Positions 1 to 64,000 of a stretch of DNA of 64,000 nt are shown piece after piece. This stretch comes from Alphaproteobacteria bacterium HGW-Alphaproteobacteria-4 (lineage in GTDB: Bacteria > Pseudomonadota > Alphaproteobacteria > Rhodobacterales > Rhodobacteraceae). The stretch spans positions 62,001-126,000 of the forward strand of contig PHEE01000011.1 in assembly GCA_002842855.1 (NCBI GenBank), written 5' to 3'. Made by a program: the position numbers and the translations under genes. Numbering within the stretch: position 1 is the first letter of the stretch; the number at the start of each line of letters is the position of its first letter. Under the pieces are notes generated by a model. That model did no database searches. It saw only the letters and a program-made list of their open reading frames with translations, and had not been told where the DNA came from.

Positions 1-572
1 CGATTACGTCAGAGCTTGCGGGCACAACCCGCGATGTTATCGAGGTGCGTATGGATTTGGGCGGGCTGCCCGTGACGCTGCTTGACACGGCCGGGCTGCG
101 GGAAGCCGAAGGCGCGGTCGAGGCGATCGGCGTGGCGCGCGCTTTGCAGCGCGCGCGCGCTGCTGATTTGCGGGTGTTCTTGCTCGACGGCGGCGATGTA
201 CCGTTATTGGAGCCGTTGGCCGGCGATCTTTTGGTGCGCGGCAAGGCAGACCTGCGGCCGGGTGATGGCCTTGCGGTTTCCGGTGTCACAGGCGAGGGTA
301 TTGACGGCTTGGTGCAGGCGATTTCGGTGGAACTTGCGGGCCGAGCGATGTCGGCGGGTGTGATGACGCGTGATCGGCATCGGGCCGCAATGGCGGCGGC
401 GGTTGAGGCGCTTGCCTCGGCCGCGGTCGAGCTTGGGCGCGGCCCGGAGCGCGCGGAGTTTGCGGCGGAAGATATCGGGCGCGCGTTGCGTGCGCTCGAA
501 TCGCTTGTTGGGCGCGTCGATGTGGAGCATTTGCTGGATGACATCTTCGCCAGCTTCTGTATCGGCAAATGA
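1..572 (+). CDS. mnmE: tRNA uridine-5-carboxymethylaminomethyl modification GTPase MnmE (C-terminal part)
   Basis: The frame is open from the window edge, so only the C-terminal half is present. MnmE works with MnmG on wobble uridine (U34) of certain tRNAs. Visible GTPase motifs are the G2 loop TTRD and the G3 motif DTAG. The protein ends in FCIGK, the C-terminal Cys-x-Gly-Lys signature that reaches the active site. The usual G4 motif NKxD appears as GKAD, a degenerate form. The stop lies just before mnmG, the normal alphaproteobacterial order. Confidence 0.95.
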
Positions 573-575
573 GGG

Positions 576-2447
576 GTGTTTCACGTGAAACATTTTGATG
601 TGATCGTGGTGGGCGGCGGGCATGCGGGCGTCGAGGCAGCACATGCGGCGGCTCGTATGGGAGCCAAGACCGCTTTGGTTACCCAGCGGCGCGAGACAAT
701 TGGCGTGATGTCGTGCAATCCCGCTATCGGCGGGCTCGGCAAAGGGCACCTCGTACGCGAAGTTGATGCGCTCGACGGAGTCATGGCCCGTGCGGGAGAC
801 CTCGCCGGAATCCAGTTTCGGCTGCTTAATCGGCGCAAAGGGCCAGCGGTGCAGGGCCCGCGCGTGCAGGCAGACCGAAAGCTTTACCGGGCTGCGGTGC
901 AAGCCGCGATCGCGTCGCGGCCCGGGTTGATGGTTGTGGAAGGCGAAGTTGTTGATCTGTTTCTGATTTCGCACCGCGTTGGCGGCGTGACGCTGGCAGA
1001 TGGTGCCGTGTTGCGGGGTAGTGCGGTGGTGCTTACAACGGGCACCTTTCTGCGTGGTGTCATCCATATTGGAGGGCAAAGTCGGCCCGGCGGTCGCGTT
1101 GGTGATCTGCCCTCGAACAAACTCGCCGAGCGACTCGGCGCTCTCGAACTGCCGCTTGGCAGGTTAAAAACGGGCACACCGCCGCGCCTTGATGGGCGTA
1201 GCATTGATTGGGGCCTGCTTGAGACTCAGCCGGGGGACGAAGATCCGGTGATGCTTTCGTTTCTTAACCGTAAGCCATTCGTGCACCAGGTCGCTTGCGG
1301 AATTACGCACACCAACCCCGAAACGCATGAGATCATCCGCGCCAACCTCTCGAAGTCTGCAATGTATGGGGGCCACATCGAGGGCGTTGGGCCGCGCTAT
1401 TGCCCTTCGATTGAAGACAAGGTCGTGCGGTTTTCGGAAAAGGAGTCACACCAGATATTCCTGGAACCCGAAGGGCTGGATGAGCATGTAGTCTATCCAA
1501 ACGGCGTTTCGACCTCGTTGCCTGTTGAGGTGCAGGAGCAGTACATCCGGTCAATCAAGGGGCTTGAGTCTGCCGTCATCCTGCAGGCGGGCTACGCCAT
1601 CGAGTATGATTACATTGATCCGCGCGCGCTACGCCCTACATTGGAGCTCAAGGATTTGCAGGGGCTATTCCTCGCGGGCCAGATTAACGGAACCACAGGA
1701 TACGAAGAGGCAGCCGCGCAGGGGCTTGCCGCAGGCTTGAATGCCGCGTTGCTGGCGCGAGGCGAGGCCGGGTGGGGCTTTAGCCGAGCCGACAGCTACA
1801 TTGGCGTGATGATTGATGATTTGGTGACGCGTGGCGTCAGCGAGCCTTACCGCATGTTCACCTCGCGCGCGGAATTCAGGCTTTCGCTGCGCGCGGACAA
1901 TGCCGATCAGCGCCTGACGGGCGCGGGACGCAGGCTTGGGTGCGTGGGGGATGATCGCGCAAGGGCGTTTGACGCAAAGATGGAGGCGCTCGCGCGTGGG
2001 CGCGATGCGCTTGAAACGGCCACATTCACGCCGGGGGAGGCGAAGGCGCACGGGATAGCAGTCAACCAAGATGGGCAGCGCCGTTCGGCCTTTGGTCTGC
2101 TGGCCATGGCTGGGGTGGAGTTCTCTGATTTGGTGGCGGCGGTGCCTGATCTGGCGAACATCACGCCCGAGATTGCGCAGCAGCTGGCGCGTGATGCACT
2201 CTATGTGCATTACATTGACCGCCAGAGCGCCGAAGTCGAGGCCATCCGGCGCGACGAGGCCTGGGAGATTCCTGTTGGTTTCGACTATCTCGGGCTCTCG
2301 GGGCTTTCAACCGAGATCAAGGGAAAACTGTCAAAGGCGCGGCCGTTGACACTAGGGCAAGCGGCGCGAGTAGATGGGGTCACGCCCGCTGCGCTGGCGC
2401 TGCTATTGGCGAGGCTCAGGCAGGCGCGAAGGGCGAAAAGCGCATGA
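576..2447 (+). CDS. mnmG: tRNA uridine-5-carboxymethylaminomethyl modification enzyme MnmG (GidA)
   Basis: FAD-dependent partner of MnmE in tRNA U34 modification. The N-terminus carries the dinucleotide-binding motif VVGGGHAG, and the length of about 620 residues is normal. The longest form starts at GTG 576 and reads MFHVKHFD, which is the translation of the embedded parS site. The only good Shine-Dalgarno sequence, GAGGGG at 571-576, abuts that codon but sits 8 nt before the in-frame GTG at 585. Translation therefore more likely begins at 585 (inference). The 3' end overlaps rsmG by 4 nt. Confidence 0.96.
577..592. other. parS: parS centromere site 1
   Basis: Perfect 16-bp palindrome TGTTTCACGTGAAACA, the consensus ParB-binding site of alphaproteobacteria. 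It overlaps the first codons of mnmG and is read as FHVKH. parA and parB lie 2.5 kb downstream, so it is expected to nucleate ParB for origin segregation. Confidence 0.93.
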
Positions 2448-3076
2448 CTGCCGACCCGGATCGCACCTCGCTTCAACGTGTCACCGGTGTTTCACGTGAA
2501 ACAATGGAGCGCCTGGATCAATACGCGGAATTGCTGCGCAAATGGAACCCCGCCATAAATCTGGTGTCCAAAGCCACGGTTGCCGCCATCTGGAAGCGCC
2601 ACTTCATCGATTCCGCCCAGGTTTTCAACATCGCGGCGCCGCGCAGCGGATTATGGGCCGATCTTGGTAGCGGCGCCGGTTTCCCGGGTCTGGTCGTGGC
2701 GATTCTGGCGGCGGAGTTGGCGCCGGACCTTTCGGTGGTCCTTTTGGAAAGCGACCTCCGCAAGGCCGCGTTTCTTGCGACGGTGGCACGAAATACCGGG
2801 GTCCGTGTGCGCGTGAGCACGGACCGCATAGAGGCCGCCCCGCCCCTTGGCGCGCGCTACCTGAGTGCACGCGCGCTGGCGCCGCTTCCGGGTCTGCTTC
2901 AGCACGTCGAGCGCCATCTCTTGCACGAAGGCACCGCCTATTTCAGCAAGGGCAAAGGCTGGAAAGACGAAATCTCGAACGCGCAGAAGAATTGGCGCTT
3001 TGAAGCCACCGCGCACCCGAGTAAGACAGAAGAAAATTCGGCAATACTGGAAATCAAAGGAGTTGCCCGTGCCTGA
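2444..3076 (+). CDS. rsmG: 16S rRNA (guanine-N7)-methyltransferase RsmG (GidB)
   Basis: SAM-dependent methyltransferase that modifies G527 (E. coli numbering) of 16S rRNA; loss gives low-level streptomycin resistance in other bacteria. The SAM-binding motif [10 protein letters not shown] is visible near residue 70. The 210-residue length is standard. The ATG overlaps the mnmG stop by 4 nt, indicating translational coupling. The N-terminal segment VSRET is the translation of the second parS site. Confidence 0.96.
2488..2503. other. parS: parS centromere site 2
   Basis: Second perfect copy of the 16-bp palindrome TGTTTCACGTGAAACA, lying inside rsmG in a different reading phase from site 1 (here read as VSRET). 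It lies 580 bp upstream of parA. Confidence 0.93.
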
Positions 3077-3889
3077 CCCGACGCGCCCACGCGGACCGCG
3101 CATCATCGCCGTGGCAAACCAGAAGGGCGGGGTCGGAAAAACCACGACCGCAATAAATCTTGCGGCCTCGCTGGCAGAGCACGGCGAAAAGGTGCTGCTC
3201 GTCGATCTCGATCCTCAAGGCAACGCTTCGACAGGTTTGGGCATCGAGCCGGGGGCGCGGCGCGCGACGACCTACGACCTTCTGCTTGATGATGTTCCGA
3301 TCGCGGATGTGCTTGTTCAAACAGCGGTTTCTGGCGTCTGGCTTTCACCCGCCACCACCGATCTTTCGTCGGCAGACATGGAGCTTGTTGCAAATGAAAA
3401 GCGAAGTTTCCTGTTGCACGACGCGCTTCGCCAGCCCGCGCTCGACCGCTTTGCCTTCAATTACATTCTGATCGATTGCCCGCCTTCGCTTAGCCTTCTC
3501 ACGGTCAATGCGCTGGTCGCGGCCCATTCGGTTCTGGTCCCGCTGCAAGCCGAGTTTTTTGCGCTTGAAGGGCTGTCTCAGCTCATGTTGACCATCCGAG
3601 AGGTGCGCCAGACCGCCAACGCAGCGCTGCGAATCGAAGGTGTGGTGCTGACGATGTACGACGTGCGCAATAATCTTTCGCAGCAGGTCGAAGCAGACGC
3701 GCGCGCGACTCTGGGCGACCTGGTGTACCGCACCATGATACCCCGAAATGTCCGCATATCCGAGGCGCCGTCGCATGCGCTGCCGGTGCTTGCCTATGAT
3801 TCGGCGTCCAAAGGCAGCGTCGCCTATCGCGCGCTTGCGACTGAACTTCTCGCGCGGCACGCACCCGTTCGGGCGGAAAGGGTAAAGAT

Positions 3890-3893
<4 letters not shown>
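3069..3893 (+). CDS. parA: Chromosome partitioning ATPase ParA (Soj)
   Basis: Walker-type ATPase that moves ParB-parS complexes to segregate replication origins. The N-terminus carries the deviant Walker A motif KGGVGKTTT, followed by DLDPQGNAS. The chosen start is GTG 3069, preceded by AAAGGAG with 6 nt spacing, giving 274 residues. The open frame extends further upstream into rsmG, but that part is the out-of-frame reading of rsmG. It overlaps rsmG by 8 nt and parB by 4 nt, so rsmG-parA-parB form one operon. Confidence 0.95.
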
Positions 3894-4783
<890 letters not shown>

Positions 4784-4789
4784 AAGGCT

Positions 4790-5944
4790 CTAAACTAGCA
4801 GATCGCGCAGAATCGCGTTCAGAATTGGGCGACCTGCGGTTGTTGCCCGGAGTCTGGTTCCCAAGACATCGACCAGACCAAGCTCCTGAAGCCGATCCAG
4901 CGCGGCCTCCGGCAGCGTCGCCCCCGAAACAGATGCGTAGCGGGCAGTATCGACACCCTCACCAAGACGAAGCCCCATCAACAACAGTTCCGACCCCTGG
5001 TCGCGCGCACGCAACGCTTCGCGCGGCAGTTCCCCGGGTTGACCGGATTCAACAAGATCAAGCCAGCTGGCGGGCGCGCGCGGCGCCTCGGTCGCCCAAC
5101 GCGCGCCTGCAATCGTAAGGCGGCCGTGCGCGCCCGGTCCGATGCCCGCGTAATCGCCGTACCGCCAATATATCAGGTTGTGGCGGCTTTCCTGCCCGGG
5201 TCGGGCGTGGTTGGAAACCTCATAGGCTGGAAGCCCCGCCGCAGCGCAAATATCCTGTGTTGCCATATACATATCGGCGGCATCGTCGTCTTGCGGCAGG
5301 CCCTTAAGCTTGCCTGCGGCGTGCCGCGCACCAAACACGGTGCCTTCCTCAACGGTCAGTTGATAAAGCGAGAAGTGGTCCACCGCCATCGACAGCGCCT
5401 CACGCAACTCAAGCCTCCATTCGGCAAGCGTCTGGTCCTGCCGGGCGTAGATCAGATCGAAGCTCACGCGCCCGATGGCCAAGCGTGCAATGTCGAACGC
5501 GGCGCGGGCCTCGGCGACCGAGTGCATCCGCCCAAGCCGGCGCAAGTCGGTGTCGTTTAGCGCCTGAACCCCCATGGAAAGCCGGTTCACCCCGGCCTCG
5601 GCATATCCCCGAAACCGCCCCGATTCGACGCTACCGGGGTTGGCCTCAAGCGTCACCTCCAGGTCGTTTGCCATCACCCATGTCTCGCGCACGCGGTCCA
5701 GCACGTCGCTCACGATCTCCGGATCCATCAGCGAAGGTGTGCCCCCGCCAAAGAAAACCGTGTTGAGCACCCTTCCGCGGGTCTCGGCACCGATCCGGTC
5801 AATTTCAGCCAAATAGGCTCCAAGCCAGCGTTTCTGGTCAATCTTTGCTGCGACATGGCTGTTGAAATCGCAATAGGGGCACTTCGATGCGCAAAATGGC
5901 CAATGGATGTAAAGCCCAAAGCCCCCGTGCTGCCAGTCCTCCAT
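4790..5944 (-). CDS. hemW: HemW-type radical SAM protein (heme chaperone, HemN-like)
   Basis: Radical SAM protein with the motif CASKCPYCDF, which is CxxxCxxC without the fourth cysteine found in oxygen-independent coproporphyrinogen oxidase HemN. That points to HemW, a heme chaperone, although such genes are often labelled HemN. The length of 384 residues fits. It follows the rdgB-ridA gene by 3 nt, in the run rph-rdgB/ridA-hemW. Confidence 0.92.
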   Translation of the reverse strand: MEDWQHGGFGLYIHWPFCASKCPYCDFNSHVAAKIDQKRWLGAYLAEIDRIGAETRGRVLNTVFFGGGTPSLMDPEIVSDVLDRVRETWVMANDLEVTLEANPGSVESGRFRGYAEAGVNRLSMGVQALNDTDLRRLGRMHSVAEARAAFDIARLAIGRVSFDLIYARQDQTLAEWRLELREALSMAVDHFSLYQLTVEEGTVFGARHAAGKLKGLPQDDDAADMYMATQDICAAAGLPAYEVSNHARPGQESRHNLIYWRYGDYAGIGPGAHGRLTIAGARWATEAPRAPASWLDLVESGQPGELPREALRARDQGSELLLMGLRLGEGVDTARYASVSGATLPEAALDRLQELGLVDVLGTRLRATTAGRPILNAILRDLLV

Positions 5945-5947
5945 CGA

Positions 5948-6931
5948 TCAGCCCTTAAACGCCGTGACTTCGATCTCCACCTTCATCTCGGGGCGGATCA
6001 ATCCTGCGACCACCATGGTTGCGGCGGGCCGGATGTCGCCCAATGCTTCGTTCAGCGCTGGCGCAAGCGCTTCAACCAGCGCTGCATCGGTCACGGTATA
6101 TTGCACCCGGACGATGTCGGCCAACTCGAAGCCGCCTTGCTTCAACGCCCAGCCGATCGTGGCAAAGCAGTTTCGGGCCTGGGCGGCGATGTCGTCCGGC
6201 ATGGTCATCGTGGCGTAATCGTAGCCGGTCACGCCGGAAACAAAGCACCAGGGCCCCTTTACCACCGCTCGGCTGTAGCTCATGGCTGCCTCAAAAGGCG
6301 AACCGGTCGAGATTCGCTGCATCTTGCCCCCCAGGCATTTCATAAGTTTGGCAAATGCGTCGGCCCGATGGCTGATCTTGTTTTTGAGCGCAGGGTCCAT
6401 CTCCGCAAATGTGATCACATGACCCTCGGGCACGAACATCGGGTCATAGCCGTGCCCCTGCGCACCGCGCATCGGCCAAATAACCTCGCCCTCGCACTTG
6501 CCCTCGAACACCTCTTCGTGCCCATCCGGCCAAGCTAGCACCAGTGTGCTGCGAAACCGGGCCTTGCGCGGGAATGGCGCCGAAACAGCCTCTAACTCGG
6601 CCCAGGTTCGCGCCATCGCCCGCACAAAATCGCGCCCCACAGGGGTTTGCGCCCAATCCGCAGTATAAACGCCCGGCGCGCCGCCAAGCCCGTCAACCTC
6701 GATCCCGCTATCATCGGCAAGCGCAGGAAGTCCGGTCGCCTTTGCTGCAGCATGCGCCTTGATCCGCGCGTTTCCGATGAAGGTGCTTTCGGTCTCCTCG
6801 GGCTCGGGCAACCCCAACTCGGCCCCGCCGACACAGGCAATCCCAAGCGGAGCGAGCATCGAACGCATCTCCTCGAGTTTGCCGGCATTGTGCGTGGCCA
6901 CCAGCAGACGGCTGCCCGTGAAGCGCCTCAT
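5948..6931 (-). CDS. rdgB: Fusion of RdgB (XTP/dITP diphosphatase) and a RidA-family domain
   Basis: Residues 1-203 are a complete RdgB/HAM1 pyrophosphatase that clears non-canonical purine triphosphates: THNAGK near the N-terminus, DDSGIEVD, and GHGYDPMF before the closing [10 protein letters not shown]. Residues 204-327 are a complete RidA/YjgF-family domain starting at an internal Met. In the RidA part the usual catalytic segment PARS reads PAAT, so the deaminase arginine is absent. The two parts join at a run of six G (sense strand; 6327-6332). A one-base change there would separate them, so either a true fusion or a homopolymer indel is possible. It overlaps rph by 4 nt. Confidence 0.88.
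6582..6595 (+). repeat. Copy of recurrent RAAACAGNCTCTAW motif
   Basis: GAAACAGCCTCTAA inside rdgB. In the sense direction it reads TTAGAGGCTGTTTC and uses the codon TTA, rare in a GC-rich genome. Confidence 0.55.
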
Positions 6932-7641
6932 GCCAGCGCCGCCTTTTGGGCCGAAACCAGCGCCGCGCCCCCGAGTTCGGCCAGGTCGAGCAACTTGCCC
7001 ATCTCGTCGCGCGAAAAAGTTGCTCCTTCGGCTGACATCTGCACTTCGACAAGGCGCCCGCGCCCGGTAAGAATGAAATTGCCATCGGTGCCCGCCTCGC
7101 TGTCTTCGGCATAGTCGAGATCAAGCAGCGGTTGGCCCGCATAGATCCCGCACGAAACAGCGACAACGTGATCAACCAGCGGGTCCGAGGTGATCGCACC
7201 GGTCTTCAGAAGCGCGTTCACCGCCATCCGAAGCGCCACCCAGCCGCCGGTGATCGACGCGCAACGGGTGCCACCATCGGCCTGAATCACATCGCAGTCG
7301 ATCACGATCTGACGCTCTCCAAGCGCCCTCCGGTCAACCCCGGCGCGCAGCGCGCGGCCAATAAGGCGTTGAATTTCTTGTGTTCGTCCAGTCTGCTTGC
7401 CCGCCGCAGCCTCGCGCCGATTGCGCGAGTTCGTGGCGCGCGGCAACATGCCGTATTCGGCCGTCACCCAGCCCAGCCCCGACCCTTTCAAAAACTGCGG
7501 CGCCTTGTCCTCAATCGTGGCAGAGCAAAGCACATGGGTTCCGCCAGCCTTGATCAGGCACGAACCCTCGGCGTGACGCATCACCCCCGGCTCAATGACG
7601 ATCGGGCGCATTTCGTCCAAGTTTCGGCCAGAGGGGCGCAT
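6928..7641 (-). CDS. rph: Ribonuclease PH
   Basis: Phosphorolytic 3'-5' exoribonuclease that trims tRNA 3' ends. The chosen start is ATG 7641 (MRPSGRN), with AGGA placed just upstream; the open frame continues 35 codons further but that part has no family similarity. Hallmarks are SRNRRE-type residues near position 85, GGTRCASI and DLDYAEDS. The length of 237 residues is standard. It is divergent from hrcA across about 110 nt and heads rph-rdgB/ridA-hemW. Confidence 0.95.
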
Positions 7642-7750
7642 GGGTTGTCCTTTCCTGTTGCCCGGCCAATTACAGGCCCACCCTGCTTTGATGCAACCCC
7701 GATTGACGCGCCGCCGCCCTGCACCTACCTCGGGCGTAAGGAGCACGCCG

Positions 7751-8815
7751 ATGTCAGACGCAACCCTACTGCTTTCCGAGATGAACGACCGATCCCGCGA
7801 AGTTTTTCGGCGCGTGGTAGAGGCCTATCTTGACACCGGCGAGCCGGTCGGTTCGCGCACGCTCGCCCGATCGCTCAGCGAAAAGGTTTCGGCGGCGACC
7901 GTGCGCAATGTGATGCAGGACCTCGAATTCATGGGGCTGCTCGAGAGTCCGCACATTTCGGCAGGCAGGGTTCCGACACAGGCGGGACTACGGATCTTTG
8001 TCGACGGACTGATGGAGGTTGCACAGGTAACGGTCGCAGATCGCGAGATGATTGACGCCACGCTTGGCTCCAACGAGCCCGGCGTTGGCGCCCGCCTTGA
8101 CCGGGTCGGATCGGTCCTTTCGGCCATCACACGCGGCGCGAGCCTTGTTCTTACACCCAAGCGCGAAGCTCCAATCCGCCACATCGAATTTGTCAGCCTG
8201 GCTGCTGATCGTGCGCTTGTGGTGTTGGTTTTTGCCGATGGACAAGTGGAAAACCGCGTATTCACCCCGCCGCGCGGCCAAACCCCTTCATCCATGCGGG
8301 AAGCGGCCAACTTTCTAAACGCGATGGCAGAAGGCCGCACGATTTCCGAGTTGCGGGCTTACATCGCGCGCGAAATCGCACAGCGTCGGCAAGAACTCGA
8401 CATATTGGCGCGCGAAATGGTCGAAAGCGGGTTGGCGCTATGGGAAAACGCAGGTGAGCAACACGAACGGCTCATCGTGCGCGGTCGCGCCAATCTGATC
8501 GACGCGGATGCCGACGACCTTGATCGCGTGCGCAGCCTGTTTGACGAGCTTGAGCGCAAGCGCGACATCGTCGAGTTTCTCGACCTGGCCGAGGGCGGTG
8601 CCGGTGTGCGCATTTTTATTGGCTCCGAGAACAAGCTTTTCTCACTTTCGGGTTCCTCTCTGGTGGTCTCTCCTTATATGAACGCTGACCGAAAGATTAT
8701 CGGCGCTGTGGGTGTGATCGGGCCAACGCGGCTCAACTACGCGCGCATCGTGCCAATTGTAGACTATACGGCGCAACTGGTCGGGCGAATACTTTCTGAC
8801 CGGGGCAAGGGGTAA
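7751..8815 (+). CDS. hrcA: Heat-inducible transcriptional repressor HrcA
   Basis: Repressor of class I heat-shock genes that binds CIRCE elements. The N-terminal winged helix-turn-helix (about residues 1-80) includes the [13 protein letters not shown] recognition segment. The start ATG 7751 has AAGGAG 7 nt upstream, giving 354 residues. It is followed 4 nt later by grpE, the usual pairing. I saw no CIRCE repeat (TTAGCACTC-N9-GAGTGCTAA) upstream of it or grpE, so its operators must lie elsewhere, probably at groESL. Confidence 0.95.
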
Positions 8816-8819
8816 GTAG

Positions 8820-9359
8820 ATGAGCGAGATGAAAAAAGACGAGATTGCCGAAGATCAGGCCCAGATCGGTGATGATTTTGATGGCGCTGCCGCCGAAATT
8901 GAGGCGCTGCGCACCGAGCGCGACGACATGCGCGACCGCTTTATTCGCGCCCTCGCGGATGCCGAGAACATGCGCAAGCGCGCCGAACGCGACCGCCGCG
9001 AGGCTGAGCAGTACGGGGGCACCAAGCTCGCGCGCGACCTGCTTCCGGTCTATGATGCGCTTCGCCGTGCGCTTGACGTGGCAACCGATGAGCAGCGCGC
9101 CGCTGCAGCGGCGCTGATCGAGGGCGTCGAGCTGACGTTGCGAGAATTGATCAATGTTTTCGGCAAGCACGGAATGGAGCCGATCGTGCCGCAACCAGGC
9201 GACGCCTTCGACCCGGCGCAACATCAGGCAATGTTTGAGGCCCCGCTGCCCGGCACGAAAGCGGGCGACATCATTCAGGTGATGTCCGAGGGCTTCATGT
9301 TGCATGACCGTCTGTTGCGCCCGGCGCAGGTCGGCGTTTCCTCAACGCCAAAGTCGTAA
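8820..9359 (+). CDS. grpE: Nucleotide exchange factor GrpE
   Basis: Co-chaperone that releases ADP from DnaK. The N-terminal half is a charged coiled coil (about residues 20-80, including RERDDMRDR-like heptads and NMRKRAERDRR). The C-terminal half is the DnaK-binding beta domain with GMEPI and PGDAFDP. The length of 179 residues is normal. It is probably cotranscribed with hrcA. Its stop is 8 nt from the convergent mutS stop. Confidence 0.95.
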   Translation: MSEMKKDEIAEDQAQIGDDFDGAAAEIEALRTERDDMRDRFIRALADAENMRKRAERDRREAEQYGGTKLARDLLPVYDALRRALDVATDEQRAAAAALIEGVELTLRELINVFGKHGMEPIVPQPGDAFDPAQHQAMFEAPLPGTKAGDIIQVMSEGFMLHDRLLRPAQVGVSSTPKS

Positions 9360-9371
9360 AACAGGCTCTAT
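9358..9371 (+). repeat. Copy of recurrent RAAACAGNCTCTAW motif
   Basis: AAAACAGGCTCTAT spanning the grpE stop, the 8-nt convergent gap and the mutS stop. One of five copies in the window (see findings). Confidence 0.55.
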
Positions 9372-12004
9372 TCGGCCGAAATCGCCTTGAGCTCATAAAT
9401 CAACGCCAGCGCATCGCGCGGCGAAAGCTCATCCGGGTGCAGTGCTTTCAGCCGCTCTTGCAGCTTGGTTCCGCCGTTGCGCGCGGGCGGTGGCGGCGCG
9501 GCGCGGAACAGCGGCAAGTCGTCGATCATTGCCCGCTGGCGCGCTGCGCCCTCGCGCTCACCTGACTCAAGCGCCTCCAGCACCACCTTTGCGCGCTCGA
9601 TCACTGCCGGGGGCAAGCCAGCAAGCCGCGCAACCTGCACTCCGTAACTGCGGTCTGCGGCGCCCTGCTTCACCTCGTGCAAAAAGACCAGCTCGCCGTG
9701 CCACTCGCGCGCCGTGACGTTGGCATTCGCTGCTCCGCCCAATTTGCCCGAAAGCGCGGTCAGTTCATGGTAGTGTGTCGCGAAAAGCGCGCGGCAGCGG
9801 TTAACGTCATGCAGGTGCTCCAGCACTGCCCAGGCAATTGAAAGTCCGTCATAGGTTGCTGTGCCGCGGCCAATTTCGTCGAGGATCACCAGCGCACGGT
9901 CGTCAGCCTGGTTGAGAATCGCGGCCGTCTCGACCATTTCCACCATGAAGGTTGAACGGCCGCGCGCAAGATCGTCGGCGGCGCCGACGCGACTGAATAG
10001 CTGGCTTACCAAGCCAAGCCGGACGCGCCGCGCGGGCACAAAGCTTCCTGCCTGCGCCAGCAGCGCGATGAGAGCGTTTTGCCGAAGAAAGGTTGATTTT
10101 CCGGCCATATTCGGGCCGGTCAGCAGCCAGATTGCGGGCGTGGCACCCGTCGTCAACGCGCAATCATTGGCAACAAAGGCATCGCCGGTGCGCCGAAGAG
10201 ACGCCTCCACCACTGGGTGGCGGCCGCCCTCCACCTCGAATGCGCGGCTGTCGTCAAGTTCGGGCTGCACCCAATCCTCGGCCGCGGCAAGGTCGGCGAA
10301 TGCGCAGGCGAGGTCGATTTCGGCCAATCCGCGCGCCGCTGCGCCTATAGCGCCTGCCTGCGCGACTATTGCAGCATTCAGGCTTGCATAGACACGCTTT
10401 TCGATCTCCAGCGCATGGTTTCCGGCGTTCAGAATGCGGGTCTCAAGGGCGCTCAGCGCGACGGTCGTGAACCGCACTTGCCCGGCGGTGGTCTGCCGAT
10501 GAATAAAGACTTCGTTCAGCGGTGGCGCTCGCATCCTCTCGCCGTGCACCGCAGAGGTTTCGATGAAATAGCCCAATACGTTGTTGTGCTTGATCTTCAG
10601 CGCCGCAATTCCGGTGTCGCGTACGAAATCCGCTTGCATGCCGGCAATCACGCCCCGCCCCTCGTCGCGCAGGCGCCGAGTTTCATCAAGCTCCGCGTCG
10701 TACCCGGGCGCGACAAAGCCGCCATCGCGTGCCAGCAAGGGTGGCTCGGCAACAAGAGCCGCATCGAGCAAGGCAATCAGGGCCTCATGGCCCACAAGCG
10801 TCGTCGCCGCGTGTATCAACAGCGGTGGTGCGTCCGAGGCGCCGACGCGCTCAGCAATTCTCGCGGCTTGTTGCAGGCCGTTGCGGATGGCCGCCATGTC
10901 GCGCGGCCCGCCGCGATCAAGTGCCAGCCGCGAAAGGGCGCGCTCCAGGTCTGGGCAGCGCCGCAGGTCGGCCCTGAGTTCCTCGCGCAAACGGCTCTGT
11001 TCCAGCAAAAAACGCACCGAATCGTGGCGCGCGCCAACCTCGGTCAGGTCGCGTGACGGCGCCGCAATTCGGCGTTCAAGCAGGCGTCCGCCCGCCGCGG
11101 TCGCGGTGCGGTCGATGGTCGCTACCAGCGACCCCTCGCGCCCACCCGAAAGCGCCTGTGTCAGTTCCAGATTGCGCCGCGTTGCAGCGTCGATCTGCAT
11201 GACACTCGACATGGTCTCGCGCACCGGGGCGTGCAGCAGTGGCAGTTTGCCGCGCTGCGTAGAATCAAGGTAGTCAGCCAAAGCGCCCATTGCGGCCAGC
11301 TCAGCCCGCGAAAAAGCGCCAAAGGCCTCAAGCGTGCCCACGCCAAACAGGGCGCAAAGCCGTTTTTCCGCGCTTTGGCTGTCAAAGCTTGCACGAGCGA
11401 GCGCAGTCAGCGCGGCGCGCGATTCAGACACTAATCCTGCCAAATCGGATTCGCGTTGCTCGCTTACCAGAACCTCGCGCGGGGCGAGCCGCGCAAGTTC
11501 GGGCGCAAGCCGTACCAACGGGCAGGTCATTACCCGAAACTCGCCCGTCGAGATATCCACCCACGCCAGCGCTGCATCGTCGCGCACATCAGCCCAGGCG
11601 GCAAGAAAGTTGTGCCGCCGCGCGTCTAGCAGGCTTTCCTCGGTCAGCGTGCCGGGCGTGACCAGCCGCACGACTTGCCGCGCTACCACCGACTTGGCGC
11701 CCCGCCTCCTTGCCTCAGCCGGGTCTTCCATCTGCTCGGCAATCGCCACACGAAAACCCTTGCGGATCAGAGCGAGAAGATAGCCCTCGGCGGCATGAAC
11801 CGGCACGCCGCACATCGGAATATCTTGCCCAAGGTGCTGCCCGCGCTTGGTGAGCGCGATATCGAGCGCGGCCGCAGCTGCAACGGCATCATCGAAAAAC
11901 ATCTCATAAAAATCGCCCATGCGGTAGAACAGCAAGGCGCCGGGGTTGGCGGCCTTGATTTCAAGATACTGCGCCATCATCGGCGTGACCGCACCGGTGC
12001 TCAT
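9368..12004 (-). CDS. mutS: DNA mismatch repair ATPase MutS
   Basis: Recognises base mismatches and recruits MutL. The N-terminal mismatch-binding domain shows the GDFYEMF motif with the Phe-x-Glu pair that stacks on the mispair. The C-terminal ATPase has Walker A TGPNMAGKST and DEIGRGTATYDG. The chosen start is ATG 12004 (MSTGAVTPMM), giving 878 residues. A TTG further upstream at 12061 is unlikely because it would overlap the divergent MFS gene. Confidence 0.96.
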   Translation of the reverse strand: MSTGAVTPMMAQYLEIKAANPGALLFYRMGDFYEMFFDDAVAAAAALDIALTKRGQHLGQDIPMCGVPVHAAEGYLLALIRKGFRVAIAEQMEDPAEARRRGAKSVVARQVVRLVTPGTLTEESLLDARRHNFLAAWADVRDDAALAWVDISTGEFRVMTCPLVRLAPELARLAPREVLVSEQRESDLAGLVSESRAALTALARASFDSQSAEKRLCALFGVGTLEAFGAFSRAELAAMGALADYLDSTQRGKLPLLHAPVRETMSSVMQIDAATRRNLELTQALSGGREGSLVATIDRTATAAGGRLLERRIAAPSRDLTEVGARHDSVRFLLEQSRLREELRADLRRCPDLERALSRLALDRGGPRDMAAIRNGLQQAARIAERVGASDAPPLLIHAATTLVGHEALIALLDAALVAEPPLLARDGGFVAPGYDAELDETRRLRDEGRGVIAGMQADFVRDTGIAALKIKHNNVLGYFIETSAVHGERMRAPPLNEVFIHRQTTAGQVRFTTVALSALETRILNAGNHALEIEKRVYASLNAAIVAQAGAIGAAARGLAEIDLACAFADLAAAEDWVQPELDDSRAFEVEGGRHPVVEASLRRTGDAFVANDCALTTGATPAIWLLTGPNMAGKSTFLRQNALIALLAQAGSFVPARRVRLGLVSQLFSRVGAADDLARGRSTFMVEMVETAAILNQADDRALVILDEIGRGTATYDGLSIAWAVLEHLHDVNRCRALFATHYHELTALSGKLGGAANANVTAREWHGELVFLHEVKQGAADRSYGVQVARLAGLPPAVIERAKVVLEALESGEREGAARQRAMIDDLPLFRAAPPPPARNGGTKLQERLKALHPDELSPRDALALIYELKAISAE

Positions 12005-12055
12005 CTTCCGCCTTGTTTTCCACGCACGCGCCCTTTCTAGTGGTGCTTCGGGCGA

Positions 12056-13351
12056 ATGCAAACCGATCTGGCTTCAAGCATGAAAAATACTCTCTATGAC
12101 CACCGCAGGTTTGCCCGGTTCATCGCAGCCAGCGGCCTTACCAACCTCGCCGACGGCATTGCCGTGCTCGCATGGGCGTGGATTGCCTCGCTGCTTACCC
12201 GAGATGCGCTGTGGATAGCTTTGGTGCCCATCGCGCTGCGTCTGCCGTGGTTTCTGTTCGCGATTCCGGCTGGTTTAGTGACTGATCGGGTCGATCGCCG
12301 CCGACTGATTCTTGTGGCAGACTCGGTGCGGGTGGCCGCGTTCATGCTCGCCGCACTGATGCTTTGGCTGGCCATGCCACTGCCGCCTGCCCCCGCGCGG
12401 GGTCTGGCGCAACCGGGGTTGTTCGCGGGGTTGATGGCTTCGGCGCTGGTGGTCGGCGTGGCCGAGGTGTTCCGCGATACTGCCGCACAGACCCTGCTGC
12501 CCTCGTTGGTACCGCAGGCGCTGCTCGAACGCGCGAACGGGCGGCTCTGGGCGGTCGAGATCGTGGGCAACGCGCTGCTCGGCCCGGCGCTCGCGGCGCT
12601 GCTGCTCGGGGTGTATGTGGCGGCCCCTTTTGCGGTTAACACCGCAGCCATCGCCCTGGCGCTCTGGCTGCTAAGTGGCGTTACCGGGCAGTTTCGGGCC
12701 CGACCAAGGGGCGAAAACCGCCGCTGGCGCAACGAACTGGCCGAGGGGTTCGGCTTTCTGCGCCAGCAAGAAACCTTGCGGCTGTTGGCCTGGGTCACCG
12801 GCTTCTGGAACCTGACGTTCGAGATGACGATGATCGCGCTTATTCTGCACACGCAGGAAAATCTCGGACTGAACGCTTTTGCCTACGGGCTCGTGCTTTC
12901 GGCAGGCGCCGTGGGCGGCATTTTGGGCAGCATGTCGGCCGAGCGCATATTGCGCCGCACTGGGCCGGCCCGCGCCATGCAGTGGTCGTTGGCACTGACG
13001 GGGCCGCTTTTCATTGGCCTCGCGTTCGCCCCGGGCGCCGTGATGCTTGCGCTGGTGCTGGGTGTGTCGGAGTTCTGGGGTCTGGTGTGGAACACGGTCT
13101 CGGTTTCCTACCGCCAGCGCGCCGTTCCGGATGCCCTGCGCGGCCGCGTGAACAGTCTCTACCGAATGCTGGCCTGGGGCATGATGCCGCTGGGCATGCT
13201 GCTCTCCGGGCTTGCGGTGCGCGGCGCCGAGGGCATGGTCGGGCGCGAGACCGCGCTTTTGCTGCCATTCTGGCTCGCGGCGGCAATCATGGCGGTGGTT
13301 GCTGCAATCGCGTGGCCAAAACTTGGGGCGGGTTTTGCGCAGCAAGGTTGA
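12056..13351 (+). CDS. MFS transporter (EntS/transmembrane secretion effector type)
   Basis: A 12-helix integral membrane protein of 431 residues. It shows the motif-A-like loop GLVTDRVDRRR after helix 2-3, as in the PF05977-type MFS group that includes the enterobactin exporter EntS. It lies divergent from mutS and upstream of maeB. The substrate cannot be read from sequence. An alternative ATG start at 12080 is 8 codons in. Neither start has a clear Shine-Dalgarno sequence. Confidence 0.85.
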   Translation: MQTDLASSMKNTLYDHRRFARFIAASGLTNLADGIAVLAWAWIASLLTRDALWIALVPIALRLPWFLFAIPAGLVTDRVDRRRLILVADSVRVAAFMLAALMLWLAMPLPPAPARGLAQPGLFAGLMASALVVGVAEVFRDTAAQTLLPSLVPQALLERANGRLWAVEIVGNALLGPALAALLLGVYVAAPFAVNTAAIALALWLLSGVTGQFRARPRGENRRWRNELAEGFGFLRQQETLRLLAWVTGFWNLTFEMTMIALILHTQENLGLNAFAYGLVLSAGAVGGILGSMSAERILRRTGPARAMQWSLALTGPLFIGLAFAPGAVMLALVLGVSEFWGLVWNTVSVSYRQRAVPDALRGRVNSLYRMLAWGMMPLGMLLSGLAVRGAEGMVGRETALLLPFWLAAAIMAVVAAIAWPKLGAGFAQQG

Positions 13352-13401
13352 GACGCGGGCGCGGCGGTTGTATGCAGCGGAAAGCTCATGAGGATTCGCG
13401 C

Positions 13402-15669
13402 ATGTCAACCAAGAACCGTGTCACCCCGGAAGAAGCGCTTGCCTATCACCTCGAACCGCGCCCCGGCAAATACGAGATCACGGCCACCAAGCCGATGAAT
13501 ACCCAACGCGACCTGAGCCTTGCCTACAGCCCCGGCGTCGCGGTGCCCGTGCAGGCGATAGCGGACAACCCTGAAACCGTTTACGACTACACGGTCAAGG
13601 GCAACATGGTGGCGATCGTCTCGAACGGCACCGCGATTCTGGGCATGGGCAACCTTGGCGCGCTGGCCTCTAAGCCGGTGATGGAGGGCAAGGCGGTGCT
13701 TTTCAAGCGCTTTGCCGACGTGAACGCGATCGACATTGAGCTTGATACCGAAGACCCGGAGGAAATCATCACGGCGGTTCGACTGATGGCGCCCACCTTC
13801 GGCGGCATCAACCTTGAAGACATCAAGGCACCCGAGTGTTTCATCATCGAGCAGCGGCTGAAGGAAATCTGCGACATTCCGGTGTTTCACGATGACCAGC
13901 ACGGCACTGCGGTGATCTGTGCGGCAGGCCTGATCAACGCGCTCGAGCTTAGCGGCAAGCGGATCGAAGATTGCAGGATCGTACTCAATGGCGCTGGCGC
14001 GGCGGGCATCGCTTGCCTTGAGCTTATCAAGACCATGGGTGCGCAGCACGACAACTGCATCATGTGCGATACCAAGGGTGTTATCTGGCAAGGCCGCACC
14101 GAGGGCATGAACCAATGGAAGTCAGCCCACGCCGCGCGCACCGAGGCACGCACCCTGGAAGACGCGATGAAGGGCGCCGATGTGTTTCTTGGCGTGTCGG
14201 CAAAGGGGGCGGTCACGCCCGAAATGGTCGCGAGCATGGCGCCGAACCCGGTCATTTTTGCGATGGCGAACCCGGACCCGGAAATTACCCCCGAAGAGGC
14301 GCACGGCGTTCGCGAGGATGCGATCGTGGCGACAGGGCGCAGCGATTACCCAAACCAGGTCAACAACGTGCTGGGCTTCCCCTACTTGTTTCGTGGCGCG
14401 CTCGACATTCATGCCCGCGCGATCAACGACGAAATGAAGCTTGCCTGCGCCCGGGCGCTTGCAGCGCTTGCGCGCGAGGATGTGCCCGATGAGGTCGCAA
14501 TGGCCTACGGCCGCAAGCTGAGTTTCGGCCGTGATTACATCATTCCAACGCCGTTTGACCCGCGCCTGATCTATGTGATCCCGCCCGCCGTGGCCAAGGC
14601 CGGCATGGCAACCGGTGTGGCGCGGCGGCCGATCATTGACATGGCGGCCTACGAGCTTAGCCTGAAGGCGCGGATGGACCCGACGGCAGCAATTTTGCAG
14701 GGCATCCATGGCCGCGCCCGCGCGGCGCAGGCCCGGATGATCTTTGCCGAAGGCGATGATCCGCGCGTTCTGCGCGCCGCCGTGGCCTGGCAGCGCTCGG
14801 GGCAGGGCAAAGCACTGGTTGTCGGGCGCGAATCTGACGTGAAGGCAAAGCTCGAGGCCGCAGGCCTGGGCGACGCGGTGCGCGAGTTGACCGTGGTGAA
14901 CTCGGTCAACAGCCGCCACATCGAGACCTATCGCGATTTTATCTACAAGCGGCTGCAACGACAGGGGTTTGACCGCGAAGACGCGCACAAACTTGCCAAC
15001 CGCGACCGCCATGTTTTTGCCGCGTTGATGCTGGCGCATGGCCACGGCGATGGCCTGGTCACAGGCGCCACCCGCAAGGGCGCGCATGTCCTTGCCATGA
15101 TCAACCACGTCTTCGACGCCAAGGCTTCGGATGGTGCGGTGGGCATTACGGCGGTGCTTCACAAGGGCCGCATCGTGTTGATTGGCGATACGCTGGTGCA
15201 TGAATGGCCCGACGAGAACGACCTTGCCGACATCGCCGAGCGCGGCGCCCATGTGGCGCGCGGGCTGGGGCTGGAGCCGCGCGTTGCCTTCCTTTCGTTT
15301 TCGAACTTTGGCTACCCGGTCAGTGAGCGGGCAACCAAGATGTATGAGGCCGCCAAGGTGCTCGACAAGCGCGGGGTCGATTTCGAATATGAAGGCGAGA
15401 TGACGGTGGACGTGGCGCTGAACGCCGAGCAGATGGCAATCTACCCCTTCTGCCGCCTGTCGGGCCCCGCCAACGTGCTGGTGGTGCCCGCGCGGCATTC
15501 GGCCTCGATCTCGGTCAAGCTGATGCAGGAAATGGCCGGCGCCACGGTGATCGGGCCGATACTGACCGGGGTCGAGAAACCGATCCAGATCTGTTCAACG
15601 GTTTCTACGGTGAACGACATTCTGAACATGGCAGCGATTGCTGCATGCAAGCTGGGGCAGGGCCGCTGA
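13402..15669 (+). CDS. maeB: NADP-dependent malic enzyme (MaeB type, with phosphotransacetylase-like C-terminal domain)
   Basis: Oxidatively decarboxylates malate to pyruvate with NADP+. Residues 1-430 form the malic enzyme domain, with LAYSPGVA, HDDQHGTA and the nucleotide-binding GAGAAG. Residues about 430-755 are a phosphate acetyltransferase-like domain, usually regulatory and inactive. The start ATG 13402 has AGGA 7 nt upstream. The open frame continues upstream over the MFS gene in another phase, which I discount. The gene ends just before a GC-rich hairpin repeat that can serve as its terminator. Confidence 0.95.
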   Translation: MSTKNRVTPEEALAYHLEPRPGKYEITATKPMNTQRDLSLAYSPGVAVPVQAIADNPETVYDYTVKGNMVAIVSNGTAILGMGNLGALASKPVMEGKAVLFKRFADVNAIDIELDTEDPEEIITAVRLMAPTFGGINLEDIKAPECFIIEQRLKEICDIPVFHDDQHGTAVICAAGLINALELSGKRIEDCRIVLNGAGAAGIACLELIKTMGAQHDNCIMCDTKGVIWQGRTEGMNQWKSAHAARTEARTLEDAMKGADVFLGVSAKGAVTPEMVASMAPNPVIFAMANPDPEITPEEAHGVREDAIVATGRSDYPNQVNNVLGFPYLFRGALDIHARAINDEMKLACARALAALAREDVPDEVAMAYGRKLSFGRDYIIPTPFDPRLIYVIPPAVAKAGMATGVARRPIIDMAAYELSLKARMDPTAAILQGIHGRARAAQARMIFAEGDDPRVLRAAVAWQRSGQGKALVVGRESDVKAKLEAAGLGDAVRELTVVNSVNSRHIETYRDFIYKRLQRQGFDREDAHKLANRDRHVFAALMLAHGHGDGLVTGATRKGAHVLAMINHVFDAKASDGAVGITAVLHKGRIVLIGDTLVHEWPDENDLADIAERGAHVARGLGLEPRVAFLSFSNFGYPVSERATKMYEAAKVLDKRGVDFEYEGEMTVDVALNAEQMAIYPFCRLSGPANVLVVPARHSASISVKLMQEMAGATVIGPILTGVEKPIQICSTVSTVNDILNMAAIAACKLGQGR

Positions 15670-15674
15670 GAGCG

Positions 15675-15712
15675 CCGGGGGCTTTCCGCCCCCGGACCCC
15701 CGGAGGATATTT
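15675..15712 (+). repeat. GC-rich hairpin repeat, copy 1 (likely terminator of maeB)
   Basis: Perfect 8-bp stem CCGGGGGC/GCCCCCGG with a 5-nt loop, followed by ACCCCCGGAGGATATTT. The same plan recurs at 49996-50032 and 57560-57597 on the other strand. Confidence 0.7.
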
Positions 15713-15742
15713 GGCCCAAGGCAGACAGCAAGGGAGAGGTCA

Positions 15743-16542
15743 GTGACGATCTGGAATCTCGGCTCGATCAACATCGACCATTTCTATCGGCTGCCGCATT
15801 TGCCCGCGCCGGGGCGCAGGTCATGCATATGGGCGGCGTCGGGCCGGAAAGCTGGGCACTTGAGCGGTTGCAGGGACTGGGCGTTGATTGCCGCCACGTT
15901 GCGCGCTGCGAGGTGGCAACCGGGCACGCGATCATCAATGTGGACCACGCGGGCGAAAACGCGATTGTGCTGTTTGCCGGGGCGAACCGGGGATTTGGAT
16001 TCGCCGGGGTTGCGGCGGCGCTGGAAAGCGCAGCGCCCGGCGACTGGCTGGTAATGCAGAATGAGACCGCGCATCAGGCCGAAGCGGCGCGCCTGGCCCA
16101 GGAAAAGGGGCTGCACGTGGCCTATTCTGCCGCGCCGTTCGAGGTTGAGGCGGTCCGCGCTGTTCTGCCGAATGTGTCGCTTTTGCTGCTCAACGCGGTG
16201 GAATCGGCGCAGCTTTGCAAAGCGCTTGGCGTTGCGCTAGAGGCGCTTCCAGTGCCGCAGGTGCTTGTTACGCATGGCGCAAACGGGGCGGTTCTGCACG
16301 ATCTGGCCGCGCGGCGCGAAACCAAAGCGCCGGCATTTCGGGTGCAGGCGGTCGACTCGACGGGTGCGGGGGATACATTCGCGGGCTATTTCATTGCGGC
16401 TTTGGCCGAGAGGCAGAGTACGCAGGCGGCGATGCGGCTTGCATCTGCCGCGGCGGCATTGAAGGTGACGCGGGTGGGAACGGCGGATGCAATCCCCGCC
16501 CGTGGCGAGGTGGAAGCTTTTCTGACGGAGCAGGTGGGATGA
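15743..16542 (+). pseudogene. PfkB/ribokinase-family sugar kinase, frameshifted by a small deletion
   Basis: The N-terminus (VTIWNLGSINIDHFYR, from GTG 15743 with GGGAG upstream) is in one frame. The remainder, from about 15800 (RAGAQVMHMGGVG onward), is in another. The C-terminal half keeps the catalytic motif DSTGAGDTFAGYF and runs to the overlap with the next gene. The segment that should lie between them, including the substrate-binding GGKGAN motif, is missing. The junction is CGCGCCGGGG at 15805-15814, which could encode both the end of LPAPG and the start of ARAG. This is what a deletion between short direct repeats would leave. A shortened protein from an internal ATG at 15823 would lack the sugar-binding lid. 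Confidence 0.8.
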
Positions 16543-17234
16543 AGTTTCTGTTCGACCCCGAACCGGTGCGGGCTGCCGAAGTGCAGGGCGCCAGCGCCCA
16601 ATACCCGGTGCGGCGGATTTTTTGCGTTGGACGCAACTATGCCGAGCATGCCCGCGAAATGGGCGGCGAGGTGGACCGTGAGGCGCCGTTTTACTTCACC
16701 AAGTCTGCGCTGGCCTTGACGCCTTCGGGGGCCACCGTGCCCTATCCGCCCGGGACCGGAGATTACCACCACGAGATGGAGTTTGTGATCGCGCTGGGCG
16801 CGCCTGCCTTTCGCATCGCCACCAAAGACGCGCCGGGCGTGGTGTTTGGCTATGCCTGCGGGCTGGATATGACCCGGCGCGATCTGCAGGCGGCGGCGAA
16901 GGAAAAGCGGCGCCCTTGGGACATCGGCAAGGATTTCGAGCACTCGGCGGTGCTGGGCGCGATCACCCGGGCTGAAGATTTTGGCCCGGTGGGACCGCAG
17001 GCGATCTCGCTGTCGGTGAACCGAGCGCCGAGGCAGGCGGCGCGGCTGGCCGACATGGTCTGGAGCGTGGCCGAGATTATCAGCCACCTTTCGACGCTCT
17101 ACCATCTTGGGCCGGGCGATCTGATCTATACCGGCACACCCGCCGGGGTGGGCCCAGTGGTGCCGGGTGATGTGCTGGACGGGAAGATTGACGGGCTTGG
17201 CCCGCTGCGCCTTGTAATCGGCGCGGCCGAATAG
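16539..17234 (+). CDS. Fumarylacetoacetate hydrolase (FAH) family protein
   Basis: FAH-fold metal-dependent hydrolase or isomerase, of the short YcgM/FAHD1-like type (231 residues). Visible family residues are CVGRNYAEHA, the metal-binding HHEMEFV (E-x-E region), GYACGLDMT and the C-terminal IYTGTPAGVGP. The specific substrate (acylpyruvate or oxaloacetate type) cannot be fixed. The ATG overlaps the kinase remnant stop by 4 nt. It is convergent with the next gene with zero spacing. Confidence 0.9.
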   Translation: MKFLFDPEPVRAAEVQGASAQYPVRRIFCVGRNYAEHAREMGGEVDREAPFYFTKSALALTPSGATVPYPPGTGDYHHEMEFVIALGAPAFRIATKDAPGVVFGYACGLDMTRRDLQAAAKEKRRPWDIGKDFEHSAVLGAITRAEDFGPVGPQAISLSVNRAPRQAARLADMVWSVAEIISHLSTLYHLGPGDLIYTGTPAGVGPVVPGDVLDGKIDGLGPLRLVIGAAE

Positions 17235-17903
17235 TCAGGCGCGTGCAAGGGCTCGCGCGATCAGCGCGGGCACGCCCGCGTGCTCGCCAATTGGCGGTAA
17301 AATCGGCCCGGTGAAGTTGGCTTGAGCCAGCGCTGCGGGAATATCGGTTTCAACATGCCCGGCCCGGAGCGCGAAGAATGGCAGGCAAAGCGCCGGGCCG
17401 ACGATGCGGGCGGCATCGGCCAGAAAGGGCGGCTCTTCGATCAGGCCCAACCGCACATCGAAAAATCTGGAGCGCAGCCGGGCGACCATTGCCTCGGCGC
17501 CCCGCCTTGACGCAGGCGAAACTTGCGAGCCATGTGCGGCCAGAAGAAGCGTGGTTGAAACAGGCTCTATTCCAGCAGAAAGCGCGGATTGTTCGACCAA
17601 TTCTGGCAAGCCGGGGTCGGTGCCAAAAGGGCGCAGTTGCTGGCAGCGGGCGCCCAACCTTTCAAGCGCGCGCGGCAGCGCGGTGCTCGTAAACCAACCC
17701 TCTGACATGAAGAACGGGTAGATCAGCGGCGCATCGAAGCCTTGCAGTGCCGCCGCAAGCGCGCCCTCAGCCGCAAGGGTTGCGCCGCGCAGCCTCCAGC
17801 CGGGTAAAAGCACACCCGCCTCAACCGCGAGCGCGCGCATCCGCGCTTCTTGCGGGCCGGGGTTGGCGGGTGCGCCGTGCGCGATGAGAATGGCGTCGGA
17901 CAT
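17235..17903 (-). CDS. CbiX-like sirohydrochlorin chelatase family protein
   Basis: Two-module small chelatase fold of 222 residues. The N-terminal half has LIAHGAP and the second half LLAAHGS, placing histidines where CbiX/SirB chelatases bind metal. Such proteins insert cobalt or iron in cobalamin or siroheme synthesis. No other cobalamin gene is adjacent, so the metal is not clear. Its start lies 77 nt from the divergent aminotransferase. Confidence 0.8.
   Translation of the reverse strand: MSDAILIAHGAPANPGPQEARMRALAVEAGVLLPGWRLRGATLAAEGALAAALQGFDAPLIYPFFMSEGWFTSTALPRALERLGARCQQLRPFGTDPGLPELVEQSALSAGIEPVSTTLLLAAHGSQVSPASRRGAEAMVARLRSRFFDVRLGLIEEPPFLADAARIVGPALCLPFFALRAGHVETDIPAALAQANFTGPILPPIGEHAGVPALIARALARA
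17557..17570 (+). repeat. Copy of recurrent RAAACAGNCTCTAW motif
   Basis: GAAACAGGCTCTAT inside the CbiX-like gene. In the sense direction it encodes IEPVS using the rare Ile codon ATA. Confidence 0.55.
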
Positions 17904-17980
17904 GCCCCATTTCTAGGGCATTTTGCGGCTCTGGCAATCGTGCGCGCGCCCGCATAGCCTTGTGCCAAACGGAGGCCCGC

Positions 17981-18880
17981 ATGAGCGATCACATAACCAC
18001 CCACCAAGCCGAGGAAGACGCGCGCAACGATGCGATTCGGATTTTTGTCAACGGTCGCATCGTGCCCAAGGCGGAAGCGAAGGTTTCGGTTTACGATTCC
18101 GGCTTCCTGTTGGGTGACGGCGTCTGGGAGGGGCTGCGGCTTTACGATGGCCGCTGGGCGTTTCTGGGCGAACATATCGAGCGGCTGTTCGAGGCGGCCA
18201 AAGCCATCGACCTTGACATCGGCATGACCCCGGATCAGGTGCTTTCGGCCTTGTTAGAGACGCAAAAGGCCAACGGATTTGTAACCGACTGCCACGCCCG
18301 TCTGATGGTCACGCGCGGGGTCAAGCACCGCCCGTTCCAGCACCCGGCGCTCAGCCGTCAGGGGCCAACCATGGTGATCATCATGGAGCATTCGCGCCCC
18401 AGCATTCCGCGCCCGATCCGGCTTGCCACGGTGCCGCAAATCCGCGGCTTGCCGATGAGCCAGGACCCCAAGCTCAACAGCCACAGCAAGCTGAATTGCA
18501 TCCTCGCCTGCATCGCAGCCGAAAAGGCGGGGGCTGACGAGGCCCTGATGCTGGACGTCCATGGATTCGTGAACACCACCAATGCCTGCAACTTCTTCAT
18601 CGTGCGCAAGGGCGAGGTTTGGACTTCGACGGGGGACTACTGCATGAACGGCATTACGCGGGCCAAGGTGATTGAACTGTGTCGCGCCAATGGCATTCCG
18701 GTGTTTCAGCGCAATTTTGGCCTGTTAGAGACCTATTCGGCCGATGAGGCGTTTCTGACCGGCAGCTTTGGCGCGCAAACCCCGGTGGGGATGATCGACG
18801 GTCGGGTGATCGGCTCCGGCCAGATGGGGCCGATGACGGAACGGTTGCGCGGGCTTTACAAGGCGCTGGTGCAGGCATGA
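17981..18880 (+). CDS. Class IV aminotransferase (BCAT / D-amino acid aminotransferase fold)
   Basis: PLP-dependent fold-type IV enzyme of 299 residues. Visible landmarks are YDSGFLLGDGVWEG at the N-terminal domain, the candidate PLP lysine in NSHSKLNC, and TNACNFFIV then GITRAKV in the C-terminal domain. The start ATG 17981 has GGAGG 5 nt upstream. It differs clearly from the ilvE at 54 kb. The sulfotransferase-like gene follows with a 4-nt overlap, so the two proteins probably act in one pathway (inference). Substrate unknown. Confidence 0.88.
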   Translation: MSDHITTHQAEEDARNDAIRIFVNGRIVPKAEAKVSVYDSGFLLGDGVWEGLRLYDGRWAFLGEHIERLFEAAKAIDLDIGMTPDQVLSALLETQKANGFVTDCHARLMVTRGVKHRPFQHPALSRQGPTMVIIMEHSRPSIPRPIRLATVPQIRGLPMSQDPKLNSHSKLNCILACIAAEKAGADEALMLDVHGFVNTTNACNFFIVRKGEVWTSTGDYCMNGITRAKVIELCRANGIPVFQRNFGLLETYSADEAFLTGSFGAQTPVGMIDGRVIGSGQMGPMTERLRGLYKALVQA

Positions 18881-19596
18881 AAATCGCCATGTGGTCCGGC
18901 CCGCGCAACCTTTCGACGGCGTTGATGTATTCATTTGCCGCGCGGGGGGATTGCGCCGTCTGGGATGAACCCTTCTACGCGGCCTATCTTGCCGCGACCG
19001 GCATCACCCACCCGATGCGCGACCAGATCATCAACTCAAACAATTCAGATGCCATGGCCGTGGCCGCCGATTGCACGGGGCCGATTCCGCATGGTCAGAG
19101 ACTATTCTACCAAAAACACATGACGCTGCACATGATCCCGCGCTTTGACCGCAGTTTCATGCGGCATCTGAAAAACGTGTTCCTGATCCGGCACCCGGCC
19201 CGGGTGGTGGCTAGCTATGTGAAAAAGCGTGAAAGCCCCAGTTTGGCTGATATTGGCTTTGTGCAACAGGCAGAGCTGTTTGACGAAGTGGCGGGTTGGC
19301 TTGGCCACGCACCTCTGGTGATTGACAGCGCCGATATCAGGGCCGACCCGAAGCAGGCGCTGACCAAACTCTGCGCGGCTTTGGCGATTCCCTTCGCTGA
19401 ATCCATGCTGCACTGGCCCGCCGGGCCAAAACCCTATGATGGCGTCTGGGCGCCGCATTGGTATGGCGCGGTGCACCGCTCGTCCGGTTTCGAGGTCGGC
19501 GAGGGGCCTTTGCCTGCGCTCACGGGCGCGTATGCGCGGCTGGCCGAGGCGGCTCTGCCCCATTATGAAAGGCTTGCCGTACACAGAATGGGTTAA
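18877..19596 (+). CDS. Sulfotransferase-like P-loop protein
   Basis: A 239-residue protein with a PAPS-type P-loop near the N-terminus (MWSGPRNLSTAL, resembling the 5'-phosphosulfate loop) and a 3'-phosphate-binding-like segment VFLIRHPARVVASY around residue 105. These fit a cytosolic sulfotransferase fold. It is translationally coupled to the class IV aminotransferase. A sulfated amino- or hydroxy-acid product is possible but not shown by sequence. A nucleotide kinase-like role is the alternative. Confidence 0.78.
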   Translation: MKIAMWSGPRNLSTALMYSFAARGDCAVWDEPFYAAYLAATGITHPMRDQIINSNNSDAMAVAADCTGPIPHGQRLFYQKHMTLHMIPRFDRSFMRHLKNVFLIRHPARVVASYVKKRESPSLADIGFVQQAELFDEVAGWLGHAPLVIDSADIRADPKQALTKLCAALAIPFAESMLHWPAGPKPYDGVWAPHWYGAVHRSSGFEVGEGPLPALTGAYARLAEAALPHYERLAVHRMG

Positions 19597-19751
19597 CCGA
19601 ACCTTTCATTTAACCCGCGGAATTCGTGTCGATTTATCAGATTCAGGCGCTTGCACGGAATCGCATTCTCGGGTTAGAACCGCTGCACGGACCAGTAGGG
19701 CCGGGACCTTTTCATATTCACATGTGGTGCCAGGGGAGCACGTGGGGTGGT

Positions 19752-19790
19752 GGAGGGTCCTGGGCAGGGGTGCCGGGACCCTCCTGTATT
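19752..19790 (+). terminator. Hairpin terminator in convergent gap
   Basis: Perfect 9-bp stem GGAGGGTCC/GGACCCTCC with a 15-nt loop, followed by TGTATTTCT. It is suited to end the sulfotransferase transcript. The rest of the 200-nt gap (19597-19751) has no reading frame I trust. Confidence 0.5.
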
Positions 19791-19796
19791 TCTGGA

Positions 19797-20216
19797 TCAG
19801 GGCTCCACGCCGCCCAATTCACACACAATTCGCCATTCTTCGTCAGTTACGGGCTGCACCGAAAGGCGCGCGCAGGTAACAAGCGCCATCTTCGCAAGCC
19901 GATGATCGGCCTTCACCATCGCAAGGCTGACCGGGCGCGTGACCGGCCGCAGCGCGCGGATATCTACGCAATCCCACCGCGGGTCATCACTTGTGCTGTC
20001 GGGGTGCGAAAGCGCGCAAACCTCGACGATGCCCACAATCTCTTTGCCGATGTTCGAGTGGTAGAAGAACCCCTGGTCGCCCAACCGCATCGCCCGCATG
20101 TTGTTTCGCGCAAGGTAATTGCGCACGCCGTGCCACTCCTCGCCCGCGGGGGCTTTTGCGAGTTGCTGTGCCCAGCTCCAGGTGTCGGGCTCTGACTTGA
20201 ACAACCACTTTGCCAT
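19797..20216 (-). CDS. EVE domain protein
   Basis: A 139-residue single-domain EVE (PUA-superfamily) protein. It begins [15 protein letters not shown] and contains GVRNYLARNNMR and GFFYHSN, the standard EVE landmarks. EVE domains bind modified bases in DNA or RNA and are conserved in many proteobacteria, related to mitochondrial-era THYN1. The start ATG 20216 overlaps the yciI stop by 1 nt. It is the last gene of tsaD-gpsA-yciI-EVE. Confidence 0.92.
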   Translation of the reverse strand: MAKWLFKSEPDTWSWAQQLAKAPAGEEWHGVRNYLARNNMRAMRLGDQGFFYHSNIGKEIVGIVEVCALSHPDSTSDDPRWDCVDIRALRPVTRPVSLAMVKADHRLAKMALVTCARLSVQPVTDEEWRIVCELGGVEP

Positions 20217-20491
20217 CAACCGATGACCTTCTTCCACTCCGTGACGCTGACCGATTCGAACAGGTCCGCCGCCTTGTAGGGGTCGCCTGCCGCCCAGGTC
20301 TGCGCCGCCACGAGGCTGTCGCATTCAAGAATGATCAAGGAACCGACCATCTGGCCCGCCTCGATGAAAGGTCCAGCCATACGGACGATGCCGGTTGCCT
20401 CGATATAGGCAAGATGCGCGGCGCGGGCATCGAGGCGGGTTTGAAGGGCGCCGGGTCTATCTCGGCAAATGACGGCAAAAAGCATGCTCAC
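20216..20491 (-). CDS. YciI family protein
   Basis: Small 91-residue ferredoxin-like fold protein of the YciI family. It shows the conserved AHLAYIE helix and the GPFIE segment with the candidate catalytic His/Asp arrangement. Function is unknown in most bacteria. A start two codons in ([12 protein letters not shown]) is possible. It overlaps gpsA by 4 nt and the EVE gene by 1 nt. Confidence 0.9.
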
Positions 20492-21450
20492 TCCTGTTTC
20501 AAGGGCCGCGACAAAAGCGAAATTATAGCCTCGTCAACGGCGATCTTCTGTTCGACAAGCGCTGCAACCATGCTGGTGATCGGCATATCGATTCCAGCTG
20601 CTACCGCCAGTTTAGAGACTGCTTTTGACGTCGCTACACCTTCAACCGTGGTGCTCGCGTCAAATTCGGTGTTGGCGCCCAATGCCTGCCCGTAGCGGAA
20701 ATTGCGCGATTGCGCCGAGGTGCAGGTCAGCACCAGATCGCCGAGCCCAGAAAGCCCCATGAGCGTATCCGGGCGGGCGCCGCGGGCGGTTGCGAAACGG
20801 TTCATTTCAGCAAAGCCGCGCGTCATCAGCGCCGCGCGCGCCGAATCGCCCAGCCCGGCGCCAATCACTACCCCGGCGGCAATAGCTACAACGTTCTTCA
20901 GGGCCCCACCCAATTCGGCCCCGATCATGTCGGTGGTGCGGTAGACCCGCAAAACGGGCGTTGAAAGCCGCGCTTGCATTGCTTCGCCCGCGGCATCGCT
21001 GGCACAGGCGAGCGTCAGCGCCGTTGGCAGACCGCGCGCAATGTCGGCCGCAAAACTCGGCCCGGTCAGCAGGGCGGGCGTAGCCTCTGGGATCGCGTTG
21101 GCGATCAGTGCCGCGGGCCCAAGACCGGATCCAAGGTCGATGCCCTTGGAGCAGGCAACCAGCATCCGGTTGCGCAGCGTGAAGGCGTGCGGCGCAAGAA
21201 ATCCCGCCATCTGCTGCATCGGCATTGCAAGCAAAAGCAGTTCGCTTGCCGTGACATCTGAGATTTGCGCTGTAACAGAGACGTTTTCGGGCAAAGTAAC
21301 GCCGGGAAGGCGGCGCGCATTGCTGCGGGTCTTGCGCATGTCATCGGCATGTGCGGCGTCGCGCGCCCAAAGCGTGACCGCCCCGTTGCGCGCCAGAGCA
21401 ACCGCCATGGCGGTGCCGAATGCGCCCGCGCCCAGAACCCCGATATTCAT
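20488..21450 (-). CDS. gpsA: Glycerol-3-phosphate dehydrogenase [NAD(P)+]
   Basis: Makes sn-glycerol-3-phosphate for phospholipid synthesis from dihydroxyacetone phosphate. The N-terminal Rossmann motif is [15 protein letters not shown] and the catalytic-lysine region [11 protein letters not shown] are visible in the middle. The 320-residue length is typical. It overlaps tsaD by 4 nt, a common alphaproteobacterial arrangement. Confidence 0.95.
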
Positions 21451-22538
21451 GCCTTCGCCCCCCGTTTGCCCGAGCCGAGCATGGCGGGCGCCGCTTCGTC
21501 AAGCGGCCAGCGGGGTCGGGCCGACAGCGCCATGCCATCGCGTCCACCCGCGCGAAAGCGCTCGATACCGGCCCACGCTATCATCGCTGCGTTGTCAGTG
21601 CAAAGTGCCAGCGGCGGGGCTATGAATGCGGTGCCGAAGGCCGCCGAAACAGTCTCTAACGCAGCCCGAATCGCCTTGTTGGCAGCAACCCCCCCGGCAA
21701 CTGCGAAAGCCGGCGCATGGGGCCCCTCGCTCAGATAGGCCGCCAGGGCGCGACGCGACTTTTCTGCCAGAACATCGGCCACAGCGGCCTGAAACCCGGC
21801 GCATAGATCGGCACGGTCGGCTGCGCGCAATTCACCATCCCGCATCACCCCGTCGCGCGCCCGCAGCAGCGCGGTCTTCAGGCCCGAAAACGACATGTCG
21901 CAACCGGGGCGGTCAAGCAGCGGTCGAGGAAAGGCAAAATGCCCCGGGTCGCCCTTTGCAGCCTCCGCCTCAACCGCCGGGCCGCCGGGCTGCGGCAACG
22001 CCAGAAGCTTTGCGGTCTTGTCGAAGGCCTCGCCGGGCGCATCGTCGATGGTGCCGCCGATGCGGCTAAAGCTTTCGGGGCCGCGCACGATCAGAAACTG
22101 GCAGTGTCCGCCTGAAACCAGCAGCATCAGGTAGGGAAATGCCAGCGCATGCGTAAGCCGTGGCGTAAGGGCATGCCCGGCCAGGTGGTTGACCCCGACC
22201 AGCGGCAGCCCGGTGCCCGCCGCTATACCCTTGGCGCACATCACCCCTGAAAGCACGCCGCCGATCAACCCCGGCCCAGCCGTCACCGCTACGCCATCGA
22301 GATTGGCCAGCCCTACCCCTGCCCGGGCCAGAGCCTGCTCAACGCAAAGGTCGAGTTTTTCGGCGTGCGCGCGCGCCGCAAGCTCGGGCACGACGCCGCC
22401 GAAGGGCGCGTGCAGTTCGGTCTGACCGGCGACCACCGACGCCAAGATCTCGCCCCGCCCGCCATGGAATTGCACGACAGCTGCCGCAGTATCGTCGCAG
22501 CTGCTTTCGAGGCCGAGAAACGTAAGCGTGTCTGTCAT
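21447..22538 (-). CDS. tsaD: tRNA N6-adenosine threonylcarbamoyltransferase TsaD
   Basis: Transfers the threonylcarbamoyl group to A37 of ANN-decoding tRNAs. It shows the ASKHA-fold N-terminus [10 protein letters not shown], the metal-binding HLAGH motif and VSGGHCQF. The 363 residues match the family. It is first in an operon of four overlapping genes and divergent from hemD across a 57-nt gap. Confidence 0.96.
21646..21659 (+). repeat. Copy of recurrent RAAACAGNCTCTAW motif
   Basis: GAAACAGTCTCTAA inside tsaD. In the sense direction it encodes LETVS with the rare codon TTA. Confidence 0.55.
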
Positions 22539-22595
22539 GGTGCGCCGGTTGCGGGAATGTCATAGGGCAGGTAACACCGGGGGCAAGATCGCACA

Positions 22596-23315
22596 ATGCC
22601 GGGGAAGTCATTGGCCAACACCCGACCCATTCTGGTTCTGACCCGTCCCGCCGCGCAGTCGCAGCGCTTCGCGGCGCAATTTGCCGCTCGCTTCGGCGAA
22701 GATTGGCCGGTGCTAATTGCGCCATTGCAGCAGATTGTGCCTTTGCATCCAGAAATCCCGATCGCCCGCGAGCTGATCTTTACCTCCGAAAACGCCGTGG
22801 CCCCGCTGGTGGCCCTATCGCCTGCCCAAGGTCGGCGCGCGTGGTGTGTGGGTGGGCGTACCGCCAAAGCCGCAGCCAGCGCGGGGTTTGAGGCAATCGC
22901 AGGCGCGGGCGATGGCGCCGCTCTCGCCGCAATGATCGTGGCCGCAAAGCCGACCGGGCCGCTGTTGCACGCACACGGCGAGCATCAGGCGTTCGACATC
23001 AGCGCGGTTCTCAATTCGGCTGGAATCGAGGCGAATACGGCGCAGGTCTATGCGCAGCAGGCGCAGCCGCTGACCGAAGCAGCGGCTGCTCTTCTGGCTG
23101 GAACATCGCCACTTGTCGTGCCGCTCTTTTCGCCGCGCTCCGCCCGGCTGTTTGCCGAGGCTGCCAAGAATGCCTGCGCTCCACTGCAAATAGCCGCAAT
23201 TTCCGCCGCAACCGCAGGGCCTTGCGCGGCGCTTGCGCCCGAACGGATCGAAACGGCGGCCCGACCGGATGCGGAATCCATGCTTGATGTGCTTTCGCGT
23301 GTGATGGCGGGTTGA
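22596..23315 (+). CDS. hemD: Uroporphyrinogen-III synthase
   Basis: Cyclises hydroxymethylbilane with ring-D inversion in tetrapyrrole synthesis. HemD sequences diverge widely. The support here is the N-terminal VLTRPAAQS, FTSENAVAPL, the 239-residue length and the context with mic60 and hemY. hemC is not in the window. The ATG at 22596 is assumed; a later start a few codons in is possible. Confidence 0.85.
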   Translation: MPGKSLANTRPILVLTRPAAQSQRFAAQFAARFGEDWPVLIAPLQQIVPLHPEIPIARELIFTSENAVAPLVALSPAQGRRAWCVGGRTAKAAASAGFEAIAGAGDGAALAAMIVAAKPTGPLLHAHGEHQAFDISAVLNSAGIEANTAQVYAQQAQPLTEAAAALLAGTSPLVVPLFSPRSARLFAEAAKNACAPLQIAAISAATAGPCAALAPERIETAARPDAESMLDVLSRVMAG

Positions 23316-23372
23316 GGCGGCGCCAGCGCGCGCCTAGATTGAGTGCAGGATTGGTTACCGGGGGGAAGTGCA

Positions 23373-24503
23373 GTGACACATACGACCGACCAGAACCCCG
23401 AGACACCAGTCACGACCCTGCTTGAGCCCGTCGAGCAGATGGCTGGCGGTGAGCCGGGTCCAGACACCGCGCCGCCACAGCCGCCAATCGCGCCCGAACC
23501 GCCGCGCAAGCGGCGCGGCGCCGTCTTGCCGCTGCTGTTGGGCGGTTTTGCTGCGGCGGCGCTGGGCGCTGGCGCCACGATCTATATGTTGCCACAACTT
23601 CCAGCGCGCTGGCAGCCCGCCTCGGCGCTGATCGCCGCGAGCGCTGCGGAACAGGCCGAGCGCTACGCCGCCTTGCAGGCCGAACTTGCAGATCTGCGCG
23701 CGGGCATGCCCGCAACACCCGACCTTGCGCCGCTCCGCGCGGCGATTTCCGAGGCCGAGGCGCGCATTTCAGCGGTTGAGGCGCGGCCGGTTTCGACGGG
23801 GGTCGATACCGCGCCCGCGATCGAGGCCCTGCGCGGTGAACTGGCGGCCCTGCGTGCCGAGCTTGCGCAAAGCGCCGACAGCCCGCAGACGACTTCCGCC
23901 GAAATTGCCGCCGCCGCCGCCGATGCTTCGGCCCGGATCATCGCCGCCGAATCCGAGGCTGCGGCAATCCGTGCGCGCGCCGAGGCCGAAGCTGCCGCCT
24001 TGCGCGCCGATGCCGAGGCTGGTGCCGCAAAAGCGTTGGCGCAATCCGCGCTGGCGCAACTTGGCGCTGCCATCGAGGCGGGGGCGCCGCTTGCCGATGC
24101 CCTTGCCGGGCTGCGCGCCGCCGGCGTTACCCCGCCGCCAGCGCTTGCTGTCGATGTGCCCACGCTGACAGCGCTGCGCGAAGGCTTTGCGCCTGCCGCG
24201 CGCGAAGCGCTGGCCGCGGCGCGCGCCGCGCAGCCGGGCGCTGGCACGCTTGACCGTCTTGGCAGCTTCCTGCTGGCGCAGACGGGCGCGCGGTCACTGA
24301 CAGCGCGTGAAGGGGCCGATGCCGACGCCGTTCTTTCGCGTGCCGAGGCCGCACTGAACGGCGGCAAGCTGACCGAGGCGCTTGCCGAAATCGAGACGCT
24401 GCCAGACGCCGCACGTGCCGAAATGGCCCGTTGGCAAGCACTGGCCGAGCGCCGCCTTGCTGCAACCCGTGCGCTGGCCGATCTGGCCCAGAGCCTGAAC
24501 TGA
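23373..24503 (+). CDS. Mitofilin/Mic60 homologue (COG4223-type membrane protein)
   Basis: An alphaproteobacterial Mic60 homologue. It has a proline-rich cytoplasmic N-terminus with a basic PPRKRRG stretch, one transmembrane helix (about residues 50-72), an extended Ala/Glu-rich coiled coil (about 90-245), then a C-terminal mitofilin-like helical region from about 255 (ALREGFAPAARE). Mitochondrial Mic60 shapes crista junctions, and bacterial homologues have been linked to membrane curvature. The start is taken as GTG 23373 with GGGGGA upstream. The position between hemD and hemY is the known conserved context. Confidence 0.82.
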   Translation: MTHTTDQNPETPVTTLLEPVEQMAGGEPGPDTAPPQPPIAPEPPRKRRGAVLPLLLGGFAAAALGAGATIYMLPQLPARWQPASALIAASAAEQAERYAALQAELADLRAGMPATPDLAPLRAAISEAEARISAVEARPVSTGVDTAPAIEALRGELAALRAELAQSADSPQTTSAEIAAAAADASARIIAAESEAAAIRARAEAEAAALRADAEAGAAKALAQSALAQLGAAIEAGAPLADALAGLRAAGVTPPPALAVDVPTLTALREGFAPAAREALAAARAAQPGAGTLDRLGSFLLAQTGARSLTAREGADADAVLSRAEAALNGGKLTEALAEIETLPDAARAEMARWQALAERRLAATRALADLAQSLN

Positions 24504-24513
24504 GGGGGCTCGC

Positions 24514-26049
24514 ATGATCTGGTCGTTCTTGAAAATAGCCGTTTTTCTGGTGGCTGTGGCCGCGCTTACACTGGGCGCAACCTATCTGGTGGAGCGCGGC
24601 GAAGACATCCGTCTTGCCGTCGCCGGAATGGAGTTCACGCTCGGCCCGTTGCAGGCGGCGCTGGCGGCACTGGTCGTGTTCGCCACGGTCTGGCTGGTGC
24701 TGCGAGTGCTCGGCCTGCTTGGCGCGATCGTGCGTTTCATCAATGGCGACGAAACCGCCGTAAGCCGCTATTTCGACCGGAACCGAGAGCGCAAGGGCTA
24801 TGAAGCGCTGGCCGAAGGCATGATGGCGGTCGCATCTGGCGAGGGGCGGGTTGCGCTGGCAAAAGCGGCGAAGGCCGAAAAATACCTGGGCCGACCCGAA
24901 CTTACCAATCTGCTTTCTGCGCAGGCAGCCGAGGCGGCTGGTGACACCCGCAAGGCGACCGAAGTCTATAAACGCCTGCTGGGTGACCAGCGCACACGTT
25001 TTGTGGGCGTGCAGGGGCTGATGAAGCAAAAGTTGGCCGAGGGCGATACCGGCACCGCATTGAAGCTTGCGCAAAAGGCCTACGCGCTGAAGCCCCGCAA
25101 CGAAGGGGTGCAAGACACGCTGCTGCGCCTGCAATCGGAAAAGGGCGATTGGAAAGGGGCGCGCGAGGTGTTGGGCGCCAAGGTCAAACAAGGCTTGCTG
25201 CCGCGTGATGTGCACAAGCGTCGCGATGCGCTGATGGCCCTGCAAGAGGCCAAGGGCGTGCTCGCCGAGGGTGCCAGCATTGAGGCGCGCGAGGCGGCAA
25301 TTGCTGCCAACAAGGCGTCGCCCGACCTTATTCCGGCGGCGGTGATGGCGGCGCAGGCCTATATCGAAAAGGGCGATGCAAAGCACGCAACGCGCCTTTT
25401 GCTGAAGGCATGGGAGGCGCAACCGCACCCGGAACTGGCTGCCGCATTTGCGGCGATTGCGCCCAACGAGACTGCGGTCGAGCGCTTGAAGCGCTTTGAT
25501 CCGCTTCTGAAACTGCGCCCCGAGGTCGAGGAAACCCGCCTGCTTCGCGCCGAACTGGCGATTGCCGCCGAAGATTTCCCCGCAGCACGCCGAGCGGTGG
25601 GCGATCTGGTAGAGACCCACCCAACCGCGCGGGCGCTGACGTTGATGGCGGCGGTCGAACGCGGCGAAGGCGCGGATGACGCGGTGGTGCGCGGCTGGCT
25701 TGCGCGCGCGCTTGGCGCCAGTCGGGGTCCGCAATGGGTTTGTGAAAACTGCCACAACATTCAGGCCGAGTGGGGGCCCGTCTGCGATAACTGCGCGGGG
25801 TTCGACACCCTTTCCTGGCGAGAGCCGGTGGGCGGCGGGGTGCCGCTTGCCAATGGCGCGGAAATGTTGCCGCTGATAGTGGGTCAACCGCGACCGGCAC
25901 CCGAAGTGCTCGAACCTCTGCCCGAGCCGCCACCCGCCGAGCCGCCACCCCCGACCGAAGCCGAGATGTTTGCCGAGCGTCTTGGTCGAGACCCGCTGGC
26001 GGAACCCGACGCGGTAGCGCTCGCGCGTGGCATGGCGCCGAAAAAATAG
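24514..26049 (+). CDS. HemY-like tetratricopeptide membrane protein
   Basis: HemY N-terminal-domain protein of 511 residues. It has two transmembrane helices (about residues 5-22 and 42-64), then a helical TPR region from about 85 to 390. The C-terminal part has a four-cysteine ribbon, CENC and CDNC about 14 residues apart (near residues 410-430), followed by a Pro/Glu-rich tail. It is not the HemY protoporphyrinogen oxidase of Gram-positives. Its exact role is unknown. It follows the mic60 homologue by 10 nt. Confidence 0.85.
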   Translation: MIWSFLKIAVFLVAVAALTLGATYLVERGEDIRLAVAGMEFTLGPLQAALAALVVFATVWLVLRVLGLLGAIVRFINGDETAVSRYFDRNRERKGYEALAEGMMAVASGEGRVALAKAAKAEKYLGRPELTNLLSAQAAEAAGDTRKATEVYKRLLGDQRTRFVGVQGLMKQKLAEGDTGTALKLAQKAYALKPRNEGVQDTLLRLQSEKGDWKGAREVLGAKVKQGLLPRDVHKRRDALMALQEAKGVLAEGASIEAREAAIAANKASPDLIPAAVMAAQAYIEKGDAKHATRLLLKAWEAQPHPELAAAFAAIAPNETAVERLKRFDPLLKLRPEVEETRLLRAELAIAAEDFPAARRAVGDLVETHPTARALTLMAAVERGEGADDAVVRGWLARALGASRGPQWVCENCHNIQAEWGPVCDNCAGFDTLSWREPVGGGVPLANGAEMLPLIVGQPRPAPEVLEPLPEPPPAEPPPPTEAEMFAERLGRDPLAEPDAVALARGMAPKK

Positions 26050-26093
26050 GGCTACCCATTGCTGCCGTTCGATGTTATCCGGCGCGCCACCAG

Positions 26094-26169
26094 GCCGCTG
26101 TAGCTCAGCTGGTAGAGCACGTCATTCGTAATGATGGGGTCGGGGGTTCGAGTCCCTTCAGCGGCACCA
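26094..26169 (+). tRNA. tRNA-Thr (anticodon CGT)
   Basis: Complete cloverleaf. Acceptor GCCGCTG pairs with CAGCGGC, the D arm is 16 nt, and the anticodon stem CGTCA/TGATG holds loop TTCGTAA with anticodon CGT at 26127-26129. A 5-nt variable loop and a T arm with TTCGAGT follow. The CCA end is encoded. It reads ACG codons. Confidence 0.97.
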
Positions 26170-26193
26170 ATTCGCCCGATCGCGCCGGAAGCG

Positions 26194-26235
26194 GCAGCAA
26201 AAACTTCCCCCGGACCAGCCGGGGGAAGTTGCTGC
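26194..26235 (-). terminator. Intrinsic terminator of the OmpA-like lipoprotein gene
   Basis: 12-bp stem AACTTCCCCCGG/CCGGGGGAAGTT with a 5-nt loop, extended by GCAGC/GCTGC. On the minus strand the stem runs into a T tract, as expected for the gene ending at 26272. On the plus strand no T tract follows, so it may only partly stop tRNA read-through. Confidence 0.8.
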
Positions 26236-26271
26236 GCTTGTCGCTGGGAAGGGTTGTTGCCCGCAGCGATC

Positions 26272-26910
26272 TCAGCCGTTGGGCGTGATGATGATCTCAA
26301 CCCGGCGGTTTGCCGCGCGCCCGGCGCTGGTATTGTTCGAGGCGACAGGCTCATAGAAGGCGCGGCCAAGATACCGCACACGATGCGACGGGGTGCCGGT
26401 GTTGACCAGGATCTGCGCGACGGCAAGCGCGCGCTGCTCGCTCAGTTGCTGGTTTATTGCCAGCGTGCCGACATTATCGGTATGGCCGATCACGCGAATG
26501 CTGGTGTTGGGGTGGTTTTGCAGGCTGCGCGAGACCGAAGCGAGCGATGAGCGGAAGCCTTGATGCACGACCGCCGAGCCGAAATCGAAGGTGATCGATT
26601 CAGGCAGGCTTACGACCAGCGCGCTGCCGGTATTGACGATACCGGCGCTGGTGCCAGCAAGCGACTGGCGCAGCTCTCGTTCCTGATTGTCAAGCTCGTT
26701 ACCGATTGCCGCACCGATACCGGCGCCGATTGCGCCGCCGATGATCGTGCCTTGCGGGCTGCCGCTGATGATCTGGCCCGCCGCCGCGCCGGTAAGGCCG
26801 CCGATAATGGCGCCCGTGCCAGCTTGATTTTGGGTACCGTCAACATTCGTGCAGGCGCCGAGAGCAACCAGAACCGCGGCAGCCGCGAGAAGGGGTTTGT
26901 TATGGGACAT
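26272..26910 (-). CDS. OmpA family lipoprotein (YfiB-like, glycine-zipper)
   Basis: Predicted outer-membrane lipoprotein of 212 residues. The signal peptide ends in the lipobox LGAC with Cys near residue 20. Next is a glycine-zipper region (about 32-70, repeated GxxxG), then a C-terminal OmpA peptidoglycan-binding domain with IRVIGHTDNVG and NRRVEIII. It would tether the outer membrane to peptidoglycan. It has its own terminator and stands apart from neighbours. Confidence 0.9.
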   Translation of the reverse strand: MSHNKPLLAAAAVLVALGACTNVDGTQNQAGTGAIIGGLTGAAAGQIISGSPQGTIIGGAIGAGIGAAIGNELDNQERELRQSLAGTSAGIVNTGSALVVSLPESITFDFGSAVVHQGFRSSLASVSRSLQNHPNTSIRVIGHTDNVGTLAINQQLSEQRALAVAQILVNTGTPSHRVRYLGRAFYEPVASNNTSAGRAANRRVEIIITPNG

Positions 26911-27048
26911 GGCAATTACTCCGTCCGGCTCTCAGCAGACAGGGCAGATCCTGCGGCCATCACGTCCGGATTGTGCGCATGCTGCCCGAGAAAGAACCAA
27001 TTGGGCAGACTCGGAAACTGCGCAGACGCGCCGCCTTGTCAGTGCAGT

Positions 27049-30000
27049 CTAGCCAGCACCAAGGGCAGCGCGCACCAGCGCCGGAACCGATTTTGCGCCA
27101 AGCTTTCGCATGATCGCCGCACGGTGGCTTTCAACCGTGCGCTGGCTGATTCCAAGCTCGAACGATATGATCTTGCTTGCTTTTCCGTCCAGAACCGCGG
27201 CGAGCACCTCGTGTTGGCGGGGGGTCAGCGCGGCCAGGGCGGCCTGCCGCGCCTGGCGACCATCGGACTGGCCGTCGGCGTCGGGTCTGCCCGTCAGCGC
27301 CGATTCGATGCGGCCCAGCAGATCCGCGCCGGAAACCGGCTTCTCGATGAAATCGACCGCACCCGCCCGCATCGCCGCAACGGCAATGGCAACGTCGCTG
27401 TGGCCGGTGATCATGATCGATGCCAGCGGCTCTGCCCGCTCCTTGAGCTTTTCAAGCAAATCGACACCGCTCAGGCCGGGAAGATAGGCGTCGATCAACA
27501 GGCAACCTCTGGTGCCGGGAACGTAACTGGCCAGAAAAGCCTCGGCGGTCGGATAGTCGTAAGCTGTATAGCCCGCCTCACGCAGTAGCGCGCGAAGCGC
27601 CAGCCGAAGTGCCTCATCATCATCGACCAGAAAAACCACGTCGCCAGCTGCGGCATGCTTGTCTGCGGCTGGCTGCATCTGTGGCGCGGGAAAGCCTGCT
27701 TGGGGGCCGAGCAGATCGGCCACCGCCCGCCCCAGCCTTTCAACCGTTACGGGCTTGGCCAGATGTAGCACGTCCTGCTGCGAAATGCGTCGCATCGCGA
27801 GGGTCGAGATGTCACCAGTCAGCACGATCGCGGGTACGTCGCGGTCAACCGCGCGGCGCAATTCTTCTGCCAGCGCCAACCCGTTCATGCCGCCTGGCAG
27901 GTTGTAGTCAGTCAGTACAAGGTCGGGCGCCGCTGCCGATTCGGCCACCAGCGCCAGCGCCGAGGGTCCGTCTTGCGCAAGCAATGTCTCATGCCCCCGG
28001 TCGCGCAACAGAAGGTCAAGCAGATCAAGCACTTCGGGGTCATCTTCGACGATCAAGATGCGCGCTTTGTCCGAAGTCGGATGTGCGCTTCTTGGCGCGG
28101 GTTCGGGGGGCGGGGCCACCACAGCCACTTGCTGGGGCGCGGTGTCATCAATCTCGATGGTAAAGACCGAGCCGCGACCCGGCGTCGACACGGCGTTGAT
28201 ACGGTGGCCCAAAAGGGCGCCAAGCCGCTGCACGATGCTCAGCCCCAGCCCCAACCCCTGGCTACGCGCGCGCGCGGGGTTGTTGATCTGATGGTATTCC
28301 TCGAAGACCGCCATGATTTCGCTTTCGGCAATGCCGATCCCGGTATCCCAGACCTCGATGACCACGCCCCGGCCGCGCCGACGACAGCCGATCAGAACTT
28401 TTCCGCGCGGAGTGTATTTGAGGGCGTTTGAAACCAGATTGCGCAGCATCTGCTCTAGCAAGTCCGGGTCGGAGTTGACAACATATCCGCAGGGAACCAT
28501 GCGCAACTGCAGCCCCTTAGCGCGCGCGGTATAGCCGAACTCTTTTATCAACCGCTCGAATATCTCGTTGATTGTGAAATCTGTTTTCTCGGGCCGAATG
28601 GCTCCCGCCTCAATCTGGTTGATGTCGAGCAGCACATCCAGCATGCGCGCCATGGCGCTGAGCGTTTCCCCCAGGCGTTCGACAAGGCCGCTTGCGCGCG
28701 CGTCGGTTACCGCAGTCTTCAAGAGCCCCTGCAAAATCACCAAAGTTTGCAGCGGCTGGCGCAGGTCATGGCTGGCGACGGCAAGAAAGCGGGTCTTGGC
28801 GTCGTTCGCGTGCTGGGCCACGCGCTCGGCATTGGCCAGCGCCTCATGGATCTTGTGCCGCTCGGTGATTTCCGAATAGGTGATTACAACGCCGTCAATC
28901 GTGTCGCTAGGGGTCTTGTAGGGCAGCACGCGGCGGTTGAACCAAGTTCCTCCCTGCCCCTCTATCTCGCGTTCGATCAGGGGTGTGCCATCGAGCACGC
29001 TCTGCGCGTCGGCCAGCAGTTCTTGGTCTGACGACAGTGGCGCGAGGTCGGCCAGCGGGCGCCCGATGTCACCGGGGCGCAGGCTGAACAGCGCGCGCGT
29101 GGCTGGCGTGAAAAAGCGGATATGCAGGTCAGGGTTGAGGAACAGTGTGGCGACATTGGTGCTGTAGAGCACGTTTTGCAGATATTCCGACGTGGTGCGC
29201 TGCTCTTCCAGGGTTTCCTGCAGCTGGGCATTGAGCGCCGTAAGTTCTTCATTAAGCGCCTGTAATTCTTCCTTCGAGGCGAGCAATTCTTCATTTGCCG
29301 CCTGATATTCCGCAGAAAGCGAAAGCGCGTCTTCACGCTGCGCGCTTTGGGCCGCGCGGGCCTCTGCCAACTCCTGAAGGGCTACGGCAAGTTCGGCGCG
29401 CAGCTCGGCCGCGCTCGCCTTGGGCGAAACTTTCGCCGGGGTTGTCACGCCGGGGCGATGATCGGGGGGTGCGGCTTTCATGGGTTCCTGACGTGTGTGC
29501 GAAACGGGTACGGGCAGTGCGCCACGGTCAGCACGGGGCAAGTTGGCAAACAGCCGCGCCGAATCGGAAACCACCTGAAAGCGCAGACTGGGTGCGCCAG
29601 CGGTCTCGGCCTTGCCAAGAAGCAGCTTTCCCCCCGGCACCAAAGCAAAATGAAAAGATTCCAGCAGCCGATCCTGTGCGGCGGGCGCAAGATAGATCAT
29701 CAGGTTGCGGCAACTGATCAGATCAAGCCGCGCAAAGGGCGGGTCTGCAAGCATGTCATGCTGCGCGAAGGTGATCGCTGCGCGCAGCCGGGGCTTGACC
29801 CTGAACCCGGCGCCATCACGCGTGAAATACCGCTCGAGGCGCGCCGCGCCAACCCCGGAAGTGTCGAGATAAACCCCTTCACGCGCCTCTGCCAAAGCGC
29901 CGGCATCAACATCCGAGGCAAAGATTTGAACGTTGCACGGCTTCGCTGCGGTTTCCAGCGCCTCGTCAATCAGCATCGCGATGCTGTAGGCTTCTTGCCC

Positions 30001-30951
30001 GCTGCTGCACCCGGCAATCCAGATGCGGATCGGCTGTGGCCCGGTGTGGCCGCGGATCAGCGCGGGAATGGTTTCGGTGGCCAGAAGATCGAACACCTCG
30101 GGATCGCGAAAAAAGCAGGTGACATTGATCAGCAGGTCCTGTGCCAGACGCTCCAGCTCGGCGCGGTCCGTCTGCAAAAGCGAAAGGTAAGCGCCCAGAT
30201 CGCGGCGCGCCAATGGCAAAAGGCTGATGCGCTGGTCGATCCGGCGTTGCAGGGTGCCGGTCTTGTAGTGGGTGAAGTCGTGCCGGGTTTTGGCGCGCAA
30301 CAGCGCAACAATATCCTGCAAAGTAGCGGGTGCTGCGGAATTGGCCCGGAGAGCGGGCGCGGCCTTGGCGAGCGCGACAAGTGCTGCCGCCAACCCGGCA
30401 ATTGGCGCAATCTGCGTTACATGTCCGGTTGCGAGCGCTGCGCGTGGCATGCCGTCAAACGCTGCTTCGGACGGGTCTTGTGCCAACACGGTGCCACCAC
30501 TCGCGCGGATCGCCGCCAACGAGGCGCTGCCGTCGGCGCCAGTGCCGGTCAACACCAGCGCCACCGCGCGGGGCCCCAGATCCAGCGCCATCGAGCGCAA
30601 GAGGTGGTCGAACGGCAGCCGCAGCGCCTGCCCGGTTTGCGCCGGGGCAAGGTGCAACATGCCCCCGGCAAGCGACATCAGCATACCCGGCGGGATCAGG
30701 TAAAGGTGATCGGGTTCGATCCGCACCCCTTCGACCGCCTGCGCCACAACCATGCCTGTGTGCCCGCGCAACAGTTCGGCCATCATGCTGGCGTGGCTGG
30801 GGTCGAGGTGCTGAACCAAAATGAACGCCATGCCGGTGCTGGCCGGGATCGCGTCGAACAGGCACTGGCACGCCGCCAGCCCGCCCGCCGAAGTGCCAAC
30901 GCCGACAACGGGAAATACGGGCTGGCTGCGTGAAGAATAGGTTGGCGACAT
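27049..30951 (-). CDS. CheB-CheR-PAS histidine kinase fused to two receiver domains and a LuxR-type HTH
   Basis: One 1300-residue frame carries an entire signalling chain. Approximate order: CheB methylesterase (1-190; GTSAGG, QHLDPSH), CheR methyltransferase (205-480; NVTCFFRD, AGCSSGQEAYS), a long coiled coil (515-600), PAS (600-705), HisKA with H-box ASHDLRQPLQT (His about 728), HATPase (N-box RNLVSNALKY, GLGLGLSIV), receiver 1 (963-1080; LTDYNLPG), receiver 2 (1105-1220; LIDAYLPG) and a FixJ/LuxR-type helix-turn-helix (1242-1300; LTPRQHEVL, ISQRTVESHRA). No transmembrane helix is seen. In most relatives the last receiver-HTH unit is a separate FixJ-like regulator. Target genes are unknown; the adjacent stress island is a natural candidate (inference). 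Confidence 0.92.
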   Translation of the reverse strand: MSPTYSSRSQPVFPVVGVGTSAGGLAACQCLFDAIPASTGMAFILVQHLDPSHASMMAELLRGHTGMVVAQAVEGVRIEPDHLYLIPPGMLMSLAGGMLHLAPAQTGQALRLPFDHLLRSMALDLGPRAVALVLTGTGADGSASLAAIRASGGTVLAQDPSEAAFDGMPRAALATGHVTQIAPIAGLAAALVALAKAAPALRANSAAPATLQDIVALLRAKTRHDFTHYKTGTLQRRIDQRISLLPLARRDLGAYLSLLQTDRAELERLAQDLLINVTCFFRDPEVFDLLATETIPALIRGHTGPQPIRIWIAGCSSGQEAYSIAMLIDEALETAAKPCNVQIFASDVDAGALAEAREGVYLDTSGVGAARLERYFTRDGAGFRVKPRLRAAITFAQHDMLADPPFARLDLISCRNLMIYLAPAAQDRLLESFHFALVPGGKLLLGKAETAGAPSLRFQVVSDSARLFANLPRADRGALPVPVSHTRQEPMKAAPPDHRPGVTTPAKVSPKASAAELRAELAVALQELAEARAAQSAQREDALSLSAEYQAANEELLASKEELQALNEELTALNAQLQETLEEQRTTSEYLQNVLYSTNVATLFLNPDLHIRFFTPATRALFSLRPGDIGRPLADLAPLSSDQELLADAQSVLDGTPLIEREIEGQGGTWFNRRVLPYKTPSDTIDGVVITYSEITERHKIHEALANAERVAQHANDAKTRFLAVASHDLRQPLQTLVILQGLLKTAVTDARASGLVERLGETLSAMARMLDVLLDINQIEAGAIRPEKTDFTINEIFERLIKEFGYTARAKGLQLRMVPCGYVVNSDPDLLEQMLRNLVSNALKYTPRGKVLIGCRRRGRGVVIEVWDTGIGIAESEIMAVFEEYHQINNPARARSQGLGLGLSIVQRLGALLGHRINAVSTPGRGSVFTIEIDDTAPQQVAVVAPPPEPAPRSAHPTSDKARILIVEDDPEVLDLLDLLLRDRGHETLLAQDGPSALALVAESAAAPDLVLTDYNLPGGMNGLALAEELRRAVDRDVPAIVLTGDISTLAMRRISQQDVLHLAKPVTVERLGRAVADLLGPQAGFPAPQMQPAADKHAAAGDVVFLVDDDEALRLALRALLREAGYTAYDYPTAEAFLASYVPGTRGCLLIDAYLPGLSGVDLLEKLKERAEPLASIMITGHSDVAIAVAAMRAGAVDFIEKPVSGADLLGRIESALTGRPDADGQSDGRQARQAALAALTPRQHEVLAAVLDGKASKIISFELGISQRTVESHRAAIMRKLGAKSVPALVRAALGAG

Positions 30952-31206
30952 GGGCTCCTGAACAGGCTTGCAGGGTAGGGCGGCGGCTGCCCGCGCCGCC
31001 GCGACCGGTGCCTAGCCGGATGGCGAAGGCATGCTAGCACGGATGTAGCGGGCGCGGGTAACAAACCGCGTCGGCCAAACGGGGGCAGGTTTGAGCACTC
31101 GGTAGTTCCCGATCCTGTCGCGATGCTCCGCCCGGGCCGACCCTGCAAATGCGAGGGCGCCGGTCGGGCGCCGTATCGCTTATCGCCTTCGACCCAGGAG
31201 ATTGTC

Positions 31207-31437
31207 ATGGAAATGAAAAGAGGCGCACAAATGACGCCGCGCGCCGCGGCCCTTGCCGCCACCACCATCAAATCGCTCGATTCTGCGGCCCATACCGTTA
31301 CGCTTGACACTGGCAAGGTCTGCCATTGCGACAAAACGGTTGATCTGGCCAAGTTCAAAGCGGGTGACAAGGTCCACATGACCTTTGCCGAAAAGAACGG
31401 CAAATCGGAATGCTGCGCAATGACCCGCGCTGCGTAA
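31207..31437 (+). CDS. Small DUF1344-like protein with cysteine pairs
   Basis: A 76-residue protein. The core TIKSLDSAAHTVTLD ... FKAGDKVHMTF resembles the small beta-barrel of DUF1344/CusF-like proteins. It adds CHC in the middle and ECC near the end, which could bind metal. No signal peptide is visible, so it is probably cytoplasmic. The start ATG 31207 has AGGAG 6 nt upstream. It lies 255 nt from the divergent kinase gene; that gap shows no other coding frame. Confidence 0.7.
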   Translation: MEMKRGAQMTPRAAALAATTIKSLDSAAHTVTLDTGKVCHCDKTVDLAKFKAGDKVHMTFAEKNGKSECCAMTRAA

Positions 31438-31574
31438 ACTGCGCTGCGCGAAGAACAGGGCGGCGACTGACCATTCAGGCGCTGCCCCTTCCTCTTGTTC
31501 AACTGGCCGGGCGGCGTGCCAAGACCCTGCGTATTTTCCGAGTCTCCCGCCCGGTGCAAAATCAAGAGAGGTTA

Positions 31575-31657
31575 GGGCGTGTTCTGGTGCTGCGCCCTAC
31601 AAGTTCCTCCTGTCCCTCGGGAATACGTTACACTTGACGCAGCTCCAGAACATGCCC
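31575..31657. repeat. 20-bp imperfect inverted repeat
   Basis: The arms 31575-31594 and 31638-31657 are inverted copies of a GGGCGTGTTCTGG-like sequence with two mismatches, separated by 43 nt. It sits in the 294-nt gap between the DUF1344-like and DUF3309 genes, which otherwise contains nothing I can name. It could be a long hairpin in an mRNA leader or a remnant of a small mobile element. Confidence 0.55.
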
Positions 31658-31731
31658 CTTTCGGTCGCGCCGCGTGTTGATCGAGGGCGGGGAAACGGCG
31701 GCGGGGCCGCCACTTAGCCCAGGAGTTCGCC

Positions 31732-31890
31732 ATGACACTTTCAACCATCCTCATCATCATCCTCATCCTTGCGTTGGTGGGTGCGTTTCCCGCCTGGCCG
31801 CACAGCGTCAAATGGGGCTACGGCCCGTCGGGGGTGCTCGGCATCCTTCTGATTGTGGTGCTGGTGCTGCTTTTGACCGGGCGCATGTAG
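31732..31890 (+). CDS. DUF3309 family small membrane protein
   Basis: A 52-residue protein: MTLSTILIIILILALVGAF, then WPHSVKWGYGPSG, then a second hydrophobic helix and a short basic end. This is the exact plan of DUF3309: two transmembrane helices around a W-GYGPSG loop. ATG 31732 has AGGAG 6 nt upstream. Function is unknown; such proteins often sit in stress-response clusters, as here. Confidence 0.9.
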   Translation: MTLSTILIIILILALVGAFPAWPHSVKWGYGPSGVLGILLIVVLVLLLTGRM

Positions 31891-31965
31891 GCGCAGCGCG
31901 GCCTGACCTGGCGGCGAGATCTTCGTAACGCCGGGCAAGGTGCCCGGCCAACAAGGACAACCAAA

Positions 31966-32274
31966 ATGGACAACAAGAACCCCGTAACCGCGATCGAGAA
32001 CAGCACCGAGTTCAAGGCGATGATGGCTGATCTGGCAGCGCTGCGCGCCGATGTGGCGCAACTGGCCGGGCATGTGAAGGCCAGCACGGTAAGTGCCGCC
32101 GAAACTGCCGCCGGGCAGGTCAGCGCCGAGGCCACGCGCCTGATGGGCACGGTATCCGATGCTTCCAAGACTTCGGTCAAAGCAGTCGAGCGGCAGATCG
32201 ACGCGCACCCGCTGGTCAGCCTGATGCTGGCCTTCAGCTTGGGCTTCGTAGGTAGCCGCTTGCTGGCGAAATGA
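31966..32274 (+). CDS. DUF883 family protein (ElaB/YqjD-like)
   Basis: A 102-residue protein: a soluble amphipathic helix (about 15-70, Ala/Glu-rich), then the motif ERQIDAHPL and a C-terminal transmembrane helix ending GSRLLAK. This is the DUF883/ElaB-YqjD architecture, which in E. coli anchors ribosomes at the membrane in stationary phase. It is followed by a YqjE-like gene, the same pairing as E. coli yqjD-yqjE. Confidence 0.88.
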   Translation: MDNKNPVTAIENSTEFKAMMADLAALRADVAQLAGHVKASTVSAAETAAGQVSAEATRLMGTVSDASKTSVKAVERQIDAHPLVSLMLAFSLGFVGSRLLAK

Positions 32275-32294
32275 AACTGCTCGGAGGCCGGATC

Positions 32295-32711
32295 ATGGAA
32301 AATCCTTTCGCTCAAGTGCTCTGTCAGCGCGCCTGGCAACGGATTTCGGCTATGGGCCTCGAGGCGCGCCGCGCGGCGGTTGACGCAGGCGTGGTGGCGG
32401 CAGCGGGGCTGATGGTGGTAGCCGCAATCGGCTGCGCGGTGGCCGCGCTGTGGTTGCTGCTTGCGCCGCTCGTTGGTGCTGCGGGGGCCGCACTTTCGGC
32501 GGCGGCCGCACTGTTGGCGATGGGCGGCACGATCCTTGGGGTGCGCGCGATCGTGGCCCGAGGCAGGGCGAGGCCCGCCGCAAACTCCGGGCGCGATTGT
32601 CAGGACCTGGCGGAAGCCGCGCAGCTCAGCTTCAGCGCCAACAAGGCGGCGCTGCTTTTGGCGGCACTTGCCGCAGGCGCCGCAGCCGCTGATGCACGAC
32701 GGCACACATAG
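32295..32711 (+). CDS. YqjE-like / phage holin superfamily membrane protein
   Basis: A 138-residue protein with two strongly hydrophobic helices in the middle (about residues 30-52 and 57-78) and amphipathic ends. This fits the YqjE/holin-superfamily III proteins that follow DUF883 genes. The start is taken at ATG 32295, which has GGAGG 7 nt upstream. An ATG at 32271 overlapping the DUF883 stop would add 8 residues. Precise role unknown. Confidence 0.75.
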   Translation: MENPFAQVLCQRAWQRISAMGLEARRAAVDAGVVAAAGLMVVAAIGCAVAALWLLLAPLVGAAGAALSAAAALLAMGGTILGVRAIVARGRARPAANSGRDCQDLAEAAQLSFSANKAALLLAALAAGAAAADARRHT

Positions 32712-32803
32712 GCTGCTGCGCCCAAACCCGACACCCTGGCGTGTCCGGGGGTCAAGAGACATGCTTCCCACGGCCAAATCTGGCCCGATCAAGGTTATCC
32801 ACA

Positions 32804-33364
32804 ATGTTGATGCCGCCCCAGACCACCGCCTTTACGGCGGGGCTTATCGCCGCGATGCCGGGCCTCAGGCGATATGCGCTGTCGCTTTGCCGCACGGCCG
32901 ATGGCGCCGACGATCTTGTGCAGGAAACGCTCTACAAGGCCTGGTCGCAGCAAGCGCGGTTTCAGGTGGGCAGTAATCTGAATGCGTGGCTCTTCACCAT
33001 TCTGCGCAACAGCTTTTTCAACCAGACGCGCAAGCGCAAGCGCGAAATGCAAGATGCCGATGGCGTTTACTCGGCCCGCCTCAGCACTTCGCCCACGCAC
33101 GATGCGGCGCTTGATCTGCGCGACGTGTGCAATGCTCTTGCGACCCTGCCGGCACCGCAACGCGAGGCGCTGCTGCTGGTGGGCGCGCTGGGCCACTCGT
33201 ACTACGAGGCGGCGGCGCTGGCCGGGGCCGAAACCGGCACCATCAAAAGCCGCGTCAGCCGCGCGCGACAGCAGATTTTGGGCATGATGCAACTGCTCGG
33301 GCCGATGGACTTTGCCGCCACCCCGCCCGCCACGGCACCGACCCCGCTTTGCGCCTACGTCTGA
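32804..33364 (+). CDS. ECF sigma factor, EcfG-like
   Basis: Sigma-70 family factor with region 2 (YALSLCRTADGADDLVQETLYKAW, read about residues 20-45) and region 4 (QREALLLVGALG ... GTIKSRVSRAR). The VGALG-YxEAA pattern is typical of EcfG, the general stress sigma of alphaproteobacteria. No NepR or PhyR is adjacent. The start could be ATG 32804 or 32810; AAGG lies upstream. Two GGAAC-N16-TGTT sites 1 kb downstream fit this class. The 92 nt before it hold no gene. Confidence 0.88.
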   Translation: MLMPPQTTAFTAGLIAAMPGLRRYALSLCRTADGADDLVQETLYKAWSQQARFQVGSNLNAWLFTILRNSFFNQTRKRKREMQDADGVYSARLSTSPTHDAALDLRDVCNALATLPAPQREALLLVGALGHSYYEAAALAGAETGTIKSRVSRARQQILGMMQLLGPMDFAATPPATAPTPLCAYV

Positions 33365-33377
33365 GCGCAAAGCGGGG
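33342..33377. terminator. 13-bp hairpin across the sigma-factor stop codon
   Basis: Perfect stem CCCCGCTTTGCGC/GCGCAAAGCGGGG with a 10-nt loop that contains the TGA stop (33362-33364). It lies between convergent genes, so it probably terminates one or both transcripts. No long T tract follows. Confidence 0.6.
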
Positions 33378-33389
33378 CGCGGCGACGGC

Positions 33390-33578
33390 CTAGTTGATGG
33401 TCAGGCCGCTGATGTTGCCAATGATGCCGAACACCTGCAGCAACCAGATCACCACGCCGATCACCACCACGACATTCAGGATGCTTTTGATCTTGGCATC
33501 CATCGGAATGTAGGTGTTCACCAGCCAAAGCAGCACGCCAACAACAACAAGTACGATCAACAGATTGATAACGGGCAT
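33390..33578 (-). CDS. Thivi_2564-like small membrane protein
   Basis: A 62-residue protein with two hydrophobic helices (about 3-20 and 30-50) separated by NTYIPMDAKIKSILN. This matches the Thivi_2564 family of tiny two-helix membrane proteins. The start ATG 33578 has GAAGGAA upstream; the open frame extends 17 codons further without support. It follows the SH3 gene by 69 nt and is probably cotranscribed with it. Confidence 0.85.
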   Translation of the reverse strand: MPVINLLIVLVVVGVLLWLVNTYIPMDAKIKSILNVVVVIGVVIWLLQVFGIIGNISGLTIN

Positions 33579-33647
33579 AGCGGATTTCCTTCGGGGTTTG
33601 GTGTGCGGCACCGGCATTCGGCGCCGCACATGGTTTTGCGGAGCGGG

Positions 33648-34307
33648 TCAGCGAACGATATAGACAACCTGACGGGTCGGGGTATCGACCAGAACCGGCA
33701 GGCCGTTAACGTAGATGTAGGAATAGGTGCTGCCAGGAACCGGGTAGAGCGTTACCGGCTCGGGAATGCCAGCGCCTACCACGACCTCGCCATCGAGGTA
33801 GATGGTCTCGACCGGGTTGCCCTGCACGTAGGCGATGTACTGCGGCTCGGGCGGGGTCGCGGCAGCTACGCCGGCGGTGGCGCCGACGATGCCGCCGATC
33901 ACCGCGCCTATCGGGCCAGCGATCAGGGCGCCTGCCAAGGCGCCCGCCGCGCCGCCGGCGAGGGCGGCGTCATCGGGGTTGGCGGTGTAGGTGACGCTAT
34001 TCAGCACCAGCTTCGGCCCGACCACGGTCAGCGCCACCGGTGCATTGTCGACGTTGGCGGTCAGATCGTCGCCCGCCGCCAAGCCTTCGATGCCCGCGTA
34101 GCTGACCTTGCACCAGGTGGCGCCCTCAAGGCAGCCATCAACCGCCACAGTTTCGTTTGCCGGGATCACGCCACGGATCTTGTAGATCGGGCCGGGGCCC
34201 GCGCGCAGGTTGAGGTCGGTCCAGGCGGTCGCCTGGGTTTCGGCAAAGGCTGCCGTGGCCAACAGCAGGCCAACCATCGAGAGGCCGAGAACTTTCTTGG
34301 CAAACAT
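33648..34307 (-). CDS. SH3 and DUF1236 domain exported protein
   Basis: A 219-residue secreted protein. It has a signal peptide (residues 1-22, cut after AAFA), a bacterial SH3 domain (about 27-80; LNLRAGPG, CKVSYAGIEGLA), a glycine/alanine-rich zipper (about 110-150), and a C-terminal DUF1236 segment (YIYVNGLPVLVD, RQVVYIV). Such proteins are periplasmic or envelope-associated. A candidate EcfG-type promoter lies 65 nt upstream. Confidence 0.85.
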   Translation of the reverse strand: MFAKKVLGLSMVGLLLATAAFAETQATAWTDLNLRAGPGPIYKIRGVIPANETVAVDGCLEGATWCKVSYAGIEGLAAGDDLTANVDNAPVALTVVGPKLVLNSVTYTANPDDAALAGGAAGALAGALIAGPIGAVIGGIVGATAGVAAATPPEPQYIAYVQGNPVETIYLDGEVVVGAGIPEPVTLYPVPGSTYSYIYVNGLPVLVDTPTRQVVYIVR

Positions 34308-34371
34308 CGGATTTTCTTTAACTCGGCGGCCAGTCGCTCAAGTTGTTGCGCTGGCCAGCTACCACCTTCAC

Positions 34372-34396
34372 AACACCCGTGGGGCCGGAACGTTCC
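34372..34396 (-). promoter_or_regulatory. Candidate EcfG-type promoter (minus strand)
   Basis: GGAAC, 16 nt, TGTT on the minus strand, 65 nt before the SH3/DUF1236 start. The EcfG consensus is GGAAC-N16/17-CGTT, so the -10 has one mismatch. The -35 element lies in the palindrome GGAACGTTCC. Confidence 0.5.
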
Positions 34397-34420
34397 AAAG
34401 AAATGCTGGCGTCAGGCGTC

Positions 34421-34445
34421 GGAACCAAACCGGGCGCCGCGTGTT
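34421..34445 (+). promoter_or_regulatory. Candidate EcfG-type promoter (plus strand)
   Basis: GGAAC, 16 nt, TGTT on the plus strand, 78 nt before the OmpA-family gene. Same spacing and same single -10 mismatch as the minus-strand site. Confidence 0.5.
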
Positions 34446-34523
34446 GCATACTCAGACACACAGCACCGCCACGCCATCGCCTTGCCCTAGCGGGTCTGGC
34501 CCGGCACATCTGCAAGGACCGAG

Positions 34524-36171
34524 ATGAAACGCAATTTCTACAAGTCGACCACCGCGCTGGTCATGACCCTTTCGCTCTTTCAACCCGTTGTCGCAATGGC
34601 GCAGGAGCCCGTGACGATCGAATGCACGCCCCAACTGATCACAGATGGCGTGCCCTGCCTCGACCCGCTTACGAAGCTGCTGGTTGCTCCGCAGGCGGAT
34701 CTGAAGAAAGACAACAAGCCAGACAAGGCCGACAAGGCACCTAGGCCGCTGGCTGCAGAAGAGGCACAGGCCGCAGCTGCGGCAGCTGAAGCCGAGAAAG
34801 CCGCCGCAAAAGCGCTGGCTGACGAAGCCAAGGCCCGCCGCAGCCGAAGCCGAGCGCGCAAAAGCCGCCGACGATAGCGCCGCCGCAAAGGCGTTGGCGG
34901 ATGCTGAGGCGGCCGCCGCAGCCGAAGCCGCAGCTACCGCAGAAGCCGCAGCCGCTGCCCAGGCCGCTACCGCTGCCGAGGCAAAGCAAAAGGCCGATGA
35001 TGCTGCCGCACGCGCGCAAGCCGAGGCAGCGAAGCCGTTGGTTTTGCCGCCTTGCGACCCGCTGCTTCCCGGTGTTGTCTGCGGGGCCGCGGAAGTGCTT
35101 CCGGAGGCACCGCAGGCGAGCGTACCCGATGTGCCCACCGCCGCGCCCGAGACCGAAGCCGCGAAGGCCGCCGATAGTGTGGTTCCCGAGGCAGATGTCG
35201 TGACCCGGACCGTGACCGAATCCGATCACCGCTCGAGCAGACAAGAGTTTGACAACGCCGTGAGTGCCGCACCAAAAGCCGACAGCGGCGGCCTGACCAA
35301 TCTTGAAAAAGCGGGTCTGTTGCTGCTTGGCGCGGTGGTCGTTGGCGCGATCCTGAAGAACAATGAAAAGGTCGTTGCCAACACCGGTGATCGCGTGATC
35401 GTCCAGGACCAATACGGCGACTACCGTGTCTACAAGGACGATGACGTGTTGCTGATGCAGCCGGGCGCGACCGTGCGCACCGAGACCTTTGGTGACGGCT
35501 CGACCCGGTCTTTCGTGACCCGCGCCGACGGCACCCAGATCGTGACCATCCGCGATGCCCAAGGTCGGGTGCAGCGACGCGTGCATGTCGGCGTGGACGG
35601 GCTTGAAACGACGCTGATCGATGATACGCGAACTGTCGAAGTGGTTGACCTGCGCACGCTGCCGAAGCCCGAACCGCGTCTGTTCAATTACGTCGCTACC
35701 GCCGACAATGATGCCCTGCGCCGCGCGCTTCTGGCTGCCGACCAGCGGCAGGCGGACCGTTCGTTCAGCCTGCGCCAGATCCGCGACATTCGCGAAGTGC
35801 GCGCGTTGGCGCTCGAGATCAATCTTGAGGCAATCACCTTCGAGACCGGTTCAGCCGCGATTCCGCCTGTTCAGGCAGAACGGTTGCGCCAGTTGGGCAG
35901 CCTCATGGCTGATCTGGTGGCGCTTGATCCGCGCGAGGTGTTCCTGATCGAAGGCCATACCGACGCCATCGGCGAACCGGCCTACAACCTTGCCCTGTCT
36001 GACCGGCGTGCCGAAACCGTTGCGCTCGCGCTTTCCGAGTATTTCGGCGTTCCGCCCGAAAACATGGTGGTGCAGGGCTATGGCGAGCAATTCCTGAAAA
36101 TCCGCACCCTCGACGCCGAACGCCTGAATCGTCGCGTGGCGGTGCGAAGGATCACCGGGTTGCTGAACTAG
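34524..36171 (+). pseudogene. OmpA family protein gene with a one-base frameshift
   Basis: The first frame (from ATG 34524) gives a signal peptide cut after VVAMA and an Ala/Glu-rich stretch, and stops at 34877. The second frame continues the same Ala/Glu-rich stretch (AAEAERAKAADDSAAAK), then a transmembrane-like segment (EKAGLLLLGAVVVGAI), a beta-rich middle part, and a C-terminal OmpA domain (FLIEGHTDAIG, NRRVAVRRI). Removing one C from CCC at 34834-34836 restores a single frame. The second frame alone has no ATG and no signal peptide. This is a recent mutation or a sequencing error. An 18-bp direct repeat (34835-34852 and 34913-34930) lies at the site. Confidence 0.85.
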
Positions 36172-36719
36172 GCCTGCTTGCGCCGCCAAAGCCGCGCAAA
36201 GGCGCGCCCGACCGGGGCGCGCCAGCGGCTGCCGGGTCGCAGGAAGCGGTCGCAGAACAGGCCCCAGATAGCGCCCGCAAGGACCTGCCAGATGTTATGC
36301 GCACCCGCCTCGATGCGCGAGGCACCCGTGTAGGCGGCCGCCAGGATCACAACGGTCTTGGCCACGGGGTTGCCGGTAATGCAGCTTTGCACCAGCGCGC
36401 TTGCGCCAAAAGCCGCGGTTGCGGTGTGGCCCGAGGGGAAACCCTTCAACCCGCCATTTGGGCGGCGGTTGATTTCGGCATCGCCCAAGGCAATCTTGGT
36501 GCCGTGCAGGCCGGTGAACATGACCGCATAGCGCCCGAGGTATTCGCCCACGTCGCCGTTGAGCACCGAACACCCGATTGCCAGTATCGGCAGCGCAATC
36601 TGCAAGTTGTCGCCGTAGCGCTCGGCATCGCGCGGGGTTGCGGCGATCACCAGCGCCAGCGCCACCATGATGATCGCCACGCGCGAACGCATGGAAAGGC
36701 GGCGGGCGGCAGCAAGCAT
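36168..36719 (-). CDS. PAP2-family phosphatase
   Basis: Type 2 phosphatidic acid phosphatase superfamily, 183 residues with about five hydrophobic segments. The three PAP2 signature blocks are visible: NRRPNG in place of KxxxxxxRP, PSGH, and SRIEAGAH in place of SRxxxxxH. The start ATG 36719 has GGAG upstream. Its stop overlaps that of the OmpA gene. It could act on lipid phosphates or undecaprenyl pyrophosphate. Confidence 0.82.
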   Translation of the reverse strand: MLAAARRLSMRSRVAIIMVALALVIAATPRDAERYGDNLQIALPILAIGCSVLNGDVGEYLGRYAVMFTGLHGTKIALGDAEINRRPNGGLKGFPSGHTATAAFGASALVQSCITGNPVAKTVVILAAAYTGASRIEAGAHNIWQVLAGAIWGLFCDRFLRPGSRWRAPVGRAFARLWRRKQA

Positions 36720-36849
36720 GAACGGCTCCGGCGTAAGGCAGAACGAGCCGCCTTCTAGCCGCTCTCCGCGCGCCGGTAAACCGCCTTTGGCGCATTGCAG
36801 TCGGTCGGGCTGTGCCCGTTCGGCCATTCAAGATCAATCAATTCTTGCA

Positions 36850-36863
36850 TTGACTCAGATCAG
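36850..36863 (+). promoter_or_regulatory. Candidate FNR/NNR-type box upstream of nnrU
   Basis: TTGAC-TCAG-ATCAG, a match to the FNR/NnrR family consensus TTGAY-N4-RTCAA except the last base. It is centred about 71 nt before nnrU, a usual activating distance. Confidence 0.5.
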
Positions 36864-36927
36864 TCCTGGGCAGCGCAGCAAATGGGTTTACTTGCGGCGG
36901 GCGGATTGCGCCGCTAGCTTCCGGCCC

Positions 36928-37629
36928 ATGACACATGGGCTTTTGCAAGGCTGGGGCGAGTTGGCGGCGGCGTTTGGCGCCTTTTTCCTGTCGCACGCGC
37001 TGCCCGCAAGGCCCGCGCTCAAGGCGCGCGTGGTGGCGGTGCTGGGGCGGGCGGGGTATGGCGTGGCTTTCTCGACCCTCTCGACGGTGCTGCTTTACTG
37101 GCTGATCGTCGCTACCGGGCGCGCGCCGTATCTGGAACTTTGGGCACCCGCGCCCTGGCAGCGCTGGCTGGTCAACCTCGTGATGCCGCTGGTACTCTTT
37201 TTGGGCTGCTACGGGGTCGGTGCCGCCAACCCTTTCGCCTTCGAGGGCCGGGCCGCCGGGTTCGACCCCCTGCGCCCGGGCATTGCGGGGGTCACGCGGC
37301 AGCCGTTGCTCTGGGCGCTGCTTTTGTGGTCGCTGGCGCATCTGGCAGCAAATGGCGACGTTGCGCACGGGCTGATGTTTGGCGCCTTCGCACTTCTGGC
37401 GGCGGCGGGGTTTGCGCTGGTCGAGCGGCGGCGGCGGCGCGCGATGGGCGCCGCCGAATGGGCGCGGCTGACCGCCCGCACCGGCCTTCTGCCACTTGCG
37501 GCGCTGCTGCGCGGGCGCTGGCGGCCCTCGGCGCCGCCCCCGGCAGGGCGCGCGGTGCTGGCGCTGGCCATCTGGGGCGCGTTCATCTGGTTGCACCCGA
37601 TCATCATCGGGCTTTCGCCGTTACCTTAG
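36928..37629 (+). CDS. nnrU: NnrU family membrane protein
   Basis: Integral membrane protein of 233 residues with about six helices. The NnrU landmarks are the N-terminal FFLSHALPARP, GRAGYGVAFS in the second helix, and HPLL/QPLLW-type residues mid-protein. In denitrifiers NnrU is needed for nitrite and nitric oxide reduction and is controlled by NnrR. No nir or nor gene is in the window. It overlaps the convergent SDR gene by 9 nt. Confidence 0.88.
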   Translation: MTHGLLQGWGELAAAFGAFFLSHALPARPALKARVVAVLGRAGYGVAFSTLSTVLLYWLIVATGRAPYLELWAPAPWQRWLVNLVMPLVLFLGCYGVGAANPFAFEGRAAGFDPLRPGIAGVTRQPLLWALLLWSLAHLAANGDVAHGLMFGAFALLAAAGFALVERRRRRAMGAAEWARLTARTGLLPLAALLRGRWRPSAPPPAGRAVLALAIWGAFIWLHPIIIGLSPLP

Positions 37630-38481
37630 GCTTTCTGCCTTAAGCACCGCCGCAAGCCCCTCGTGGTAACTGGGATAGGCCAGCCGCACCCCCAGTTCGT
37701 GCTTGATCCTGTCGTTTCGCACCCGCTTGCTTTCAGCGTAGAAACTGCGGGCCATCGGCGGCAGGTCGGCTTTGGCGTAGGGCACGGCTGGCGGCGGCGG
37801 CAGGCCAAGCAGGGCGGCTGCGTGGGTGATCACATCCTCGGGCGGCGCGGGGTCATCATCGCAGACGTTATAGATGGCGCCGGGGTTTGGCCGGGCGATC
37901 GAGGCGGCCAGCACGGCTGCGATATCGTCTACATGGATGCGCGAAAACACCTGGCCGGGCTTGATGATCCGTTGCGCGGTGCCACCCCGGATCTTTTCGA
38001 AAGGCCCGCGACCGGGGCCATAAATGCCGGCCAGCCGGAATATGTGCAGCGGCAAGCCGCATCGCGCGGCGAGCGTCTGCCACGCCGCTTCTGCCTGCAC
38101 CCGCGCCTTGCCGCGCTCGGTGGCCGGGGTGAGGGGGGTTGCCTCATCGACCCAGCCGCCGCCGTGGTCGCCATAGACTCCGGTGGTCGAAAGGTATCCG
38201 ACCCACTCCAGATGCGGTGCCGCGTCGGCCAAGGCTTCGGCCTCGGAGGCCAGAACCGGGTCGCCGCCCGGCCCCGGCGCGATGGAGGTAAGCACATGCG
38301 TGGCCCCGGCAAGCACCGGACCAAGCGGGGTGCCGGGCCATAAAACAGGCTCTATTCCAGCGGAAACAAGCAATTCCATTCGCCCCCGCGTGGTTCCAAT
38401 GATGCGCCAGCCCTGCGGCAGCAGCAGCCGTGCCAGTGCCTGCGCCGAATATCCGTGCCCGAGTGAGAGAAGGGTTTTCAT
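37621..38481 (-). CDS. NAD-dependent epimerase/dehydratase (SDR) family protein
   Basis: Extended SDR fold of 286 residues. It has an atypical cofactor loop SLGHGYSAQALA, YLSTTGVYGDHGG carrying the Tyr-x-x-x-Lys-like region, and FRLAGIYGPGRGP. Related to YeeZ-type proteins of unknown substrate. The start is taken at ATG 38481; the frame runs further upstream without similarity. It is divergent from adenine deaminase. Confidence 0.85.
   Translation of the reverse strand: MKTLLSLGHGYSAQALARLLLPQGWRIIGTTRGRMELLVSAGIEPVLWPGTPLGPVLAGATHVLTSIAPGPGGDPVLASEAEALADAAPHLEWVGYLSTTGVYGDHGGGWVDEATPLTPATERGKARVQAEAAWQTLAARCGLPLHIFRLAGIYGPGRGPFEKIRGGTAQRIIKPGQVFSRIHVDDIAAVLAASIARPNPGAIYNVCDDDPAPPEDVITHAAALLGLPPPPAVPYAKADLPPMARSFYAESKRVRNDRIKHELGVRLAYPSYHEGLAAVLKAESLR
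38342..38355 (+). repeat. Copy of recurrent RAAACAGNCTCTAW motif
   Basis: AAAACAGGCTCTAT inside the SDR gene. In the sense direction it encodes IEPVL with the rare Ile codon ATA. Confidence 0.55.
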
Positions 38482-38568
38482 GCCCTGACTATCGGCAGCC
38501 CGCCCGGCCCGCGCAAGCGTCATCACAACGTCACTTGCAAGCTCTGCGCGGCGGTGGCAGATTTCGGC

Positions 38569-40371
38569 ATGGAAAATCACACTTCATTCAAAACCTGGGC
38601 CGGGGCCGCGCCAAAGCTGGTTGCCGTTGCCGCAGGCCGCGCTTTTGCCGACGTGGTCATTCGTGGCGGCCAATGGGTCAACGTGCACAGCCGCGAGGTT
38701 CTGCCCGGTCACGACATCGCAATTACCGAGGGGCGCTTTGCCTGCATTGCCCCCGACCTTTCGCACGCCATCGGCCCCGAAACCGAGGTGATCGAGGCGC
38801 GGGGCCGCTTTATGCTGCCCGGCCTTTGCGATGCGCATATGCACATTGAAAGCGGCATGCTGACCCCGGCCGAATTTGCCGCCGCCGTCATCCCCCACGG
38901 CACCACCAGCATGTTCACCGACCCGCACGAGATTGCCAACGTGCTTGGCCTTGCGGGTGTGCGGATGATGCATGACGAGGCGTTGTTGCAGCCTGTCAAC
39001 ATCTTCACCCAGATGCCATCGTGCGCACCCTCGGCGCCGGGGCTGGAGACGACCGGGTTCGAGATCACCCCTGCGGATGTCGCCGAGGCGATGGGCTGGC
39101 CCGGCATCATTGGTTTGGGCGAGATGATGAATTTCCCGGGCGTCGTTGCGGGTGACACCAAGATGCTGGCCGAGATTGCCGCCACTCAGGCCGCAGGCAA
39201 GACCGTGGGCGGCCACTATGCCAGCCCCGATCTTGGCCGCGCCTTTGCCGCCTATGTGGCGGGCGGGCCAGCCGACGACCACGAGGGAACCTGCGAGGCT
39301 GATGCGATTGCCCGTGTTCGGCAGGGAATGCGGTCGATGATGCGGCTTGGCAGCGCGTGGTATGACGTTGCAGCGCAGATAACCGCCGTAACCGAAAAGC
39401 GGCTTGATCCGCGTAACTTCATCCTGTGCACCGATGATTGCCATTCGGGCACACTGGTGCACGAGGGCCACATGAACCGCGTCTACCGCCACGCGGTCGC
39501 CTGTGGCTGTGACCCGCTGGTGGCGCTGCAAATGTGCACGATCAACACCGCCACCCATTTCGGGCTGGAACGCGAATTGGGCTCGATCACGCCCGGGCGG
39601 CGGGCCGATCTGATCCTGACCTCGGATTTGCGCGCGCTGCCGGTCGAGCTGGTGATCGCGCGCGGGGTGACGGTGGCGCGGGATGGCGTGCTTTTGGCCA
39701 AATGCCCGCATTACCCCTGGCCCGATGCAGCTCGGCACACGGTGCACCTTGGCAAGCCCCTGACCGCGCAGGATTTCGCCATTGCAGCCCCGAAGGGCGC
39801 CAATACCGTGACCGCCCGCGTCATCGGCGTGGTTGAAAATCAGGCGCCGACCAAGGCGCTGACCGCCGAGATGGAGGTGGCCGATGGCATTGTGCCCGCC
39901 GACCCCGCCCGCGATCTTGCACAGATCGCGCTGGTGGAACGGCACCGGGGCACCGGCGGCGTGGTCAACGGCTTTGTTTCGGGCTTTGGCTACGCGGGCC
40001 GCATGGCAATGGCCTCAACCGTGGCGCATGACAGCCACCACATGATTGCTGTTGGCACCGACCGCGAAATGATGGCCGCCGCTGCCAACCGCCTTGGCCA
40101 ACTGGGCGGCGGTATCACGGTCTGGAAGGATGGCGCCGAAATTGCCCATGTAGCGCTGCCGATCGCGGGGCTGATGTCGGATGCCCCCGCCGCCGAGGTC
40201 GCCGCCGCAGCCGCGCGCATGGTGGCCGCGATGGCCGAATGTGGCTGCACGCTCAACAATGCCTATATGCAGCACAGCCTGCTGGCCCTCGTCGTGATCC
40301 CGGAACTTCGGATCTCCGACCTTGGCCTTGTGGATGTGACCACCTTTCAATTGACGGATCTTTTCGCATGA
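38569..40371 (+). CDS. ade: Adenine deaminase
   Basis: Amidohydrolase that converts adenine to hypoxanthine. Visible metal-site and family motifs are DAHMHIESGM, HGTTSMFTDPHEI, and CTDDCHSG. Length is 600 residues from ATG 38569; a GTG 5 codons upstream is the alternative. Its stop overlaps the ATG of the AMP nucleosidase gene. Together they convert AMP to adenine and then hypoxanthine. Confidence 0.95.
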   Translation: MENHTSFKTWAGAAPKLVAVAAGRAFADVVIRGGQWVNVHSREVLPGHDIAITEGRFACIAPDLSHAIGPETEVIEARGRFMLPGLCDAHMHIESGMLTPAEFAAAVIPHGTTSMFTDPHEIANVLGLAGVRMMHDEALLQPVNIFTQMPSCAPSAPGLETTGFEITPADVAEAMGWPGIIGLGEMMNFPGVVAGDTKMLAEIAATQAAGKTVGGHYASPDLGRAFAAYVAGGPADDHEGTCEADAIARVRQGMRSMMRLGSAWYDVAAQITAVTEKRLDPRNFILCTDDCHSGTLVHEGHMNRVYRHAVACGCDPLVALQMCTINTATHFGLERELGSITPGRRADLILTSDLRALPVELVIARGVTVARDGVLLAKCPHYPWPDAARHTVHLGKPLTAQDFAIAAPKGANTVTARVIGVVENQAPTKALTAEMEVADGIVPADPARDLAQIALVERHRGTGGVVNGFVSGFGYAGRMAMASTVAHDSHHMIAVGTDREMMAAAANRLGQLGGGITVWKDGAEIAHVALPIAGLMSDAPAAEVAAAAARMVAAMAECGCTLNNAYMQHSLLALVVIPELRISDLGLVDVTTFQLTDLFA

Positions 40372-41843
40372 ACGACCAACTGCCGATCATCAGCCCCGAG
40401 GCGCTGCCGCCCGAGCTTTTCACCAACGCCGCCGAGGCGGTGGCGCGGCTCGAAGAGCTTTACAGTCAGGCTACCGATTTCCTGCTGGAAAAATTTGGCG
40501 AAACCCTTTCGGCGCGCCGTCCGGTGGCGCGGTTTCGTGCCTATTACCCCGAAGTGCGCATTACCTCGTCGAGCCACGCCAAGGCCGATAGCCGTCTTGC
40601 CTGGGGCTATGTTTCGCACCCTGGCACCTATAGCGCCACCATCACCCGGCCCGATCTGTTTCGCAGCTACCTGACCCAGCAGCTTGGCCTGATCATTCGC
40701 AATCACGGTGTCTCGGTGCAGGTTGGGCTTTCGAGCACGCCGATGCCGGTGCATTTCGCGCTTTCCGCCGTGCCTTCGGTTTCGGTGCCGCAAGAAGGTG
40801 TGCTCGATTTCTCGTTGCGCGACGTGTTCGACGTGCCTTCGCTGGCCAGCATGGACGATGACATCGTCAATGGCACTGCCGGTCCGAACCCGGATGGGTC
40901 GGGCCACCTTGCGCCGTTTACCGCACAGCGGGTTGATTACTCGCTGGCGCGGCTGTCGCACTACACAGCAACCGCACCCGAGCATTTCCAGAACTTCGTG
41001 CTGTTCACCAACTATCAGTTCTATGTTGATGAGTTCGAGGCGCTTGCGCGGCGCGCGCTGGCTGACCCCGATGGCGGTTACACCAGCTTTGTCGTTCCCG
41101 GCAATGCCGAGATCACGGCGCCTGACCAACCGCTGCCGACGCTTGCGAAACTGCCGCAAATGCCCAGCTACCACCTCAAGCGCGCGGACGGGCAGGGCGT
41201 AACCCTGGTCAACATCGGCGTTGGCCCCTCGAACGCAAAAACCGCCACCGACCATATCGCGGTGCTGCGCCCGCATGCCTGGCTGATGGTTGGCCACTGC
41301 GCCGGCTTGCGCAACAGCCAAAGCCTTGGCGATTTCGTGTTGGCCCATGCCTATCTGCGCGAAGACCATGTGCTTGATGACGATCTGCCGGTTTGGGTGC
41401 CGATCCCTGCGCTGGCCGAAATTCAGATTGCGTTGCAAGAGGCGGTCGCCGAGGTGACGCGGCTTGAAGGGTTCGAGCTCAAGCGCATCATGCGCACCGG
41501 CACCGTGGCCACCATCGACAACCGCAACTGGGAACTGCGCGACCAGTCTGGCCCGGTGCAGCGGCTTTCGCAATCTCGCGCGATCGCGCTTGATATGGAA
41601 AGCGCCACCATCGCTGCCAACGGTTTCCGCTTCCGGGTGCCCTACGGCACCTTGCTGTGCGTTTCCGACAAGCCGCTGCATGGCGAGTTGAAACTGCCTG
41701 GTATGGCAACTGATTTCTACAAGACCCAGGTGGCGAACCATCTGCAAATCGGGGTGCGGGCGATGGAAAAGCTGCGCGAAATGCCGCTGGAGCGTATCCA
41801 CAGCCGCAAACTGCGCAGTTTTGAGGAAACCGCGTTCCTGTGA
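40368..41843 (+). CDS. amn: AMP nucleosidase
   Basis: Cleaves AMP to adenine and ribose 5-phosphate. The N-terminal domain precedes a phosphorylase-like catalytic domain, with NIGVGPSNAKTATDHIAVLRPHAWLMVGHCAGLR-type core (visible in parts: GHCAGLRNSQ, AIALDMESAT). The 491 residues match the family. The start ATG 40368 overlaps ade by 4 nt. Product feeds directly to the upstream deaminase. Confidence 0.95.
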   Translation: MNDQLPIISPEALPPELFTNAAEAVARLEELYSQATDFLLEKFGETLSARRPVARFRAYYPEVRITSSSHAKADSRLAWGYVSHPGTYSATITRPDLFRSYLTQQLGLIIRNHGVSVQVGLSSTPMPVHFALSAVPSVSVPQEGVLDFSLRDVFDVPSLASMDDDIVNGTAGPNPDGSGHLAPFTAQRVDYSLARLSHYTATAPEHFQNFVLFTNYQFYVDEFEALARRALADPDGGYTSFVVPGNAEITAPDQPLPTLAKLPQMPSYHLKRADGQGVTLVNIGVGPSNAKTATDHIAVLRPHAWLMVGHCAGLRNSQSLGDFVLAHAYLREDHVLDDDLPVWVPIPALAEIQIALQEAVAEVTRLEGFELKRIMRTGTVATIDNRNWELRDQSGPVQRLSQSRAIALDMESATIAANGFRFRVPYGTLLCVSDKPLHGELKLPGMATDFYKTQVANHLQIGVRAMEKLREMPLERIHSRKLRSFEETAFL

Positions 41844-41974
41844 CGCGGCAGAATCCGGCGCCGCGAGGTGAAAATCGCTTGCCATGATTCGCAAAAACGT
41901 GTGTTACAAGCCGGTAAACCGTGAAAACGGCCAATTTACCCCTGCCAAAATGGGGCCAGCGAGGAGACAGACCA

Positions 41975-42262
41975 ATGTCGAAGCCATTGACCAAAACCCA
42001 GCTTGTTGCCGCCGTTGCTGCTGCAATGGGCGCGGACAAGAAAACCGCCAACGCCGCGCTTGATGCCATTGCTACCGTGGTCACCGCAGAAGTCGCCGCC
42101 GGCGGCGCGGTAACGCTGCCGGGTGTTGGCAAGATCTCGTGCCGCGCACGCCCCGAGCGCCAGGTGCGCAACCCCGCCACCGGCGAGACCCTTACCAAGG
42201 CTGCTGACAAGCAGGTCAAGATTGCCGTCGCGAAGGCGTTGAAAGACAGCGTCAACGGCTGA
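41975..42262 (+). CDS. HU family DNA-binding protein
   Basis: A 95-residue HU/IHF fold protein. The N-terminus MSKPLTKTQLVAAVA is followed by the DNA-binding arm with GVGKISCRARPERQVRNPATGE. The start ATG 41975 has GAGGAG 8 nt upstream. The C-terminal tail is lysine- and alanine-rich. Nucleoid organisation is its likely role. It has its own terminator downstream. Confidence 0.95.
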   Translation: MSKPLTKTQLVAAVAAAMGADKKTANAALDAIATVVTAEVAAGGAVTLPGVGKISCRARPERQVRNPATGETLTKAADKQVKIAVAKALKDSVNG

Positions 42263-42302
42263 TTCTGCGCCGTGCCCCTTGCGGGGTGCCGCAATTCCGA
42301 TA

Positions 42303-42335
42303 GGGTCGCCTCCGGGGCCGGGGGTGGCCCTTTTT
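42303..42335 (+). terminator. Intrinsic terminator of the HU gene
   Basis: Stem GGGTCGCC/GGTGGCCC (with G-T pairs) followed by TTTTTG. It lies between the HU stop and the next ATG. Confidence 0.75.
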
Positions 42336-42348
42336 GTTTGGTGATCGC

Positions 42349-43215
42349 ATGGATATTCGCGCAATCCTGATGGGGCTGGCCTTTGCCTTCATGTGGTCCT
42401 CGGCCTTCACCTCGGCGCGGATGATCGTGGCCGATGCGCCACCGCTGACCGCGCTCGCGGCGCGGTTTTTGGTCTCGGGGGTGGTTGCGGTCGCCATCGC
42501 GCTGGCGCTTGGGCAGAGCTTCCGGCTGAACCGTGCGCAATGGCGCGCCACCTTGATTTTCGGCATCAGCCAGAACGCACTTTACCTTGGCCTGAACTTC
42601 GTCGCGATGCAGTGGGTGCAGGCAAGCCTTGCCGCCATCATCGCCTCGGCGATGCCGTTGCTGGTGGCGCTGGTGGGGTGGCTCTTTCTGGGCCAGAGGC
42701 TGCGGCCGCTGGGGGTATTCGGCATGCTGGCCGGGGTTGCGGGGGTGGTGCTGATCATGGGTGCGCGGCTTTCAGGCGGGGTTGACCCGCTGGGGGTGGC
42801 GATGTGCCTGGTGGCGTCGCTGGCACTGGCCGCCGCCACGCTTTCCGTCAAGGGCGCGTCGTCGGGCGGCAATGTGATGATGATCGTGGGCCTGCAAATG
42901 TTTGTCGGTGCGGCGATTCTGATCGTGGCGGCATTCGTGTTTGAAGATTTCACCGTGCACTGGTCAGGGCGGCTCATCGGCGCGTTCGCCTACACCACGT
43001 TGGTGCCCGGAGTGCTGGCAACATGGGTCTGGTTCTGGCTGGTGGCGCGGATCGGCGCGGTCAAGGCCTCGACCTTCCATTTCCTCAACCCGTTCTTCGG
43101 CGTCGCGGTCGCCGCGGTGCTGCTGAGCGAGCGGGTCGGTCCATTGGATGTGCTGGGTGTGGCCGTGATCGCGGGTGGCATTCTTGCGGTGCAGATTTCG
43201 CGCGTGGCGGTGTAA
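42349..43215 (+). CDS. EamA/DMT superfamily transporter
   Basis: A 288-residue protein with ten predicted helices in two EamA repeats. The N-terminal repeat begins GLAFAFMWSSAFTSARM; the second shows TTLVPGVLATWVWFWLV and ends with FFGVAVAAVLLSE. The substrate is unknown (amino acid or metabolite export is usual). ATG 42349 lies just after the HU terminator. Confidence 0.88.
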   Translation: MDIRAILMGLAFAFMWSSAFTSARMIVADAPPLTALAARFLVSGVVAVAIALALGQSFRLNRAQWRATLIFGISQNALYLGLNFVAMQWVQASLAAIIASAMPLLVALVGWLFLGQRLRPLGVFGMLAGVAGVVLIMGARLSGGVDPLGVAMCLVASLALAAATLSVKGASSGGNVMMIVGLQMFVGAAILIVAAFVFEDFTVHWSGRLIGAFAYTTLVPGVLATWVWFWLVARIGAVKASTFHFLNPFFGVAVAAVLLSERVGPLDVLGVAVIAGGILAVQISRVAV

Positions 43216-43298
43216 CGCCTGGCGCGCGGAATTGTCATTTGATCCGGAGCGGGTTGGCGCGCCTATAGTTGGCGCCAAAGCAGGTAACGGGATCGCGC

Positions 43299-44012
43299 AT
43301 GGAATTTCTGTTGGCCTACGGTGCCGGCCTTCTGACCCTCATAAACCCCTGCGTGTTGCCGGTGCTGCCAATCGTGCTGGCAACATCGCTGGGGCGGCAC
43401 CCGCTGGGGCCGGTCGCGCTGGCCGCGGGCATGAGCGTGTCATTCACCGCCTTTGGTCTTGGCATCACCGCCTTTGGGCAGGCAATCGGCCTTGGCCCCG
43501 AGCGATTGGCGCAGGCCGGGGCGGTGGCGATGTTGGCCTTTGGCCTCGTGCTTCTGGTGCCGCGCCTCTCAACCGGTTTTCAGACGGCGACCGCAGGCAT
43601 GGCCACCCGCGCCGACGCGGGCATCGACCAGACCCAAGGTCTTGGCTTGCCGGGGCAGGCGCTGGGTGGTGCGCTGCTGGGCGCTGCGTGGAGCCCTTGC
43701 ATAGGCCCCACCCTTGGCGGCGCCATCGCATTGGCAAGCCAAGGCGAAAGCCTTGCGCGCGCGGGCGCGATCATGGGTGCCTTTTCGCTGGGCGTTGCCA
43801 CGGTGCTGTTGGGGCTTGCCTATGGCGCGCGCGGCCTGTTGCTGCGCAACCGTGCCCGCGCCGCCCGTTTTGCCGCCGCCGCCAAGCCTGCGCTCGGGCT
43901 GGTGTTCGTGGCGGTCGCAGTGCTGATCTTGTCGGGCTACGGCCAGCGGCTTGAGGGCGCCGTGCTGAACCTGCTGCCCGCCTGGCTGCAAGACCTTTCC
44001 GTTTCCATCTGA
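43299..44012 (+). CDS. ccdA: CcdA/DsbD-like membrane thiol-reductant transporter
   Basis: Cytochrome c biogenesis CcdA-type protein of 237 residues with six helices. It has the two conserved cysteines, NPCVLPVLP in helix 1 and WSPCIGPTLGG in helix 4. These pass reducing equivalents from cytoplasmic thioredoxin across the membrane. The downstream Tat-signal thioredoxin is the expected periplasmic acceptor. The start ATG 43299 is the first conserved Met. Confidence 0.87.
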   Translation: MEFLLAYGAGLLTLINPCVLPVLPIVLATSLGRHPLGPVALAAGMSVSFTAFGLGITAFGQAIGLGPERLAQAGAVAMLAFGLVLLVPRLSTGFQTATAGMATRADAGIDQTQGLGLPGQALGGALLGAAWSPCIGPTLGGAIALASQGESLARAGAIMGAFSLGVATVLLGLAYGARGLLLRNRARAARFAAAAKPALGLVFVAVAVLILSGYGQRLEGAVLNLLPAWLQDLSVSI

Positions 44013-44027
44013 CCCAAGGGGAACCCC

Positions 44028-44462
44028 ATGAACCGCCGCGATTTTCTGTCACTTTCCGCCGCCGTCACCCTCGCCACCCCCTTTGCCTTGCGCCCGGGTG
44101 CAGCGCAGGCCGCGCCGATGGTCGAATACACCCCCGGCCTGATCGAACAGCGCCTTGCCAAGGGCGAGGTGCTGCTGGTCGATTACCACGCGGTCTGGTG
44201 CACCACCTGCGCCGCGCAAAGCCGTGTCATCACCGCACTACAGGCCGAAAACCCGGCCTATGAGCAAAAGATCACCTTCATCCGGGTGGATTGGGATACC
44301 TACTGGAACGCCCCGGTCACGCGCGACCGTGGCGTGCCGCGTCGCTCGACGCTACTGGTGCTGAAGGGCGATCAGGAACTGGGGCGGATCGTGGCGGGCA
44401 CCTCGAAAGCCAAGATCAAGGCGCTGCTCGATACCGCGCTGGCGGCGGCGGTCAGCGCCTGA
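44028..44462 (+). CDS. Periplasmic thioredoxin-family protein with Tat signal
   Basis: A 144-residue thioredoxin fold protein. The N-terminus MNRRDFLSLSA carries a twin-arginine motif followed by a hydrophobic stretch and AQA cleavage site. The active site is WCTTC, unusual compared with the WCVAC type of DsbD gamma domains. It lies 15 nt after ccdA, with AAGGGG before the ATG. The pair resembles a split DsbD. Confidence 0.87.
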   Translation: MNRRDFLSLSAAVTLATPFALRPGAAQAAPMVEYTPGLIEQRLAKGEVLLVDYHAVWCTTCAAQSRVITALQAENPAYEQKITFIRVDWDTYWNAPVTRDRGVPRRSTLLVLKGDQELGRIVAGTSKAKIKALLDTALAAAVSA

Positions 44463-44463
44463 G

Positions 44464-45411
44464 CTAGCCCAATACCGCCAAAAGTGCGCTGACACTGAAA
44501 AACGAAACCAAGGTGGCGCCAAGAATCGCCATCGAGGCCATGCCCTCTTGCCCCTCTTCCTGCGCGAAGATCGGGTAGATGCCCATCATCGGCACCGCGG
44601 CGGTCAGCAGCACCGCCGCGCGCATGTCAGGTGAAAGCGGCGCGAGGCTCAACAGCGGCAGCGCCAACACAAGGGCCAGCACCACCAGCGGGTGCACAAA
44701 GAGCTTGCCAACCACAACCTGTGCCGCCAGCAACCGCTCGCCCCGCATCGGCAGCCCCACCAGCGCACCACCGATGACGAACAGCGCCAGCGGACTTGCC
44801 GCCATGGCCAGCAGGGCGGTCAACCTCTCGACCACCGCAGGCAGCGGCACCCCTGAAAGCGACACCGCCAGCGCTGCCAGAAGCGCTATCACCAGCGGGC
44901 GGCGCAGCAGATCGCGGAAGATGCCCAGCACCACGCTGCCGACTCCACCGGAGTCGCGCCTGCGCCCCAGTGCGACCAGCGCAAGGCAGAGCGGTATCAC
45001 CAGCAGGTTTTCGACCACGATATTCAGCGCCAGCACGACCCCCGCGACCTCTGGCAGTGCCAGCAACATGATCGGGTAGGCGATGTAGCCCGAATTGGGC
45101 GTGGTGGTGCCCATCAGTGCAATCGCCGCCTGTGTCGGCGCCAGCCGCCGCACGCCGCGAAACCAGATCAGCCCCAGCCCGATCATCACCAGCGCCGCGC
45201 CCGCATAAACCGCGATGTAGCCGGGGTTGAAAACCTCGGACAGGTCGCGCCTGGCCACTGCGTTGAACAACAGCGCGGGCAGCGAGATGGTCATTACAAA
45301 GCGCCCGAACACGCGCATGTCGGCGGGCTTGAACAGCCCGAACCGTGTGGTGGCGTAGCCAAGCGCGATGACCACGAAGACCGGAAAGGTAATCGCCAGA
45401 ATGCTCAGCAT
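44464..45411 (-). CDS. AEC (auxin efflux carrier) family transporter
   Basis: A 315-residue membrane protein with about ten helices in two inverted halves. Visible family features are the N-terminal PVFVVIALGYATTRFG, the central NSGYIAYPIM, and the C-terminal PMMGIYPIFAQ. AEC proteins move organic anions. The start follows the aroC stop by 3 nt. Confidence 0.88.
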   Translation of the reverse strand: MLSILAITFPVFVVIALGYATTRFGLFKPADMRVFGRFVMTISLPALLFNAVARRDLSEVFNPGYIAVYAGAALVMIGLGLIWFRGVRRLAPTQAAIALMGTTTPNSGYIAYPIMLLALPEVAGVVLALNIVVENLLVIPLCLALVALGRRRDSGGVGSVVLGIFRDLLRRPLVIALLAALAVSLSGVPLPAVVERLTALLAMAASPLALFVIGGALVGLPMRGERLLAAQVVVGKLFVHPLVVLALVLALPLLSLAPLSPDMRAAVLLTAAVPMMGIYPIFAQEEGQEGMASMAILGATLVSFFSVSALLAVLG

Positions 45412-45414
45412 CGC

Positions 45415-46518
45415 CTAGCCGATAACCCCGCGCACCCCCCCGGTTTGCCCCCGGTCGCGCAGAACGTGATCGAGCAGCACGCAAGCCATCATCGCCTCGC
45501 CCACCGGCACCGCCCTGATGCCCACGCAGGGGTCGTGGCGGCCTTTGGTGACAACCTCGACCTCGTCGCCCGCGGTGTTGACTGACCGGCGCGGGGTAAG
45601 GATCGACGAGGTGGGTTTGACCGCAAAGCGCACCACCACCGGCTGCCCGGTCGAAATGCCGCCCAGAATGCCCCCGGCGTGGTTGGAAAGAAACTCGATG
45701 CCGCCCGGCCCCATGCGCATTTCATCGGCATTTTCCACCCCGGTCAGTGCGGCCGCCCACATGCCCTCGCCGATCTCGACCCCCTTCACCGCGTTGATAG
45801 ACATCATCGCGGCGGCAAGATCGGCGTCAAGCTTGCCATAGACCGGCGCGCCAAGCCCCGGCGGCACGCCCTCGGCCACCACCTCGACCACCGCGCCGAC
45901 CGAGTTCTGCTGGTCGGTGCGGATGTGGCGCAGGTAGGCTTCCCATTCCGCCACCACCCCCGCGTCGGGCACGAAAAAGTCGTTGCGCGCAATCTCGTCA
46001 CGGTCAAAACGGGCGCGGTTGATGTGTTTTGTGCCCATCTGCACCATGTAGCCGGTAATCCGCAGCCCGGGGCATAGCACCCCCAGCACCGCCCGCGCCA
46101 CCCCGCCCGCCGCCACCCGCGCCGCAGTTTCGCGCGCGCTGCTGCGCCCGCCGCCGCGATGGTCGCGCAGCCCGTATTTCTGCAAATAGGTCAGGTCGGC
46201 GTGGCCGGGACGGAACGCCTGCGCGATATTGCCGTAATCGCGGCTGCGCTGATCGGTGTTCTCGATCATCAGCTGCAAGGGGGTGCCGGTGGTGCGCCCT
46301 TCGAAGGTGCCCGACAGAATGCGCACTTGATCGGGTTCCTGCCTTTGCGTGGTCATCGTATTTAGCCCCGGGCGCCGCAAATCGAGCCAGGGCTGAATGT
46401 CGGCCTCTGTCAGGGTGATGCCCGGCGGGCAGCCATCGACCGTGGCACCAAGCGCTGGCCCGTGGCTTTCACCCCAGGTGGTAACGCGGAACATCTGGCC
46501 GAAGGTGTTATAGCTCAT
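45415..46518 (-). CDS. aroC: Chorismate synthase
   Basis: Converts EPSP to chorismate with reduced FMN, the last shared step of aromatic amino-acid synthesis. Motifs are [12 protein letters not shown] near the N-terminus, [19 protein letters not shown], and GGISTGQP. The start is ATG 46518 (MSYNTFGQ), since AAGGAG lies 8 nt before it and overlaps the alternative GTG at 46527. Length is 367 residues. Confidence 0.96.
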
Positions 46519-46619
46519 CGAGGGCACTCCTTGGGGGCGTGCCCCCGCTTAGCCCTGCGCGCACCACGGCTCAAGCGATTTTGCCTTGCGCGGGCGCCGG
46601 GGCACCCTATGCTGCACTT

Positions 46620-46716
46620 CACCTCGGGGAGCCCTTTGGAAGGGCTGAGATGTGGGATGACCCGCGAACCCGTCGAACCTGAACCGGTTAAGACCGGCGG
46701 AGGGAAGGTATCCGGG
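46620..46716 (+). promoter_or_regulatory. TPP (THI-box) riboswitch
   Basis: Thiamine-pyrophosphate riboswitch ahead of thiB. The thi-box elements are in order: GGGCTGAGATG (about 46642-46652), ACCCG then CGAACCTGAACCGG (46673-46686), and GGCGGAGGGAA (46697-46707). It is expected to repress thiBPQ when TPP is high. The SD of thiB follows 35 nt later, which fits translational control. Confidence 0.93.
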
Positions 46717-46759
46717 CACCCCCGGCCTGACCCCGCCCGTCAAGCCATTGGAGGATGCG

Positions 46760-47758
46760 ATGCGACCATTCCTGATGCTTGCGGGTTTCCTGTGCGCCAC
46801 AGCCACGGCTTTCGTGGCCGAGGCGCAGGACAAACCCGTGCTGACGGTGCTGACCTACGACAGCTTCATTTCCGAATGGGGCCCCGGCCCGGTGATCGAG
46901 GAGGTGTTCGAGCGCGATTGCGGCTGCGATCTGCGGTTTGTCGGCGCGGGTGATGGCGCCGCGTTGCTGGCGCGGCTTTTGCTTGAAGGCGCGCGGACCG
47001 AGGTTGACGTGGTGCTGGGGCTCGACACCAGCCTGACCGCGCAGGCCGCCGCCACCGGCCTTTTTGCGCCGCACGGGCTGCCGCCCGCGCCCGACCTGCC
47101 GGTGGCCTATGACGACCCCTTGTTCACCCCTTACGACTGGGGCTGGTTCGCCTTCGTCTATGATGCCACGCGTCTTGCGGCGCCCCCCGCCGATTTCGTG
47201 GCGCTTGGCGCCTCGGATGTGACGATCTTGATCGAAGACCCCCGCTCATCAACCCCTGGCCTCGGCCTGCTGCTCTGGGTCAAGGCGGCCTACGGCGAGC
47301 GCGCCTCCGAGGTCTGGGCGGGGCTTGCCGACAATATCGTGACCGTCACCCCCGGCTGGTCCGAAGCCTATGGCATGTTTCTGGAAGGCGAGGCCGACAT
47401 GGTGCTCAGCTACTCCACGTCGCCCGCCTACCATGTGATCGCCGAAGGCGATGTGACCAAGGAGGCGGCGCCCTTTGCCGAGGGGCATTACCTGCAAATC
47501 GAGGTGGCGGGGCGTTTGGCGGGGTCGGATCAACCCGCGCTGGCCGACCGGTTTATGGCGTTTCTGCATTCGCCAGCGGTGCAGGGCACGATCCCGGAAA
47601 CGAACTGGATGTATCCCGCCACAACCTCGCCTGCGGGCCTGCCGCTGGCGTTCGACTGGCTGATCCTGCCGGTGAAATCGCTTCTGATGTCGCCGGATGA
47701 GGCACAGGCGGCACGCGGCCCCGCCTTGGCCGAATGGCGCGCGGCCTTGGCGCGGTGA
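46760..47758 (+). CDS. thiB: Thiamine/TPP ABC transporter substrate-binding protein
   Basis: Periplasmic binding protein of 332 residues with a Sec signal peptide (cut after VAEA). The mature start LTVLTYDSFISEWGPG matches ThiB/TbpA. The ATG 46760 is preceded by GGAGG with 5 nt spacing. It lies directly after the TPP riboswitch and overlaps thiP, so it is the first gene of thiBPQ. Confidence 0.94.
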   Translation: MRPFLMLAGFLCATATAFVAEAQDKPVLTVLTYDSFISEWGPGPVIEEVFERDCGCDLRFVGAGDGAALLARLLLEGARTEVDVVLGLDTSLTAQAAATGLFAPHGLPPAPDLPVAYDDPLFTPYDWGWFAFVYDATRLAAPPADFVALGASDVTILIEDPRSSTPGLGLLLWVKAAYGERASEVWAGLADNIVTVTPGWSEAYGMFLEGEADMVLSYSTSPAYHVIAEGDVTKEAAPFAEGHYLQIEVAGRLAGSDQPALADRFMAFLHSPAVQGTIPETNWMYPATTSPAGLPLAFDWLILPVKSLLMSPDEAQAARGPALAEWRAALAR

Positions 47759-49275
47759 TGGCGGCAAGGCTCGCGGCGCTGGCGGTGCTGGCGCTGGTTC
47801 TGGGCACGCTTGGGGCGGTGGCTTGGCGGGCTGGCGGGCTCGGGGCGCTGCAAGCGGCCGACATCGGCGCCGCGCGCTTTACCGTGGTGCAGGCGCTCGT
47901 TTCGGCCACGCTTTCGGCGCTGCTGGCGGTGCCGGTGGCCCGCGCGCTGCACCGCCGCCGCTTTCCCGGCCGCGCCGCGCTTATCTCGCTGATGGGCGCG
48001 CCGTTCATTTTGCCTGCGGTGGTGGCGGTGATGGGGCTGCTGGCGGTATTCGGCCGCGCCGGGATGCTTAATGATGGTCTTGCCATACTGGGCTTGCCGC
48101 GCGTTTCAATCTACGGCGCGCAAGGCGTGGTGCTGGCGCATGTGTTCTTCAACCTGCCGCTGGCCACGCGTCTGTTGCTGCAAGGCTGGCAGGCGATCCC
48201 CTCCGAGCGGTTCCGGCTTGCAGCCGCGCTGGGTTTCACCCCCGCAGCGACGCTGCGCCATCTTGAAGGCCCGATGTTGCGGGCCACCCTGCCCGGCGCG
48301 TGGCTTGCCATCTTCCTCGTCTGCCTCACGTCGTTCGCGGTGGCGCTGACCCTTGGCGGAGGCCCTGCCGCCACCACCATCGAGCTTGCCATCTATCAAG
48401 CCTTCCGCTTCGATTTTGATCTTGCGCGCGCCGCGAGCCTTGGCTTGCTGCAAGTGGCGCTCTGCGTTGCGGCGCTTGCGGCGACCGCGCGCATCGCTTT
48501 GCCACAGGGTTTTGGCGCGGGGTTGGACCGCCGCACGGTGCTGGCCCCCCCTGTGGGCCGCGCCCTGCGCGCGCAAGATGCGGCGGCGATAGCCGCTGCG
48601 GCGGTGTTTCTGATCGTGCCGATGGCGGCAGTTCTGGCGCGCGGATTGCCAGCGCTTGCGGGCTTGCCCGGCCCGGTCTGGCTCGCCGCTGGCCGCTCGC
48701 TTGCCGTAGCGCTCGCCGCAACCGCGCTGACACTGGCGCTGGCGCTGCCGCTGGCGCTTGCAGCCGCACGCCAGCGGCGCTTTGAGTGGGCAGGAACGCT
48801 GCCGCTTGTGGCCTCGCCACTGGTGCTTGGCACCGGGTTGTTCCTGCTGCTCTACCCCTTTGCAGCGCCCGCCACGCTGGCGCTCCCTGTGACTGTGGCA
48901 GTCAACGCCGCACTCGCGCTGCCTTTTGCGCTGCGCACACTGTTGCCGGCTACGCGCAGGCTTGATGCCGACTACTCCCGTCTTGCCGCCTCGCTTGGGC
49001 TCTTCGGCTTTGCTCGCCTGCGGCTGCTCACGCTGCCCCGCCTCGCCCGTCCGCTCGGCTTTGCCGCAGGGCTTTCGGCGGCGCTTTCGATGGGCGACCT
49101 TGGGGTGATCGCGCTCTTTGCCGATCCGGCACAAGCGACGCTTCCGTTGCAACTTTACGCCCTGATGGGCGCTTATCGCATGGCCGATGCCGCTGCTGCG
49201 GCGAGTCTGTTGATGGCACTTTCCTTTGGGCTCTTCTGGCTGTTTGACCGGATCGGAAACCATGCTAACGCTTGA
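47758..49275 (+). CDS. thiP: Thiamine/TPP ABC transporter permease
   Basis: A 505-residue permease with about twelve helices and two binding-protein-dependent transport modules, typical of fused ThiP. EAA-like loops appear as RLAAALGFTPAATLRHLEGP in the first module and SRLAASLGLFGFARLRLLTLP in the second. The ATG at 47758 overlaps the thiB stop by 1 nt. Confidence 0.93.
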   Translation: MAARLAALAVLALVLGTLGAVAWRAGGLGALQAADIGAARFTVVQALVSATLSALLAVPVARALHRRRFPGRAALISLMGAPFILPAVVAVMGLLAVFGRAGMLNDGLAILGLPRVSIYGAQGVVLAHVFFNLPLATRLLLQGWQAIPSERFRLAAALGFTPAATLRHLEGPMLRATLPGAWLAIFLVCLTSFAVALTLGGGPAATTIELAIYQAFRFDFDLARAASLGLLQVALCVAALAATARIALPQGFGAGLDRRTVLAPPVGRALRAQDAAAIAAAAVFLIVPMAAVLARGLPALAGLPGPVWLAAGRSLAVALAATALTLALALPLALAAARQRRFEWAGTLPLVASPLVLGTGLFLLLYPFAAPATLALPVTVAVNAALALPFALRTLLPATRRLDADYSRLAASLGLFGFARLRLLTLPRLARPLGFAAGLSAALSMGDLGVIALFADPAQATLPLQLYALMGAYRMADAAAAASLLMALSFGLFWLFDRIGNHANA

Positions 49276-49957
49276 AAACCTCGTGCTCGCGCAAGACGAT
49301 TTCCGCCTGACCGCCAACTTCGCGGTGCCTACCGGCGCCCGGGTGGCGGTGATCGGCCCTTCGGGGGCGGGCAAATCGACCCTGCTTGCCGCCATCGCCG
49401 GGTTCTTCACGCCCGCCTCGGGGCGCATTCTTTGGAATGGGCAAGACCTTGCCCCGCTCGCCCCCGGTGCGCGACCGCTGTCAATCCTGTTTCAGGACCA
49501 GAACCTGTTTCCGCATCTGACGGTCGGCCAGAACCTCGGCCTCGGGCTCAACCCGTCGCTGCGCCTCTCCGCCGCCGACCGCGCAGCGATTGCCACCGCC
49601 ATCGCCCGGACCGGCCTTGATGGGCTGGCAGACCGCCGCCCCGGCCAGCTTTCCGGGGGCCAGCACAGCCGCGTCGCACTCGCGCGCGCGCTGCTGCGGG
49701 CCCGCCCGCTGTTGTTGCTTGATGAGCCATTTGCAGCGCTGGGGCCAGCACTCAAGGCCGAAATGCTTGCGCTGGTGGCGAAGATTGCCGCCGAAGCCAA
49801 TACCACCGTGTTGATGGTCAGCCACGACCCCGCCGACGCCCGCGCCTTTGCGCCGCTGGCAATTCTTGTGGCCGAGGGGCAGGCGCTGGCACCCCGGCCG
49901 ACGGCAGAACTGCTGGACAACCCGCCCCCTCCGCTTGCCCGCTATCTTGGCCATTAG
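49262..49957 (+). CDS. thiQ: Thiamine/TPP ABC transporter ATP-binding protein
   Basis: ABC ATPase of 231 residues with Walker A GPSGAGKST, signature LSGGQHSR and Walker B LLLLDEP. It powers uptake of thiamine through ThiP. Start ATG 49262 is 14 nt inside thiP, giving strong coupling. ThiQ proteins are short, as here. Confidence 0.94.
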   Translation: MLTLENLVLAQDDFRLTANFAVPTGARVAVIGPSGAGKSTLLAAIAGFFTPASGRILWNGQDLAPLAPGARPLSILFQDQNLFPHLTVGQNLGLGLNPSLRLSAADRAAIATAIARTGLDGLADRRPGQLSGGQHSRVALARALLRARPLLLLDEPFAALGPALKAEMLALVAKIAAEANTTVLMVSHDPADARAFAPLAILVAEGQALAPRPTAELLDNPPPPLARYLGH

Positions 49958-49960
49958 AAA

Positions 49961-49982
49961 GGGCGCCCCCTGCGGGACGCCC
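49961..49982 (+). terminator. Likely terminator of thiBPQ
   Basis: GGGCG ... CGCCC stem with a nested CCC/GGG pair, then TGTGTCTT. It directly follows the thiQ stop. Confidence 0.45.
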
Positions 49983-49995
49983 TGTGTCTTCAATG

Positions 49996-50032
49996 TCAAA
50001 ATACCCCGGGGGTCCGGGGGCAGTGCCCCCGG
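49996..50032 (-). repeat. GC-rich hairpin repeat, copy 2
   Basis: On the minus strand: 8-bp stem CCGGGGGC/GCCCCCGG with a 3-nt loop, then ACCCCCGGGGTATTTTGAC. It lies directly after petC and may terminate petABC. Compare with copy 1 at 15675. Confidence 0.7.
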
Positions 50033-50040
50033 GCCTGAGA

Positions 50041-50883
50041 TCAGGCAGTCTTCTTGCCCTTGTAGGGCGCCCAAAGCTGCTTGTTCGAGAAGTAGAGCGT
50101 GATGCTGAGCAGCGACAAAAGCAGGATGGCGATGAAGCCAGCCTTCTTGCGCGCCATCATCTTGGGCTCCGCTGCCCACATCAGGAAGGCCGAGACATCT
50201 TCGGCAATCTGATGCGCGCTGGCCGGGGTGCCGTCGGCATAGGTCACCGCATCGTCGGTGATCATTTGCGGCATCGCGATCCAGGTTCCGGGAACGGTCG
50301 ATACGCCGCTCGCGTCTTTGCAGCTGTCGGGTACGCCGCCGGCGGTGAAGGCGGTGTTATAGTAGCCATCAAAGTCGTCGGGCGCGCAAGCGGGCGCCTC
50401 TTCATAGCCGACCAGCACCGAGTAGATATATTCGGCGCCGCCCATGCCTTTCAGAAGCTGGTTGATGCCCAGGCCATAGGGGCCATGGAAACCGGCACGG
50501 CCCTTGGCAATCACGCTCAGGTCCGGGCCCATGCCATCGCCTACCACCGTCGGGAACATGTCGGCGGGAATGCGCGGACGCTCTTCGCCGGTTTCCTTGT
50601 CGATGATGCTCAGCGTTGCCGCGAAGGCACGCAGCTCATCGCCCGGTATCGCCGGGCCACCTTTATCGCCGAGCGACCTGATCGGCACATATTGCATGCC
50701 GTGGCAAGACGAACACACTTCGTTGTAGGCTTGGAAGCCACGGCGAAGCTGTGCCTCGTCGTAGGTGCCAAACGGGCCCTCAAAGCTGAAAGCCACATCC
50801 TCGATATGCCCGCCTGTCGCGGCGAAGGCTGCGCCGGTGCCAAGGGCCAGCGACGCGATTGCAGAGATAAACAGAGTTCTCAT
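50041..50883 (-). CDS. petC: Cytochrome c1 (cytochrome bc1 complex)
   Basis: Heme c subunit of the respiratory bc1 complex. It has a signal peptide cut after AAFA, heme-binding CSSCHG, the axial methionine region WIAMPQM, and a C-terminal membrane anchor ([18 protein letters not shown]). Cys residues near 180-205 suggest an extra disulfide loop as in Rhodobacter. It is third in petABC. Confidence 0.96.
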
Positions 50884-50900
50884 GATATCGGTCCTCTTCC

Positions 50901-52223
50901 TTACTCGGCCGGGTGCGATTTGACGCCGTAGTGGGCGTTGAAATCTTCCTCGATCGTCGCCACCGGGGTCAGCGGCTTTTCGATCAGCCCCAGAACCGGC
51001 AAGATAACGAGGAAGTAGGCGAACCAGTAGGTTGCCGCGATCAGCGAGATGTAGGCGTAGATCCCATCTGTGCTTTGCGCGCCGGCCCAGGTGAGCACGA
51101 CGAAATCAAGCACCAGAAGCCAGAACCACCACTTGAACATCGGGCGGTATCGGCCCGAGCGCACGCTGCTGGTATCAAGCCAGGGCGCCAGCGCCAGCAC
51201 GATCAACGAGCCGAACATGGCAATCACCCCAAAGAACTTGGCGCCGATCACGCCAAAGGTGACCCAATCGACCAGCATCACCACCCAGACATCCGAGGTG
51301 AAGGCGCGCAGGATCGCGTAGAACGGCAGGAAGTACCATTCCGGCACGATGTGCACGGGCGTTACCAGCGGGTTGCCGGGAATGTAGTTGTCGGGGTGCC
51401 CGAGGAAGTTGGGCATGAACCCCACGACCGCGAAGAAGACCACCAGAATGACCGCCAGCGCGAACAGGTCCTTGATCACGAAATAGGGCCAGAAGGGCAG
51501 GGTGTCCTTGTCGGCTTCGGCTTTCGAGGTGCGGCGCACTTCAACCCCGGTCGGGTTGCCGTTGCCGGTCGAATGGAATGCCCAGATATGGATCGCGACC
51601 AGTGCCACCAGGATCATCGGCACCAGATAGTGCAGGCTGAAGAAACGGTTGAGCGTGGCATTGTCAACCGACGGCCCGCCCAGAAGCCAGGTCTGGATCG
51701 CCTCACCCACCCACGGGATCGCGCCAAACAGGCCGGTAATGACCGTGGCCGCCCAATAGGACATCTGGCCCCAGGGCAGAACGTAGCCAAGAAAGGCCGA
51801 AGCCATCATCGCCACATAGATCAGCATGCCGAGGATCCAGGTGATTTCGCGCGGTGCCTTGTAGCTGCCGTAGTAGAGGCCGCGGAAAATGTGGATGTAG
51901 ACAGCGAAGAAGAACAGCGAGCCGCCGTTGGCATGCACATACCGCAGCATGTGGCCGGCGTTCACGTCGCGCATGATGTGCTCGACGCTGGCGAACGCAA
52001 ATTCGATATGCGGCGTGTAGTGCATCGCCAGAATGATGCCGGTGACGAGCTGCAGAACCATGCAGAACGCCAGCACGATGCCCCAGATCCACCACCAGTT
52101 GAGGTTTTTCGGGGTCGGGATCATCAGCGTGTCATAGGCCAGCGCGACGACCGGAAGACGTTTGTGGAGCCATTTTTCGATGCCCGTCTTGGGCTCGTAA
52201 TGGTCGTGTGGAATACCAGACAT
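50901..52223 (-). CDS. petB: Cytochrome b (cytochrome bc1 complex)
   Basis: Diheme transmembrane subunit that holds the quinol oxidation and quinone reduction sites. The start ATG 52223 ([14 protein letters not shown]) has GAGGGAG upstream. Length is 440 residues. Four histidine ligands lie in helices B and D, for example in RYVHANGGS and HYLVP. The PEWY motif of the Qo site is present (VPEWYFLP). Helix count is eight or nine. Confidence 0.96.
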
Positions 52224-52236
52224 GTGGTTTTCTCCC

Positions 52237-52797
52237 TCAGCCCAAGAGGATGGTTGTTGCGTCGGTGAAGCGGGCCACCGGAACATCGAGGTTGCGCGGC
52301 GCCGGCCCTTTGCGGATGCGCCCCGAGGTGTCGTAGTGCGACCCGTGGCAGGGGCAGAACCAACCGCCAAATTCGCCCGCACCATTGCCCACCGGCACAC
52401 AGCCGAGGTGGGTGCATACGCCGATCATCACCAGCCATTCCCCAGCTTCATCGAGCGACCGGTTTTCGTCTGCGGCGTCAGCGCCCGGCTTGTTGGCGTT
52501 TTGCGCAAGCCGGTCGATCGGAAGGTCTTCGACCTTGGTGGCGCGCGCCGCTTCAATTTCGGCTGCCGTCCGACGGCGCACGAAAACAGGCTTGCCGCGC
52601 CATTTCACGGTCAACTGGGTGCCGACCGCGACACCGCTGACGTCGATGTAGATCGCCGAAAGCGCCTGCACGTCGGCCGAGGGGTTCATCTGGTCGATCA
52701 GCGGCCAAACGGCGACGCCGGTCGTTACCAGGCCGACACCTCCGGCGGCGTAGTGAATGAAATCTCGGCGGGTACCGGTAACTTCTGCTTGGGACAC
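52237..52797 (-). CDS. petA: Rieske iron-sulfur protein (cytochrome bc1 complex)
   Basis: The [2Fe-2S] subunit. Cluster ligands are in CTHLGC and CPCHGS. The N-terminus has a twin-arginine motif GTRRDFI followed by one transmembrane helix, as Tat-inserted Rieske proteins do. The start is taken at GTG 52797 with AGGGAG upstream; 186 residues. It is 14 nt ahead of petB. A further 186-nt gap with no gene separates it from petR and should hold the petABC promoter. Confidence 0.95.
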
Positions 52798-52983
52798 GAG
52801 TTCTTCTCCCTTCCCGGGCCTGGAATCAGGCCGATAAGACTGGTTGGGCCGCGTCGTCGCAGCCTGCACCGGGCTTGTAGCAATCACGACTCTGTCAGTC
52901 CAGCGGACAATAACGCGCAGGGGGGGGCTTTTTTCGCCGTTGCGGCAAAGCGATGACAGGGAAAAACAGTCGGGATTTCGGGG

Positions 52984-53688
52984 CTATTCGGGCGCCAACA
53001 TGTAGCCTGCGCCGCGCACGGTTTGCAAATAGCGTGGCTCGCGCGGGTCCGCCTCGATCTTGCGGCGAAGGCGGGTGATCTGCACGTCAATTGCACGGTC
53101 CTGCGCGGTGGCCGGGTCGGTGCCACGGTCGCGGCCAAGATCTTCGATCAGTTCCGCCCGGGTTACCACCGCGCCCGCGCGCCCCGCGAAAATCCGCATC
53201 AAGGCCGCCTCGGTTGCGGTCAGCCGCACCGGCGCTTCGCCGCGCCAAAGCTCGCCGCGCTCCATTTCGTAGCGCAACGGCCCGAGGTTGAGCGTCTTTG
53301 GCCCTTGCACGGTCAATTGCGGTGCCCGCCGCAAGATCGCGCCGATCCGCAACAGAAGCTCTCTCGGCTCGAACGGCTTGGCGAGGGAATCATCGGCGCC
53401 CGCCTCAAGCCCCTCGATCCGGTCGCGGGTTTCGCCCCGCGCGGTCAGCAGCATGATCGGCGTGGTCAGTTTGCGGCGCAGATCGCGGGTCAGGCTGATG
53501 CCGTCCTCGCCCGGCATCATCACGTCAAGCACAATCAGGCTGAACTCCAGCCCCGCCAGCAGCCTGCGCGCGTGCGCGGCATCCCGCGCAGCGGTAACGA
53601 GAAAGCCGTTGCGCACCAGAAACTTCTGCATCAGGCCGCGAATACGCTCGTCATCGTCCACGATCAGGATATGCGGCTGAACCTGCAT
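52984..53688 (-). CDS. petR: OmpR-type response regulator PetR
   Basis: Receiver domain (LIVDDDER, phospho-acceptor in IVLDVMMPG) and a C-terminal winged helix (from about 135; ITRLRRKIE, YLQTVRGAGYML). In Rhodobacter capsulatus the orthologous petR lies upstream of the bc1 genes and is needed for growth. The same order is found here: petP-petR-petABC. No cognate kinase is adjacent. The start overlaps the petP stop by 1 nt. Confidence 0.9.
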   Translation of the reverse strand: MQVQPHILIVDDDERIRGLMQKFLVRNGFLVTAARDAAHARRLLAGLEFSLIVLDVMMPGEDGISLTRDLRRKLTTPIMLLTARGETRDRIEGLEAGADDSLAKPFEPRELLLRIGAILRRAPQLTVQGPKTLNLGPLRYEMERGELWRGEAPVRLTATEAALMRIFAGRAGAVVTRAELIEDLGRDRGTDPATAQDRAIDVQITRLRRKIEADPREPRYLQTVRGAGYMLAPE

Positions 53689-54194
53689 CAGCCGCGATCC
53701 CGCAACATCAGGTATTGGCGGCGCATTTCGGGGTCCATCATCGCTTCCAGAACCTGCCGAAAACCGGCAACCGCCTGCGGCCCGGTGGCCCGGTAGGCGG
53801 CGCGCATGCGTACCCGCTGCGCCTCGCTCAACTCGCGCTCAAGTGCCGCACCTTTTTCGGTCAGGTGGAGGTGGCGCTCGCGCTTGTCCTTTCGCCCGAT
53901 TCGGCTTTCAACCAGCCCATCCTCGATCAGCGTGCGCAGGACCCGGTTCAGGCTTTGTTTGGTCACCCCCAGCACCGCCAGCAGGGTGTTGACCGTCAAG
54001 CCCGGCTGGCGCTGAATGAAATGCAACGCCCGGTGATGGGCGCGGCCATAGTCGAGCCCGTCGAGAATCCGGTCGGGGTCGGCAGTAAAGCCGCGATAGG
54101 CAAAGAACATCGCCTCGATGCCTTTGCGCAACTGCTCGTCAGTCAGAAACAGCAGCCCCTCGCCGCCTGCTGCATTTGCCCCCGTGTCTGCCAT
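53688..54194 (-). CDS. petP: MarR family regulator PetP
   Basis: MarR-type winged helix-turn-helix protein of 168 residues (start ATG 54194). The DNA-binding part is GVTKQSLNRVLRTLIEDGLVESR with the wing RKDKRERHLHLT. In R. capsulatus, petP precedes petR with the same gene order. A candidate promoter is 21 nt upstream. Confidence 0.88.
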   Translation of the reverse strand: MADTGANAAGGEGLLFLTDEQLRKGIEAMFFAYRGFTADPDRILDGLDYGRAHHRALHFIQRQPGLTVNTLLAVLGVTKQSLNRVLRTLIEDGLVESRIGRKDKRERHLHLTEKGAALERELSEAQRVRMRAAYRATGPQAVAGFRQVLEAMMDPEMRRQYLMLRDRG

Positions 54195-54214
54195 TGCGCC
54201 CTCACTTTTTCCGG

Positions 54215-54243
54215 ATTTTATGTCAGCCTTGTTGACTTTCCAA
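54215..54243 (-). promoter_or_regulatory. Candidate sigma-70 promoter of petP-petR
   Basis: On the minus strand: TTGGAA, 17 nt, TAAAAT. The -10 is one base off TATAAT and lies 21 nt before the petP ATG. Confidence 0.4.
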
Positions 54244-54345
54244 GAATCAATTGCTACCGAAACCCAGATTTCGCGCAATAATATGTCCGCAACGGACGTA
54301 TCGCACGCAACATTCGCAAAACGGGTGCGCCCGGAGGAGGATGAT

Positions 54346-55215
54346 ATGGCAGGTGCCTATGACGACCGCGACGGCAAGATCTGGATGGACGGCGCGCTGA
54401 TAAACTGGCGCGACGCCAAAGTGCACATGCTTACCCACGCGCTGCATTATGCTTCAAGCGTGTTCGAGGGCGAGCGTTGCTACAACGGCACGATCTTCAA
54501 ATCGGTCGAACATTCCGAGCGGTTGCTGAAATCGGGTGCGCTGCTCGACATGCCGATTCCCTACACCGTTGCCCAGATCGAAGAGGCCAAGCGGCTGACG
54601 CTCGAGGCAAACGGGCTGACCGATGCTTACGTTCGCCCGCTTGCATGGCGCGGCTCGGGCGAAGACATGGGCGTTGCCGCCAAGCGCAACCCGGTGCATC
54701 TGGCGATCGCGGTCTGGACATGGGGCGCCTATTACGGCGACGCCAAAATGAAGGGTGCGCGGCTAGATATTTCGAAATGGAAGCGGCCCAGCCCCGAAAC
54801 CATCCCTTCGGCGGCCAAGGCCGCAGGCCTTTACATGATCTGCACCATGTCCAAACACGCCGCCGAGGCCAAGGGCTGTTCCGATGCGATGATGTTCGAT
54901 TATCGCGGCTATGTGGCCGAGGCGACCGGCGCCAACATCTTCTTCGTGAAAGACGGCGAGGTGCACACCCCCTACCCCGACGCGATTCTGAATGGTATCA
55001 CCCGCCAGACCGTCATCGGCATGCTGCGCGCCAAGGGGGTTACCGTGCATGAACGCTTCATCAAGGCTGACGAGCTTGAGGGCTTCCAGCAGTGCTTCCT
55101 GACCGGCACCGCCGCCGAAGTCACCCCGGTCGGGCAGATCGGCGGCTACATGTTCGAGGTGGGGGCGCTAACCCGCGATATTGCCACCGAATACGAAAAG
55201 CTGGTGCGTAGCTGA
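54346..55215 (+). CDS. ilvE: Branched-chain amino-acid aminotransferase
   Basis: Fold-type IV PLP enzyme of 289 residues. Features: HALHYASSVFEGER with substrate-gate residues, the phosphate-binding and Schiff-base region around SAAKAAGLYM, and YVAEATGANIFFV. Start ATG 54346 has GGAGGAGG 6 nt upstream. It transaminates Leu, Ile and Val. It is divergent from petP and followed by a hairpin. Confidence 0.94.
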   Translation: MAGAYDDRDGKIWMDGALINWRDAKVHMLTHALHYASSVFEGERCYNGTIFKSVEHSERLLKSGALLDMPIPYTVAQIEEAKRLTLEANGLTDAYVRPLAWRGSGEDMGVAAKRNPVHLAIAVWTWGAYYGDAKMKGARLDISKWKRPSPETIPSAAKAAGLYMICTMSKHAAEAKGCSDAMMFDYRGYVAEATGANIFFVKDGEVHTPYPDAILNGITRQTVIGMLRAKGVTVHERFIKADELEGFQQCFLTGTAAEVTPVGQIGGYMFEVGALTRDIATEYEKLVRS

Positions 55216-55218
55216 TAA

Positions 55219-55254
55219 CCCCGCCGGGGCGCGCACAAGCACCCCCCCGGCGGG
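55219..55254 (+). terminator. Hairpin after ilvE
   Basis: 10-bp stem CCCGCCGGGG/CCCCGGCGGG directly after the ilvE stop. No T tract follows, so this may be a pause or Rho-assisted site. Confidence 0.4.
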
Positions 55255-55295
55255 CACTTGCAAGGGCAGCAGCCACACTGCACGCTCCCTACCGC

Positions 55296-55484
55296 TCAGG
55301 CCTCGCGCCCCTTTTCGATCCGCACGAATTCCTTCACGCGGCGGCCAGCATCCGCGCCCCTGCCTTTTTTCTGCAAGGCGGTGGTTGCGGGGCTGGGCTT
55401 CTCTGCCTTTTCGATCTCGACATAGGCGCGCAACCGGTCGGCGTCTTCTCCCTTGCGTTCGTGGTCGGCAATGTGACGGGTCAT
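55296..55484 (-). CDS. Small basic/acidic hypothetical protein
   Basis: A 62-residue, highly charged protein (MTRHIADHERKGEDADRL, ending VRIEKGREA). No domain is recognised and no membrane segment is present. The start ATG 55484 has AAGGAG 6 nt upstream, which supports real translation. It follows the DMT transporter by 53 nt on the same strand. Confidence 0.6.
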   Translation of the reverse strand: MTRHIADHERKGEDADRLRAYVEIEKAEKPSPATTALQKKGRGADAGRRVKEFVRIEKGREA

Positions 55485-55537
55485 GACCTGCTCCTTCTTG
55501 CTGCGGACCCTCAACATAGCACCTCTTTGGCGCGTTT

Positions 55538-56455
55538 TCACCCCTGCGGCGTCATCGCCTTGCGTTGACGGGCACGTTCCAGCCCAAGCTGCCTTTCGCG
55601 CCAGATGATCAACACCCCGGCGAGTATGACCAGCGCGGCGCCGCCGAGCATCACCACCGTCGGCACCTCGCCGAAAACGAAATATCCGATGGCAAGCGCG
55701 AAGATCATCGAGGCATATTCAAACGGCGCAATCAGCCCTGCGTCACCGTAGCGGTAGCTAGAGGTCAGGAATATCTGGCCAAAACCGCCCAGAATACCCG
55801 CAAGCACCAACAACGCGGCGGTGCGCGCGTCCGGCACCACCCAGCCGAACGGAATGGTGATCAGGCTCAGCACGCTCGCGGTGACCGAAAACCAGAGAAC
55901 GATGGCGCTGGTGCGCTCGGTCGCCACCAGCTTGCGCACGAACACTTGCGCCAACGAGGAACACAGTGCCCCCATCAGCACCACCACCGCCCCCAGCGCC
56001 TCGCGGTCGGTCGCCTCGCCAACGCCGCCCAACCGGGGCGACAGCACGATCAGCACCCCAACCATGCCCATCGCAACGGCTGCCATGCGAAACGCCCGCA
56101 CCTGCTCGCCCAGAAACATCGCCGCAAAGATCACCGTCAGCAGCGGCGAGGCGTAGCCGATGGCGGTAACCTCGGGCAGCGGCAACAGCCCGAGGCCCGC
56201 AAACCCCAGCCCCATCGCGGTTGACCCCAGAACCCCTCGCCAGACATGGCCAATCGGGCTTGCCACCCGCCAGCCAACGGCCAGCTCGCGCCGCAACGCG
56301 AGCCAGACCAGAATCACAGGAATCGCGAAGAACGACCGAAAGAATACCGCCTCGCCCGCCGGCACATGCGCCGCCGTCGCCTTGATCAACGACGCCATGG
56401 CGATGAAGATCAAAACCGAAATCAGTTTCAGAAGGATGCCGCGCAGCGGTGACAT
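55538..56455 (-). CDS. EamA/DMT superfamily transporter (RhaT-like)
   Basis: A 305-residue protein with ten hydrophobic helices in two EamA repeats. Landmarks are GEAVFFRSFFAIP and EVTAIGYASPLLTVIFAAMFL. Substrate unknown. It is not closely alike to the DMT protein at 42 kb in the first repeat. It starts without a clear Shine-Dalgarno sequence. Confidence 0.85.
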   Translation of the reverse strand: MSPLRGILLKLISVLIFIAMASLIKATAAHVPAGEAVFFRSFFAIPVILVWLALRRELAVGWRVASPIGHVWRGVLGSTAMGLGFAGLGLLPLPEVTAIGYASPLLTVIFAAMFLGEQVRAFRMAAVAMGMVGVLIVLSPRLGGVGEATDREALGAVVVLMGALCSSLAQVFVRKLVATERTSAIVLWFSVTASVLSLITIPFGWVVPDARTAALLVLAGILGGFGQIFLTSSYRYGDAGLIAPFEYASMIFALAIGYFVFGEVPTVVMLGGAALVILAGVLIIWRERQLGLERARQRKAMTPQG

Positions 56456-56507
56456 GGCGCCACGTTAGCGCGCGCCGCAGCAAAAGAAAGTGCGTCCGGC
56501 GTCACGG

Positions 56508-57536
56508 TTACAATTCTGGCGCAGCAAGCCGCGCCACCGCCCAATGCGCTGCATCGGCAACGCCGGCATCAGCATCGCCGCGCAACCCCTCGGCGACAGC
56601 CAGCAGTTCCGCCAACCCCGAATTGCCGATTGCGTAAAGCACGTTGCGCACCATCCGGTCGCGACCGATGCGCTTCACCGGGCTACCCGTGAACCTTGCA
56701 CGAAACCCGGCATCGTCCAGCGCCGCCAGATCGGCCAGCAAGGGCGGCTCGGCCGCCCGCGGGGCATAGCCGATTTCGCGCGCCGCCACCGCGAATTTGT
56801 TCCAGGGGCACACCGCCAGACAATCGTCGCAGCCATAGATGCGGTTGCCCATCAGCCCGCGCAACGCCACATCCACCGGCCCCTTGTGCTCGATCGTCAA
56901 ATACGAAATGCAGCGCCGCGCATCTAGCTGATAAGGCGCCGGAAAGGCCCGCGTCGGGCACACATCCAGGCACGCCGTGCAGGCGCCGCAATGGCTTGTC
57001 TCGGGCGCATCCGGCTCCAGTTCCAGCGTGGTGAAGATCGCACCCAGAAAGAACCAGCTGCCCAGATCGCGCGCCAAGAGGTTGGTGTGCTTGCCCTGCC
57101 AGCCCAAGCCCGCCGTCGCCGCCAGCGGCTTTTCCATCACCGGCGCGGTATCGACGAACACCTTGATCTCGCAGCCCGCCTCGGCCACCAGCCAGCGCCC
57201 CAGCCGCTTCAGCCGACGCTTCACGATGTCGTGGTAATCGCGGCCCTGCGCATAAACGCTGATCGATCCGCGCTCGCGCTGCCCCAGCACCGCCAGCGGA
57301 TCAACCTCCGGTGTGTACACTTCGGCCAACATCAGAACCGATCGCGCCTCGGGCCAAAGCGCCGCCGGGTTGCCGCGCCAGACCATGCGCTCGGCCATCC
57401 AACCCATCTGCCCATGCCGTCCCGCCGCCACGAAATCCGCCAGCCGCGCCGCCGCCTCGGGCACCGCGTCGGGCCGCGTAACCCGCGCCTTGGCAAAGCC
57501 TTCGGCCAAAGCCCTCTCGATCAGCCGCGTCTTCAT
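56508..57536 (-). CDS. queG: Epoxyqueuosine reductase
   Basis: Cobalamin-dependent enzyme that makes queuosine in tRNA (last step). Two [4Fe-4S] motifs are visible: [12 protein letters not shown] and [11 protein letters not shown]. The N-terminal cobalamin-binding domain and the 342-residue length fit. It follows the GST gene and lies upstream of the DMT gene on the same strand. Confidence 0.95.
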
Positions 57537-57559
57537 GCCGCCCGCTTCTTCATTGCGAA

Positions 57560-57597
57560 ACTACCCTCGGGGGGTGTGGGGGGCAGACGGCCCCCCA
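57560..57597 (-). repeat. GC-rich hairpin repeat, copy 3
   Basis: On the minus strand: 7-bp stem GGGGGGC/GCCCCCC with a 5-nt loop, then ACACCCCCCGAGGGTAG. It lies between the GST and queG genes, within 66 nt of spacer. Confidence 0.65.
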
Positions 57598-57601
57598 TCT
57601 T

Positions 57602-58267
57602 TCAGAAATCAAGCTCGGCATATTGTGGCGAGGGTGGCAGCCCCGGCACATGGTCCGCCAGCAGCGACCGAAAAGCCGGGCGCGACTTGATCTTGGCATA
57701 CCAGTCCTTGACGGCGGCCGACCGATCCCAATCCACGTCCGAGATGTAGTCGAGGCAGCTCAGATGCGCTGCCGCGCAGAAATCGGCGAGCGTCAGCACG
57801 TCGCCTGCCAGCCAGCGCCGCTGGTCGAGCAGTTCGCCCATGTAGTCGAGATGCCGCTTTACCGCGGCAAGCCCGGTTTTCACCGCCTTGCTGTCGGGGT
57901 AGCCTTCTTTGCGGATCTTTTTCCAGACCCGCTCTCCCATCACCTTCACGGTGACTTCGGCGTTGAACTTGTCGTCAAACCACGCACACAGCCTGCGCAC
58001 TTCATGACGTGCCAAGGCATCGCGCGGCAAGAGCGGCGGGCTCGGCACGGTCTCCTCGACATACTCGCAAATCGCCTGACTTTCGGTCAGAATCCGCCCG
58101 TCAAGCCGCAGCACCGGCACCTTGCCCGCCGGATTGCGGCGCAGGAATTCGGGCGAGGCCTCCCAATACCGCTCTTCCACCAGCTCGACCTCGATCTTCT
58201 TCTCGGCCAGCACAAGGCGCACCTTGCGGCAAAAAGGCGATAGCGCGACGTGGTAAAGACGGTTCAT
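57602..58267 (-). CDS. Glutathione S-transferase family protein
   Basis: N-terminal thioredoxin-like domain (YHVALSPFCRKVRL, with SPFC in the active-site position; NPAGKVPVL and the TESQAICEYVEE glutathione-binding segment) and an all-helical C-terminal domain. 221 residues from ATG 58267. The frame extends further upstream without similarity. Substrate not known. Confidence 0.9.
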   Translation of the reverse strand: MNRLYHVALSPFCRKVRLVLAEKKIEVELVEERYWEASPEFLRRNPAGKVPVLRLDGRILTESQAICEYVEETVPSPPLLPRDALARHEVRRLCAWFDDKFNAEVTVKVMGERVWKKIRKEGYPDSKAVKTGLAAVKRHLDYMGELLDQRRWLAGDVLTLADFCAAAHLSCLDYISDVDWDRSAAVKDWYAKIKSRPAFRSLLADHVPGLPPSPQYAELDF

Positions 58268-58741
58268 GTTGCAATGCCGCGTTCTCGGCGATTTCGGCAT
58301 GACTCTGCAACCGAGCTCAGGGATTAGGGTTCGCCAAATTGCAGGACTCTCCGCCCACCATAATAGGGAAGTCTTTTGAATAAGAAGCAAAGTTGGAAGT
58401 GACGAAATTTCAAACATCGCTTCGAATCAAAAGGTTGCCCCTTGTTCTCAAGGCGAAATCACACAACGGGCACATGCAGGTGAATCGAAGGGCTATTTCC
58501 GAGGCACCGCACGGCTAACGCGTCAACCGAAAAATCACGCTTGGCGTCCTCAAAACGATGTTGACCAAGAACTCCAAAACCATTTTATTGCAATTCGCCG
58601 ACCCGTCCACCAGATATAGTGGCGGATCGGCGATAGCCTGGCGGTATGCACCAGAAGCGTCAACACCTTTTTGTGCCACGATCATCCTTGCCAGGTCAAC
58701 GGGAAATTGCCGTCTGTGGGCGGCACTGGAAAGGAAACACG
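58268..58741. other. AT-richer intergenic stretch without a recognised gene
   Basis: About 470 nt between GST and the small membrane-protein gene, visibly richer in A/T than the flanks. Short open frames exist on both strands (for example 58558-58770 plus and 58515-58754 minus) but none resembles a known protein or has a strong ribosome site. It may be a remnant of acquired DNA. Confidence 0.4.
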
Positions 58742-58999
58742 ATGGAGCACTCAAGCTTTCCGCCGCCTAGAGACCTGCCTCAGGTCTACGGTCGAAAAAC
58801 CGATGATTCAATACGGGAGCAAGACCATAAAGACACCTTTGACCTTTCGCCGCCGTTACCTGCAGAGCTGTCTCAGCAACCATTAATCCGGCAAGATCGG
58901 GTCCGCATTTCGTCTCGCGAAAAGTGCATTGAGATATATGGGATTCGTGCGATTGCTGTCATTGTTGCGGCGGCTGTCGTGCTCTTTCTATTAGCTTAA
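58742..58999 (+). CDS. Small hypothetical protein with C-terminal transmembrane helix
   Basis: An 85-residue frame. The hydrophilic N-terminal 65 residues are followed by one hydrophobic helix (IRAIAVIVAAAVVLFLLA). ATG 58742 has AAAGGAAA about 5-7 nt upstream. Function not recognised. It overlaps the end of the convergent methyltransferase by 9 nt. Confidence 0.5.
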   Translation: MEHSSFPPPRDLPQVYGRKTDDSIREQDHKDTFDLSPPLPAELSQQPLIRQDRVRISSREKCIEIYGIRAIAVIVAAAVVLFLLA

Positions 59000-59659
59000 T
59001 CTCATTGCGTTGCAAAACTTGGTTTCGGGCAGCGCAAAGGCAAAGACCCGGGCCTGCCCCGGTGGGCCGCCCGCTGCTTCGCCAAAATCGCGCACCGGGT
59101 ATTCGGCCATCGGTTGCAGACAATGACGCGGCAGAAACGCCCGCCCCGGATCGCCCACCAGAATCGAAACTCCGGCCGCATGGCAACTGCCAAGATACGC
59201 GGTCATATGCGCAGCAAGATCGGCCGAATAGAAAACATCGCCCGCCGCGATCAGGTCCACATCAAGGGGTGGCAGCGCGGTCACGTCAGCCGCCATAACC
59301 TCGATTTGCACACTGTTCAGCGCCGCGTTCAGCGCGATTGCCGCCCTCGCGAAAGGGTCTGTTTCAGCGCAAATCACCTGCGCTGCCCCGGCTTGTGCGG
59401 CGGCAATGCCCACCACCCCCGATCCGGCGCCAAGGTCGAGCACCCGCAGGCCGCGCACTGTGCCGGGGTTTTGCAGAAAGTGCCGCGCCAGCGCAGCTCC
59501 CCCCGCCCAGACATATGCCCAGTAGGGCACCCCGGCCAATCGCGACAGCCCGCTGCCCGGGTGCGCCTGATAGAGCGTGATCTCGGGCAGCATCGGCGCC
59601 GGTCCGGGCCGCAGATTGGCGCGGATAAAGGCTGTCGCGTCGGGCAGCGTGCGCGTCAT
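58991..59659 (-). CDS. Class I SAM methyltransferase (EtfB-lysine methyltransferase-like)
   Basis: A 222-residue methyltransferase with SAM motif I VLDLGAGSGVVGIAA and a later LIAAGDVFYSADLA segment. The spacing and the AGDVFY motif resemble bacterial relatives of METTL20, which methylates electron-transfer flavoprotein beta. The target here is inferred from this alone. The start ATG 59659 overlaps the mtgA stop by 4 nt. Confidence 0.75.
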   Translation of the reverse strand: MTRTLPDATAFIRANLRPGPAPMLPEITLYQAHPGSGLSRLAGVPYWAYVWAGGAALARHFLQNPGTVRGLRVLDLGAGSGVVGIAAAQAGAAQVICAETDPFARAAIALNAALNSVQIEVMAADVTALPPLDVDLIAAGDVFYSADLAAHMTAYLGSCHAAGVSILVGDPGRAFLPRHCLQPMAEYPVRDFGEAAGGPPGQARVFAFALPETKFCNAMRLS

Positions 59660-60384
59660 TCCCAGCACGCGGTGCGCCCGTCGGCCTTGATCGTCGCGGC
59701 GCCGTCGGCGATGGCTTCGGCGCGCGAGGAAACGAAAGCTGAAGGCTTGGCGGCATCGCGGCCCTTGGGGTCGGGCAGCACGGCGGCCAGCAGCGCCGCC
59801 TGGCGGGCGGTCAGCTTGTCGGGCGTGGTGCCAAAATATCGCTCGGCGGCGGCATGCACACCGAACACCCCGGTGTCGAACTCGGCCACGTTCAGGTAAA
59901 CCTCCAACACCCGGCGCTTGGTCCAGACCAGTTCCACCAGCGGCGTTATGCCCGCTTCCAGCGCCTTGCGCGACCAACTGCGGCCCTGCCATAGGAACAC
60001 GTTCTTGGTCACCTGCTGGCTGATCGTTGATGCGCCACGGCCGCCCCCCTCGGCAATGGCAGCGCGAATGGCGACCACGTCAAAGCCCCAATGGAGGCAA
60101 AAGTTGGCGTCCTCGGCTGCCACCACCGAACGCGCCATGACCGGCGCGATATCATCCATCGGCACCCATTTGCGGTGCGTCTGCCCCAGCCGCCACCATT
60201 CGCCCAGCATCGTCATGGTGATGGGCGGGTTGACCACGGTGTAAAGCGCGATACTGACCAGCATCATTGCCAAAGCCAGAACCGCGCCGCGCCACGACCA
60301 ATACCAAAGCCAGCGAAAAAGCCGCAGACGCGGCCTGCGCCGGGGCGGCTCGATCACTTCGGGCTTCGCGGTCTTTTTTGCCAT
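59656..60384 (-). CDS. mtgA: Monofunctional biosynthetic peptidoglycan transglycosylase
   Basis: GT51 enzyme that polymerises lipid II into glycan chains. One N-terminal transmembrane helix (about residues 25-50) is followed by the catalytic region with VAAEDANFCLHWG, GASTISQQ and VYLNVAEF. 242 residues is normal. It is the first gene of an overlapping pair with the methyltransferase. Confidence 0.93.
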   Translation of the reverse strand: MAKKTAKPEVIEPPRRRPRLRLFRWLWYWSWRGAVLALAMMLVSIALYTVVNPPITMTMLGEWWRLGQTHRKWVPMDDIAPVMARSVVAAEDANFCLHWGFDVVAIRAAIAEGGGRGASTISQQVTKNVFLWQGRSWSRKALEAGITPLVELVWTKRRVLEVYLNVAEFDTGVFGVHAAAERYFGTTPDKLTARQAALLAAVLPDPKGRDAAKPSAFVSSRAEAIADGAATIKADGRTACWE

Positions 60385-60436
60385 GGCGCAGCTAAGGCAA
60401 GGCCCCCGCCCCGGTCAAGGGGCGGGGATGCCCCGG

Positions 60437-64000
<3,564 letters not shown>

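Follow-up and report, generated by a model that had tools for sequence, protein, structure and literature searches.

Two copies of GGAAC-N16-TGTT, one per strand and each facing its own gene, lie within a single 216-bp intergenic region between an SH3/DUF1236 envelope protein gene and an OmpA-family gene. They are most likely the -35 and -10 boxes of back-to-back EcfG-type (ECF15-like) promoters read by the sigma factor encoded about 1 kb away, a reading to which we give a probability of about 0.72. A sequence-only reading of this DNA had called them EcfG-type promoters, and that assignment is supported because the sites are conserved in the genus, recur before SH3/DUF1236 genes outside it (11 of 28 homologues), and have an EcfG-like sigma gene as a near neighbour. 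Its further proposal, direct control of both genes by the local sigma factor, is plausible and likely, and local-sigma control is the most economical reading.

Both sites were located exactly where that reading had put them. On the minus strand, the predicted promoter of the SH3/DUF1236 gene (34372-34396) has its GGAAC at 34396-34392 and its TGTT at 34375-34372, while the predicted promoter of the OmpA-family gene on the plus strand (34421-34445) has these boxes at 34421-34425 and 34442-34445; the spacer is 16 nt in each. From the -10 box to the ATG the distance is 64 nt on the SH3/DUF1236 side and 78 nt on the OmpA side. The -35 box at both sites is the GGAAC of EcfG-type promoters, and the spacers fall within the 16-17 nt of this class, both being 16 nt in this genome and the three relatives having 17 and 16 nt. 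The -10 box at both sites is TGTT, departing from the consensus CGTT. Since TGTT is a documented functional EcfG variant, as described in the part of the Sphingopyxis study drawn on here (PMC7083833), this is a departure from the consensus and not an exclusion. The CGTT version of the motif (spacer 16-17) had no match in the window, that is, the whole 64-kb stretch of DNA analysed, and no sigma-70-like site was found in the SH3-OmpA intergenic region.

Both flanking genes are likely targets. The SH3/DUF1236 gene (33648-34307, minus strand) encodes a 219-aa protein matching Pfam PF08239 and PF06823 above cut-off. Downstream of it on the same strand is a gene for a Thivi_2564-family small membrane protein (33390-33629; NF041949 above cut-off), which may share its transcript. 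The OmpA-family gene (34524-36171, plus strand; Pfam OmpA) is interrupted in this assembly, with open reading frames at 34524-34877 and 34894-36171 and the break in an alanine-rich stretch. The corresponding frames are uninterrupted in three relatives (623, 605, and 622 aa), and the split is either an assembly error or a real break. A hairpin in the SH3/DUF1236 leader (34328-34356, minus strand) folds in four genomes, with leader energies of -18.0 to -22.2 kcal/mol and one two-sided change. As a conserved structure it was set aside: its covariation was reached by 248 of 500 shuffles, which is not significant, and it had no Rfam match.

Conservation was followed in a genus sample of four genomes, this one (G000) and three relatives (G001-G003). 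Both sites are kept in all four, facing the same genes. On the SH3 side the spacers are 16, 17, 17, and 17 nt, with 64, 65, 66, and 65 nt to the ATG; on the OmpA side the spacer is 16 nt throughout, with 78, 78, 80, and 75 nt to the ATG. The -10 box is TGTT in 8/8 sites and the -35 box is exactly GGAAC in 7/8, the exception being GCAAC at the OmpA site of G002. Pairwise comparison gave 0 differences in 54 box letters for the SH3 site and 3 in 54 for the OmpA site, against 26/51 and 44/96 in the respective spacers. When columns were compared over the SH3 and OmpA promoters and a third on contig 19 (leaving out the SH3 row of G000, with its spacer one base shorter), 1/27 box columns varied versus 33/50 spacer columns (Fisher p 3.7e-8). 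The contig 19 site is conserved in 4/4 genus genomes, about 35 nt (read by eye) before a short open reading frame. Another conserved site, on contig 2, was found in 3/4, 60 nt before the gene for a 72-aa protein whose glycine-zipper match falls below threshold. Both have TGTT, and the two promoters share the form GGAACC...GTGTT. The search for GGAACCN15-16YGTT returned 55 sites, and surroundings were inspected for 24 of them, the home locus included.

Other aspects of the arrangement did not carry over to the relatives. The identical spacing of the two copies holds in this genome (16 and 16) and fails in the three others (17 on the SH3 side, 16 on the OmpA side), so it was rejected as a sign of shared design. 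The palindrome GGAACGTTCC, said to overlap the minus copy, is absent from the other three genus genomes and was dismissed as a functional element, not being conserved. Nor do the two -35 boxes stand a set distance apart, the gap being 24 nt here versus 45, 43, and 42 nt in the relatives, and this idea was likewise rejected.

Outside the genus, the evidence comes from the SH3/DUF1236 side. Searched against 295 family genomes, this protein gave 40 matches in 38 genomes, the genus included, and promoters were checked at 28 loci of other genera, those whose DNA was available. A sense GGAAC-N16/17-YGTT site was present in 11/28, at distances of 53-97 nt measured to where the match begins and not to an annotated start codon, and an antisense site in none; the strict site was missing in 17/28. 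Seven of these sites have CGTT as -10 box and four have TGTT. In control windows of the same 28 loci, which overlap each other and are mostly coding, the site occurred in 12/665 (binomial p about 1e-12, with windows treated as independent). As to a joint loss of the SH3 site and of NepR, nearly all SH3/DUF1236 homologues with known NepR status come with NepR.

The sigma gene lies about 1 kb from the promoter pair, at 32804-33364 on the plus strand; its frame is open from a GTG at 32741, and 32804 is the likely, though not fixed, start. The protein matches PhyR_sigma2, Sigma70_r2, and Sigma70_r4_2 above the Pfam cut-off, and its best NCBIfam match is NF009199, below that model's cut-off. Its best solved relative is 5uxx_A (163 bits; the next reaches 67 bits), which we take to be an EcfG-type sigma factor bound to NepR. 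Among 246 other family genomes, its best matches are EcfG proteins in nepR/phyR loci, about 50% identical. At the sigma-homologue loci outside the genus, NepR-like frames were recognised by pattern in 19/28 and PhyR-like frames in 23/28, with phyR divergent; in 26/28 the 500 nt before the sigma match contain one or more GGAAC-N15-18-YGTT sites, counting both strands. In a tree, the four genus sigmas fall together (97/93) and with EcfG, apart from both the sigma-like domains of PhyR and a second ECF sigma of the genus. As judged from sequence, the genus sigmas group with EcfG, inside or beside it, and the local protein classifies as an EcfG-like (ECF15-like) sigma factor. An arginine before the AWLF motif is present in 16/16 aligned family EcfG proteins and is replaced by N, N, G, and H in the four genus sigmas. 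A TGTT-specific sigma arising from this replacement is a weak idea at best, because four of the 11 sites of other genera also have TGTT.

Three genes precede the sigma gene in a plus-strand run that begins with a DUF3309 gene (31732-31890; PF11752) and continues with two small open reading frames (31966-32274 and 32271-32711); all are present in 4/4 genus loci. The two small frames had no Pfam or NCBIfam match and nothing NepR-like in them. EcfG factors usually show positive feedback through an autoregulated ecfG operon. No GGAAC-N15-18-YGTT site was found upstream of the DUF3309-sigma run in any of the four genomes; autoregulation of the run is thus not supported, and the feedback usual for EcfG is missing. 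Before the run, at about 31540-31620, two blocks are nearly invariant in the four genomes, CCGAGTCT and GTGTTCTGG, which are perhaps a regulator site. Divergent from the run, and with synteny of both kept in 4/4 genus loci, is a gene for a 1300-aa CheB-CheR-PAS-HisKA-HATPase-receiver-receiver-LuxR fusion (27049-30951, minus strand; Pfam), a candidate input to the sigma factor.

Several alternatives need to be weighed. In one of them the boxes match by chance, in a region between genes that is rich in GC, and the true promoters are of another kind. The motif count by itself is no evidence for promoters, since neither the window nor the genome is enriched in the strict motif: with spacers of 16-18 nt the window holds 3 matches versus 0.91 expected (3 or more in 6/100 shuffles), TGTT sites with spacers of 15-18 nt number 62 genome-wide versus 85 for the reversed control pattern, and GGAACCN15-16YGTT occurs 15 times in this genome versus 38 reversed. 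The third match in the window (8630-8656, minus strand, spacer 18) is nearly identical in G001 and G002 among the matches listed; it lies within a 406-aa open reading frame (7595-8815), so its conservation is probably that of coding sequence. The arrangement, unlike the count, is beyond chance: a site on each strand of the intergenic region (YGTT -10 box, spacer 16-17) was reached in at most 1/4000 shuffles (0.00025) for each of the four genomes. Given that the four genomes agree in orientation and distance, that the boxes are conserved next to diverged spacers, and that such sites stand before the SH3/DUF1236 gene in other genera too, coincidence is a very improbable explanation. It is also improbable, if slightly less so, that the local sigma reads just one promoter of the pair and that the other is decaying or read by a different factor. 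The OmpA side would be the one in doubt, as the family-wide evidence covers the SH3/DUF1236 side and the OmpA site, which has GCAAC in G002, is followed in the genus alone; against this, its TGTT and 16-nt spacer are kept in 4/4 genus genomes, and GCAAC is the second commonest -35 box among Sphingopyxis EcfG promoters in the portion of that work available (PMC7083833).

That both sites are real promoters read by another ECF sigma factor is a more serious objection, though still an unlikely one. At least one further ECF sigma besides the local one is encoded in this genome, a second ECF gene, with a PhyR_sigma2-like region, occurs in all four genus genomes, and a GGAACTT -35 box is also used by RpoE of Escherichia coli, according to the part of a review that was available (PMC8103513). 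However, no GGAAC-N15-18-YGTT site was found within the 9-kb loci of the second ECF gene in the four genomes, the tree places the local sigma with EcfG and the second ECF apart, and the site also occurs before SH3/DUF1236 genes of genera whose EcfG loci are canonical. The second ECF gene, in the two genomes inspected, adjoins a 250-260 aa open reading frame that is a candidate anti-sigma factor. Counting against the EcfG-type reading itself are the TGTT -10 box throughout, the lack of motif enrichment, the 17/28 homologues missing the strict site, the sigma run with no such site before it, the presence of at least one other ECF sigma, the NF009199 match below cut-off, and a genus represented by four genomes only.

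If the local sigma does read the pair, then once active it would bring RNA polymerase to two divergent starts, a leftward one about 60 nt ahead of the SH3/DUF1236 gene and a rightward one about 70 nt ahead of the OmpA gene, and both envelope proteins would be raised together. In this scheme we infer the transcription starts, the dependence on sigma, the co-induction, and any stress signal.

The regulators that usually accompany EcfG were not detected in the genus. NepR was found in 0/4 genus genomes with the Pfam profile and in 0/4 with a family profile that recovered it in 5/5 control genomes; neither profile matched beside the sigma gene. Full-length PhyR was found in 0/4 with a profile that gave partial matches only (best 2.1e-10), versus full-length matches at 1e-129 or better in 5/5 controls; for the NepR and PhyR profiles alike, three of the five controls had contributed rows. 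Across the family, NepR was matched in 111/246 genomes, a few of these matches being weak and four lying in genomes without a strong EcfG match, while a strong EcfG match was present in 112 genomes, 107 of which had a listed NepR match as well. The five others are G000 and G003, both of which were searched, and G081, G248, and G249, whose status comes from an incomplete listing. NepR is short and diverse, so a divergent copy in the genus could have been overlooked, and anti-sigma factors are described as poorly conserved in the part of the review cited above that was available (PMC8103513). The genus apparently keeps EcfG without its usual NepR/PhyR switch. A literature search, largely without full texts, found no earlier report of EcfG without NepR/PhyR in Rhodobacteraceae, nor of DUF1236 in the EcfG stress response.

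A broader and more tentative proposal, which we consider possible but doubtful, is that a lone EcfG with its partner switch removed is under some other control and uses TGTT promoters to run a narrow regulon of envelope genes. That control would perhaps be transcriptional, exerted by the divergent CheB-CheR-kinase-LuxR fusion, and the regulon would comprise the OmpA and SH3/DUF1236 proteins, a short membrane protein, and a glycine-zipper lipoprotein. If true, a general stress response would have been reduced to a dedicated envelope programme, and a natural orphan EcfG would raise the question of how a sigma factor stays in check without its known inhibitor.

Compared with known systems, the promoters resemble the alphaproteobacterial EcfG (ECF15) form GGAAC-N16-CGTT in their -35 box, spacer length, upstream position, and envelope targets, and differ in that all genus sites recognised as conserved have TGTT in place of CGTT. 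In Sphingopyxis granuli, EcfG promoters have a conserved GGAAC and a flexible -10 box in which CGTT is commonest; the envelope gene yiaD has a TGTT box, is EcfG-dependent, and works in vitro, where TGTT is weaker than CGTT and a change to CGTT strengthens the promoter (PMC7083833). In Sphingomonas melonis the motif is GGAAC-N17-20-GTT, with sites clustered no more than 100 bp from coding starts; the top targets include outer membrane genes, and one top site ends in CGTGTT (PMC6599016). The EcfG1 motif of Rhizobium etli is GGAAC-N16-CGTT (PMC3892343).

The PhyR-NepR-EcfG systems share with this locus an EcfG-like sigma factor and envelope genes as likely targets; they include that of Rhodobacter sphaeroides, with a locus of phyR, a nepR-like gene, and ecfG, and a PhyR that acts in membrane stress, as reported in the part of that study available (PMC5830050). 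In contrast, the genus lacks a detected NepR or full-length PhyR, and its sigma gene shares a run with DUF3309 and not with nepR, a run that no GGAAC site precedes. EcfG-type sigma genes without nepR or phyR adjoining are also described, in the material accessible to us, for EcfG2 of Rhizobium etli (PMC3892343) and of Sphingopyxis, whose ecfG2, like the genus run, has no EcfG promoter (PMC7083833). Both of these organisms have a canonical EcfG and NepR elsewhere in the genome, unlike the present one, in which neither a second canonical copy nor NepR was detected. The promoters add a little-known Rhodobacteraceae genus to those with EcfG-type control of envelope genes, and they indicate SH3/DUF1236 genes as recurrent EcfG-type targets across the family. 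As promoters they are unremarkable; what deserves following up is the lone EcfG.
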